Source of the DNA: Candidatus Cryptobacteroides caccocaballi
GTDB lineage: Bacteria > Bacteroidota > Bacteroidia > Bacteroidales > UBA932
Direction of reading: 5' to 3'
Length of the DNA: 43,044 nucleotides
Assembly (NCBI GenBank): GCA_018064725.1
Contig: JAGHUQ010000014.1
Location: 1-43,044 of the forward strand
In this document: in pieces, positions 1 through 43,044 of the stretch
Layout of the letters: each line of letters opens with the position of its first letter
How positions within the stretch are numbered: the stretch's first letter is position 1
Notes under the pieces: model-generated
The model's input: the letters and a program-made list of their open reading frames with translations, nothing else
What the model was told of the DNA's origin: nothing
Database searches by the model: none
Program-made: the position numbers and the translations under genes

Positions 1-16
1 AGTCATCTAGATAAAA

Positions 17-43
17 AGAGAGGGCTGTTGCACAGCCCTCTCT
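17..43. terminator. Intrinsic terminator downstream of ettA
   Basis: A perfect 12-bp stem (AGAGAGGGCTGT / ACAGCCCTCTCT) with a 3-nt loop lies just after the ettA stop codon. Read on the minus strand it is followed by a run of T, as expected for a factor-independent terminator of ettA. Confidence 0.85.
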
Positions 44-47
44 TCTA

Positions 48-1724
48 TTATTCCATAAGTTTCTTGTACTTGAACCTCTTAGGCTCCTCGTTGCCAAGGC
101 GTTTCTTCCTGTTCTCTTCGTACTCGCTGTACGATCCCTCGAAGAAGTAGACCTGAGAGTCGCCCTCGAATGCCAGGATATGTGTTGCGATGCGATCGAG
201 GAACCAACGGTCATGGGAAACGACCACTGCACATCCGGCGAAGTTGTCGAGACCTTCCTCAAGTGCACGTATGGTATTCACGTCAACGTCGTTGGTAGGC
301 TCATCGAGAAGGAGCACATTGCCCTCGTCCTTGAGGGTGAGCGCAAGATGAAGTCGGTTTCTCTCACCGCCGGAGAGGATTCCGCACTCTTTCTCCTGAT
401 CAGCACCGGAGAAGTTGAACCTTGATATATATGCGCGTGCATTGATCTCCTTGTTGCCGAGCTTGACGAACTCCGAGTTGTCCGCAATGGTCTCATATAC
501 CGTCTTATCAGGATCGATGCTCCTATGCTGCTGATCCACGTAGGCAAGCTTCACGGTCTCGCCTATCTTGATCTCGCCGGAATCAGGCTTTTCGATTCCC
601 ATGATGAGACGGAACAGAGTAGTCTTACCGGCACCGTTAGGGCCAATCACACCGACTATGCCTGCCTGAGGAAGCACGAAGCTGAGATTCTCATAGAGGA
701 GCTTTCCGTCATAAGACTTGGAAACATTCTTGAATTCGATGACGTTTGTACCGAGCCTTGGTCCATTAGGGATGTAGATCTCAAGCTTGCTTTCCTTCTC
801 CTTAGCATCCTCATTGGCAAGCTTCTCATATGCTCCGAGTCGAGCCTTTGACTTCGCCTGACGTGCCTTAGGTGCCATTCGTACCCATTCGAGCTCCCTT
901 TCGAGGGTCTTGCGACGCTTGCTCTCCTGCTTCTCCTCCATCGCGAGACGATTGCTCTTCTGCTCAAGCCATGAAGAGTAATTGCCTTTCCATGGAATAC
1001 CTTCTCCCCTGTCAAGCTCGAGGATCCAGCCAGCGACATTGTCAAGGAAGTAACGGTCATGGGTAACGGCGATGACGGTACCCTTATACTGCTGGAGATG
1101 AGCCTCGAGCCACTGGATACTCTCCGTATCAAGGTGGTTGGTAGGCTCGTCAAGCAAGAGGACGTCAGGCTGGCGAAGAAGAAGACGGCAAAGTGCGACA
1201 CGACGTCTTTCACCACCACTGAGAGTAGCGACGTTCGCATCGGCTGGAGGGCACTGGAGTGCATCCATCGCTCTTTCCAGCTTGGAGTCTATCTCCCATC
1301 CTCCACAAGCCTCAATCTTTTCAGTAAGATCTCCCTGACGCTCGATCAAGGCTGCCATCTCGTCGTCCGACATAGGTTCACAGAACTTGAGGTTCACCTC
1401 TTCATACTCCTTGAGAAGGTCCACAACCTCCTGTACGCCCTCCTGAACGACCTCAAGGACTGTCTTGTTCGGGTCCATCTGAGGTTCCTGCTCAAGGTAG
1501 CCTACCGAATAGCCGGGAGCCCACACGACCTCGCCCTGGTATGATTTCTCGATACCCGCGATGATCTTCATGAGAGTGGACTTTCCCGAGCCGTTGAGAC
1601 CGATGATACCGATCTTTGCGCCATAGAAGAAAGACAGGTAGATATTCTTGAGGATTACCCTGTTATTGTGCGGCAAAACCTTGCCTACACCATTCATTGA
1701 AAAGATGATTTTCTCGTCTGCCAT
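48..1724 (-). CDS. ettA: Energy-dependent translational throttle protein EttA (ABC-F ATPase)
   Basis: This is a 558-residue soluble ABC-F protein with two ATPase cassettes in one chain and no membrane segments. Cassette 1 has Walker A GLNGSGKST (about residue 42), signature LSGGERRR and Walker B LLLDEPTNHLD. Cassette 2 has GPNGAGKTT, LSGGERNR and LLLDEPTNDVD. The linker between them is rich in charged residues, as in the P-site tRNA interaction motif of the family. In the EttA group the protein binds the ribosomal E site and gates entry into elongation according to the ATP/ADP ratio. Length matches the family (about 555). The ATG lies 19 nt downstream of a -7 box (1744-1751), and a strong terminator follows, so the gene appears monocistronic. 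Other ABC-F subgroups are less likely given length and linker. Confidence 0.93.
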   Translation of the reverse strand: MADEKIIFSMNGVGKVLPHNNRVILKNIYLSFFYGAKIGIIGLNGSGKSTLMKIIAGIEKSYQGEVVWAPGYSVGYLEQEPQMDPNKTVLEVVQEGVQEVVDLLKEYEEVNLKFCEPMSDDEMAALIERQGDLTEKIEACGGWEIDSKLERAMDALQCPPADANVATLSGGERRRVALCRLLLRQPDVLLLDEPTNHLDTESIQWLEAHLQQYKGTVIAVTHDRYFLDNVAGWILELDRGEGIPWKGNYSSWLEQKSNRLAMEEKQESKRRKTLERELEWVRMAPKARQAKSKARLGAYEKLANEDAKEKESKLEIYIPNGPRLGTNVIEFKNVSKSYDGKLLYENLSFVLPQAGIVGVIGPNGAGKTTLFRLIMGIEKPDSGEIKIGETVKLAYVDQQHRSIDPDKTVYETIADNSEFVKLGNKEINARAYISRFNFSGADQEKECGILSGGERNRLHLALTLKDEGNVLLLDEPTNDVDVNTIRALEEGLDNFAGCAVVVSHDRWFLDRIATHILAFEGDSQVYFFEGSYSEYEENRKKRLGNEEPKRFKYKKLME

Positions 1725-1743
1725 AAAAATTTCAGTTATGGTG

Positions 1744-1751
1744 CAAAGATA
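1744..1751 (-). promoter_or_regulatory. Bacteroidota -7 promoter box for ettA
   Basis: On the minus strand this reads TATCTTTG, an exact match to TAnnTTTG, and it lies 19 nt upstream of the ettA ATG. No good -33 TTG is apparent at normal spacing. The box sits just before the stop codon of the upstream AraC gene. Confidence 0.6.
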
Positions 1752-1752
1752 A

Positions 1753-2784
1753 TCATTTTTTCATTTGGGCATGTCGCATGGCAATCCAGTCACTTGGCTT
1801 CATTCCGACGAGATTCTTGAACATCAGGTTCATTGAAGCCTCATTCTTGAAGCCGCTCTGCAATGCCAGCTGGCCAGGTTTGAGGGTAGGGTCCTGCTCG
1901 AAAAGGTCCATGGCATACTGAACTCTGTAGGTACCGACGTAGGTACAATAGTTCTTGCCCGTCATCTTCAGGATTGCCCTTCCCACATAGGCTTTGTTCA
2001 CATACACGGCCCTCGCCACCTCCGTTTCCGAAAGATTCGGATTCAGAAAATTCTGCTTGATGACAATATACTCATGTATCCTGTTGTAGATCCGCATCGT
2101 GCTCTCATCTGCATTGGCGATGATATCGTTACGCACATATGTAAGAGTGTGGTTTTCGATATCGTTCAGCTTATTCTCTCCGAGAAACGGCATCTTGCCG
2201 GTAAGACAACGCACATAAAGGACTGCAAAAAGACTGATGCTCAGGAATCCGGCAACGATACGCAAGATTATAGTCGACAGCATATCGCCACAACCATATA
2301 GGATAGACGACACAGAGGAGATGAGCATGGACGTGGCTCCTACCATTGAACCCATCCAATCAATTATCAACATTGAAAGGGCCTGCTTCTTCACGAGTTC
2401 CTTCGCGTCGCTGAACCGCTTGGAAAACGATAAGGCCAGTATCACGAAAGATCCAAGGACACTGGTCATGGCCAATAAGAGAGGAAGGCCTGCCAATGCC
2501 ATCGCTGAGACGATGGCAAGATATGGAATGAGGAAGGCGGCCCTTGTCCTTGTTTCCAAGATCGAAATGGCGCATGCCAGACATGTAAAAGCAACGGTCA
2601 CAGAAGGCATCGACATATCCGTTCCTTGAATCAGTCCCATTATAGACACCAACAACGCGGACATTGACGGGATGATGAAAAACAATGAGTATTCCTTACT
2701 CTTTCCTTTTCTTGCAAGAAATTTAGCGATGGAAAAAATTGTCAGGAGAATAAAGGCAACTGTTAAAAAATCCGTAATCTTCAT
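1753..2784 (-). CDS. Membrane-bound AraC-family transcriptional regulator
   Basis: A 343-residue protein. The first 215 or so residues are hydrophobic, with roughly seven predicted membrane spans (the first at about 5-23, the last at about 185-205). The C-terminal 100 residues form an AraC-type double helix-turn-helix; the second HTH contains GQLALQSGFKNEASMNLMFKNLVG, typical of the family. It is therefore probably a DNA-binding regulator tethered to the inner membrane and sensing an unknown envelope or membrane signal through its spans. It has its own promoter box (2833-2840) and lies alone between ettA and yitT on the same strand. The family is common in Bacteroidales, but ligand and targets cannot be read from the sequence. 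Confidence 0.85.
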   Translation of the reverse strand: MKITDFLTVAFILLTIFSIAKFLARKGKSKEYSLFFIIPSMSALLVSIMGLIQGTDMSMPSVTVAFTCLACAISILETRTRAAFLIPYLAIVSAMALAGLPLLLAMTSVLGSFVILALSFSKRFSDAKELVKKQALSMLIIDWMGSMVGATSMLISSVSSILYGCGDMLSTIILRIVAGFLSISLFAVLYVRCLTGKMPFLGENKLNDIENHTLTYVRNDIIANADESTMRIYNRIHEYIVIKQNFLNPNLSETEVARAVYVNKAYVGRAILKMTGKNYCTYVGTYRVQYAMDLFEQDPTLKPGQLALQSGFKNEASMNLMFKNLVGMKPSDWIAMRHAQMKK

Positions 2785-2832
2785 AAAGTGAAAAAATGAT
2801 TTAATTGATGATTATGATAGTTCGTATCAAGA

Positions 2833-2840
2833 CAAAAATA
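2833..2840 (-). promoter_or_regulatory. -7 promoter box for the AraC regulator
   Basis: On the minus strand this reads TATTTTTG, a match to TAnnTTTG. It leaves a leader of about 45 nt before the ATG at 2784. It directly abuts the T-tract of the upstream terminator at 2847-2874. Confidence 0.55.
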
Positions 2841-2846
2841 TATAAA

Positions 2847-2874
2847 AAAGACCCCAGGATTGCCTGGAGTCTTT
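2847..2874. terminator. Intrinsic terminator downstream of yitT
   Basis: The hairpin AAAGAC-c-CCAGG / CCTGG-a-GTCTTT has an ATTG loop and one mismatch. Read on the minus strand it is followed by TTTTTTATAT. It ends yitT-operon transcripts about 70 nt past the yitT stop. The flanking gap (2875-2945) is AT-rich and shows nothing else. Confidence 0.75.
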
Positions 2875-2945
2875 CTTATGAATCAATATTGAAAATCAAT
2901 TATACTTTTTTACAGCAAATTAATTTTTATTGAGCATGAAGAAAT

Positions 2946-3890
2946 TTATTTTGCGCTCTCAGCAGATTTCTTGACAAGTTTCTTTGTTTTGATTCCAGCC
3001 TTGACTTCTTCGAAACCTTCGCCATAGACGCTGTTTGCAGGAGACACAGAAATGAACGCATCCTTATCAATTTCCTTCACCGCAGCAGTGACATCCCTAA
3101 GCCCTTTTCGACGGACAATAGTGATAAGGACATCCATCTCCTGCTTCTTGTAGCAGCCTACGGACTTGAGCGCGGTAACGCCTTTGTCCAACTCATGCAT
3201 AAGGAAGTTCGAGATTTCTTCGCTTTTCTCAGAGAATATGAGGACCTGTACGGAAGACTTGTTTCCGACGAGCACATAATCAACGAAGAAAGATGAGACA
3301 ATCATCATGAGATAGCCATAGATCATGTCCGCGAATGTCCTTCCTGGAAGCAGGAGCACCATTGCGATAATGACGGCATCAGTCACAAGATAGAACTTGC
3401 CCGGAGATATCGGCCAATACTTGTTTACTATCATTGCAAATATGTCGCTTCCACCGGTACTTCCACCAAAACGGAGCACTATACCCAAACCGAGGCCCTC
3501 GATGATACCGGCTATGACCGGAATAAGGATATTGTCCGGAACATATAGCAAGCCGCCCTCCACGCAATACATCGACTCGAAATGAGGGAGTATGTCGAAG
3601 AAAAGCGTGGACACTGCGATACAATAGATAGTGCGTACGCCAAAGCCCTTGCCAAGAATTGCAAAGGCAAGGAGCAGCAGCACAGCATTCACGACCAGGT
3701 AGGAGGTTCCTACCGGGATCACACCATTCGTAGCATATTGAACAAGGGTAAGAAGACCTGTTACTCCACCGCTGGAATAGTCGTTGGGGATTACGAACCA
3801 ATCCCAAGGGACACAGTAAAGGAAGGTACCGAGAGTAAGAATGAGGTATTCGCCGAACACCTTGAGAATCTTTTTCCTATCCAAAACCAT
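2946..3890 (-). CDS. YitT family membrane protein (DUF161 + DUF2179)
   Basis: A 314-residue protein with five or six N-terminal membrane spans (YitT_membrane/DUF161 region, about 10-200) and a soluble C-terminal DUF2179 domain (about 215-295). The latter includes the family pattern FISVSPANSVYGEGF near residue 280. The molecular function of YitT proteins is not established; a transport role is often guessed. The C-terminal tail is rich in lysine. The start lies 10 nt past the leuS stop on the same strand, so it is probably translated from the leuS transcript. No separate promoter box is visible in the short gap. Confidence 0.85.
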   Translation of the reverse strand: MVLDRKKILKVFGEYLILTLGTFLYCVPWDWFVIPNDYSSGGVTGLLTLVQYATNGVIPVGTSYLVVNAVLLLLAFAILGKGFGVRTIYCIAVSTLFFDILPHFESMYCVEGGLLYVPDNILIPVIAGIIEGLGLGIVLRFGGSTGGSDIFAMIVNKYWPISPGKFYLVTDAVIIAMVLLLPGRTFADMIYGYLMMIVSSFFVDYVLVGNKSSVQVLIFSEKSEEISNFLMHELDKGVTALKSVGCYKKQEMDVLITIVRRKGLRDVTAAVKEIDKDAFISVSPANSVYGEGFEEVKAGIKTKKLVKKSAESAK

Positions 3891-3900
3891 GTCGCGCGGA

Positions 3901-6630
3901 TTACTTGAGTACGATGTTTACAATCTTGCCAGGCACGACGATAACCTTGACGATATTCTGCTCGCCAACGTACTTCGCAGTCTGTTCAAGCCCACGAACC
4001 TGAGCCTCAACCTCCTCCTTGCTTGCTGACTTAGGGAGATCAAGGGTGAAGCGGGTCTTACCATTGAAAGAGACAGCATAGGTACAGCTGTCCTCAACGG
4101 TGTATGCCTCGACATATTCAGGGAAATGTGCATATGTGATGGTGTCATCATGTCCGAGGGCATGCCAGAGTTCCTCTGTGATGTGAGGAGCGAAGGCAGA
4201 AAGGACGATGATGAGCGGCTCGAGAATCTCGCGCTTGTGACACTCGCCGAGTTCGTTGACAGCAATCATGAACGCACTGATGGTCGTATTGTATGAGAAC
4301 GCCTCGATGTCGGCCTGCGCCTTGCCGATAAGCTTATGGAGAGCCTTGAGCTCAGCAGGAGTAGCCTTCTCGTCAGTCACGACGAGACCATCACGGTCAT
4401 AGAACATCCTCCAGATCTTCTTGAGGAAACGGTTTACACCGTCAATGCCCTTGGTATCCCATGGCTTGCTTTGCTCGAGAGGGCCGAGGAACATCTCGTA
4501 GAGACGGAGGGTATCTGCACCGTAGGTATCACAGATCATATCCGGATTCACCACGTTGAACATTGACTTACTCATCTTCTCAATCGCCCAACCGCAGACA
4601 TACTCACCATTCTCGAGGATGAACTCGGCAGTCTTGTAGTCTGGCATCCAGTTCTTGAATGCCTCGATATCAAGCTTGTCATTGTGAACGATGTTGACGT
4701 CTACGTGGATCTCGGTAGTCTCGTACTGGTCCTTGAGGCCATAAGAGACGAAGGTATTGGTACCGACAATACGATATACGAAGTTCGAACGGCCCTGAAT
4801 CATACCCTGATTGATAAGCTTCTTGAAAGGCTCCTTCTCGCATACGTAGCCGAGGTCATAGAGGAACTTATTCCAGAAACGAGAGTAGATAAGGTGTCCA
4901 GTTGCATGCTCTGTACCACCGATATAGAGGTCAACGTTACGCCAGTACTCATCAGCCTCCTTGCTCACGAGAGCATTCTCGTTGTGAGGATCCATGTAAC
5001 GGAGGTAGTAAGCAGAAGAGCCAGCGAAGCCTGGCATGGTGCTCTTCTCGAGAGGACAGCCCTCATACTCCCAGCCCTTTGCGCGACCGAGAGGTGGCTC
5101 GCCAGTCTCAGTAGGCTTGAACTCGTCAATCTCAGGAAGTTCGAGAGGGAGCTTATCCATAGGAAGAGGATTGGCGATTCCGTCCTTGAAATACATAGGG
5201 AATGGCTCGCCCCAATATCTCTGCCTAGAGAAGATGGCATCACGAAGACGGTAGTTGGTCTTGCGACGACCAAGTCCGTTAGCCTCGACATAATCCTTTG
5301 CAGCCTCGATAGCCTCCTTCACGGTCTTGCCGTTGAGGAAGCCGGAGTTGCACATGATACCCTCCTTTGCATCGAAGCTCTGCTCGCTCACGTCACAACC
5401 CTCGATGAGAGGAATGATAGGGAGATCAAAGGTCTTTGCAAATGCATAGTCACGGCTATCATGTGCAGGAACAGCCATGATGGCACCTGTACCATAGCCT
5501 GCGAGCACATACTCTGAAATCCACACAGGAACCTTGTCCCCTGTAAGAGGGTTGATCGCATAAGAACCCGAGAACACACCGGTAACCTTCCTCGTCTCAG
5601 ACATTCTCTCACGCTCAGTCTTCTTCTTTGCTGCGGCAAGATAAGCCTCGACAGCCTCCTTCTGCTCTGCAGAGGTGAGCTTCTCCACCCACTCACTCTC
5701 TGGAGCGAGCACCATGAATGTAACACCGAAAACGGTGTCCGCACGGGTAGTGAAGATGGTTATGTCGTATTCCTTATCACCGTTGATTGTGTGGAATATC
5801 ATTTCGGTACCCTGGCTCTTTCCGATCCAGTTACGCTGCATATCCTTGAGAGAATCCGTCCAGTCAAGCTCCTCAAGGTCATCGAGGAGACGGCCTGCGT
5901 AGGCTGAGACACGAAGCTGCCACTGGGTCATCTTCTTCTGCTCGACAGGGAAACCGCCACGTACTGAAAGGCCGTCCTTGACCTCGTCATTTGCGAGCAC
6001 GGTTCCGAGCTTAGCACACCAGTTCACTGCTGTCTCACCCTGATATGCGATACGATAGTTCATGAGGATTGCAGACTTCTCCTTGTCGGAAGCTGCATTC
6101 CACTTCTCCGGAGTAATACCGTCATAACCCTCAGTCTCAAACTTTGCCACGAGTTCCTCGATAGGGCGAGCCTTGTCCTGTGCAGGGTCATACCAGCATC
6201 CGAACATCTTGAGGAAAGCCCACTGGGTCCACTTGTAATAAGCTGGATCGCAGGTTCTGACCTCGCGTGACCAATCGTATGAGAAGCCGATACGGTCAAG
6301 CTGCTGACGATAACGGTTGATGTTGTTGACTGTCGTCACCTCAGGGTGCTGACCGGTCTGAATCGCATACTGCTCTGCAGGAAGACCGAACGCATCGTAT
6401 CCCATAGGATGAAGCACGTTGAAACCGCAGAGGCGCTTGTAGCGCGAGTAGATATCACTGGCGATGTAACCGAGAGGATGGCCTACATGAAGTCCGGCGC
6501 CTGAAGGATATGGGAACATATCCAGCACGTAGTACTTAGGCTTCGTAGAATCGACCTCCGCCTTGAAGGTATGGTTCTCTGCCCAATAGGCCTGCCACTT
6601 CTTCTCGATTTCTTTGAAATTGTAATCCAT
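3901..6630 (-). CDS. leuS: Leucyl-tRNA synthetase
   Basis: A 909-residue class I aminoacyl-tRNA synthetase charging tRNA-Leu. The HIGH signature appears as HVGH in [14 protein letters not shown] (about residue 43). The CP1 editing domain is present, with the Thr-rich [12 protein letters not shown] motif and [16 protein letters not shown], so post-transfer editing should be active. KMSKS is intact (EKMSKSMFN), and an anticodon-binding helical domain and C-terminal extension follow. The length is normal. It sits 19 nt after the degenerate M28 gene and 10 nt before yitT, with no promoter box in the short upstream gap. It therefore seems to depend on the promoter in front of the SPOR gene (8596-8603). 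Confidence 0.97.
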
Positions 6631-6649
6631 TGTCTTTTATTGTTGTTTC

Positions 6650-8023
6650 TTAATATCCATTAATACCGAACCTGCGCCTCTCGCTCTTCTTCTGGAGTCG
6701 GAACTCGACACCTACGGTTAGTGAAGAACGGACCTTCTCTCCCCTGACCCTTGCAGGCTTCCATTTAGGAGAAGCGCTGATGACCTTGACGGCCTCGTCG
6801 TCGAGCAGAGGATGCACTCCCCTTACCACGGTCACGTCAGTCACGGCTCCATTCTTATCTATCACGAAGTTGACCTGAACCGTACCCTGGATTCCCTGTT
6901 CCACAGCAGAAGCCGGATACTTGAGAAGCCTGTAGACCCAGTCGTTCATGAACTTATTGATGTCCGCACTGTTGGAGAAGAGAGGCTTCTGGTCACAGTC
7001 GTAATATGCAACGATGTCGGATCCCAGGCTTGCGCCTTTCTTCCTCTCACTAACCTGAACCGGGAAGAAAAGGATCTCACTGCCGTTGTTGGCGACAGTC
7101 TGCGTGAAATTGTATATATACTCAAGTTCCTTCTCCATGGTCTCATATTCCAGGAGAGAAGCGGTGTCCTTCGATGTATTGTGCTCCGAATACCTTCCGG
7201 TAGTGAACATGACAGAAGGAATCTCCTTCGCATAGAATGTCCTGTGATCGGAAGGATAAGGTTCAGCAGCGGTCAACTCAGGGAAGATAGGCTGAAGCGT
7301 GCCCTTCATGGAGGCAATCAAGGTGTTCATGTCCTGGTTCGAGGAAGTATATGCATAGAAACCCTGACTACCCGTGCCCAGCATGTCGAGATCTATCATC
7401 GCATCCACCTTGCCACCGAATAGACGGTCAGCGAAATACCATGAGCCGGCAAAGCTCTCACAAGACGCACCGAATGCGACGAACACTACCGAACGACGGA
7501 ATATTATGGAATTGGTAGCGACCATTCTCGCGAGTTCGGCAAGCATCGCCAGACCGGAAGCATTTCCATTTGCGCCGAAATATATCGACTCCACCTTCTG
7601 GCCATCTACGGTCATCGTTCTGGTGCCGAGATTGTCAAGCCTTGCACCTACGACGATATAATGATCCTTGAGCGACTTGTCATAGCCTTCGATGTAGCCG
7701 TATACATTTCTGGACACGAGCGTATCCTGCTCGGAAGCTATTCCGAACTCCGAACCACTCTTGGGTGAGATCATGTCCACTCCATAGGACGAGAGGATTT
7801 CATGCATATATTCCGCAGCCATCTTCTCCCCCTCTGAACCGGCCTTTCGTCCCTCCATCTGGGCAGACGCAAGATACGAAACATGCTCCTTGAGGGCAGA
7901 GACAGTCTCGCTGTCATAAAGGTTGTCATAATTTGCCCCAGTCCTGAACTGGGCAAAGAGCGGTGCGCTCAATACAAGGCCGAGCGTAAGCGTAATGATG
8001 TTCCTAAGTGCTGATTTACTCAT
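6650..8023 (-). CDS. Degenerate M28-family peptidase fused to a TonB C-terminal domain
   Basis: A 457-residue exported protein with signal peptide MSKSALRNIITL...LFAQ. Residues about 30-310 follow the M28 (aminopeptidase Y/S) fold, but the metal site looks broken. The usual AHxDHLG is ARLDNLG, the usual GADDNASG is GANGNASG, and the usual GEELGLxGS is ASCESFAGS. Only the later Asp (DLDMLG) and His (PSDHRTF) are kept. Residues about 366-444 form a TonB C-terminal (energy-transducer) domain with KFMNDWVYRLLKYP and GTVQVNFVIDKNG. The start at 8023 was chosen over 8035 because its ATG overlaps the SPOR stop as ATGA and gives a clean signal peptide. It is probably a non-catalytic periplasmic binding protein; the ligand is unknown. 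Confidence 0.85.
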   Translation of the reverse strand: MSKSALRNIITLTLGLVLSAPLFAQFRTGANYDNLYDSETVSALKEHVSYLASAQMEGRKAGSEGEKMAAEYMHEILSSYGVDMISPKSGSEFGIASEQDTLVSRNVYGYIEGYDKSLKDHYIVVGARLDNLGTRTMTVDGQKVESIYFGANGNASGLAMLAELARMVATNSIIFRRSVVFVAFGASCESFAGSWYFADRLFGGKVDAMIDLDMLGTGSQGFYAYTSSNQDMNTLIASMKGTLQPIFPELTAAEPYPSDHRTFYAKEIPSVMFTTGRYSEHNTSKDTASLLEYETMEKELEYIYNFTQTVANNGSEILFFPVQVSERKKGASLGSDIVAYYDCDQKPLFSNSADINKFMNDWVYRLLKYPASAVEQGIQGTVQVNFVIDKNGAVTDVTVVRGVHPLLDDEAVKVISASPKWKPARVRGEKVRSSLTVGVEFRLQKKSERRRFGINGY

Positions 8024-8580
8024 TTCACATTCCAATTAGAGTCATTGACGAGCACCCAGGCTTCCTTAGGACACAGAGGATTCTGCTTGACCATCATGAA
8101 AGCCTTGAATGCATCCTGGACCTTGTCGGTCGGAACAACAAGAACAACATTGAGGCCACTTCCCGTGAAAACCACTGCAGGCTTATAAATTTCCGCATCG
8201 AACCTCGAAGCGAGACGCTGTGCGTTCTCCGGAGACTTGAACGCGCCGACGGCGACATAGAATCGGTGATCTACGTTGCCTGACCTGATTCCACGCACCC
8301 TTTCCGGGGTACGCAGGTATCCTGGCATCCTGGCGAACGAATCGCATGCTGCCACTGAATCCGCCTTTGCCTTCTCTGCTGCAGCTACGGCGAGTCTTAT
8401 CGAATCGGCTATTTCCTGTTCTCTGGCCTTGTCCCTTGCTATCCTCTCACGTATCTCCTGAATCTCAACGCTGGTAGGGCGGCCGGCAAGCCTGCGGATC
8501 TGGTCGCACGCTGTAAGGGAAGCCACCAACACGAGGCCTGCAGACAGGGTCAATATTCTGGTTTTCAAATTCATGTCCAT
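8020..8580 (-). CDS. SPOR-domain lipoprotein
   Basis: A lipoprotein of about 186 residues. The signal peptide ends in lipobox SLTAC (Cys near residue 25). A charged, probably coiled-coil segment rich in Ala, Lys and Glu follows (about 40-90), then a C-terminal SPOR domain (about 105-180) with FYVAVGAFKSPENAQRLASRF. SPOR domains bind peptidoglycan glycan strands stripped of stem peptides, usually in division or envelope remodelling. The ORF-track start at 8598 is a TTG inside the promoter box, so the ATG at 8580 is preferred (8574 is also possible). It is the first gene of a unit with the M28-TonB protein (ATGA overlap), leuS and yitT. Confidence 0.87.
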   Translation of the reverse strand: MDMNLKTRILTLSAGLVLVASLTACDQIRRLAGRPTSVEIQEIRERIARDKAREQEIADSIRLAVAAAEKAKADSVAACDSFARMPGYLRTPERVRGIRSGNVDHRFYVAVGAFKSPENAQRLASRFDAEIYKPAVVFTGSGLNVVLVVPTDKVQDAFKAFMMVKQNPLCPKEAWVLVNDSNWNVK

Positions 8581-8595
8581 TATACGGGTAACTTG

Positions 8596-8603
8596 CAAAT
8601 TTA
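8596..8603 (-). promoter_or_regulatory. -7 promoter box for the SPOR/M28/leuS/yitT unit
   Basis: On the minus strand this reads TAAATTTG, an exact TAnnTTTG match, 15 nt before the ATG at 8580. It is the only convincing promoter box upstream of leuS and is divergent from the capA box at 8634-8641. Confidence 0.6.
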
Positions 8604-8633
8604 CTCAATTAATGGTGGCTCACAAAAAAAATG

Positions 8634-8641
8634 TATATTTG
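8634..8641 (+). promoter_or_regulatory. -7 promoter box for capA-like gene
   Basis: TATATTTG, an exact TAnnTTTG match, ends only 6 nt before the chosen ATG at 8648. Transcription would therefore begin at or within a few bases of the start codon. Confidence 0.55.
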
Positions 8642-8647
8642 CACTGC

Positions 8648-9823
8648 ATGAGGATCAAAGCATTCGCAATACCCATGCTGATAATGTCAGCAGTCATTCT
8701 TTGCGCCTCCAGCCGTCCACGGCGGAAGCACGAAGTTCCTCCTACGCCCATGGGAATCTACATCCATGCTCCGGAGGTACTACTTGACGAAAGTTTCATC
8801 CCTCGCAGTCCATATCACCTGTCCAAGGACACTATCACGATAAGAATCATCGGTGATGTCATGTTGCATAGCGCGCAGATAGACAAGGACTACGGAAGTT
8901 TCCTCTCTGGAATCGAAAACGACCTCAGATCCGCAGACCTGGCCATAGCCAACATGGAATTCGCCTTGGGAGGAGAGCCATATTCAGGTTTTCCCGCATT
9001 CTCGGCGCCTGATGAATACGCTGAATATGTACGAAGGACAGGAGTGGACGTATTCCTTACAGCAAACAACCACATACTCGACAAAGGGCCAAGAGGACTT
9101 AGAAGGACGCTCGGGGTGTACGAATCCATGGATGGGATCATGTTCACAGGTTCCGGAACGGACGAAATCAGTTATGAGGAACATAACCCTCTTATTCTCA
9201 GAGTCGACGGAATCAAGATTGGAATCGTGAACCCCACCTATGGCACCAACGCCGACCAGAGCGAAGGTTATCCCAAGGTATTCAACCTGGGTGACATGAG
9301 CGAGCCTTGTCAGGCTGTGCGAAGAGCCAGGGAAAAAGGTGCAGAAATAGTATTGGCACTTCCCCATTGGGGTAACGAATACGAGCTGACTCACAGCTGG
9401 TACCAGACCTATCAGGCACGCGACCTTGCGCAGGCTGGAGCAGACTGCATCATAGGCTCCCACCCTCACGTGGTTCAGGACATGACCAGAATAAGCGTCA
9501 CTGAGCAGGACGGGAACGAGAAATCCGTACCTGTCATTTTCTCCCTCGGAAACGCCGTATCCAACATGAGCGCAAGAAACACACAGGTCGAGCTCATGGC
9601 TACAGTACGCATAGTCAGGCACGGAAAAGGTAAGCTTGAGCTCATGGACCCTGAGTGGGACTGGCTTTGGTGCTCACGTCCCGGCAATCTGTGCAACAAC
9701 TACAAGACCATAAAGATCAAGGACTACCTTGAAAGGAGGAGCGAGTGGCTCAATCCGGCAGACTACGACAACATGGTGTCGAGCTGGAACAACGTAAGAA
9801 ATGAAACAGGAATAGATAGATGA
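8648..9823 (+). CDS. CapA-family protein (metallophosphatase-like)
   Basis: An exported protein of 391 residues. The start at ATG 8648 gives the signal-peptide-like MRIKAFAIPMLIMSAVILC; the longer ORF-track start at 8573 runs through the promoter. The body is the PGA_cap/CapA domain with IGDVMLH (about residue 70), ANNHILDKG, LPHWGNEY and IIGSHPHVVQD. These are the ligand-like residues of its calcineurin-like metallophosphatase fold. In Bacillus, CapA works in poly-gamma-glutamate capsule assembly, but in Bacteroidota single CapA-family proteins occur without CapB/CapC, as here. A capsule role is therefore not supported by context and an envelope hydrolase is the better guess. The stop overlaps the phoH start (ATGA). 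Confidence 0.85.
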   Translation: MRIKAFAIPMLIMSAVILCASSRPRRKHEVPPTPMGIYIHAPEVLLDESFIPRSPYHLSKDTITIRIIGDVMLHSAQIDKDYGSFLSGIENDLRSADLAIANMEFALGGEPYSGFPAFSAPDEYAEYVRRTGVDVFLTANNHILDKGPRGLRRTLGVYESMDGIMFTGSGTDEISYEEHNPLILRVDGIKIGIVNPTYGTNADQSEGYPKVFNLGDMSEPCQAVRRAREKGAEIVLALPHWGNEYELTHSWYQTYQARDLAQAGADCIIGSHPHVVQDMTRISVTEQDGNEKSVPVIFSLGNAVSNMSARNTQVELMATVRIVRHGKGKLELMDPEWDWLWCSRPGNLCNNYKTIKIKDYLERRSEWLNPADYDNMVSSWNNVRNETGIDR

Positions 9824-10761
9824 AGAAGACAATAACACTGGACGCGATAGATCCCGTGGAGATCTATGGAGCAGGCAACAGGATTCTGGAAGCCCTCTGC
9901 AGTTATTTTCCGAACCTCAAGGTGGTTGCCAGAGGCAACAACATACTCCTTGACGGGAAACAGACGGACATGGAGGAGTTCGAGGCTAAGATCGGGCGGC
10001 TCGTGGAACGTCGTCAGCACAAGATGAACCTGACGCCATACGACGTTGAAGACATCTTCGAAGAGGACATCCATGCACCGTCGCAGCTCAAGCTCAACGG
10101 AGAGTCCCCTATAGTCTTCGGAAATGACGGAAAACCGATCGCTGCACGTAACAAGACCCAGGAAGACATGGTCAAGGCATATTTCGACAATGACCTCATC
10201 TTCGCAATCGGTCCTGCCGGCACAGGAAAGACGTACATCGCAATCGCCCTTGCAGTGCGTGCACTGAAAAACCGGGAGATAAAGCGAATCATCCTTACAC
10301 GTCCCGCAGTAGAGGCCGGCGAGAGGCTGGGCTTTCTCCCAGGAGACCTGAAAGATAAGCTCGATCCATACCTGCAGCCGCTCTACGACGCTCTCGGAGA
10401 CATGATTCCGCCCAAGAAGCTACAGGATTTCATGGCTGAAGGAGTCATCCAGATCGCTCCGCTTGCCTACATGAGAGGAAGAACGCTCGACAAGGCATGC
10501 GTCATTCTCGATGAAGCTCAGAATACCAATCTCGGCCAGCTTAAGATGTTCCTCACCCGAATGGGCACAAACGCAAAGTTCATCGTCACAGGTGACGCGT
10601 CACAGATTGACCTCCCGAACAAGAACGATTCCGGACTGCTCAAGGGAATCGAACTTGTCAAGGACATCAAGGGGATTGCCACCATCAAATTCAGGAATGA
10701 GGACATCGTCCGTCACCCTCTCGTGACAAAGATCGTCAAGGCCTTCGATAAGGTACAATAG
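9820..10761 (+). CDS. phoH: PhoH family ATPase
   Basis: A 313-residue cytoplasmic P-loop protein. An N-terminal KH-like region (about 1-100) precedes the PhoH ATPase core, with Walker A IGPAGTGKTY (about residue 130), RPAVEAGERLGFLPGD, Walker B VILDEAQNTN and sensor VTGDASQIDLP. PhoH proteins are ATP-hydrolysing, SF1-helicase-related proteins linked to RNA metabolism; the exact substrate is unsettled. The length is normal for the long chromosomal form. The ATG overlaps the capA stop by 4 nt, implying translational coupling. It ends 11 nt before the stop of the convergent GH127 remnant, with no terminator hairpin between them. Confidence 0.93.
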   Translation: MKKTITLDAIDPVEIYGAGNRILEALCSYFPNLKVVARGNNILLDGKQTDMEEFEAKIGRLVERRQHKMNLTPYDVEDIFEEDIHAPSQLKLNGESPIVFGNDGKPIAARNKTQEDMVKAYFDNDLIFAIGPAGTGKTYIAIALAVRALKNREIKRIILTRPAVEAGERLGFLPGDLKDKLDPYLQPLYDALGDMIPPKKLQDFMAEGVIQIAPLAYMRGRTLDKACVILDEAQNTNLGQLKMFLTRMGTNAKFIVTGDASQIDLPNKNDSGLLKGIELVKDIKGIATIKFRNEDIVRHPLVTKIVKAFDKVQ

Positions 10762-10772
10762 ACGAAACGTAC

Positions 10773-11330
10773 CTATTTTTTGAGCCATACGGACATCTGT
10801 CCGTCTCCTCTGTTATCCCATACGCAGTACGGAACAGCCTTGAGAGTTCCGTCACTGAGCGTAACGACACCACCGAGAAGGCCAGCCTCATATGAAGGAG
10901 CAAACTCTGCTGTCTTGCTGATGAGGATCTCAGCCTTCTTTGCATCTTCAAGACTGTCATGGCCTGCTGCCTTGATGACTTTTCCGTTGTCTACCTCCTC
11001 GAAGCAATATACGATAGGGCCTCTCTCTATGGCCACAAGTCCTCTGTCAGCCTCCACCTTGTCACTGGCCACGATCTCGCGAACAGGCATAGGGAGATTG
11101 ATTTCCACGACATCACCGTCGTTCCACTTGCGTTCAATGCATGCATAGCCGTCAACGACATCATATGCGACCTTCTCACCGTTCACACTGACTGTGATTT
11201 CCTGGGCAGAGGAGTCGACATAAGAGTAGAGATCTCCTGGCACAGGCTTTCCCTGTGCCCACATAGGAATTCTTAGATTCATGGCAAAGGTAAGCGGCTT
11301 ATCAACTCTGACTATAGCATTTTTCGGGGC
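10773..11330 (-). pseudogene. 3' remnant of a GH127 (beta-L-arabinofuranosidase-type, DUF1680) glycosidase
   Basis: The listed ORF (10773-11282) starts at an internal Met. Homologous sequence continues upstream in frame for about 16 codons (AIVRVDKPLTFA before MNLRIPMWAQG) until a TGA at 11331-11333, beyond which further stops crowd the frame. The fragment matches only the C-terminal beta-sandwich of GH127 enzymes: LRIPxW, NDGDVVEINLPMPVR, IERGPIVYC, YCVWDNRG. Family members are typically 600 residues or more, with an N-terminal (alpha/alpha)6 catalytic barrel; here all of that is missing. No promoter box is seen. The fragment itself has no frameshift and still has sensible codon use, so the deletion may be recent. 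An alternative, an expressed orphan C-terminal domain, is unlikely without a start or signal peptide. Confidence 0.8.
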
Positions 11331-11385
11331 TCATACGAGTCACTACCCCATAATTAGTTATCTATTGACCTTGAATTGAAAGACA

Positions 11386-11419
11386 AAAAAAAGGACCGGC
11401 CTTCCAGCCGGTCCTTTTT
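11386..11419. terminator. Intrinsic terminator of the gyrA-TPR operon
   Basis: A 13-bp perfect stem (AAAAAGGACCGGC / GCCGGTCCTTTTT) with loop CTTCCA. On the minus strand it runs straight into eight T residues. It lies about 20 nt downstream of the TPR gene stop, between that gene and the GH127 remnant. Confidence 0.9.
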
Positions 11420-11436
11420 CATTATTACAGTATCGA

Positions 11437-12759
11437 TTAAAGACCATTCTTCACGATATCGCTGTACTTGTCATATGCAGCCTGATAGTCAGCACCCTTA
11501 TCGCGGAAACGATAGTAGATATTCTTGAGTGACTCAGCGATGAGGTTCACCTTGATATCAGGATCCTGGCAGATAGCGAAAGCCTTCTCGAATGGATCGA
11601 TAGCCTTGGTGAACTGCTCCTCGAACTGCTCTACGAGCTTCATGTACTTAGCGTCATTGAACTCGTTAGAAGCCTCCTCAGCGATTGCGATAGCCTTGTT
11701 GTAGTAAAGGATACCTACACCGATAAGACCGTTCTCATACTTAGGATCAACCTCATTTGACTTATAGTAAGCTGCGATAGCCTCATCCTCCTTACCAAGC
11801 TGTGAGTAGATGTTACCCTCAACATAGTAGAGAGATGGGTTGTTAGGCTCGTTCTGCTTAGCAACATTGATGAGAGAGAAGAGCTCGTCCTGGTTGTCAC
11901 CAGACTCGATGTAATGGTTGATGAGGCTTACGAGGATAGCCTGGCTGGTAGGGAAAGCCTGGAAACCTTCCTTAAGGATGGCAAGAGACTTGTCAGCGTC
12001 ACCCTCCTTCTTGTAGATCTCAGAAAGCTTAGCGAATACGTCACCGTCCTCGTTGTAGTACTTGTTCTGGTAGCACTGCTCGAAGAACTTCTGTGCGCGT
12101 GCCATGTCACCTGCATAGTAAGCAGTGAAGCCGGCATAGTAAACGCTCTCTGCATCGAAAGTAGAAAGAGGAGCGGTTGCAGAAGCCTCAGCAGCCTTCT
12201 CGAAGCATACGCTTGAAGCAGCGTAGTTACCGAGAGTATACTGAGAAAGACCCTCATCGGTGTACTTCTTCTGGATTGACTGGAGTCCATCCTTGATATC
12301 CTTGGTCTTGGTACCCTTAGGGTCAGCCTTGGCAGCAGAAGCATAAGCCTTGATAGCACCTGCAAGCGGATCGTTTACCACTGGCTTGGTAACCTCAATG
12401 ATAGCAAGTGAGCCCTGCTCATTGAAATAGAGGTTCTTCTCTGCGAATACCATCTTCTCATATGCAGCTGCATTGAGAACGACATTCTCAACTGAGCTTG
12501 GCTTCTCAGGGCCACCGAGGAGCTGGAAGTCAGTCTTGTTCATGCCGACCCATACATTGCCTGATGGAGCGCTGTATGCATCAACATAGCTCTTTGCCAA
12601 TGACAACCAGGTTGCAACCTTGGCTGCCTTCTTTGGGTTAGCTGCAGCAGCTTCAGCGGCCTCAAGAGCCTTCTTTGCAGCAGCTGGTGACTTGGTTGAC
12701 TGTGCATTAGCTGCCTGAATTGAGAGGACGAGTGCCAATGCGATGAAAATCTTTTTCAT
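11437..12759 (-). CDS. Secreted tetratricopeptide-repeat protein
   Basis: A 440-residue protein with an N-terminal signal peptide (MKKIFIALALVLSIQAANAQ). An Ala/Lys-rich segment is followed by several TPR units between about residues 160 and 400, for example AASSVCFEKAAEAS, DMARAQKFFEQCY and KEDEAIAAYYKSNEVDP. It should be periplasmic or outer-membrane associated and act as a protein-protein interaction scaffold; no catalytic motif is seen. Codon use is strongly biased (CTC, AAG, ACC), suggesting high expression. It starts 21 nt after the gyrA stop with no promoter box in between, so it is cotranscribed with gyrA, an arrangement I recall from other Bacteroidales. Its specific function is unknown. 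Confidence 0.88.
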   Translation of the reverse strand: MKKIFIALALVLSIQAANAQSTKSPAAAKKALEAAEAAAANPKKAAKVATWLSLAKSYVDAYSAPSGNVWVGMNKTDFQLLGGPEKPSSVENVVLNAAAYEKMVFAEKNLYFNEQGSLAIIEVTKPVVNDPLAGAIKAYASAAKADPKGTKTKDIKDGLQSIQKKYTDEGLSQYTLGNYAASSVCFEKAAEASATAPLSTFDAESVYYAGFTAYYAGDMARAQKFFEQCYQNKYYNEDGDVFAKLSEIYKKEGDADKSLAILKEGFQAFPTSQAILVSLINHYIESGDNQDELFSLINVAKQNEPNNPSLYYVEGNIYSQLGKEDEAIAAYYKSNEVDPKYENGLIGVGILYYNKAIAIAEEASNEFNDAKYMKLVEQFEEQFTKAIDPFEKAFAICQDPDIKVNLIAESLKNIYYRFRDKGADYQAAYDKYSDIVKNGL

Positions 12760-12780
12760 AATTCTATTAATTAAAGTTTG

Positions 12781-15345
12781 TTATTCCTGTGTGGTCTCTT
12801 CTGCTGCTGCTTCGCCTTCTCCTTCGGAGTTGTTATCCTCCTGTTTAGGAACGACTGTCACAGAAGCTATGAGGTCATTTTCCTTAATGTTGATGAGCTT
12901 GACTCCCTGAGTTGCTCGGCCTGCCTCCCTGATGTCTGATACCGACATCCTGATGGTAAGACCTGCACGGGTGATGATCATGAGATCGTTGTCCTCGGTA
13001 ACATTCTTGAGAGCGACAACCGAACCGGTCTTCTCAGTTATGTTAAGAGTCCTTACACCCTTACCTCCACGGCTGGTAAGCCTGTACTCATCGAAGCCTG
13101 TACGCTTTCCGAAACCGTGCTCACTGACTACGAGAGCAGTGTGGTCTGATGCATCCTCACGGTTAGGATTGAAGCATACTGCGCTTACTACTTCGTCGTC
13201 ATCGTCAATATTTATGCCACGAACGCCGGAAGCTGTTCTTCCGAGTGCTCTTGCATCCTCTTCATCGAAGCGGACACAGCGTCCGTTCCTGGCTGCGAGG
13301 AGTACCTGACTGTCACCGCTGGTGAGGATTGCATCAAGAAGTTCATCGCCCTCACGGATACCGATTGCGTTGATACCCTTGTTGCGGCTGCGCTTGTTCG
13401 AGTACTCGGTAAGGTTGGTCTTCTTGATGATACCGCGCTTGGTAGCAAGGAGGACATAATGGCTGTCCGTGTATGCAGGATCCTCGATGCTCTTGGCAGT
13501 GACGTAAGTCTTGATTATGTCGCCAGGCTCGATGCTGATGACATTCTGGACAGGACGGCCCTTCGAAGCACGTGTACCCTCCGGAATCTCATATACCTTA
13601 AGCCTGTAGCACTTACCGTTCTGGGTAAAGAACAGGAGGGTGCTGTGCATGTTGGCTACATAGATATGCTCGATGAAGTCCTCCTCACGGGTAGAACTTC
13701 CCTTCATGCCCTTACCGCCACGGCTCTGGGTCCTGTACTCGGCAAGAGATGTACGTTTGATATATCCGAGATGGGAGATGGTGATCACCACATCCTCGTC
13801 TGCGTAGAAGTCCTCTGGATTGAACTCGCCCTCGTCAGGAACGATTACCGTACGACGTGCATCGCCGTACTTCTCCTTCATTTCCTCGGTCTCTTCCTTG
13901 ATTACCTGCATCTGGCGCTCATAGCTTCCGAGAATCTCCTCGCAGTACTGGATGAACTTCTGGAGTTCATCGAATTCAGCCTGCAGCTTGTCCCTCTCGA
14001 GTCCGGTAAGCTGACGGAGACGCATCTCGACAATCGCGTTTGCCTGAATCTCGGAGAAACCGAACTTCTCGATGAGACCTGTCCTGGCTTCGTCCACAGA
14101 CTTGCTGGAACGGATGAGATTGATGATCTGGTCGATGATGTCGAGAGCCTTGAGAAGTCCCTCGAGTATATGTGCACGGGCTTTTGCCTTGTCGAGATCG
14201 AACTGAGTCCTGCGGAGGATAACCTCATGTCTGTGCTTCACGAAGTTCCTGATCATGTCCTTGAGATTCAAGGTACATGGACGGCCGTTCACGATAGCGA
14301 CATTATTGACGGAGAAGCTTGACTGAAGCGGGCTGAGCTTGAAGAGCTGATTGAGGATGACATTGGAATTGAAGCCCTTCTTCACCCTGATGCAGATTCT
14401 TACGCCCTTGCGGTTCGTGAAGTCCTGGATATCGGCGATACCCTCGATCTTCTTGTCCTCCACAAGGTCTGCCATCTTCTTGATCATCTCCTTCTTGTTG
14501 ACCATGTAAGGAACCTCGGTCACGACAATTGTATCGGTACCGTTGTCGGAAGTCTCTATGTCGGTCTTTGAGCGGATGACGATCCTTCCATGTCCGGTCT
14601 CGAATGCCTCGCGGATACCTGAATAACCCTGGATGATACCACCGGTAGGGAAATCAGGACCCTTGATGTGCTCCATGAGACCATCGACGTCGATGTCCGG
14701 ATTGTCGATGTAAGCACAGATGGCATCACAGCACTCGGTCAGGTTGTGAGGGGCCATGTTGGTAGCCATACCGACAGCGATTCCTGATGATCCGTTGATC
14801 AAAAGGAGGGGAACCTTGGTCGGAAGTACGGTAGGCTCCTCGAGACGCTCGTCGAAGTTCTTGACCATGTCCACGGTGTTCTTGTCGAGGTCGGCAAGGA
14901 CAGCATCGGAAATCTTCTCGAGCTTGGCCTCGGTATAACGCATTGCCGCAGCTGAATATCCATCCATGGAGCCGAAGTTACCCTGACCCTTGACGAGCGG
15001 ATAACGGAGGTTCCAATCCTGCGCCATACGTACCATGGTATCGTAGATACTTGAGTCACCATGCGGATGGTACTTACCCATGACCTCACCGACAATACCG
15101 GCAGACTTCATGGTAGGTACCGAATAATCGAGACCGAGCCTTTCCATACCGAAAAGGACTCGTCTCTGGACAGGCTTCATACCATCTCTGACATCAGGAA
15201 GTGCGCGGGCCACGATGACGGACATCGAATAGTCGATGTACGCGGTGCGCATCTGATGGTCGATCTCTACCTGTTCAATACGGCCGGTAGGGATTCCGGA
15301 GTATTCCTGCTCCATACCGTTTCCGTTGTTTTCTTCGTTCGCCAT
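12781..15345 (-). CDS. gyrA: DNA gyrase subunit A
   Basis: An 854-residue type IIA topoisomerase subunit that breaks and rejoins DNA and, with GyrB, introduces negative supercoils. The catalytic Tyr is in [11 protein letters not shown]. The winged-helix quinolone pocket reads [15 protein letters not shown], keeping Ser and Asp at the positions equivalent to E. coli Ser83 and Asp87, so this copy lacks the common quinolone-resistance changes there. The C-terminal beta-pinwheel (about 510-830) has repeats; its GyrA-box equivalent reads [11 protein letters not shown], and a similar SRGGKG occurs later. The acidic tail is typical. A promoter box lies at 15431-15438 with a leader of about 85 nt. 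ParC is less likely because of the GyrA box and length. Confidence 0.95.
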
Positions 15346-15430
15346 AATCTATCTTGCAGTTTTCTTCAAATTTCTGTTTTATGGCCGTTTTTAGGCCGAA
15401 TTCGGGCAAAACGCAGTTTTACCTAGCTTG

Positions 15431-15438
15431 CAAAGATA
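15431..15438 (-). promoter_or_regulatory. -7 promoter box for gyrA
   Basis: On the minus strand this reads TATCTTTG, an exact TAnnTTTG match. The rest of the gap 15346-15477 holds the gyrA leader, which includes a GGCC-GTTTTTA-GGCC palindrome. On the plus strand it has only an imperfect box (TAAATTAG) before the Clp gene. Confidence 0.55.
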
Positions 15439-15477
15439 CTGATTTTTTGTGTAAATTAGCGGCGTAAAGGCAAAAAT

Positions 15478-17829
15478 ATGACCATAAAAATATCAGATAG
15501 TCTAAATATAATCATAAACTTCGCCAGAGAGGAAGCCATGAGGACGGGAAGTTACGGGATTGGACCGGATCATCTGCTTCTCGGACTCATACGACATGGC
15601 GAGAATGACGCCTGTGACGCACTGAAATCGTTGGAGGTCGACCTGCAGGAGCTCAAGCAGTTCATTGACGGCAGGATCTTCACCAACGAGCACATCCCAT
15701 ACTCCGAATTCGACAACATCAGCTTCTCCAGGTCAGCGCACAACATACTCAGCCTGACCGTCCTGGAAGCCACGCGCGCAAAATCCGAGGAAGCACAGCC
15801 GGTACACCTTCTCCTAGCCCTCGCCCGTGCTTCGGGAAGCTATGGACAGAGTTTCCTCAGAGATATCGGAGTCGACTACGGGCGTATTCTGGGCTTCCTC
15901 GAGAGAAGCGGAATGCTGAGAGCGCAGTCAAGCGGGCCTTCTCAGGAACACGGAGATGACGAGACTGACGGAGAGCAGGACCCACCTCAGCAGGAAACAA
16001 TATCCGACAACGCAGAAGACCCGCTCAAGGAATTCGGCTATGACATAACCAAAGCGGCAGAAGAAGGACGTCTCGACCCTGTCGTCGGCAGGGACGACGA
16101 GATAGCCAGGGTGATTCAGATTCTTGACAGAAGGAGAAAGAACAACCCGATGCTCATCGGAGAGCCAGGAGTGGGAAAGTCCGCCATCGTCGAAGGCATT
16201 GCCCTCAGGATTGCTGAAGGACGCATACCGGAAGCGCTGAGAGGGAAACGTCTGATTTCGCTTGACATAGCATCCGTCGTAGCTGGAACGCGCTACCGAG
16301 GAGACTTCGAGAAAAGGATCAAGAACATCATCAACCAGTTGAGCAATGATCCCGACATCATACTGTTCATAGACGAGTTCCACACCATGGTAGGAGCCGG
16401 AAGTGCGTCAGGAAGCCTTGACGCCGCAAACATGCTCAAGCCAGCTCTAGCACGCGGGGACATCCAGTGCATCGGAGCGACCACGATGGAGGAATTCAGA
16501 AAGATCATAGAGAAGGATGGAGCTCTCGACAGAAGGTTCCAGAAGGTGGTCGTCGAGCCGGCAGACATGGCCTATTCGGTGAAGATACTCCAGAAATTAA
16601 GCAAGAACTACGAAGCTCACCACGGAGTCGTATATACGGAAGAAGCCATCGAGGCCTGCGTGAAGCTTTCCGAAAGATATATCACTGACAGATGCCTGCC
16701 AGACAAGGCCATCGACGCGATGGACGAAGCCGGTTCCATGGTCAAGCTCCGCAAGTCACGCAACAAGAGAGCATCCGCCTCTGTAAGCGCAAACGACGTC
16801 GCCACCGTGATTTCTCAGATGTCCGGTATTCCTGTCGGCAGGATTGCGACCGGGGAGAGCGAAAGGCTTCTCAAGATGAAGGACAGGCTGAAGTCGCACA
16901 TAATTGGGCAAGACGAAGCCGTCGACACAGTCGTCACAGCCATCCAGCGTGGTCGTGCAGGAGTGAAGGACCCGAACAGGCCTATAGGAAGTTTCCTCTT
17001 CTTCGGCCCGACTGGTGTGGGAAAGACGAAGTTAGCCAAGCAGATAGCCGATTACATGTTCGATTCTGAAGACAGCATGGTAAGGATCGACATGAGCGAA
17101 TACATGGAAAAGTTCAATGTCTCAAGGCTTGTCGGCGCGCCTCCGGGTTATGTGGGTTTCGAAGAGGGAGGACAGCTGAGCGAACAGGTGAAGCGCAAGC
17201 CATACTGCGTGGTGCTGCTCGACGAGATAGAGAAAGCGCATCCGGACATATTCAATCTTCTGCTCCAGGTCCTGGACGAAGGAAGATTGACGGACAGCAA
17301 CGGAAGGACTGTGAACTTCAGGAACACGATAGTGATCATGACATCCAACGTCGGAAGCCGCGAACTCGAAGAATATGGAAAAGGTGTGGGATTCATCACG
17401 ACGGGCAGGAACATTGCCGCCGACAGGCAGGGCGTGCTTGCGAAAGCAGTCAAGAAAGCATTCCCTCCAGAGTTCATCAACAGAGTGGACGAACTCGTAT
17501 ATTTCAACTCTCTCTCGAAGGCCGATATCGCAAAGATAATCGACATTGAGCTGCGCGAGCTCAGGGAAAGAGTTTCCGAGGCAGGCTTCAAGATAAGCAT
17601 CACCCCGAGCGCAAAGAACTTCGTCGCCGATGCCGGATATGATCCGAACTACGGTGCCAGACCGCTCAAGAGAGCGATTCAGAAGTACATAGAGAACCCT
17701 GTGTCCGAATATATCATCGCCGACAGGATGTCATCGAAGATAACCAAGGGGAACCCAGGAGGTCTCCGGACGTTGAAGATTGTCTTATCAGAAAACAAAA
17801 GCGCCCTTGAACTCAAGGTCGAGGTCTGA
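15478..17829 (+). CDS. Clp protease ATP-binding subunit (ClpC-like core, no M domain)
   Basis: A 783-residue Hsp100 AAA+ unfoldase. Two Clp_N repeats occupy about residues 1-145, followed by an acidic linker. NBD1 (about 185-440) has Walker A GEPGVGKS and Walker [14 protein letters not shown]2 (about 480-770) has FGPTGVGKT and [14 protein letters not shown] ClpP-docking-type loop is present ([10 protein letters not shown]). Core sequences such as SGIPVGRI and [16 protein letters not shown] resemble ClpC. However, NBD1 runs from [17 protein letters not shown] directly into [10 protein letters not shown], with no room for the coiled-coil M/UVR domain that ClpC carries; in this respect it is ClpA-like. 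It should feed substrates to ClpP. No clpS or clpP lies nearby. A terminator follows at 17936-17974. Confidence 0.92.
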
Positions 17830-17907
17830 AATCATATCGACGAGGACATGGTAAGAATTCTCTGATTCGAAAAGGCTGCTGAGCTTGTTGAGATCTGTAG
17901 TATTCAT
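17788..17907 (-). CDS. Possible 39-residue small protein, antisense to the clp 3' end
   Basis: Not in the ORF track. An ATG at 17905-17907 opens a 39-codon frame (MNTTDLNKLSSLFESENSYH at the start) ending in TGA at 17788-17790. The last 42 nt run antisense over the end of the Clp gene. A TACTTTTG promoter box stands 21 nt upstream, and the leader (AAAAACAAGGAAACC) is A-rich, as Bacteroidota leaders often are. The predicted peptide is acidic and soluble, with no signal peptide. I do not recognise it. The protein may be unreal: the promoter could make a noncoding antisense RNA, or the box may be chance. Confidence 0.35.
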   Translation of the reverse strand: MNTTDLNKLSSLFESENSYHVLVDMISDLDLEFKGAFVF

Positions 17908-17928
17908 GGTTTCCTTGTTTTTATGATG

Positions 17929-17936
17929 CAAAAGTA
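17929..17936 (-). promoter_or_regulatory. Candidate -7 box for the small ORF
   Basis: On the minus strand this reads TACTTTTG, a TAnnTTTG match. It starts at the foot of the shared terminator hairpin and faces into the 3' end of the Clp gene. No -33 TTG is seen at the expected spacing. Confidence 0.4.
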
Positions 17937-17976
17937 AAGCGAGCTTGCACAAAACCATTGTACAAGCTCGCTTTTT
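17936..17976. terminator. Bidirectional terminator between the clp gene and the M48 gene
   Basis: A 12-bp perfect stem (AAAGCGAGCTTG / CAAGCTCGCTTT) encloses a 15-nt loop. It is followed by TTTTT on the plus strand and by a T-rich stretch on the minus strand, so it can serve both convergent genes. Confidence 0.8.
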
Positions 17977-17993
17977 ATGACTTTTTTCGAAAA

Positions 17994-18764
17994 TTATTTC
18001 ATTGAATCCGCCATTTGCTTGACCCTCGCAGCCCTTTCTCCGCTATCGGGATGAGAAGCAAACCATTTAGCGACAGACGACTTGGTAGAAGAACTGCCCG
18101 ACAGCTGCACGAGCTTGTCAAGCGCCCGGTACATGCTGTACTTGTCGCGGCCATTGTCTACCGCAAACTGGAAACCGTATGAGTCTGCTGCGTACTCCTG
18201 CTTCTGAGAATACTGAGCACTTGTATACGATTCGGCAAGATCGCCAAGCACGGAATCAGAGAGGATGCCGACGACACCTCCTACCGAGCTCACCGCATCA
18301 CGGGCCGCAGAAGAAAGGTATGCCCTCTTCATTGCCTTCTTGCTGTCCTGATGGACTACATGTCCTACCTCATGACCGATTATGGCGACAAGCATATCAT
18401 CATCCATCACGTCAAGCAGACCGCGATAGATACGTATGGATCCGTCCGCACACGCAAATGCATTCACCTCCGGTACGTCATAGACCTTGAAGTTGAACTT
18501 CATCCCCTGAGGTGCCTTGATGGAAGAGGCCACCTTCGTAAGCCTGTCATAATACTTACCTGATGTAAGGACCTTGTTCTGGGCATCATAATGAGCCACC
18601 GACTGCTGACTGAGCTGGATGATCTGCGCATCGGATATTGTCGCCGCATTGAGAGTCTTGGCTGCAGCTGAAGCAAGATAACCTGCATCAAGCTGCCCGC
18701 TCGTGAGAATTCCGCACGAGGTCAGCGACATCGCACAGAGAAGTGAGATAAGAATTCTTTTCAT
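17994..18764 (-). CDS. M48-family metallopeptidase lipoprotein
   Basis: A 256-residue zinc protease. The signal peptide ends in lipobox LTSC (Cys near residue 17), so it is a lipoprotein facing the periplasm. The zinc motif HEVGH is in IIGHEVGHVVHQDS (about residue 131), and the third ligand is probably the Glu of QEYAADSYGF, as usual for M48B/Oma1-like or LoiP/BepA-type enzymes. It lacks the TPR tail of BepA. The likely role is quality control of envelope proteins. Its ATG overlaps the stop of the upstream nucleoside phosphorylase gene (TAATG), implying coupled translation, though the two functions have no obvious link. Confidence 0.9.
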   Translation of the reverse strand: MKRILISLLCAMSLTSCGILTSGQLDAGYLASAAAKTLNAATISDAQIIQLSQQSVAHYDAQNKVLTSGKYYDRLTKVASSIKAPQGMKFNFKVYDVPEVNAFACADGSIRIYRGLLDVMDDDMLVAIIGHEVGHVVHQDSKKAMKRAYLSSAARDAVSSVGGVVGILSDSVLGDLAESYTSAQYSQKQEYAADSYGFQFAVDNGRDKYSMYRALDKLVQLSGSSSTKSSVAKWFASHPDSGERAARVKQMADSMK

Positions 18765-19633
18765 TACTCGGTGAGGATGTTGAGACAGTACTCCACAAGT
18801 TCACGGATACCGCCTTTATATTCGGTGTTGCTGTCGCCGGCATGACGCTGGGCGATGATACAGCAGATTGTAGCTGCGTTATGACCGAGATGGGCGGCAA
18901 GGCCTGCAAGCGCAGAGCCCTCCATTTCGAAGTTCGTGATCTTCCTGCCTTTGCACGAATACGATTCGAACCCGTCCACCATATCAGGCATAGCAAGCGG
19001 AATTCTGATTACACGGCCCTGTGGACCGTAGAAGCCGGATGCAGAGATGGTGATACCGAAGATCGCACGGCCACGGAACTTCTCCGTCATACCCTTTCCC
19101 GCAGGTACGAAATAAGGGACTGGCAGGTATTTGCTCCAGTTCATATGGCGCATGAGCTCATCCTCATAGTCCTTGAGGGCAACGGCATCTCTGTTTCCAT
19201 ACCAGTTCAGAAGGCCGTCACAACCGAGCGAAATCTCCGAGAATACATAAGAGCCGAGAGGGATATCCGGCTGAATCGCCCCAGAAGTGCCTATTCTCAG
19301 TATGTTAAGTGACCTATGATGCTCCTTGACCTCGCGTGTCTCGAAGTCGATGTTTGCAAGAGCATCAAGCTCAGTCATTACGATATCTATGTTATCAGTG
19401 CCGATGCCATGCGAAAGTACGGTGAAACGCTTTCCGTTGTATTTGCCAGCAACTGATACGAACTCGCGGGAAGCATGTCTGTATTCGATGTCAGTCAGGA
19501 ATTCAGCTATCATGTCAACCCTGCCTGGATCACCTACGAGTATGACATCATCTGCCAGCTCTTCAGGACGGAGATGGATGTGGAAAGCAGATCCGTCACT
19601 GTTGATAATAAGTTCTGATTCTGGGATTCTCAT
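18764..19633 (-). CDS. Nucleoside phosphorylase (uridine phosphorylase-like)
   Basis: A 289-residue cytoplasmic enzyme of the PNP/UDP phosphorylase family, which splits nucleosides with phosphate into base plus (deoxy)ribose 1-phosphate. The phosphate-binding motif is LVGDPGRVDM (about residue 35), followed by RIGTSGAIQPDIPLGS, SASGFYGPQGR for base binding and NFEMEGSALAGLAAHLG for ribose binding. The chain is longer than E. coli Udp (253) by an N-terminal extension, seen in many Bacteroidota members. Uridine is the best-guess substrate, but purine use cannot be excluded. A promoter box lies at 19658-19665; the M48 gene follows in an overlapping pair. Confidence 0.88.
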   Translation of the reverse strand: MRIPESELIINSDGSAFHIHLRPEELADDVILVGDPGRVDMIAEFLTDIEYRHASREFVSVAGKYNGKRFTVLSHGIGTDNIDIVMTELDALANIDFETREVKEHHRSLNILRIGTSGAIQPDIPLGSYVFSEISLGCDGLLNWYGNRDAVALKDYEDELMRHMNWSKYLPVPYFVPAGKGMTEKFRGRAIFGITISASGFYGPQGRVIRIPLAMPDMVDGFESYSCKGRKITNFEMEGSALAGLAAHLGHNAATICCIIAQRHAGDSNTEYKGGIRELVEYCLNILTE

Positions 19634-19657
19634 AATGTAAGGACTTGTGGTTGACTA

Positions 19658-19665
19658 CAAATTTA
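19658..19665 (-). promoter_or_regulatory. -7 promoter box for the nucleoside phosphorylase gene
   Basis: On the minus strand this reads TAAATTTG, 24 nt before the ATG at 19633. It is divergent from the box at 19687-19694, so both promoters share a small intergenic region. Confidence 0.6.
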
Positions 19666-19686
19666 GCATTTTAAGTTTTAAATCCG

Positions 19687-19694
19687 TATTTTTG
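19687..19694 (+). promoter_or_regulatory. -7 promoter box for the DUF4293-fabF pair
   Basis: TATTTTTG, an exact TAnnTTTG match, 26 nt before the ATG at 19721. Confidence 0.6.
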
Positions 19695-19720
19695 CGGAGA
19701 ACAAATTGAGTACAACTATC

Positions 19721-20146
19721 ATGTGGCAAAGAATACAGACCTTATATCTTGCGATAGCCTGTGCACTTACGGCATCGCTCTTTTTCTGCAACATCGCAAA
19801 CATCGTCGGAACTGACGGAATCGTGGAGCATATCAGATACAGCGAAAAGCTGATCTATCTCGTACTCACCATCGTCTGTATGCTGACCGGCGTACTCAGC
19901 ATCTTCACCTGGAAGCTCAGGCTCCTCCAGATGAGGCTCGCGATACTCACTGCCCTCCTCTTACTCGGAATACAGGGTGTCATCGTGAGTGACTGGATTG
20001 CCAACCACAATGTCATGGTATTCTCCGTAACTGCGATTTTTCCTCTTATCGCGTCAATACTCTGCTTCATGGCATCACGCAAGATCTTCCAGGACGAGAT
20101 CATGGTGCGTGCTTCAAGCAGGCTTCGTGACACCAGAAAAAGGTAG
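19721..20146 (+). CDS. DUF4293 family membrane protein
   Basis: A 141-residue integral membrane protein with four predicted spans (about 5-25, 45-65, 72-92 and 100-125) and a basic C-terminal tail. The start MWQRIQTLYLAIA is the usual beginning of DUF4293 proteins, a Bacteroidota family of unknown function. The ORF track begins 15 nt earlier at a TTG; the ATG at 19721 fits both the family and the promoter spacing. It lies 5 nt upstream of fabF, so the two are probably cotranscribed. That hints at, but does not prove, a membrane or lipid link. Confidence 0.85.
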   Translation: MWQRIQTLYLAIACALTASLFFCNIANIVGTDGIVEHIRYSEKLIYLVLTIVCMLTGVLSIFTWKLRLLQMRLAILTALLLLGIQGVIVSDWIANHNVMVFSVTAIFPLIASILCFMASRKIFQDEIMVRASSRLRDTRKR

Positions 20147-20151
20147 AACAG

Positions 20152-21390
20152 ATGGAAAGAAAAGTAGTCGTGACCGGAATGGGAGTCATCTCTCCGGTAG
20201 GTAATGACGTACAGACATACTGGAGCAATCTTGTCAACGGCGTCTGCGGCATTGTTCCAATAAATGAGTATGGGGAACTCGGCCTCAACGTGCATGTAGG
20301 AGGAACCGTCAAGGACTTCCAGCCAGAGGCCTATGGCATAGAGAAGCCGTTTGTCAGGAAACAGGACAAATTCACGATATACGCGGTAGCAGCCGCGCAG
20401 CAGGCTATGGCACAGTCAGGGCTTGTGTCCGGCGAAAACATCGACCCGATGCGACTCGGAGTATATGTGGGTTCCGGAATCGGAGGATACGGCACCATCG
20501 TCGCAGAGTGCGAGAAATCCGTTAAGGAAGGCCTGCGATGGATATCTCCAAATTATGTATCGACAATGATATCCAACATCGCCGGTGCCAATGTAGCCAT
20601 ACGATACAATGCCTGCGGTCCGTGCCTGGACACAGTTTCGGCATGTGCAAGCGGAACAAACGCGATAGGAGAAGCATACCGTGCAATCAGGCATGGATAT
20701 TCCGATGCCATCATCACAGGTGGCGCAGAAGCAGCTCTCGTTCCTATGGCAGCAGCATCTTTCGCCGCTTCAAGAGCACTGACAAAGGAACCGGATCCGC
20801 TCAGGGCAAGCATCCCTTTCAACGCAAACCGCGGAGGTTTCGTGCTCGGCGAAGGCGCAGGAATACTCGTTCTCGAGGAGTATGAGCACGCAAAGGCAAG
20901 AGGAGCAGAAATACTTGCATTCGTGTCCGGATATGGGCACAGCTGCGATGCGCACCATGTGACAGCACCGAATCCGACCGGCATGACCCAGGCTGCCGCA
21001 ATCAGGCAGGCCTTGGACGAAGCCGGATACAACTCTGATGACAAGCTTCACATCAACGCGCATGGTACAGGAACTCCGCTCAACGACAAATGTGAGACCC
21101 TTGCATTCAAGCTGGCTCTCGGTGAAGATGCAAAGAAGGCTCATATATGTTCCACAAAATCCATGACAGGGCACCTTCTCGGTGCAGCCGGTGCAATAGA
21201 AGCCATTGCTGCAATCCTTGCACTCAAAGAAGGTATCGTACCTCCTACGATCGGTCTGGACGAGCCTGATCCTGAGTGCGACCTCGACTACACGCCGAAC
21301 AACGCAGTCAAGACAGACCTCACGATTGCCATATCCGACTCGCTCGGCTTCGGAGGCCACAACGCCTGCGTCGCCTTCCGCAAAGCATAG
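20152..21390 (+). CDS. fabF: 3-oxoacyl-[acyl-carrier-protein] synthase II
   Basis: A 412-residue condensing enzyme that elongates acyl-ACP with malonyl-ACP in fatty acid synthesis. The catalytic triad is visible: Cys in DTVSACASGTNAIGEA (about residue 163), His in NAHGTGTPLNDKCE (about 303) and His in KSMTGHLLGAAGAIE (about 340). The N-terminal VVTGMGVISPVGNDV and C-terminal NSLGFGGHN-type ending (SLGFGGHNACVAF) are standard. Length equals typical FabF. It follows DUF4293 by 5 nt; acpP and other fab genes are not in the window. A strong terminator follows at 21413-21440. Confidence 0.95.
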   Translation: MERKVVVTGMGVISPVGNDVQTYWSNLVNGVCGIVPINEYGELGLNVHVGGTVKDFQPEAYGIEKPFVRKQDKFTIYAVAAAQQAMAQSGLVSGENIDPMRLGVYVGSGIGGYGTIVAECEKSVKEGLRWISPNYVSTMISNIAGANVAIRYNACGPCLDTVSACASGTNAIGEAYRAIRHGYSDAIITGGAEAALVPMAAASFAASRALTKEPDPLRASIPFNANRGGFVLGEGAGILVLEEYEHAKARGAEILAFVSGYGHSCDAHHVTAPNPTGMTQAAAIRQALDEAGYNSDDKLHINAHGTGTPLNDKCETLAFKLALGEDAKKAHICSTKSMTGHLLGAAGAIEAIAAILALKEGIVPPTIGLDEPDPECDLDYTPNNAVKTDLTIAISDSLGFGGHNACVAFRKA

Positions 21391-21412
21391 GACAACAGTA
21401 TTGAATAACATA

Positions 21413-21440
21413 AAAAGACCGGCCCAAAGGTCGGTCTTTT
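21413..21440. terminator. Bidirectional terminator between fabF and prfA
   Basis: A 12-bp stem (AAAAGACCGGCC / GGTCGGTCTTTT, one G-T pair) with loop CAAA. A-tract and T-tract on opposite sides let it serve both convergent genes. Confidence 0.88.
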
Positions 21441-21464
21441 CTTATGTGTTGACTGTAGTGAAGT

Positions 21465-22553
21465 CTACTGTTCTCCAGCCTCTTTGAGACGCTCTGCGTT
21501 CTCAGCGATGATGAGCTGGTCAATCACGTCCTGGATAGCACCATCCATGAACACAGGAAGGTTGTACATGGTGTAGTTGATACGGTGATCGGTGACGCGT
21601 GACTGCTGATAGTTGTAAGTACGGATCTTTGCCGAACGGTCTCCGGTGCTGACCATGGTCTTACGCTTTGCAGAAATATTGTCGAGATACTTCTGATACT
21701 CCATGTTGTAGATACGTGTACGGAGCTCATTGAGAGCCTTGTCATAGTTCTTGAGCTGAGACTTCTCATCCTGGCACTGGACCACGATACCTGTAGGGAT
21801 ATGGGTGAGTCGGATTGCAGAATAGGTCGTATTCACGGACTGACCACCAGGACCTGAAGAACAGAAGGTATCCTTCCTGATATCCTTCTCGTTGAGCTCG
21901 ATATCGAACTCGCCTGCCTCCGGAAGGACTGCAACCGATGCTGCAGAAGTCTGAACACGTCCCTGAGTCTCAGTCTGAGGCACGCGCTGTACGCGATGCA
22001 CGCCTGACTCGTACTTGAGGGTACCATAGACATGGTCTCCGCTGACCTTTGCGACGATTTCCTTGAATCCGCCGGCAGCACCTTCCGACTGGCTGGTGAC
22101 TTCGATCTTCCAACCCTTGGTCTCAATGTACTTGCTATACATACGGAAAAGGTCTCCAGCGAAGATTGCAGCCTCGTCTCCACCGGCACCACCGCGGATC
22201 TCGAGAATAGCATTCTTCTCGTCCTCCGGATCTGCAGGTATGAGAAGGAGCTTGATATTCTGCTCCATTTCAGGAATCTTAGGCTCAATCTCCGAGATCT
22301 GCTCCTTGGCCATCTCACGGAGATCCTCGTCTTTCTCGTTGGCTATGATATCCTTCGCCATCTCAAGCTCATCCATGAGCATCTTGTATTCCTGACCGGC
22401 CTGAATAACAGGCGCAAGCTCCTTGTACTGCTTGTTAAGCTGCACGAACTTCTTCATGTCCGATACGACATCAGGACTTGCGAGCTGCTCCTGAAGAGAC
22501 TCATACTTTTCCTGAAGTCCAAGGACCTTTTCCAAAAGTGAATTTTCTGCCAT
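21465..22553 (-). CDS. prfA: Peptide chain release factor 1
   Basis: A 362-residue class I release factor recognising UAA and UAG. The catalytic GGQ is in SSGPGGQSVNTTYSA (about residue 235), where the Gln triggers peptidyl-tRNA hydrolysis. The stop-codon tripeptide is of RF1 type (PxT): RVPQTETQGRVQTSA. RF2 would have SPF and usually a programmed frameshift, which is absent. The length is normal. It has its own promoter box (22591-22598). Genes mazG and prfA run in the same direction with a 63-nt gap. Confidence 0.96.
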   Translation of the reverse strand: MAENSLLEKVLGLQEKYESLQEQLASPDVVSDMKKFVQLNKQYKELAPVIQAGQEYKMLMDELEMAKDIIANEKDEDLREMAKEQISEIEPKIPEMEQNIKLLLIPADPEDEKNAILEIRGGAGGDEAAIFAGDLFRMYSKYIETKGWKIEVTSQSEGAAGGFKEIVAKVSGDHVYGTLKYESGVHRVQRVPQTETQGRVQTSAASVAVLPEAGEFDIELNEKDIRKDTFCSSGPGGQSVNTTYSAIRLTHIPTGIVVQCQDEKSQLKNYDKALNELRTRIYNMEYQKYLDNISAKRKTMVSTGDRSAKIRTYNYQQSRVTDHRINYTMYNLPVFMDGAIQDVIDQLIIAENAERLKEAGEQ

Positions 22554-22590
22554 ATATGGTATTTTCTTTTCTCTGTGGTATTAAAGGCTG

Positions 22591-22598
22591 CAAATATA
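22591..22598 (-). promoter_or_regulatory. -7 promoter box for prfA
   Basis: On the minus strand this reads TATATTTG, an exact TAnnTTTG match, 37 nt before the prfA ATG and just past the mazG stop. Confidence 0.6.
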
Positions 22599-22616
22599 GC
22601 AATTTCTTACGAATCA

Positions 22617-23423
22617 CTACAATCCCTTGGACTTAGCCTCGTCCCAAAACTTATCCATCTCTGCAAGGGTCATGTCGGAAAGCCTGAGTCCCTTGCGCAT
22701 GGTATTCTCTTCGAGATAGGTGAATCTGCGGCGGAATTTCTCACATGTACCGCTCAACGCAACTTCCGGGTCGACGCCGTAGAGTCGTGCGGCATTGATC
22801 GTAGCGAACATCAGATCGCCGAACTCCTCCGTCATGTGGGCCATATCGTCTTCCTCGCAGGCCTCCTGAGCCTCCCCTATCTCCTCATGCACCTTGTCCC
22901 AGACGTCCTCTCTCCTTTCCCAGTCGAATCCGCATCCTCTTGCCTTCTCCTGCATAGAGAGAGCCTTGAGAACCGCCGGCATAGAAGTCGGGATGCCAGA
23001 CATCACTGTCTTGTTGCCATCCTTCTCCTTGGCCTTGACAAGTTCCCAGGTATCTGCAATCTCCTTCGCACTCGGAGCCTCACCCTCGGGAACGAGAGTT
23101 CCATCGCGGCGGAACACATGCGGATGACGGAAGATCATCTTGTCACAGACCTTGTTGATAGAGTCCGCAATGTCGAAAGAATCACTCTCCTGCCCTATCC
23201 TGGCATAGAATACCATATGGTAGAGCAAGTCGCCTATCTCCTTCATGGTCTCGGCCGAATCCTTCCTGATAATGGCATCGCTGAGTTCATATACTTCTTC
23301 CTCCGTCATAGGGCGGATGGACTCCATGGTCTGCTCTGCATTCCAGGGGCATCTTTCCCTCAATGCGTCCATAACGTCGAGCAGACGGCCGAACGCCTCC
23401 AGCTTTTCCTCTCTTGTGTGCAT
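22617..23423 (-). CDS. mazG: Nucleoside triphosphate pyrophosphohydrolase MazG
   Basis: A 268-residue all-alpha NTP pyrophosphatase that hydrolyses (d)NTPs to NMP and pyrophosphate, cleaning up aberrant nucleotides. Two MazG units are visible. The first has CPWNAEQTMESIRPMTEEEVYEL and KEIGDLLYHMVFYA; the second has the metal motif EEIGEAQEA, then EEFGDLMFATINAARLYG. The ORF track starts at a TTG (23462) lying upstream of the promoter box; ATG 23423 is preferred, giving MHTREEKLEAFGRLLDVM, the usual beginning. The promoter box is at 23450-23457, overlapping in function with the divergent CoA-transferase promoter. Confidence 0.94.
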   Translation of the reverse strand: MHTREEKLEAFGRLLDVMDALRERCPWNAEQTMESIRPMTEEEVYELSDAIIRKDSAETMKEIGDLLYHMVFYARIGQESDSFDIADSINKVCDKMIFRHPHVFRRDGTLVPEGEAPSAKEIADTWELVKAKEKDGNKTVMSGIPTSMPAVLKALSMQEKARGCGFDWERREDVWDKVHEEIGEAQEACEEDDMAHMTEEFGDLMFATINAARLYGVDPEVALSGTCEKFRRRFTYLEENTMRKGLRLSDMTLAEMDKFWDEAKSKGL

Positions 23424-23435
23424 CAGATTATTTCT

Positions 23436-23443
23436 TAACTTTG
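23436..23443 (+). promoter_or_regulatory. -7 box for the acetyl-CoA hydrolase/transferase gene
   Basis: TAACTTTG, an exact TAnnTTTG match, 24 nt before the ATG at 23468. It lies only 6 nt from the opposing mazG box, so the two promoters cannot both be occupied. Confidence 0.6.
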
Positions 23444-23449
23444 TTGCCG

Positions 23450-23457
23450 CAAAAATA
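23450..23457 (-). promoter_or_regulatory. -7 box for mazG
   Basis: On the minus strand this reads TATTTTTG, 26 nt before the mazG ATG at 23423. It fixes the mazG start downstream of the ORF-track start. Confidence 0.55.
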
Positions 23458-23467
23458 ACCAATTTCC

Positions 23468-24766
23468 ATGAATTTGAACTTTGTTTCCGCTGACGAGGCC
23501 GTCAGCCACATCAAATCCGGATCACACATCCACCTCAGCAGTGTCGCAAGCGTACCGCATATCCTCATCAAGGCACTCTGCCGTCGCGCAGATGCCGGTG
23601 ATGTGAAGGACCTGCATTTCCATCATTTCCACACCGAAGGCCCAGCTCCTTACAGCGAGCCTCAGTACGAAGGAATTTTCTTCGATCAGGGCTTTTTCCT
23701 TGGTCCGAATGTCCGCAAGAACGTGAACGCAGGCTATGCAGATTACCTCCCTGTACACCTCGGTGAGACTCCAAGACTCTACCGTCAGGGCTTCATCAAG
23801 CTTGGCGCAGCTCTCGTCAACTGCTCCCTTCCTGATGAGAACGGTATGGTCAGCCTCGGCACATCCGTAGATTGCTCAGTAGCTGCTATCGATTCTGCAG
23901 AACTCGTCATCGGCGTAGTTAACCCTAACGTTCCGTTCGCATATGGAAACCTCATCCCACTCAGCAAGTTCGATTATCTTGTACAGGATGACGCTCCGCT
24001 TGTAACCGCCAATTTCGCAGAACCTACCCCTACCGAAATGCTCATCGGAAAGAACTGCGCAGCCCTCGTAAACGACGGAGACTGCCTCCAGATGGGTATC
24101 GGAGCTCTTCCGAACGCACTTGCCGGCGAGCTTGGAAACCACAAGAATCTCGGCCTCCATACAGAGATGTTCGCAGACGGACTCCTTCGTCTCATCAAGA
24201 AGGGTGTCATCAATGGCATGAACAAGAAGATCGATACCGGAAAGGTCGTATCGTCATTCCTTCTCGGAAGCAACGAAGTCTACTCGTTCATCGACCATAA
24301 CCCTGACGTTCTCATGCGTGACATCGAGTACACCAACAACCCTTGGATCATCGCACAGAACCCTAACATGAAGGCAATCAACTCCGCAGTGGAGGTTGAC
24401 CTCACCGGTCAGATCTGCGCAGACTCGATCGGAACAAGGCTCTTCTCCGGCACCGGCGGACAGCTCGAGTTCGTGCGTGGTGCATCCATGAGCGAAGGCG
24501 GAAAGAGCATCACCGCATTTGCATCAAGGACTGCAAAAGGCCAGAGCAAGATAACTGCTCAGCTCAATCCTGGAGCAGGAGTCGTAACTCCACGTTCTGA
24601 TGCGCACTGGGTAGTCACCGAGTATGGCGCCGTAGACCTCTACGGACGCAGCTGCCAGGAGCGTGCAAAGCTTCTCATAAGCATCGCACACCCCGACGAC
24701 CGTGAGATGCTCGACCGTCAGGCATTCGAGCGCTTCGGTCCTCACTATCACAACTTTGACATCTAA
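23468..24766 (+). CDS. Acetyl-CoA hydrolase/transferase family protein
   Basis: A 432-residue class I CoA-transferase of the acetyl-CoA hydrolase / 4-hydroxybutyrate CoA-transferase type. It has two Rossmann-like halves. Motifs include LQMGIGALPNALAGEL (about residue 200), GLHTEMFADG with a likely catalytic Glu, SGTGGQLEFVRGA (about 330) and WVVTEYGAVDLYGRS near the end. Such enzymes move CoA between acyl-CoA and acetate in anaerobes, often producing acetate, propionate or butyrate. Codon use (CTC, GGA, AAG) suggests strong expression. It is a single-gene unit with its own promoter and a strong terminator. The acyl substrate cannot be told from sequence alone. Confidence 0.88.
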   Translation: MNLNFVSADEAVSHIKSGSHIHLSSVASVPHILIKALCRRADAGDVKDLHFHHFHTEGPAPYSEPQYEGIFFDQGFFLGPNVRKNVNAGYADYLPVHLGETPRLYRQGFIKLGAALVNCSLPDENGMVSLGTSVDCSVAAIDSAELVIGVVNPNVPFAYGNLIPLSKFDYLVQDDAPLVTANFAEPTPTEMLIGKNCAALVNDGDCLQMGIGALPNALAGELGNHKNLGLHTEMFADGLLRLIKKGVINGMNKKIDTGKVVSSFLLGSNEVYSFIDHNPDVLMRDIEYTNNPWIIAQNPNMKAINSAVEVDLTGQICADSIGTRLFSGTGGQLEFVRGASMSEGGKSITAFASRTAKGQSKITAQLNPGAGVVTPRSDAHWVVTEYGAVDLYGRSCQERAKLLISIAHPDDREMLDRQAFERFGPHYHNFDI

Positions 24767-24784
24767 CAGATTCCAATATGACGC

Positions 24785-24816
24785 AAAAAGGCGGTGACGA
24801 AAATCACCGCCTTTTT
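24785..24816. terminator. Intrinsic terminator after the CoA-transferase gene
   Basis: A 13-bp perfect stem (AAAAAGGCGGTGA / TCACCGCCTTTTT) with loop CGAAAA, followed by ATTTTTC on the plus strand. It begins 18 nt after the stop and precedes the structured repeat at 24831. Confidence 0.9.
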
Positions 24817-24830
24817 ATTTTTCGCTCTCT

Positions 24831-24945
24831 GTTCCAGTCATCGACGGTGACGAACCCGTGACCACTCTCGGTCTCGTAAGAGAGGCCCGGCGCAAGCCGG
24901 GAGGGATGAGCGGAGCGAAGGTTCGCAGCCGTCGATGACTGGAAC
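24831..24945. repeat. Structured extragenic repeat element, copy 1
   Basis: A 115-nt element closed by a perfect 17-bp inverted repeat (GTTCCAGTCATCGACGG at 24831-24847 with its complement at 24929-24945). After a 3x3 internal loop come six more pairs (CGAACC / GGTTCG). Inside are two small hairpins with GNRA-type loops, TCTC-GTAA-GAGA and CCCGGC-GCAA-GCCGGG, then AGGGATGAGCGGAGCGAAGG. A second element with the same layout but different stem sequence lies at 33303-33438. It starts 4 nt after the stop of the minus-strand serine hydrolase gene. It could be a REP-like dispersed palindrome or a structured RNA; the coding strand is uncertain. Confidence 0.65.
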
Positions 24946-24949
24946 GAAA

Positions 24950-26173
24950 CTAATAATAGAACATATTGCGCCTAGGGAACTTGCTGCTGTATCGCAGGCG
25001 GCACTCATCGAAAAGCTCGGCAGTCGCCGTAGCCAGCCTAGGACCACGCCATGTGCTCGTATTGGTCACGAATATCCAGCACTCTCCGTCCGGAAAATAC
25101 TTTATCAGCGCACTAGTTCCGGTAAATGTGCCTGTCCTGGTCCAGCCCTTCTCCGGATTAGTGTCATTCCAGCCGAGAGAATACCATTCAGGAGCATGGT
25201 AGGCCGTCATTTCTTCCACGGAATATGAGCTGATGACGTCCTCGACCTCAGGACGTCCGTCAATCGAAGCGATCAGCTTTGCCAGTTCCAGCACCGAGCA
25301 GCACCAACCACCGGCACCGGAGAGTACGGTGATGTCATTGTCGCCATAGCTGTTCTTCGACACATCATGACTATAATACCTGACCTCACCCGGGAAACGG
25401 TCGACATACTCATTGCCAGCTATATGCATGTCATTGCAGCCTATAGGTTCGAGTATATTGCGGTCAATATAGGTCTCGTAGTCAGTGTCACCTATGACCT
25501 CGATTATCCTGGACAGGAGAAGGTATCCGAAATTGGAATACCTGTGGGTATCGCCAGGGCGATAGAGTACCTTCTTGCTCAGCCCATACCGTATATAGTC
25601 ATCGGCAAGAGGCTTCCTTGACAGACCGAGCGACTGTCTTACCGTGGAGGCAGCAAACATCGGATCTGTGGCAAAGCCACCCTGATGGCGCAGAAGATGC
25701 TCCACCGTTATCTTCGCGTAGTTAGGATCCTTCGAAGCATTCTCATACGCGGGTCCCACGAGTATGCCATCCTCCCCGAACACCGGGTCGCTGAGACTCA
25801 GCATGCCCTGATCCACAAGGTTCATGATGCCGACGGCAGTGATAAGCTTGGACACGGAAGCCACCCTCATCAGGTGGTTCGGCTGCATCGGCACCCCTTC
25901 GTCAGCCTTGCCGTAGCCCTTGGCGAAAACGAGCGAGTCATTTCGCATGACAGCTACGCATGCCCCCTTGAGCTCCCACTTCTGCATATACGACCGGATT
26001 TTCGAATCCAGGCCGCTCAGCTCAGGAATGTCAGAGTCAGCGTTTGTTATCGTAGTATTGAGATTCACGCCTACCTTAGGATAAGGAATGCGTGAAATAG
26101 GCCAATTGTCAGCAAACGTAGAAATCGACGCAATAATGGACAAGGCCAAAGATATGACCACCTTCCTATTCAT
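24950..26173 (-). CDS. Exported serine hydrolase (class C beta-lactamase/esterase family)
   Basis: A 407-residue protein with an N-terminal signal peptide (VVISLALSIIASISTFA). It belongs to the penicillin-binding, beta-lactamase-related superfamily. The catalytic SxxK is S106-V-S-K109 in MRVASVSKLITAV; the YxN motif is YSN in HRYSNFGYLLLSRIIE. The KTG-like triad is probably RTG in GWTRTGTFTGTSAL, a common variant in esterase/peptidase members. An actual beta-lactam role is unlikely to be primary. The track start at 26176 is a TTG; the ATG at 26173 overlaps the upstream stop by 8 nt (ATGAATAG). It is last in a six-gene run, directly before the structured repeat. Confidence 0.87.
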   Translation of the reverse strand: MNRKVVISLALSIIASISTFADNWPISRIPYPKVGVNLNTTITNADSDIPELSGLDSKIRSYMQKWELKGACVAVMRNDSLVFAKGYGKADEGVPMQPNHLMRVASVSKLITAVGIMNLVDQGMLSLSDPVFGEDGILVGPAYENASKDPNYAKITVEHLLRHQGGFATDPMFAASTVRQSLGLSRKPLADDYIRYGLSKKVLYRPGDTHRYSNFGYLLLSRIIEVIGDTDYETYIDRNILEPIGCNDMHIAGNEYVDRFPGEVRYYSHDVSKNSYGDNDITVLSGAGGWCCSVLELAKLIASIDGRPEVEDVISSYSVEEMTAYHAPEWYSLGWNDTNPEKGWTRTGTFTGTSALIKYFPDGECWIFVTNTSTWRGPRLATATAELFDECRLRYSSKFPRRNMFYY

Positions 26174-26765
26174 CAAGCAGCCCTGCCTTACGTGCGTATT
26201 CGATGATCATGTCCGCAGTCTGCTCAATTCCTATCTTGGAAGAATCGATACAGAGATCGTAGTTTGAGGCAACGCCCCAATTCCCGAAGGTATAGTGGTT
26301 ATAATAGCTCTCTCGTGCCCTGTCCTTCTTCTCGATATAAGACTCGACCTTCGCCGGATCAACGCCGCATCGATCGATGATCCTGGCTTTCCTGCTCTCC
26401 ATGGATGCCGTGATGAACACATCAAGAGTACAGTCCATGTCGCGAAGGATATAGTCTGAACAACGGCCCACGATGATTGCAGAACCGCTTTCGGCAATGT
26501 TACGTATGGTCTGGCTCTGCAGCTGGAACAGCATGACATCCTCGTTCGATCCATTGATTACGGAAGAAAGGCCCTGCAAAAGGCTGCTTCTGCTCTCGTC
26601 CTTCCTAGAGAACATTCCGGCACTGAGGCCGCTTTCCTCCGCAGCACGAGTAAGGAGTTCATTGTCATACACAGGTATGCCTAATTTCTTTCCGAGTTCC
26701 ATTGCAGTAGACTTTCCACCACTGCCGAACTGCCTTCCGATGTTTATGATAACCTTCTTTGCCAT
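26166..26765 (-). CDS. Cytidylate kinase-like family protein
   Basis: A 199-residue P-loop protein of the cytidylate kinase-like family (Cytidylate_kin2). The start MAKKVIINIGRQFGSGGKSTAMELGKK carries the nucleotide-binding loop GRQFGSGGKS, with the start set at ATG 26765 rather than 26807. A later IIVGRCSDYIL and a lid-like Arg/Lys region (RKARIID...DRARESYYNHYT) fit the family. It is smaller than and distinct from housekeeping Cmk; the acceptor nucleotide is unknown. It starts 1 nt after the MATE stop and overlaps the serine hydrolase start, so it is firmly within the operon. Confidence 0.85.
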   Translation of the reverse strand: MAKKVIINIGRQFGSGGKSTAMELGKKLGIPVYDNELLTRAAEESGLSAGMFSRKDESRSSLLQGLSSVINGSNEDVMLFQLQSQTIRNIAESGSAIIVGRCSDYILRDMDCTLDVFITASMESRKARIIDRCGVDPAKVESYIEKKDRARESYYNHYTFGNWGVASNYDLCIDSSKIGIEQTADMIIEYARKAGLLDE

Positions 26766-26766
26766 A

Positions 26767-28155
26767 TTACATTCTGCTGCCAAGCACGGCTGGATCATCG
26801 CCGTCATTGAGTGAGTTCAACTGTCTGAGAAGCTTTGCCCTCATGACAAGCGCGATTGCGGCTGCGAGTATATCCGAAATCGGGAAACTCCACCACACGC
26901 CGTCACCATCCAGAAAAAGAGGAAGGACATAGAGAAGAGGGACAAGAATGATGAGCTGTCTTACCAGTGACAGGAAGATGGACTTGGTAATCATTCCCAG
27001 CGACTGGAACAGATTGGTAGCGATCATGCTTATACCGATGCTCCAGATGCAGCAGTTCATTATCCTTAGCCCATGAGCAGAAAGTTCGATGAGCTCCGGG
27101 TCATGAGTGAAGATTCCGGCTAGAGTCCTGGGAATCAAAACGCTGCAAAGGAATGCGGAAGTCACTATGACCGTGGCCATGTTGGTAGTCTTCTTGTAGA
27201 CCTCGATCACCCTCTTGTACTTTCTTGCGCCATAGTTATATCCGGCAATCGGCTGCATTCCCTGATTGAATCCCATGCAGATCATGATGAAAAGGAAGGT
27301 CAGCCTGTTGTTGATGCCATACGCACCGACACCGAGATCGCCGCAATATCTGACGAGCTGCTTGTTGATGAAGATGGTCACGATGCAGCTTGCCGCATTC
27401 ATCAGGAATGGTCCGAAGCCTATCTCTGTCGAATCCTTTGCAATCCTCCAGTCGAAACGGCATATTCCCTTCTCGAAATGCAGGACCTTCTTCTTGTCAC
27501 TGAAGAGCACCATAATCACGATGAGCGCAAGTGTCTGTGACAAAACAGTTGCCCATGCTGCGCCCTTGATACCCAAGTCCAGCACAAATATCATCACCGG
27601 ATCGAGTATCGTATTGAAAATGACGGTGAACAAGGTAAGGCCCATCGCCGTCCTCGGGTTGCCGGAAGATCTCATTGCTCCGTTCAATCCGAAGTAAAGA
27701 TGCGTAACGGCATTACCGGCGAGGATAATCTGCATATACTCTCGCGCATATCCTATGGTATTCTCACTAGCTCCGAAGAACATCAGGATAGGATCCAGGA
27801 ACATCAGGGCGACCGCCATGAATATCAGTCCGACCAATATATTGAGAGTCACAATGTTGCCAAGCACCTTATTTGCAGCAGCATAATTCTTCTGTCCCAG
27901 GAGGATCGAAAGCATAGTCGCACCGCCGACGCCCACGAGCGTTCCGAATGCCGTAGAAAGGTTCATCAGCGGGAATGTGATAGCCAAACCCGAGATTGCA
28001 AGAGCACCTACACCCTGTCCGATGAAGATGCTATCTACCATATTATAGAGAGAAGAAGCCGTCATTGCGATGATCGCAGGGACGGCATAATTCTTCAAAA
28101 GCTTACTTATTTTCTCTGTACCGAGTTCTGTTGGTACTGCCTGATTATCAGTCAT
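26767..28155 (-). CDS. MATE family efflux transporter
   Basis: A 462-residue inner-membrane protein with about 12 predicted spans in two related halves, each with MatE-type sequence (AVPAIIAMTASSLYNMVDSIFIGQG near the N-terminus; FGPFLMNAASCIVTIFINKQ at the start of the second half). MATE pumps export cationic drugs or metabolites by H+ or Na+ antiport; the substrate here cannot be predicted. Sequence style (NMVDSIFIGQGVG, GFNQGMQPIAGYNYGARKYKRV) is of the DinF/NorM-like group common in gut Bacteroidota and Firmicutes. The ATG overlaps the FKBP stop by 8 nt and the stop is 1 nt from the next ATG. Confidence 0.92.
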   Translation of the reverse strand: MTDNQAVPTELGTEKISKLLKNYAVPAIIAMTASSLYNMVDSIFIGQGVGALAISGLAITFPLMNLSTAFGTLVGVGGATMLSILLGQKNYAAANKVLGNIVTLNILVGLIFMAVALMFLDPILMFFGASENTIGYAREYMQIILAGNAVTHLYFGLNGAMRSSGNPRTAMGLTLFTVIFNTILDPVMIFVLDLGIKGAAWATVLSQTLALIVIMVLFSDKKKVLHFEKGICRFDWRIAKDSTEIGFGPFLMNAASCIVTIFINKQLVRYCGDLGVGAYGINNRLTFLFIMICMGFNQGMQPIAGYNYGARKYKRVIEVYKKTTNMATVIVTSAFLCSVLIPRTLAGIFTHDPELIELSAHGLRIMNCCIWSIGISMIATNLFQSLGMITKSIFLSLVRQLIILVPLLYVLPLFLDGDGVWWSFPISDILAAAIALVMRAKLLRQLNSLNDGDDPAVLGSRM

Positions 28156-29164
28156 TGGAATCGTCTACAATTTCAATTTCGAAAATTAATGGGGCGTACT
28201 CGGGAATCTTGTCTCCGGAGCCAGATGCTCCATATCCATAGTTCGAATAGAAGATGCCGACGCCCTTCTCATTCGGTCTCATGTTCCAAAGGGTAAGGGC
28301 AAAACCACTGATGGTGTTAGACCCGCTCAATGTGATATCCGAATAATTCTCGCCCATCTTGATCTTCACCGGCCCATAGGTCCTATCTGAAGAGTACACA
28401 TTATAGATCTTCGCAAGATCCGGATCCGTGGTATCAAATACCTGACCGTTGAGGAGACGTCCGGTATAGTTGATGTAGAAAGTCGAATCCTTCTTGTATG
28501 CAGTCGTGTCTGAAGGCTCCTTCGTACGGATGTATCTGAAGCCGCGGGAACTCTTCTTGATCTGGCTGGCATCATAATTGGCTGCGATGTACCTGTCCAT
28601 GGTATCGATCTGCCAACGGTCAAGGCTATCGGTAGCGTCAGCGACCTTGAGCTCGTAAATATAGTCCACCGATGCGCCCTTGGTGTCATCAAGGTATCCG
28701 TTCAGAGACTCATGTCTGTTGCCGGTAAGAAGCCAGCGAGGAATAACCACCGTCCTGGTGCCACCTACCTTCATATCCCTGAGGGCATACTCAACACCGG
28801 CAAGCTGATTATTGTCGGCTAGCTTCCACACATGGTCACCATAATAAGTCGCCTTCTCATACTTGCCGAGCTGCTTCATGAGTTCAGGATCAGTAGTCTT
28901 CTCGATATTGCCGGAAATGCTCCTTACTGTATATGTCACGAAGACGTAATCCTTGTCTCCCACCTCTTCGCCGGTACCGACGACCTCGTCAAGGACATAT
29001 AATCCATCATTCCTCATCTGGACATCCGGATGGTTCATCGACATCCACGCCTCAAGGTATCTCTTTGCATCAGCGTAATTATAGCTGCTGACCGTCCTCG
29101 CACAGGAAGCAGAAAGTGCGACCAGCACGCAGGCAGAAAGAATATATGCTAAGTTTCTCTTCAT
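28148..29164 (-). CDS. FKBP-type peptidyl-prolyl isomerase lipoprotein, two domains
   Basis: A lipoprotein of 338 residues starting at ATG 29164 (the track start 29185 lies at the promoter box). The signal peptide ends in lipobox LSASC (about residue 21). The first FKBP-like unit covers about residues 45-165 (GTGEEVGDKDYVFVTYTV, LRDMKVGGTRTVVIP). The second, about 215-335, has YINYTGRLLNGQVFDTTD, GFALTLWNMRPNEKGVGIFYSNYGYG and a final PLIFEIEIVD. FKBPs speed cis-trans isomerisation at proline and act as periplasmic chaperones; the second unit keeps more of the standard pattern. It has its own promoter box besides readthrough from the upstream FKBP gene. Confidence 0.88.
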   Translation of the reverse strand: MKRNLAYILSACVLVALSASCARTVSSYNYADAKRYLEAWMSMNHPDVQMRNDGLYVLDEVVGTGEEVGDKDYVFVTYTVRSISGNIEKTTDPELMKQLGKYEKATYYGDHVWKLADNNQLAGVEYALRDMKVGGTRTVVIPRWLLTGNRHESLNGYLDDTKGASVDYIYELKVADATDSLDRWQIDTMDRYIAANYDASQIKKSSRGFRYIRTKEPSDTTAYKKDSTFYINYTGRLLNGQVFDTTDPDLAKIYNVYSSDRTYGPVKIKMGENYSDITLSGSNTISGFALTLWNMRPNEKGVGIFYSNYGYGASGSGDKIPEYAPLIFEIEIVDDSND

Positions 29165-29182
29165 TTCTTTAAAATAATCCCG

Positions 29183-29190
29183 CAAATATA
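29183..29190 (-). promoter_or_regulatory. Internal -7 box before the two-domain FKBP gene
   Basis: On the minus strand this reads TATATTTG, an exact TAnnTTTG match, 18 nt before the ATG at 29164. It lies in the only sizeable gap (38 nt) of the six-gene run, so the last four genes can be expressed separately. Confidence 0.5.
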
Positions 29191-29202
29191 CTAAAAAATC
29201 AC

Positions 29203-29736
29203 TTATTCATTGCTCACGCCCTCAACCCAGACGACATAAGCCAGAGCTGAATTAGCAGGAATCGTGCCGACAGCCTTCTTTCCGAAGCCATACTTACCGG
29301 AAAAAAGGATCACGCACTGTTCACCAGCCTTGACGCCGACCAGTCCGTCACGGAGCCCGCGATGTATGTCCGCATCCGACATATTCACCGTCTTGACCTC
29401 ATAATCAGCGGATTCGGCCGTCCATCCGATGGACTCGGCCTCTTCCCTGTTATTGGTAGCGAACATATACTGGGAAGATATTCCGGAATTGAACACATAT
29501 CCGCAATAATAGAAGGCGACGCGTCCATGATCACCCAGTTCCTCGCCCTGACCTGGATTGAGAACAAGTCTGTGTGAGCCGTTATTATGGACGACCGTCA
29601 GCGTACTATCCCTCTTTATCTGTGACTGGATGTACTGGTCTATCTTGTCTTCCTGGCTGTTGTACGTTGACTCATAGCTGGCCTTGGTACAGGAAGCCAG
29701 CATCAATGCCATGACTATGAAAAAAATATTTCTCAT
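29203..29736 (-). CDS. Small FKBP-type peptidyl-prolyl isomerase lipoprotein
   Basis: A 177-residue lipoprotein: signal MRNIFFIVMALMLASC with Cys at about residue 16. A single FKBP domain covers about residues 55-175, with VAFYYCGYVFNSGI, DGLVGVKAGEQCVILFSGKYGFGKKAVGTIPANSALAYVVWV. The last stretch is the typical FKBP C-terminal pattern. Some aromatic pocket residues differ from active FKBPs, so isomerase activity is not certain. It overlaps the nrnA-like stop by ATGA and is followed by the two-domain FKBP, a pair also seen next to each other in other Bacteroidales (GldI-like lipoproteins are related). The likely role is folding in the periplasm. Confidence 0.85.
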   Translation of the reverse strand: MRNIFFIVMALMLASCTKASYESTYNSQEDKIDQYIQSQIKRDSTLTVVHNNGSHRLVLNPGQGEELGDHGRVAFYYCGYVFNSGISSQYMFATNNREEAESIGWTAESADYEVKTVNMSDADIHRGLRDGLVGVKAGEQCVILFSGKYGFGKKAVGTIPANSALAYVVWVEGVSNE

Positions 29737-30782
29737 TCGTTGAAGAATTTCCTTGTTACCGTCTCGATATAGGTGGCGACGCTCTGCGGATCGGTCACAT
29801 CAGCCGGGATTTCAAGTCGCCCGCCGGCTGCATTCTCGTGTCCGCCACCATGGAAATAATTGCCGGCGCACACATTTGCGCTCACGCCCTTCTCTGAGCG
29901 GACGGATATTCTATACACGGACTCATCCTGCTGCTTTGCAAAGATGCTCATCCTCACCCCACGTATGCCCAGAGGCATATTCACGAATGCTTCCGTGTCC
30001 CCTTCCCTCACGTCGAACTTGCGTTTATCCTCTTCGCCGAGCACCATGTAGGCAACACCGTCGGGAGTAATCGTCAACACGTCTGAAAGCAGGTGGCCAA
30101 GCAGACGATATCTCTCTTCACGATAGTTATTGTATATTCCGTAAAGGATAGAATCCCTGTCGACGCCTGCAGCAATGAGTTTAGAAGCCATCTCAAGGGT
30201 AGATGGATAAGTCGAATTCGCGAAATTATTGGTATCCGTAGTCATTCCCGTCATCAGGCAACGCGCGCAATGCGGCGGGAGAGCTGATGCATCTCCGGAC
30301 ACATCCGGCATCTCCATCAGGACATGATAGAGAAGTTCGCTGGCAGATGAGACCTGGGTATCTGAAAAGCACAGGTCGAAAGACTCCCTGTCTGGCCTTA
30401 AATGATGATCAATCAGAACCTTAGGACAAGAAAGCGACTTTAATGAAGAAGACAGGAGATCAGCCCTGCTGAAGTTATTGAAATCCAGACAGACCAGAAG
30501 GTCGGCTGATGCCAGCAACGACTCTGCACGTTCAAGCCCCTCGGCCGCGACTATCGGTTGTCCTTCTGCCGCACCTTCAAGCACAAAACGCAGTGTCTCA
30601 GGCACTTCATCAGAAACGAACACAGTCGAGGCAACGCCTCTTGAATTCAGATAATGCTGAAGACCGAAGCTACTTCCCAGTGCATCCCCGTCCGGATGGA
30701 CATGAGTAACTATCGCAGTGTTGGTTGCTTTACCAAAAAGTTCGTCGAGTCTCGCGAGACTCTGTCTGTCAAGTGTATCCAA
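29733..30782 (-). CDS. DHH-family phosphoesterase (NrnA-like oligoribonuclease / pAp phosphatase)
   Basis: A 349-residue cytoplasmic DHH/DHHA1 protein. Catalytic metal motifs are HVHPDGDALGSSFG (about residue 25), CLDFNN (about 97), DHHLRPD (about 125) and a later Asp in MTDTNNF. The DHHA1 motif is FHGGGHENAAGG near the end. NrnA-type enzymes degrade short oligoribonucleotides (nanoRNA) and/or 3',5'-pAp. The start is a TTG at 30782: there is no in-frame ATG upstream, and the promoter box at 30802-30809 leaves a leader of roughly 13 nt. It heads the six-gene run. Confidence 0.9.
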   Translation of the reverse strand: MDTLDRQSLARLDELFGKATNTAIVTHVHPDGDALGSSFGLQHYLNSRGVASTVFVSDEVPETLRFVLEGAAEGQPIVAAEGLERAESLLASADLLVCLDFNNFSRADLLSSSLKSLSCPKVLIDHHLRPDRESFDLCFSDTQVSSASELLYHVLMEMPDVSGDASALPPHCARCLMTGMTTDTNNFANSTYPSTLEMASKLIAAGVDRDSILYGIYNNYREERYRLLGHLLSDVLTITPDGVAYMVLGEEDKRKFDVREGDTEAFVNMPLGIRGVRMSIFAKQQDESVYRISVRSEKGVSANVCAGNYFHGGGHENAAGGRLEIPADVTDPQSVATYIETVTRKFFNE

Positions 30783-30801
30783 AAGCCAAAATCTTATGAC
30801 G

Positions 30802-30809
30802 CAAATTTA
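30802..30809 (-). promoter_or_regulatory. -7 promoter box for the nrnA-headed operon
   Basis: On the minus strand this reads TAAATTTG, an exact TAnnTTTG match, 19 nt before the TTG start. It is divergent from the box at 30842-30849. Confidence 0.6.
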
Positions 30810-30841
30810 GAAATTATATTGCATTTCATAAATGAATTTTT

Positions 30842-30849
30842 TAACTTTG
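30842..30849 (+). promoter_or_regulatory. -7 promoter box for the pilin-like/DUF3822/rsmD/ybaK unit
   Basis: TAACTTTG, an exact TAnnTTTG match. It leaves a leader of about 50 nt, AT-rich and unstructured by eye, before the ATG at 30905. Confidence 0.6.
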
Positions 30850-30904
30850 TCCGGATTTTAGAATCAACTGCAAAACTGATAATAAAACAAAATAAAATAC
30901 CACA

Positions 30905-31624
30905 ATGAAAATCTTGAAGATCATCCTCACATCAGTAGTGCTTCCACTCTGCATCGCAGGTCTCGCTTATCTTTGCGTCGACAGCGTCATGCAGCCGGTA
31001 AAGTTCAACAAGCAGCAGGACGCCCGTGAGCAGGTTGCCATCCAGCGCCTCAAGGACATCCGTACACTCCAGAACTCATTCAAGAGTAAGTATGGTAGGT
31101 ACGCTCCTACTATCGACTCACTCAAGTGGTACTACAACGAAGGCGAGATGGACATCGTCCTCCAGTTCGGTTCACAGGACGACTCTATCGCTGACCTCAA
31201 CAGAACAAACTTCATCAAGAGCAGCAGGCTCAAGGGCGAGGCTCTCGAGGCACAGCTCTATCAGGAGTACCTCAATGGCAAGGCTGTCTGGGGTAAGGTT
31301 AACCACCCAATTCCAGTAAAGGACACCCTTTGCAAGAGAGACGATTTCTGCATCGACTCAATCGCATTCATCCCTGCTTGTGGAGACTCAGTCATCATGG
31401 AGTCTACCATCAAGACCGTTTCAGGTGTAAAGGTTCCTCTCTTCGAGGCTAAGATGCCTTACGCTATCAACGAGAACGGCAAGATCAAGGAGTACCTCCT
31501 CAAAGGTCTTGATCACCAGCTCGTAGTCAACAGGTATTATGAGAGAGAGGACGGCGGACGCTACCCTGGCCTTATGGTAGGTAGCATCTCAGCTCCTAAC
31601 AACAATGCAGGTAACTGGGAGTAA
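30905..31624 (+). CDS. Membrane-anchored pilin-like protein of unknown function
   Basis: A 239-residue protein I cannot assign to a named family. It has one hydrophobic N-terminal segment (about 4-25), then a probable helix with charged and Gln residues (about 35-62). That segment ends in RLKDIRTLQNSFKSKYGRYAP, which recalls the helix and GxYP turn of type II/IV (pseudo)pilins. The remainder has four Cys (pairs near residues 145-152 and 159) and looks beta-rich. There is no prepilin peptidase site, so it is pilin-like at most and is probably held in the inner membrane with the bulk in the periplasm. Codon bias suggests high expression. Its last 20 nt overlap the DUF3822 gene. Confidence 0.75.
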   Translation: MKILKIILTSVVLPLCIAGLAYLCVDSVMQPVKFNKQQDAREQVAIQRLKDIRTLQNSFKSKYGRYAPTIDSLKWYYNEGEMDIVLQFGSQDDSIADLNRTNFIKSSRLKGEALEAQLYQEYLNGKAVWGKVNHPIPVKDTLCKRDDFCIDSIAFIPACGDSVIMESTIKTVSGVKVPLFEAKMPYAINENGKIKEYLLKGLDHQLVVNRYYEREDGGRYPGLMVGSISAPNNNAGNWE

Positions 31625-32279
31625 AACTCAGGTTTCCATCCAGGTCAAATCGGATGGATTCGCAATCAATAGCGGCTGCGCCCGGTCAGAATGGCTGGGC
31701 GCAGACCGTATCTTTACCACCCCTGAACTTCAGAAAAGGTATGACGAAGTAGCAATTTCGGTATTCACACCGAAGTTCACTCTCGTTCCGACCAACTTCT
31801 TCAGGGCGGAGGATGCGCGTGCGATGCTCGCAGAGACCTACACTCTGGCTGCCGAAGAAAGTGTCGGCTACGCCCAGCTCCCACAATTCGGAGCAGTAGC
31901 GATATTCTCGACCAGCACTAGCGGATCACTTGCCAGGATGCTCCATGAGTCGGTAAGGAAGACTGACGGAAACAAGGGACTCCTTATTCCGGAGCAGTAT
32001 TTCATGCTGACCTCACTTGACAAGATCAGCGAATACAACAAGATCGTTGCTTCCTATGCAGATGGATACATACATCTGATCGTAGCACAGGGAAAGACAC
32101 TGCTCCTCTGCAATTCATTCGAAGCATCAGACTTCACCACGGCGGAATACTTTATATTTATGGTATTGCGCAAATTCCAGCTCAACCCAGAGGTTTCAAC
32201 AATCTACTTCCGCACTCCTCTCTCCGCGGAAGAAGAAGAATCGCTCTACAGTTATTTCCATTCAGTCGAGAATTTCTAG
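31605..32279 (+). CDS. DUF3822 family protein
   Basis: A 224-residue cytoplasmic protein matching DUF3822, a Bacteroidota family of unknown function. Features seen: an N-terminal strand-rich half (VAISVFTPKFTLVPTNFF is a typical stretch), then YIHLIVAQGKTLLLCNSFEASDFTTAEYFIFMVLRKFQLNP, which resembles the second half of actin-like (ASKHA) folds found in PilM. From memory, which I cannot check here, a structure in this family was described as actin-like. The start ATG overlaps the upstream gene by 20 nt in another frame and the stop abuts rsmD (TAG-ATG), so it is tightly coupled to both. Confidence 0.85.
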   Translation: MQVTGSKTQVSIQVKSDGFAINSGCARSEWLGADRIFTTPELQKRYDEVAISVFTPKFTLVPTNFFRAEDARAMLAETYTLAAEESVGYAQLPQFGAVAIFSTSTSGSLARMLHESVRKTDGNKGLLIPEQYFMLTSLDKISEYNKIVASYADGYIHLIVAQGKTLLLCNSFEASDFTTAEYFIFMVLRKFQLNPEVSTIYFRTPLSAEEEESLYSYFHSVENF

Positions 32280-32813
32280 ATGAGAATCATAGGCGGCAAG
32301 CTCAAGGGTAAGATGATATTCCCACCTAACGGTTACAAGGCACGTCCGACGACGGACTTTGCCAAGGAGGGCTTGTTCAACATACTCAACAATGAACACG
32401 AATTCGAGGGCCTGAAGGTACTCGATCTTTTCGGAGGAACAGGAGCCATATCCTATGAATTTGCTTCACGTGGAGCAGAGAGAGTCTACTGTGTGGAGAT
32501 GCTTCCGATGCACGCAAACTTCATCAAGTCACAGGCATCAAAGTTCGGATTGGACAACCTTACTACAGTTCACCACAACGTCTTCGACTTCCTTGAGATC
32601 TGTCACGAGAAGTTCGACCTGATCTTCGCGGACCCACCTTATGCAATCGAGGGTCTCGCTGGTATCCCGGATAAGGTATTCTCAAAAGATATACTTCACG
32701 ATGGTTGCTACTTTATACTTGAGCATGGTGACGACTATGATTTCAGCAATCATCCTCATTTCGTAAAGATGAGGAAGTATGGCAATGTACATTTCAGCTT
32801 TTTCGAGAAATAG
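32280..32813 (+). CDS. rsmD: 16S rRNA (guanine(966)-N(2))-methyltransferase RsmD
   Basis: A 177-residue SAM-dependent methyltransferase that modifies G966 (E. coli numbering) of 16S rRNA near the P site. The N-terminus MRIIGGKLKGKMI and RPTTDFAKEGLFNIL are typical of RsmD. The SAM-binding loop is LDLFGGTGAISYEFASRG (about residue 46) and the catalytic motif is DPPY in LIFADPPYAIEG (about residue 116). Length is slightly shorter than E. coli RsmD (198). It begins immediately after the DUF3822 stop. The frequent partner coaD is not next to it here. Confidence 0.93.
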   Translation: MRIIGGKLKGKMIFPPNGYKARPTTDFAKEGLFNILNNEHEFEGLKVLDLFGGTGAISYEFASRGAERVYCVEMLPMHANFIKSQASKFGLDNLTTVHHNVFDFLEICHEKFDLIFADPPYAIEGLAGIPDKVFSKDILHDGCYFILEHGDDYDFSNHPHFVKMRKYGNVHFSFFEK

Positions 32814-32816
32814 ATA

Positions 32817-33293
32817 ATGGCCAAGATAGAAAAGACAAATGCTGCCCGTCTTCTGGACAAGGCAGGCGTAGCATATGAGCTCGTTCCATACGAGGTTGAT
32901 GAGAACAATCTGGCAGCAGACCATGTAGCAGCTCAGCTTGGCGAGCCGCTCGAGCAGGTATTCAAGACGCTCGTACTTCAGGGCGACAAGACAGGTCACT
33001 TTGTGTGCGTCATTCCGGGCGGCGAAGAAATCAACCTGAAGAAGGCTGCGAAGATTTCAGGAAACAAGAAGTGTGACCTCATACACATGAAGGAATTGCT
33101 TCCTACGACCGGCTACATCAGAGGAGGTTGCTCCCCAATCGGAATGAAGAAGCCGTTCCCGACATATATTGAGGAAAGCGCACTGCTATACGACTATATA
33201 TATATTAGCGCGGGCGTGCGAGGGTTGCAATTCAAGATCAATCCTGAGGACCTCATCGCATTCGTTCCTGCAGAGCCATCCGATATCGTATAA
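32817..33293 (+). CDS. ybaK: Cys-tRNA(Pro) deacylase YbaK/EbsC
   Basis: A 158-residue trans-editing protein that removes Cys from mischarged tRNA-Pro. The family pattern is visible: KTNAARLLDKAGVAYELVPYEVDE at the start, VFKTLVLQGDKTGHFVCVIPGGEEINLKKAAK with the conserved Lys in FKTLV, then GGCSPIGMKKPFPTYIEE and the final beta strand RGLQFKINPEDLI. The length equals E. coli YbaK (159). It follows rsmD by 3 nt and is the last gene of this unit. The structured repeat copy 2 begins 10 nt after its stop. Confidence 0.93.
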   Translation: MAKIEKTNAARLLDKAGVAYELVPYEVDENNLAADHVAAQLGEPLEQVFKTLVLQGDKTGHFVCVIPGGEEINLKKAAKISGNKKCDLIHMKELLPTTGYIRGGCSPIGMKKPFPTYIEESALLYDYIYISAGVRGLQFKINPEDLIAFVPAEPSDIV

Positions 33294-33302
33294 TCTTCTT
33301 TT

Positions 33303-33438
33303 CGCCTATAAGGTTGGCAATAGCCGATCTGAGGGCGTGTCCACCCCCGGACACGGGGAGGGCCCAAGCATGCTTGGGAGGGGCCGACGAGGCGAAGCCG
33401 AGGAGTCCCGAAGACGGCTATGCGCAACCTGATAGGCG
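33303..33438. repeat. Structured extragenic repeat element, copy 2
   Basis: A 136-nt element closed by a 24-nt imperfect inverted repeat (33303-33326 with 33415-33438; 20 of 24 positions pair). Inside are hairpin GTGTCC-ACCCCC-GGACAC, whose C-rich loop could pair with the GGGG just downstream (33355-33358). Next come hairpin CCCAAG-CATG-CTTGGG and the core AGGGGCCGACGAGGCGAAGC. Order and core match copy 1 at 24831-24945, while stem sequences differ. It lies between the convergent ybaK and tpiA genes. No convincing coding sequence covers it; the 87-codon ORF across it is chance. Confidence 0.65.
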
Positions 33439-33454
33439 CAGATACAGATAACAA

Positions 33455-33481
33455 ATAAGCCGACCCAGTGGGCCGGCTTAT
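33455..33481. terminator. Terminator hairpin downstream of tpiA
   Basis: The stem ATAAGCCG-a-CCC / GGG-c-CGGCTTAT has loop AGT and one mismatch. On the minus strand it continues into TTTGTT, so it best serves tpiA, whose stop is about 20 nt away. Confidence 0.7.
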
Positions 33482-33501
33482 ATTGTCTATGCAGGTTATG
33501 C

Positions 33502-34257
33502 TTAGAATGCAACTGCGATACCGATGAAGTCATCTGCCTTAAGAGCAGCACCACCGATGAGGCCACCGTCGATATCAGGCATTGCGAAGAGCTCCTTAGC
33601 GTTAGAAGGCTTGCAAGAGCCACCATAGAGGATGGTAGTGTCATCAGCAACCTGTGCACCGAACATGTCAGCAAGCACCTTGCGGATGTATGCGTGGATC
33701 TCCTCAGCCTGCTCAGCAGTAGCGGTCTTACCGGTACCGATAGCCCAAACTGGCTCGTAAGCGATGACAACGTTCTTCATATCCTCAGCAGTGAAGTTCT
33801 TAAGAACATTAACGGTCTGAGCCTCGCAAACAGCGAAATGCTTCTCAGCCTCACGCTCCTCGAGATTCTCACCTACGCAAAGGATAACCTTGAGACCGGC
33901 AGCGAGAGCAAGCTTGGTCTTCTCAACGAGCTTCTCATCAGTCTCACCGTAGTACTGGCGACGCTCTGAGTGACCGAGGATGGTGTACTGGCAACCAACT
34001 GAGGTAAGCATGTCAACTGAAACCTCTCCGGTGTATGCACCCTTAGCCTTGTCTGCGCAGTTCTCTGCTGAAAGAGCAACGCGAGTACCCTTTACAACCT
34101 CATTTACAGGATAGAGGTGGGTGAAAGGAGTTGCGATGATAAGTTCTACGTCTGCAGGAACCTCTGCTGACTTTGCAACGACTGCTTTTGCGAGCTCTAC
34201 GCCCTCAGGAACTGTAGTGTTCATCTTCCAGTTACCTGCTACGATGTGTTTTCTCAT
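33502..34257 (-). CDS. tpiA: Triosephosphate isomerase
   Basis: A 251-residue TIM-barrel enzyme interconverting dihydroxyacetone phosphate and glyceraldehyde 3-phosphate in glycolysis. The N-terminal VAGNWKMN carries the catalytic Lys and Asn. His is in [15 protein letters not shown] (about residue 96), and the catalytic Glu and loop 6 are in [20 protein letters not shown] (about residue 168). The phosphate-binding end is [14 protein letters not shown] and [11 protein letters not shown]. Strong codon bias fits high expression. Promoter box at 34312-34319; the leader of about 50 nt contains a small hairpin (CTTGC-TTAG-GCAAG on the minus strand). Confidence 0.97.
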
Positions 34258-34311
34258 GTCTATTGTCTGTTAAGATTATTTCCAATAAGCACTTGCCTAA
34301 GCAAGCGGGCG

Positions 34312-34319
34312 CAAATTTA
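34312..34319 (-). promoter_or_regulatory. -7 promoter box for tpiA
   Basis: On the minus strand this reads TAAATTTG, an exact TAnnTTTG match, 54 nt before the tpiA ATG. It is divergent from the tyrS box at 34343-34350. Confidence 0.6.
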
Positions 34320-34342
34320 GCAATTATTTCTGATAAATTGAT

Positions 34343-34350
34343 TAACTTTG
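34343..34350 (+). promoter_or_regulatory. -7 promoter box for tyrS-rbfA
   Basis: TAACTTTG, an exact TAnnTTTG match, 39 nt before the tyrS ATG. No T-box or other recognisable leader structure is seen in that short region. Confidence 0.6.
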
Positions 34351-34389
34351 CCGTCCATCCGAATACGAAAAATATAAAAGAAATATACC

Positions 34390-35679
34390 ATGAAGAACTT
34401 TGTAGAAGAACTAAAGTGGAGAGGCATGATCCACGACATCACCCCGGGCACTGAGGAGGAACTCAAGAAGGGAATGATGTCCGCTTATGTCGGCATTGAT
34501 CCTACCGGAGATTCCCTCCACATCGGACATCTCGTCAGCATCATGATCCTCAAGCACTTCCAGGCATGCGGCAACAAGCCTTTCGCCCTCGTCGGCGGTG
34601 CTACCGGAATGATCGGAGACCCATCGATGAAGAGCCAGGAGCGCAACCTCCTCGACGAGGAGACCCTCGCACACAACGTGGCTTGCATCAAGGCACAGCT
34701 CGGCAAATTCCTTGATTTCAATTCTGATGCTGAGAACAAGGCTGAGCTTGTCAACAACTATGACTGGATGAAGGACTATACTTTCATCAATTTCACACGT
34801 GACATCGGAAAGCTCATTACCGTGAACTACATGATGAGCAAGGACTCAGTGAAGAAGCGCCTCAGCCGCGACTCTTCAGAAGGAATGTCTTTCACAGAGT
34901 TCACCTACCAGCTTCTTCAGGGCTACGACTTCCTCTACCTCTACCAGAACAGGAACGTGAAGCTTCAGCTTGGCGGCGCAGACCAGTGGGGAAACATCAC
35001 CACAGGTACTGAGCTCATACGTCGTACCTGCGGCGGAGAGGCATTCGCACTCACCTGCCCTCTCATCACAAAGGCAGACGGCGGAAAGTTCGGAAAGACC
35101 GAAAAGGGCAACATCTGGCTCGACCCAGAGCGCACATCGCCATACCAGTTCTACCAGTTCTGGCTCAATGTAAGCGACGCTGACGCTGAGAAGTACATCA
35201 AGATCTTCACCATGCTCGACCAGGAGACCATCGAGAGCGCGATTGCTGCACATGCAGGGTGTCCTGAGCGCCGCGAACTCCAGAAGCTCCTCGCCAAGGA
35301 AATCACCATCATGGTTCACGGAGAGAAGGAGTACGAGAATGCAGTGAAGGCATCACAGATGCTTTTCGGAAAGGCGACCGCAGATGACCTCCGCAGCCTC
35401 GACGAGAAGACCTTCCTCGCAGTTTTCGACGGCGTCCCTACCTTCGAGGTCGCTGCAGACAAGCTCCCTCTCGGCATCCTTGACGCACTCGCAGTGGAGA
35501 CTCAGGTCTTCGCTTCAAAGGGCGAGGCCCGCAAGATGATCCAGAGCAACGGCTTCTCCATCAACAAGGAGAAGATGACCGACCCTAACTATTCACTCAG
35601 CGAGAAGGACATCATCGACGGCAAGTACATACTCGCACAGAAGGGAAAGAAGGACTACTACATCATCGTAATCAAGTAA
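34390..35679 (+). CDS. tyrS: Tyrosyl-tRNA synthetase
   Basis: A 429-residue class I synthetase charging tRNA-Tyr. HIGH is in [12 protein letters not shown] (about residue 42); the KMSKS equivalent is KFGKTEKGN (about residue 235). The tyrosine pocket shows [12 protein letters not shown] and [16 protein letters not shown]-terminal S4 RNA-binding domain covers about residues 360-428 ([19 protein letters not shown]). Length equals typical TyrS. Strong codon bias suggests high expression. rbfA follows after 6 nt. Confidence 0.97.
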
Positions 35680-35685
35680 CAAGGC

Positions 35686-36033
35686 ATGGAAGCAACCGAG
35701 TCAACAAGACAGCTCAAGGTCGCACGCGAGATCCAGAAGGACCTTGCAGAGATCATCAGGAGCAAGGGAATGGCCCACTACGACGGCGCAATGGTGTCCG
35801 TCAGCGGAGTCAAGATCAGCCCCGACCTTTCAGTGGCACGCGTATACGTGAGCATCTTCCCTTCTTCGAAGGCAGAAAAGATCATGGCGCAGCTCGAAGA
35901 GGAGAAAAGAGAGCTTCGCGGAGAGCTCGGTCGCAACGTGCGCCAGCAGCTCCGAATCGTTCCGGAGCTCACTCTCTTCCTTGACTCTTCGCTCGATTAT
36001 GTCGAGCACATCGAGGAACTTCTCAAGAAATAG
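35686..36033 (+). CDS. rbfA: Ribosome-binding factor A
   Basis: A 115-residue KH-like protein that assists late maturation of the 30S subunit and 16S rRNA 5' end processing. The N-terminus STRQLKVAREIQKDLAEIIRS, the central VSVSGVKISPDLSVARVYVSIFP and the C-terminal VRQQLRIVPELTLFLDSSLDYVEHIEELL follow the family closely. It is probably cotranscribed with tyrS. Its stop codon lies 3 nt from the stop of the convergent permease gene, leaving no space for a terminator. Confidence 0.95.
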   Translation: MEATESTRQLKVAREIQKDLAEIIRSKGMAHYDGAMVSVSGVKISPDLSVARVYVSIFPSSKAEKIMAQLEEEKRELRGELGRNVRQQLRIVPELTLFLDSSLDYVEHIEELLKK

Positions 36034-36036
36034 GGA

Positions 36037-37257
36037 TTAGCGTCTCTCCTTCCTGTAGAAGGATGCGACAGGCAGCAAAGCTATCAGATAGCCGACAATC
36101 GCCACGCCTGCCACAGTAATAAGAATATCCGTCCATGAAAGGACGATTGGATATGCCTGGACTATGAAGCTTCCAGGCATTTTTATTATGCCGAAATGCT
36201 GCTGCACCAGGCAAACCAGAATACCGACGACAAGTCCTCCGGCAAGTCCCAGCAAGGATATGAACCATCCCTCGAGGACGAAAATCCTGCGGACCAGCGA
36301 ATCAGTGGCTCCCATGCTGCGCAAAGTCTCCATATCCCCTCTCTTGTCGATGATGAGCATGGAAAGGCTTCCGAAGATATTGAACGCGATGATGATGATC
36401 ACGAAAATCAGAATCAGGAATATCGCAGCCTTCTCATACTTCATCATCTTATACAGGGATTCGTTCTGCTGATAACGGTCACGAACTTGCAAACCGTCAC
36501 CCAGACGCGCCCCAAGTTCCTTCTGAACCCTCTTCACCTCCTGCGGATGAGTACCTGGGGTGAAACGGATCTCGACCCCGGAAACCTCATCCTCATATTC
36601 GAGAAGATTGCGCATCTGGTCTATCGGAAGAAGCATGTATGCATTGTCAATCTCACTGCTCACGGCAAAGGTCGCAGATGGCCAGACTTTCACGGATCGT
36701 ATCGCAGCGGTAGGATTTGCCAATGAGATAGCGCGGGTACGGGTCGGGAAATATATCTCGATAGGCGTCAGGAAACGAGGGCTGATGCCCATCTTGTACG
36801 CAAGTCCTGCACCGACGAGCGCGAGGGGCACGTCTCCTCTGTGGAAACGATATTCTCCCTCACGTATATATGACTCGAGCGGCGATTCCTCCTCATAGAC
36901 CTGGTCCACGCCCTTCGCGATGACGACGCTCTGCTTTCCGGCGTAATTGAGGAACACCTGTTCCTGCAGCACGGTGCATACGGACGCAACACTCTCCTGA
37001 TCATAGAGCCAGTCATAAGCCTCGCCTTCCGGGATGAAGGCCTTACCCTCCGAAGGGACAACGAGCAGGTCAGGCTCCACCGTGCCCATCATGGACCTGA
37101 CAAGTTCGTCGAAGCCATTGTAGACGGACAGGATGATGATAAGAGCCGCCGTACCTATCGCCATTCCGACAGAAGAAATCGTCGATATGATATTGATCAC
37201 ATTGTGCGACTTCTTCGCGAAGAGGTATCTGCGCGCTATGAAGAAAGGAAGATTCAT
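36037..37257 (-). CDS. FtsX-like ABC transporter permease (LolC/LolE type)
   Basis: A 406-residue inner-membrane protein with the four-span MacB/LolC layout: one N-terminal span (about 20-45), a large periplasmic domain (about 50-270), then three C-terminal spans in the FtsX domain (FLILIFVIIIIAFNIFGSLSMLIIDK at about 280). It ends in a short basic cytoplasmic tail. The start MNLPFFIARRYLFAKKSHNVINIIS is typical of lipoprotein-releasing permeases, so it probably helps extract lipoproteins from the inner membrane. The cognate LolD ATPase is not in the window. It starts 12 nt after the C1 peptidase stop, so the two are likely cotranscribed. Confidence 0.88.
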   Translation of the reverse strand: MNLPFFIARRYLFAKKSHNVINIISTISSVGMAIGTAALIIILSVYNGFDELVRSMMGTVEPDLLVVPSEGKAFIPEGEAYDWLYDQESVASVCTVLQEQVFLNYAGKQSVVIAKGVDQVYEEESPLESYIREGEYRFHRGDVPLALVGAGLAYKMGISPRFLTPIEIYFPTRTRAISLANPTAAIRSVKVWPSATFAVSSEIDNAYMLLPIDQMRNLLEYEDEVSGVEIRFTPGTHPQEVKRVQKELGARLGDGLQVRDRYQQNESLYKMMKYEKAAIFLILIFVIIIIAFNIFGSLSMLIIDKRGDMETLRSMGATDSLVRRIFVLEGWFISLLGLAGGLVVGILVCLVQQHFGIIKMPGSFIVQAYPIVLSWTDILITVAGVAIVGYLIALLPVASFYRKERR

Positions 37258-37269
37258 CAGTAGACGAGT

Positions 37270-38679
37270 TTATTCCTCAGGCATGAACATAGGATCCCAT
37301 GCAGGAAGAAGCTCAGGCTTCTGGTCGAGCATCTTGAGTATGTCTGCAGGCACATATTTCTTCTCGAGGACGAGACGGAACATATACTCATTGAACCATT
37401 CGTCAGTCATGATGAGGCAGCCCTTGTAGCCTGATGATGCACCCCAGCTGTTCTCCACCATCCACTTCTGCGGATTGCCGTCCTTGAGATCCACGGCGAT
37501 GAGTGTCATCGCGTGCGACGATCCGCTGGCATGGGTCTTCACCCTCTCCTCCTTGTTCATTCCGAAGCTGAAGCCTGAGAGGGACTCATAGTCAAAGTTC
37601 GCGAGATCGAGAGTACCCTTGCTGCGGTCGAGGAACTTGGCCACGTCGCATGAGAAATACATCGCTGTATTATCCTTGATCGAAGCTATTGCCATCTCCT
37701 TGATCCTCTCGATAGGAAGATTGATGTAGAGCCAGTTCTGTCCGTCATATACATGGCGGTCATACTCGATCTCATATACCTTTCCATACTCCCTGCAAGG
37801 ATCGTTCATAACCATCACATAGTTGTTCTCGAGATCCGCACTGACGTACTCGTCATAGAAAGCCTTCGGGGTATAGGTCCTGGTATCGACGACCTCACCC
37901 TTGGAATTGCAGCGTGTCCATTCGAACTCAGTCGGAGGGACGCCGAGACAGAGGACGAGGAAACGATAGATTTCCTTGAGCATCTCGATCTTTGCTGCGC
38001 CCATCTTCTCGACAGCCTTGCCATTCTTCTTGCCGTCGTTCATCTCACGAAGACGAAGTCCGTCCTCACGAAGCTTGAGCTTGAGAAGATTTGCCATGGC
38101 AGAAGTGTTGTTGGAATTGAGAGTCTCTGCCATCGCAGTAGAGGGAACCACGCCATACTTGGTAATGAGGTTCGCTACACCGGTGAACTGGCCACCGTCG
38201 CTTAGAGGATTGCTGAAGAGCCAGTCTACCTTGCGGTCCTCGAAAGGAAGGTCACGGGTATCGATGACAGCCTGAAGGAAGAGATTGCACTTCTCGAGCT
38301 GGTCATAGAAGAACAGATAATTCTGGCTGAACTGGAACTCAGGAAGGTCATACCTGTCGATCATCTTCGCGCGGAGCACGTTCAATCCGGTAAAGAGCCA
38401 GCAGCGTCCCGATGACTTCTGGTCGGTGATGCCCTTGGTCTTCACCCTGTCAGAGAAATGGGTATCCATCATCACCGCATTTTCCATATTCACCGTAAGT
38501 GCAGAGATAGATGCACTTGCAAGAGCATTCTTGATGGCCTTGTCGGCTGGAGTAGCCTCATATCCCTTACTTATTTCAGAAAGAGCAGCGGCATCAAGTC
38601 CGCCACCTGGAACGATATTCTGTGCATTAAGAGCAGCGCCCATGAAAAGAGATGCTGCGAGGAGGATTGTCTTCTTCAT
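37270..38679 (-). CDS. C1-family cysteine peptidase (bleomycin hydrolase/PepC type), exported
   Basis: A 469-residue papain-fold peptidase. Catalytic residues are all present: Cys in SSGRCWLFTGLNVLR (about residue 95), His in SGSSHAMTLIAVD (about 395) and Asn in WMVENSWGASSGYKG (about 420). Unlike cytoplasmic PepC it has a signal peptide (MKKTILLAASLFMGAALNAQ), so it acts in the periplasm or outside, presumably as an aminopeptidase on peptides. The ORF-track start at 38703 falls inside the promoter box; ATG 38679 gives the proper signal peptide. It is followed at 12 nt by the LolC/E-type permease. Confidence 0.92.
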   Translation of the reverse strand: MKKTILLAASLFMGAALNAQNIVPGGGLDAAALSEISKGYEATPADKAIKNALASASISALTVNMENAVMMDTHFSDRVKTKGITDQKSSGRCWLFTGLNVLRAKMIDRYDLPEFQFSQNYLFFYDQLEKCNLFLQAVIDTRDLPFEDRKVDWLFSNPLSDGGQFTGVANLITKYGVVPSTAMAETLNSNNTSAMANLLKLKLREDGLRLREMNDGKKNGKAVEKMGAAKIEMLKEIYRFLVLCLGVPPTEFEWTRCNSKGEVVDTRTYTPKAFYDEYVSADLENNYVMVMNDPCREYGKVYEIEYDRHVYDGQNWLYINLPIERIKEMAIASIKDNTAMYFSCDVAKFLDRSKGTLDLANFDYESLSGFSFGMNKEERVKTHASGSSHAMTLIAVDLKDGNPQKWMVENSWGASSGYKGCLIMTDEWFNEYMFRLVLEKKYVPADILKMLDQKPELLPAWDPMFMPEE

Positions 38680-38700
38680 ATTAACAGTTCTAGTAAAGTT

Positions 38701-38708
38701 CAAATATA
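38701..38708 (-). promoter_or_regulatory. -7 promoter box for the C1 peptidase gene
   Basis: On the minus strand this reads TATATTTG, an exact TAnnTTTG match, 21 nt before the ATG at 38679; it excludes the longer ORF start. Confidence 0.6.
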
Positions 38709-38729
38709 GCTATTTTTGGCAACATTGGC

Positions 38730-38737
38730 TATATTTG
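38730..38737 (+). promoter_or_regulatory. -7 promoter box for the FecCD-FecE-polA unit
   Basis: TATATTTG, an exact TAnnTTTG match, ends 10 nt before the ATG at 38748. Another match, TATTTTTG, lies at 38711-38718. No Fur-like palindrome is evident around them. Confidence 0.5.
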
Positions 38738-38747
38738 TCTCCGTCAC

Positions 38748-39743
38748 ATGGGAAGAAGAACACCATACAGCATGGTTCTGGCGACAGTCGTACTGGCTCT
38801 CGCCGTCGCTGACATACTCTGGGGAGGAAATGCAGGATGCGATGCCTTCATCATCACCAGAATACGACTCCCACGCGTGCTCGTAGCGCTGATTTCCGGT
38901 GCCGGGCTTGCCCTGAGCGGCCTCCAGATGCAGAGTGTCTTCCGCAACCCACTCGCCGACCCGCACATAATGGGAGTAAGCGCCGGCGCGGGACTGGGCG
39001 CTGCGACAGCCCTCCTCCTCGGAAGCGCCGGCGCGGCTGGCCTCACGTCCGCAGGAGCTGCAGTGACGGGGGGCATGACTCTCGCAGCCGCAGCATTCCT
39101 CGGTGCAGCCATGTCAGCAGCACTGGTAATGGCAGTATCGACAAAGGCAAAGTCAACATCCACACTGCTGATCTTCGGAATAATGCTCGGATTCATCATT
39201 AATGCCATCGTAGCGATACTCCAATTCAGCAGCAACTCCGAATCCCTGAAAGCCTATTACAGCTGGGCTGCAGGCAGCTTCAGCAACTGCAGCTGGGGTC
39301 AGGTCATCACAATGTCCTGCTGTCTGGCAGCAGGGCTCATATTGGCAGCAAGCAACATCAGAGGCCTCAACATCATACTTTTCGGAGACGAATACGCAGA
39401 ACTGTCGGGAGCCAAGACAAAGCGCATACGTCTCAGCGCAATGGCGGCATGCTGCCTGATGACAGCTGCAGTGACAGCTTTCTGCGGCCCCCTCGGCTTC
39501 GTCGGGATAGTCGCTCCGCACATCGCAAGAAGAATCTCCGGTAGAAAGTTCTGCTCTGACCACAGCAAGACGATACCGACCTCCATGCTGGCAGGCGCAG
39601 GTCTTTGTATCACCGCCGACCTCGCATCGCAGTTATGGTCAAGACTGGTGTCGCCCATCCCTGTCGGCAGCTGCCTCGCCATCATAGGCATACCACTCAT
39701 CTTCATCATCCTCATCGGAGGAAACAACAACGACATCAATTAG
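38748..39743 (+). CDS. FecCD-family ABC transporter permease (siderophore/B12 type)
   Basis: A 331-residue inner-membrane permease with about nine or ten spans, of the BtuC/FecCD/FhuB type that imports iron-siderophores, haem or cobalamin. Diagnostic motifs are RLPRVLVALISGAGLALSG, LQMQSVFRNPLADPHIMGVSAGAGLG (about residue 65) and CGPLGFVGIVAPHIARRISG (about residue 245), the last being the ATPase-coupling helix region. Membrane segments are Ala/Gly rich. The ATPase gene follows after 4 nt, but no periplasmic binding protein or TonB receptor gene is present nearby, so the substrate remains open. Confidence 0.92.
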   Translation: MGRRTPYSMVLATVVLALAVADILWGGNAGCDAFIITRIRLPRVLVALISGAGLALSGLQMQSVFRNPLADPHIMGVSAGAGLGAATALLLGSAGAAGLTSAGAAVTGGMTLAAAAFLGAAMSAALVMAVSTKAKSTSTLLIFGIMLGFIINAIVAILQFSSNSESLKAYYSWAAGSFSNCSWGQVITMSCCLAAGLILAASNIRGLNIILFGDEYAELSGAKTKRIRLSAMAACCLMTAAVTAFCGPLGFVGIVAPHIARRISGRKFCSDHSKTIPTSMLAGAGLCITADLASQLWSRLVSPIPVGSCLAIIGIPLIFIILIGGNNNDIN

Positions 39744-39747
39744 CACA

Positions 39748-40455
39748 GTGAACGACCAGACCATAATACAGGCAGAGAATGCGAGCATAGGATATGGGAA
39801 TCATATCCTATGCAAAGGCATAAGCTTCGAGATCCAGCGAGGCGACTGCATCCTGCTATGCGGTCCGAACGGCAGCGGAAAGACCACCCTCCTGCGCACA
39901 ATCGCAGACGGCAGCATACTAGACGGGCATGGCAGCGATAGAGTCATGGTCCCGACCGGAATACCGAAGGTCATGGGGTTCACCCTGCGCGAGTTCGTAA
40001 GCACATCACTTTACAGGGAAAGCAGTTGGAGAGGACGCATAGGACAGAAGATGGAAACAAAAATGGATGAAGTCCTCGACATGCTTGGACTTTCAGAGCT
40101 CCAGGGCCATGACATCTCCACCCTCAGCGACGGAGAATTCCAGAAAGGGACCATAGCCGCCGCCCTCTGCCGCACCGGAGAAAACGCATGCATACTGCTC
40201 GACGAGCCGAGCTCCTTCCTCGACCCGGAGAACAAGGCGATGATATTCCGCACCCTCCGAAGGATTGCAGAAGACAACGGAACAGCCTTCGTATTCTCAA
40301 CCCACGACGTCGCCGCAGCCCTGCCATCCTGCACCGCGGCCTGGGCCATCGGCAGGGACGGACAGTTCCGCAGCGGACGTGAAACAAAATTTGAGGTGAT
40401 TTCTTCAATATTCTCCGACAAAAGCCTTATCTTTGGGAATTCGACAGAATTCTGA
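39748..40455 (+). CDS. ABC transporter ATP-binding protein (FecE/BtuD type)
   Basis: A 235-residue ATPase partner of the preceding permease. Walker A is GPNGSGKTT (about residue 38), Q-loop region GIPKVMGFTLREFV, signature LSDGEFQKG (about 127; the LSDGE form is common for FecE proteins), Walker B ACILLDEPSSFLD and H-loop FSTHD. The start is a GTG 4 nt after the permease stop; no better ATG is near. The TGA stop overlaps the ATG of polA (TGATG), which couples this importer to DNA polymerase I. Confidence 0.9.
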   Translation: MNDQTIIQAENASIGYGNHILCKGISFEIQRGDCILLCGPNGSGKTTLLRTIADGSILDGHGSDRVMVPTGIPKVMGFTLREFVSTSLYRESSWRGRIGQKMETKMDEVLDMLGLSELQGHDISTLSDGEFQKGTIAAALCRTGENACILLDEPSSFLDPENKAMIFRTLRRIAEDNGTAFVFSTHDVAAALPSCTAAWAIGRDGQFRSGRETKFEVISSIFSDKSLIFGNSTEF

Positions 40456-43044
40456 TGAAACAAAGACTATTCCTGATAGACGGACACGCACTTGTATTCA
40501 AGATGTACTATGCGTTTCTCAGACGTCCTATGATCAATTCCAAGGGCGCTGACATGTCCATCCTGTACGGCTTTACCAAATACCTCCTCGAGATGATCGA
40601 GAAGGAACAGCCTACCCATCTGGCCGTATCCTTCGACCCTCCGGGAGGAACATTCCGTAACCAGATGTACCCCGAGTACAAGGCCAACAGGGATGCTACC
40701 CCGCAACTCGTGATTGATGCGCTCCAACCGCTGACCGAGATCTGCCAGGCACTCCGCATCCCCGTTCTCATGATGATGGGCTTCGAGGCAGACGACGTAA
40801 TCGGTTCGATGGCGAAGCGCGCAGAGAAGGAAGGTTTCGAGGTCTACATGGTCACCCCTGACAAGGACTATGGCCAGCTCATCTCCGAAAACATATACCA
40901 ATACAAACCTGGCAAGGGAGGTGACGAAAGAGAGATTTTCGGAATCAGGGAAGTCTGCGAGAAATATGGCATAGAAAGGCCTGAGCAGGTAATCGACATG
41001 CTCGCCATCTGCGGCGACTCCGCCGACAACGTTCCCGGAGTCAAAGGCGTCGGGGAGGTCGGAGCAAGCAAGCTTATCGCGAAGTACGGCACTCTCGAGA
41101 ACATCTATGCTCACCTGGATGAGCTCACTGCCAGCCAGAGGGCAAAGTTCGAGGACGCGAAAGGCCATATCGCTCTCAGCAAGCAGCTTGTGACGATAAA
41201 GACCGACATTGAAATCGAGACCCCGACCGAGGCTATGGCCCTCGATGGAGTCGTCGACGCAAAGGCGACTGAGCTCTTCGACTTCTATGAGTTCGGTTCA
41301 CTCAAGCGCCACCTCAAGAAGCTCTGTGTCGACGGCGCTCTCACCTGCGACATACCGGTCGTGGAAGACAAGCCCGAGTTCAGCTTCGAAGAAAGCGACG
41401 CCGCTACGGTATGCAAGGCCGCAAAAGAAGCAGGAAGGTGCGCAATCAGCATATATGAAGACGGCAGAGTATGCATGGCCGCCGCCGGAAAGGTAGCGTC
41501 TGACCATGCAGACAGCTTTGCGGAGGTCCTTTCTGATGCAGCAATTGCAAAATACGGATATGAGCTCAAGCCGCAGATCAAGATATGCCGTGGCATAGAA
41601 GGACGCCTGATGGACATAGCGCTCATGGACTATCTCGTAAATCCGGAAAAGAGCCACAAGCTGGACATGCTCTGCAAGACCGAGCTGGGAATAGACCTCG
41701 CCGTCGATGAAGAAAAGCCAGCTCAGACCTCATTCTCGCTTTTCGACGAAATCCCTGACGAGGTGGAAAGTACCGATTCGGGAAAGACACGCGAGACAGC
41801 ACTGCTTTTCGAGCTTGGAAGGAAGAAGGAGGAAGAGCTCGCCGCCCATGACCTCACGAAACTCTTCGACGAGATGGAGGAGCCGCTCATAAGAGTGCTC
41901 GCCGGCATGGAAGAGGAAGGTGTCAAGGTGGATCTCAGCATACTCAGGCAGTTCGCCGACACCCTCAGGCAGGAAGTCGCTGAGCGCGAGGACAGGATTC
42001 GCGAAATGGTGGACGAACCATCGCTGAACATACTCTCGCCGAAGCAGATAGGCATCGTTCTCTTCGAGAAGCTCGCACTCGACCCAAAGGTCAAGAAAAG
42101 CAAGACCGGAGCATACCCGACCGATGAGGAGACCCTTCTGGATCTCGCCGACCGCCATCCGGTAATCAACGAGATATTGGAATTCAGGGCAGCCAAGAAA
42201 CTGCTCTCAACCTATATTGAACCATTCCCGGAGTTCGTCAACCGGCGCACGGGGAAGATACACACCACCTTCAACCAGGCGCTCACCGCGACCGGACGCC
42301 TCAGTTCGTCAAAACCTAACCTCCAGAACATCCCTATCCGTACGGAAAGGGGCAAGGAGATACGCAAGGCCTTCGTCCCGAGCCGCCCGGACGGCATCAT
42401 AATGTCTGCCGACTACTCCCAGATTGAGCTAAGGATCATGGCACATCTATGCCAGGACCAGCACCTCATCGCATCCTTCAACGCCGGCGTCGATGTCCAC
42501 AAGGCCACCGCTGCGAAGATATTCAAAGTAGACGCATCGGAAGTGACATCCGACCAGAGACGAATCGCGAAGACCGCGAATTTCGGCATCATGTACGGAA
42601 TATCCTCATTCGGACTTGCACAGAGGCTGAAGGTCTCACGCTCCGAGGCAAAGCAGATCATCGACGACTATTTCGAATCCTTCCCATCCATCAGGATGTT
42701 CATCAACGACACCCTCACCGCAGCACGCGAGAACGGATACGTTGAGACACTTTTCGGAAGAAGGAGATATGTCCCTGACGTGAACGCCAAGAACGGAACG
42801 GTGCGGGCACTCGCAGAGAGGAACGCCGTGAACGCCCCTATCCAGGGAACCTCCGCCGACATCATCAAGATTGCGATGATAAACGTCGACAGGAGGATAC
42901 GCGAAGCCGGCCTGAAGAGCCGCATGGTACTCCAGATCCACGACGAACTCGTATTCGACGCCGTGATGGAAGAAGCAGAAACATTGAAGAACATCATAAC
43001 CGAGGAGATGGAGAACGTCATCAAGCTCTCGATCCCGCTCACAG
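40455..43044 (+). CDS. polA: DNA polymerase I (3' end beyond the window)
   Basis: Not in the ORF track because the frame is open at the window edge: 863 codons are visible and perhaps 60 are missing. The 5'-3' exonuclease (FEN-like) domain covers about 1-290 (FLIDGHALVFK, FEADDVIGS, ICGDSADNVPGVKGVG). The 3'-5' exonuclease region (about 300-460) appears degenerate: the DxE motif is replaced around CAISIYEDG, and the later Asp motifs are not found. The polymerase domain (about 465 on) has motif A SADYSQIELRI, motif B RRIAKTANFGIMYG and motif C QIHDELVF. It works in Okazaki fragment maturation and repair. The ATG overlaps the upstream ABC stop. Confidence 0.95.
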   Translation, partial: MKQRLFLIDGHALVFKMYYAFLRRPMINSKGADMSILYGFTKYLLEMIEKEQPTHLAVSFDPPGGTFRNQMYPEYKANRDATPQLVIDALQPLTEICQALRIPVLMMMGFEADDVIGSMAKRAEKEGFEVYMVTPDKDYGQLISENIYQYKPGKGGDEREIFGIREVCEKYGIERPEQVIDMLAICGDSADNVPGVKGVGEVGASKLIAKYGTLENIYAHLDELTASQRAKFEDAKGHIALSKQLVTIKTDIEIETPTEAMALDGVVDAKATELFDFYEFGSLKRHLKKLCVDGALTCDIPVVEDKPEFSFEESDAATVCKAAKEAGRCAISIYEDGRVCMAAAGKVASDHADSFAEVLSDAAIAKYGYELKPQIKICRGIEGRLMDIALMDYLVNPEKSHKLDMLCKTELGIDLAVDEEKPAQTSFSLFDEIPDEVESTDSGKTRETALLFELGRKKEEELAAHDLTKLFDEMEEPLIRVLAGMEEEGVKVDLSILRQFADTLRQEVAEREDRIREMVDEPSLNILSPKQIGIVLFEKLALDPKVKKSKTGAYPTDEETLLDLADRHPVINEILEFRAAKKLLSTYIEPFPEFVNRRTGKIHTTFNQALTATGRLSSSKPNLQNIPIRTERGKEIRKAFVPSRPDGIIMSADYSQIELRIMAHLCQDQHLIASFNAGVDVHKATAAKIFKVDASEVTSDQRRIAKTANFGIMYGISSFGLAQRLKVSRSEAKQIIDDYFESFPSIRMFINDTLTAARENGYVETLFGRRRYVPDVNAKNGTVRALAERNAVNAPIQGTSADIIKIAMINVDRRIREAGLKSRMVLQIHDELVFDAVMEEAETLKNIITEEMENVIKLSIPLT

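Follow-up and report, generated by a model that had tools for sequence, protein, structure and literature searches.

Palindromic repeats dispersed between genes are known from several systems. ERIC and MITE-like palindromes are imperfect palindromes of approximately 130 bp, which are located in intergenic regions in random orientation, and the ends of ERIC are conserved. The double-hairpin elements and GC clusters of mitochondria, found in other organisms, are mobile GC-rich hairpins whose stems carry compensating changes; to our knowledge, no pseudoknot has been described for them. REP/REPIN sequences are defined as hairpins of 20-65 nt with a GTAG/GTGG-type tetranucleotide at the 5′ foot (PMC6006769), while STAXI is a pseudoknot motif of bacteria that is arranged in tandem and tied to DNA-handling genes, and for which folding as ssDNA or as RNA has been debated (PMC2864571).

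The element studied here lies in a contig of 43,044 nt from Candidatus Cryptobacteroides caccocaballi, the whole of which was analyzed (the window). It belongs to a family of intergenic sequences of about 110-150 nt without any ORF, each comprising a core of about 80-100 nt. With the REP/REPIN sequences and their RAYT transposases the family shares short intergenic palindromes in many copies, which are non-autonomous, fold as single strands and lack an internal transposase. By contrast, its size, a pseudoknotted core, ends without conservation (the foot is a hypervariable arm) and the absence of copies beside the 31 Y1/RAYT loci examined do not agree with this class. Like MITE-like elements, it is multi-copy and intergenic, devoid of an ORF and present or absent at orthologous sites, but it reveals neither a target-site duplication nor conserved terminal inverted repeats common to an autonomous element. 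The size range, intergenic location, palindromic character and random orientation are in common with ERIC, from which the element is separated by its hypervariable arms and its conserved, covarying pseudoknot. A pseudoknot also exists in STAXI, though the element occurs singly at scattered sites and has long arms as a cap. Compensating stem changes are shared with the mitochondrial hairpins, the pseudoknot being the difference.

The element on which the analysis was focused (copy 2) reads as a 136-nt palindrome that encloses a complex interior (Table 1). Its arms comprise 24 nt each, of which approximately 20 positions are paired, and are 83% identical when compared with each other by BLAST. 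Inside the arms, the segment 33328-33335 pairs with 33407-33414 by TCT/AGA, a tandem G-A and GGG/CCC, leaving the A at 33327 bulged. The motif CGAAG comes after GAGGAG downstream of hairpin C. Fold z-scores of -5.1 and -9.1 were determined for copy 2 and the other copy of the window (copy 1), respectively, and none of 200 shuffled sequences was equally stable.

Table 1. Features of the two window copies and the genes adjacent to copy 2 (positions in the window).
Feature	Position	Strand	Remark
Whole element, copy 2 (rare subtype)	33303..33438	core strand +	boundaries are the inverted-repeat ends
Left arm CGCCTATAAGGTTGGCAATAGCCG	33303..33326	+	pairs with 33415-33438
TCT-GA-GGG, subtype-specific	33328..33335	+	read from the sequence; motif also in the C111 and C28 copies
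Hairpin A, stem CGTGTCC/GGACACG, inner GTCC/GGAC	33336..33355	+	stem covaries family-wide
Hairpin A loop ACCCCC	33343-33348	+	
Pseudoknot, loop CCCC 33345-33348 with GGGG 33355-33358	33345..33358	+	sequence here, covariation in the family
Conserved GGGAGGG	33356..33362	+	
Hairpin B CCCAAGCATGCTTGGG	33363..33378	+	hypervariable, always pairs
AGGGG CCGACGA, hairpin C, GAGGAGT	33379..33406	+	
Hairpin C GGC-GAA-GCC	33391-33399	+	
CCC-GA-AGA	33407..33414	+	partner of 33328-33335
Right arm CGGCTATGCGCAACCTGATAGGCG	33415..33438	+	pairs with left arm
Upstream neighbour gene, YbaK-like aminoacyl-tRNA editing domain (PF04073)	32817..33293	+	convergent, outside element
Neighbour gene, triosephosphate isomerase (TIM, PF00121)	33502..34257	-	convergent, outside element
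Copy 1 (common subtype)	24831..24945	+	arms 24831-24847 / 24929-24945, core 24849-24927

According to the original prediction, copy 2 is a second element with the architecture of copy 1, both being located between convergent genes. Indeed, the order of the parts is identical in 24831-24945 and 33303-33438, and the neighbours of both copies were confirmed by Pfam domains, those of copy 1 belonging to the acetyl-CoA hydrolase family and to the PF00144 serine hydrolases. A chance likeness of GC-rich hairpins was checked and could be excluded, because a covariance model (R1) built from four common-subtype copies (copy 1, two more of the same genome and one of a related genome), and hence without copy 2 in its training, still recovered 33328-33404 with a score of 32 bits, for which E=2.9e-7 when the window and 1.5e-5 when the entire genome was searched. 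The two window copies thus represent one family but differ in subtype, copy 1 being of the common and copy 2 of the rare type. The latter is characterized by an extra TCTGAGGG ... CCCGAAGA layer inside the arms and was found in only three copies. The rare-subtype copies C111 and C28 of genome G000 have near-identical cores but wholly different arms, and both carry a long insert in hairpin B (GGATACAAGTT ... GACGCAGGAGAC). Since a close variant of this insert is present in common-subtype copies of another species (G016), the subtypes swap parts. A longer conserved module, GGATACAAGTT-[hairpin]-GACGNAGNAGAC, often takes the place of hairpin B (L003, L012, L161, L167 and L171-L187); this module occurs in both subtypes and several species and may constitute a second structured motif. 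Across the whole window no covariance model of Rfam 15 matched at its gathering score, and with relaxed E-values the best match of six element loci (E=1.2) was to unrelated families. A description of the family was also not found in the open-licence literature. It is an undescribed, abundant and dispersed intergenic palindrome, whose distinctive property is a pseudoknotted core within hypervariable, self-correcting arms.

Two copies within 43 kb had been taken as a hint that many more exist in the genome. The R1 search bore this out, as at least 12 copies were detected in this genome at E<0.001 (at least 23 at E<1), and up to at least 40 in its relatives. Within the genus, 62 of 73 genomes were positive, with at least 34 copies in G016 and at least 32-40 in each of G023, G047 and G048. 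Beyond the genus, several copies were present in four of approximately 390 genomes of the order, one belonging to the same family and three to other families, and none of 395 other genomes across the phylum was positive at the threshold used for the order. The hosts are gut and rumen Bacteroidales with tens of copies per genome. The patchy spread fits horizontal transfer. All genomes compared are drafts, nearly all of them metagenome-assembled, and some contigs break at elements (e.g., L258). Two subfamilies were observed besides. In about 15 copies of G016 (L172-L187) the long arms are conserved (gcggcggg..tcctctggtctcggc / gccgagaccacgaggattcccgccgc), which sets them apart from the other members of the family and suggests a recent burst. 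The copy L307 of genome G198, which belongs to a different genus of the same family, shares its arms and the outer flank GTCGGCTG... CAGCCGACCGCATCTGCGG with L114 and L116 of G000. As arms and outer flank are common across genera, the arms moved along with the core in this subfamily.

The anatomy of the family consists of long perfect arms, hairpin A, hairpin B, GGGAGGG and the small hairpin C. The loop of hairpin A is made up of one purine and, after it, five bases complementary to the five directly before AGGGG. A pseudoknot between the C-rich loop and a downstream GGGG had already been suspected for copy 2; it is formed there by CCCC/GGGG and covaries family-wide, copy 1 having CTCTC/GAGAG and other variants being CCCTC/GAGGG, CCCGT/ACGGG, CCCGC/GCGGG, CCCAT/ATGGG and CCCAC/GTGGG. 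Thus, a hairpin loop pairs downstream outside its own stem with covariation, as in H-type pseudoknots. In a set of 53 distinct sequences chosen without using the variable pairs of the pseudoknot, 97.4% of the cells were paired, and the covariation score amounted to 0.506 compared to 0.149 for shuffled sequences and at most 0.153 for slid registers. On a tree of 126 cores from which the variable pseudoknot columns had been removed, one side of the pseudoknot requires at least 13 changes and the other side at least 15, and the states match. Supported branches account for only three contrasts per tested pair, so the number of independent covariation events is modest, though all of these contrasts agreed. 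The expectation of a covarying multi-copy family was confirmed, with covariation in the stem of hairpin A and in the pseudoknot.

The pseudoknot has a loop of 1 nt over a stem of 5 bp and a loop of 6 nt over a stem of 4 bp, a geometry that corresponds to a classical RNA pseudoknot type. Among the core pairs, 72 G-T stood against 24 A-C, and among the arm pairs 95 against 56, in both cases counted over related sequences that are not phylogenetically independent. Since a double-stranded mutational process gives no asymmetry between G-T and A-C, it is probably the single strand in core sense that folds. Taken together with the conservation of the core, the crossing pseudoknot and the G-T bias point to a folded single strand.

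The arms, typically 20-36 bp long, behave differently. When the two arms of one copy were compared in 142 copies, they matched each other with a median score of 34, compared to 12 for mismatched pairs. In 32 pairs of same-genome copies whose cores are at least 93% identical, the arm identity was 0.60 versus 0.56 for unrelated flanks; three of the pairs even have core interiors that are 100% identical (e.g., L157/L159 and L165/L168). The possibility that the arms are captured or guide sequences was rejected for the parts searched (about one sixth of G023 and G047, a smaller share of G048), in which the arms of the copies of these genomes gave no long own-genome matches above the weak level of control flanks.

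For the comparison of orthologous sites, 39 pairs from two groups of related genomes were used, and pairs with flanks matching other copies were left out. Median core identities of 0.92 (G023/G047) and 0.95 (G003/G064) were obtained, whereas those of the arms were 0.72 and 0.77 and the flanks were 88.5% and 90% identical, respectively. The core is therefore better conserved than the arms and, as a rule, at least as well conserved as the mostly coding flanks, at many sites even better. At the site L339/L354 of G064/G003, five arm positions differ and all five partners have changed, too. Furthermore, the core was inverted between the arms in nine of the 39 pairs, although some inversions may be artefacts, since short-read assembly through inverted repeats of 25 bp can flip a core of 80 bp. 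About nine clean empty sites without arm or core were found, for instance in G023, where two convergent stop codons lie few bases apart at a site that is occupied by a full element in G047. The empty sites showed no target-site duplication. Arms and core are gained or lost as a single unit; partial remnants also occur, namely a core deletion that left the arms intact, a palindrome without a core, and a deletion bounded by GAGGGT repeats.

Changed but complementary stems had originally been regarded as a sign of selection on structure. In this form the argument is not supported by the arms, which outpace the flanks by compensating pairs around a core flipped in nine of 39 cases. When inverted repeats undergo template switching, their arms are known to become homogenised, multi-base compensatory changes arise and the spacer is inverted, all without selection (PMC8794818; PMC8604942). 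Both hallmarks, fast compensated turnover of the arms and inversion of the spacer, were observed here. Thus, compensated arm changes alone do not prove selection, for which the core conservation, the crossing pseudoknot and the asymmetry of G-T over A-C are better arguments. One might go further and regard the elements as neutral by-products, that is, inverted repeats generated by template switching that have neither function nor real mobility and whose cores resemble each other by descent and gene conversion. While the homogenised arms and inverted spacers are covered by this explanation (PMC8794818; PMC8604942), it does not tell why the core is more conserved than the arms and approaches the level of coding flanks, why the crossing pseudoknot covaries and the strands are asymmetric, or why empty sites and a patchy presence in other families exist. 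It is therefore disfavoured and considered very improbable.

The genomic context was evaluated with crude ORF calls. Relative to co-directional genes, the core lay on the same strand in 21 and on the opposite strand in 19 cases, and there was no replication-strand bias (16 versus 23, p=0.34). Convergent contexts were found for 31 of 82 elements compared to 30 of 147 background gaps. This surplus would be in line with a structured RNA or 3′-UTR element that is beneficial to the host, in which arms and pseudoknot might protect or terminate the message, selection would keep the copies and dispersal would be secondary. Cores conserved at fixed sites, a pseudoknot geometry suiting A-form RNA and the bias of G-T over A-C match this idea as well. 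On the other hand, the core strand is random with regard to co-directional genes and flips at orthologous sites, some copies adjoin start codons (e.g., before tpiA in L035), and in the window copies no T-tract follows the arm. Due to the random orientation, the lack of a replication-strand bias, the empty sites and the patchiness, a mobile palindrome fits better than a cis-acting 3′-UTR element, so that a role primarily as host RNA appears somewhat unlikely.

If the family is mobile, a RAYT transposase is an obvious candidate, and a linked RAYT/TnpA-REP gene or an autonomous element sharing the ends had been proposed as partners. Genes for Y1 transposases (PF01797, RAYT-like) were detected in 15 of 16 tested carriers of the same genus, compared to two of six genomes of the genus in which no copy was detected (Fisher p=0.009, the genomes not being phylogenetically independent). 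This correlation would suit a true REP of the genus's own RAYT/Y1 system with an odd hairpin. However, none of 31 Y1 loci had an element within approximately 1.5 kb, so the proposed link is not shown, and no Y1 hit was obtained in the four carrier genomes outside the genus. In addition, no GTAG/GTGG foot was seen in the element, which at 100-150 nt is five times as long as REPs of 20-40 nt, and a RAYT-like Y1 gene of G000 (C42; L019:1171-2480) has several short hairpin repeats of the type CTATCTAGGGATGTTTT...AAAACGCCACGAGATAG on its flanks, which seem to be a separate REP-like family belonging to this gene. For these reasons, membership in that system is rather improbable. In favour of this lead, atypical secondary structures are reported on the flanks of Bacteroidetes RAYTs of subclass 2.6 (PMC6006769). 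An autonomous partner element with shared ends was not found; the ends differ between copies.

Some other repeats came to light in these searches. A terminator-like hairpin, CTATACGGACGGCTCCCC...GGGGAGCCGTCC, is repeated near a Y1 gene (L020:760-850) and near the C111 element (L003:1290-1370), with similar surroundings at both sites. The exact pattern GAGGGAGGGGCCC-N-GGGAGGG occurs in 69 viral contigs, some of which harbor copies every 1-2 kb, but these matches were rejected as a different repeat, since they reached at most 28 bits with the model and the one contig that was read (L380) has intergenic palindromes of its own. In the IMG/VR contigs L380, L396, L369 and L371, intergenic palindromes rich in GC (GGGAGGGGCCC / GGGAGAGGG types) recur every 1-2 kb and look like another intergenic repeat family with a superficial resemblance; L380 encodes a GTA-like capsid gene cluster. 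Phage and plasmid records searched by blastn gave no match to the element.

The reading we prefer, with a probability of roughly 0.55, is that the element is a copy of a non-autonomous dispersed palindromic repeat which works like REPIN, ERIC or MITE and in which only the core of about 80-100 nt is conserved. Single-stranded in one orientation, this core would fold into the H-type pseudoknot, hairpin B and the small hairpin C, with two arms of 20-36 nt clamping the folded structure. The copies might spread in trans by a candidate enzyme, which would have to recognise the folded core since the ends have no conserved sequence. Template switching during replication would then copy one arm onto the other, thereby keeping them complementary and flipping the core. 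Resident copies would subsequently be retained, the core serving the element or the host in some way that does not depend on orientation; that they are kept is suggested by the core, which varies less than the arms and in most cases does not exceed the coding flanks in variation. Such conservation in resident copies is unusual for a purely parasitic repeat. It is also conceivable, but unlikely, that the family represents a mobile class defined by nothing but its pseudoknotted core, with unconserved ends, a putative enzyme that reads the three-dimensional fold of single-stranded RNA or DNA, arms rewritten during or after the move, and a core that flips.

The mobile, non-autonomous repeat preferred here adds an abundant, undescribed family to the uncultured Bacteroidales of gut and rumen. 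It provides a natural system that allows selection on a fold (core), palindrome repair by template switching (arms) and mobility (empty sites) to be told apart. Moreover, it is a warning for covariation analyses, as the arms can acquire dozens of perfect compensating changes in the absence of selection. A cognate enzyme, if found, would recognise a pseudoknot rather than conserved ends.
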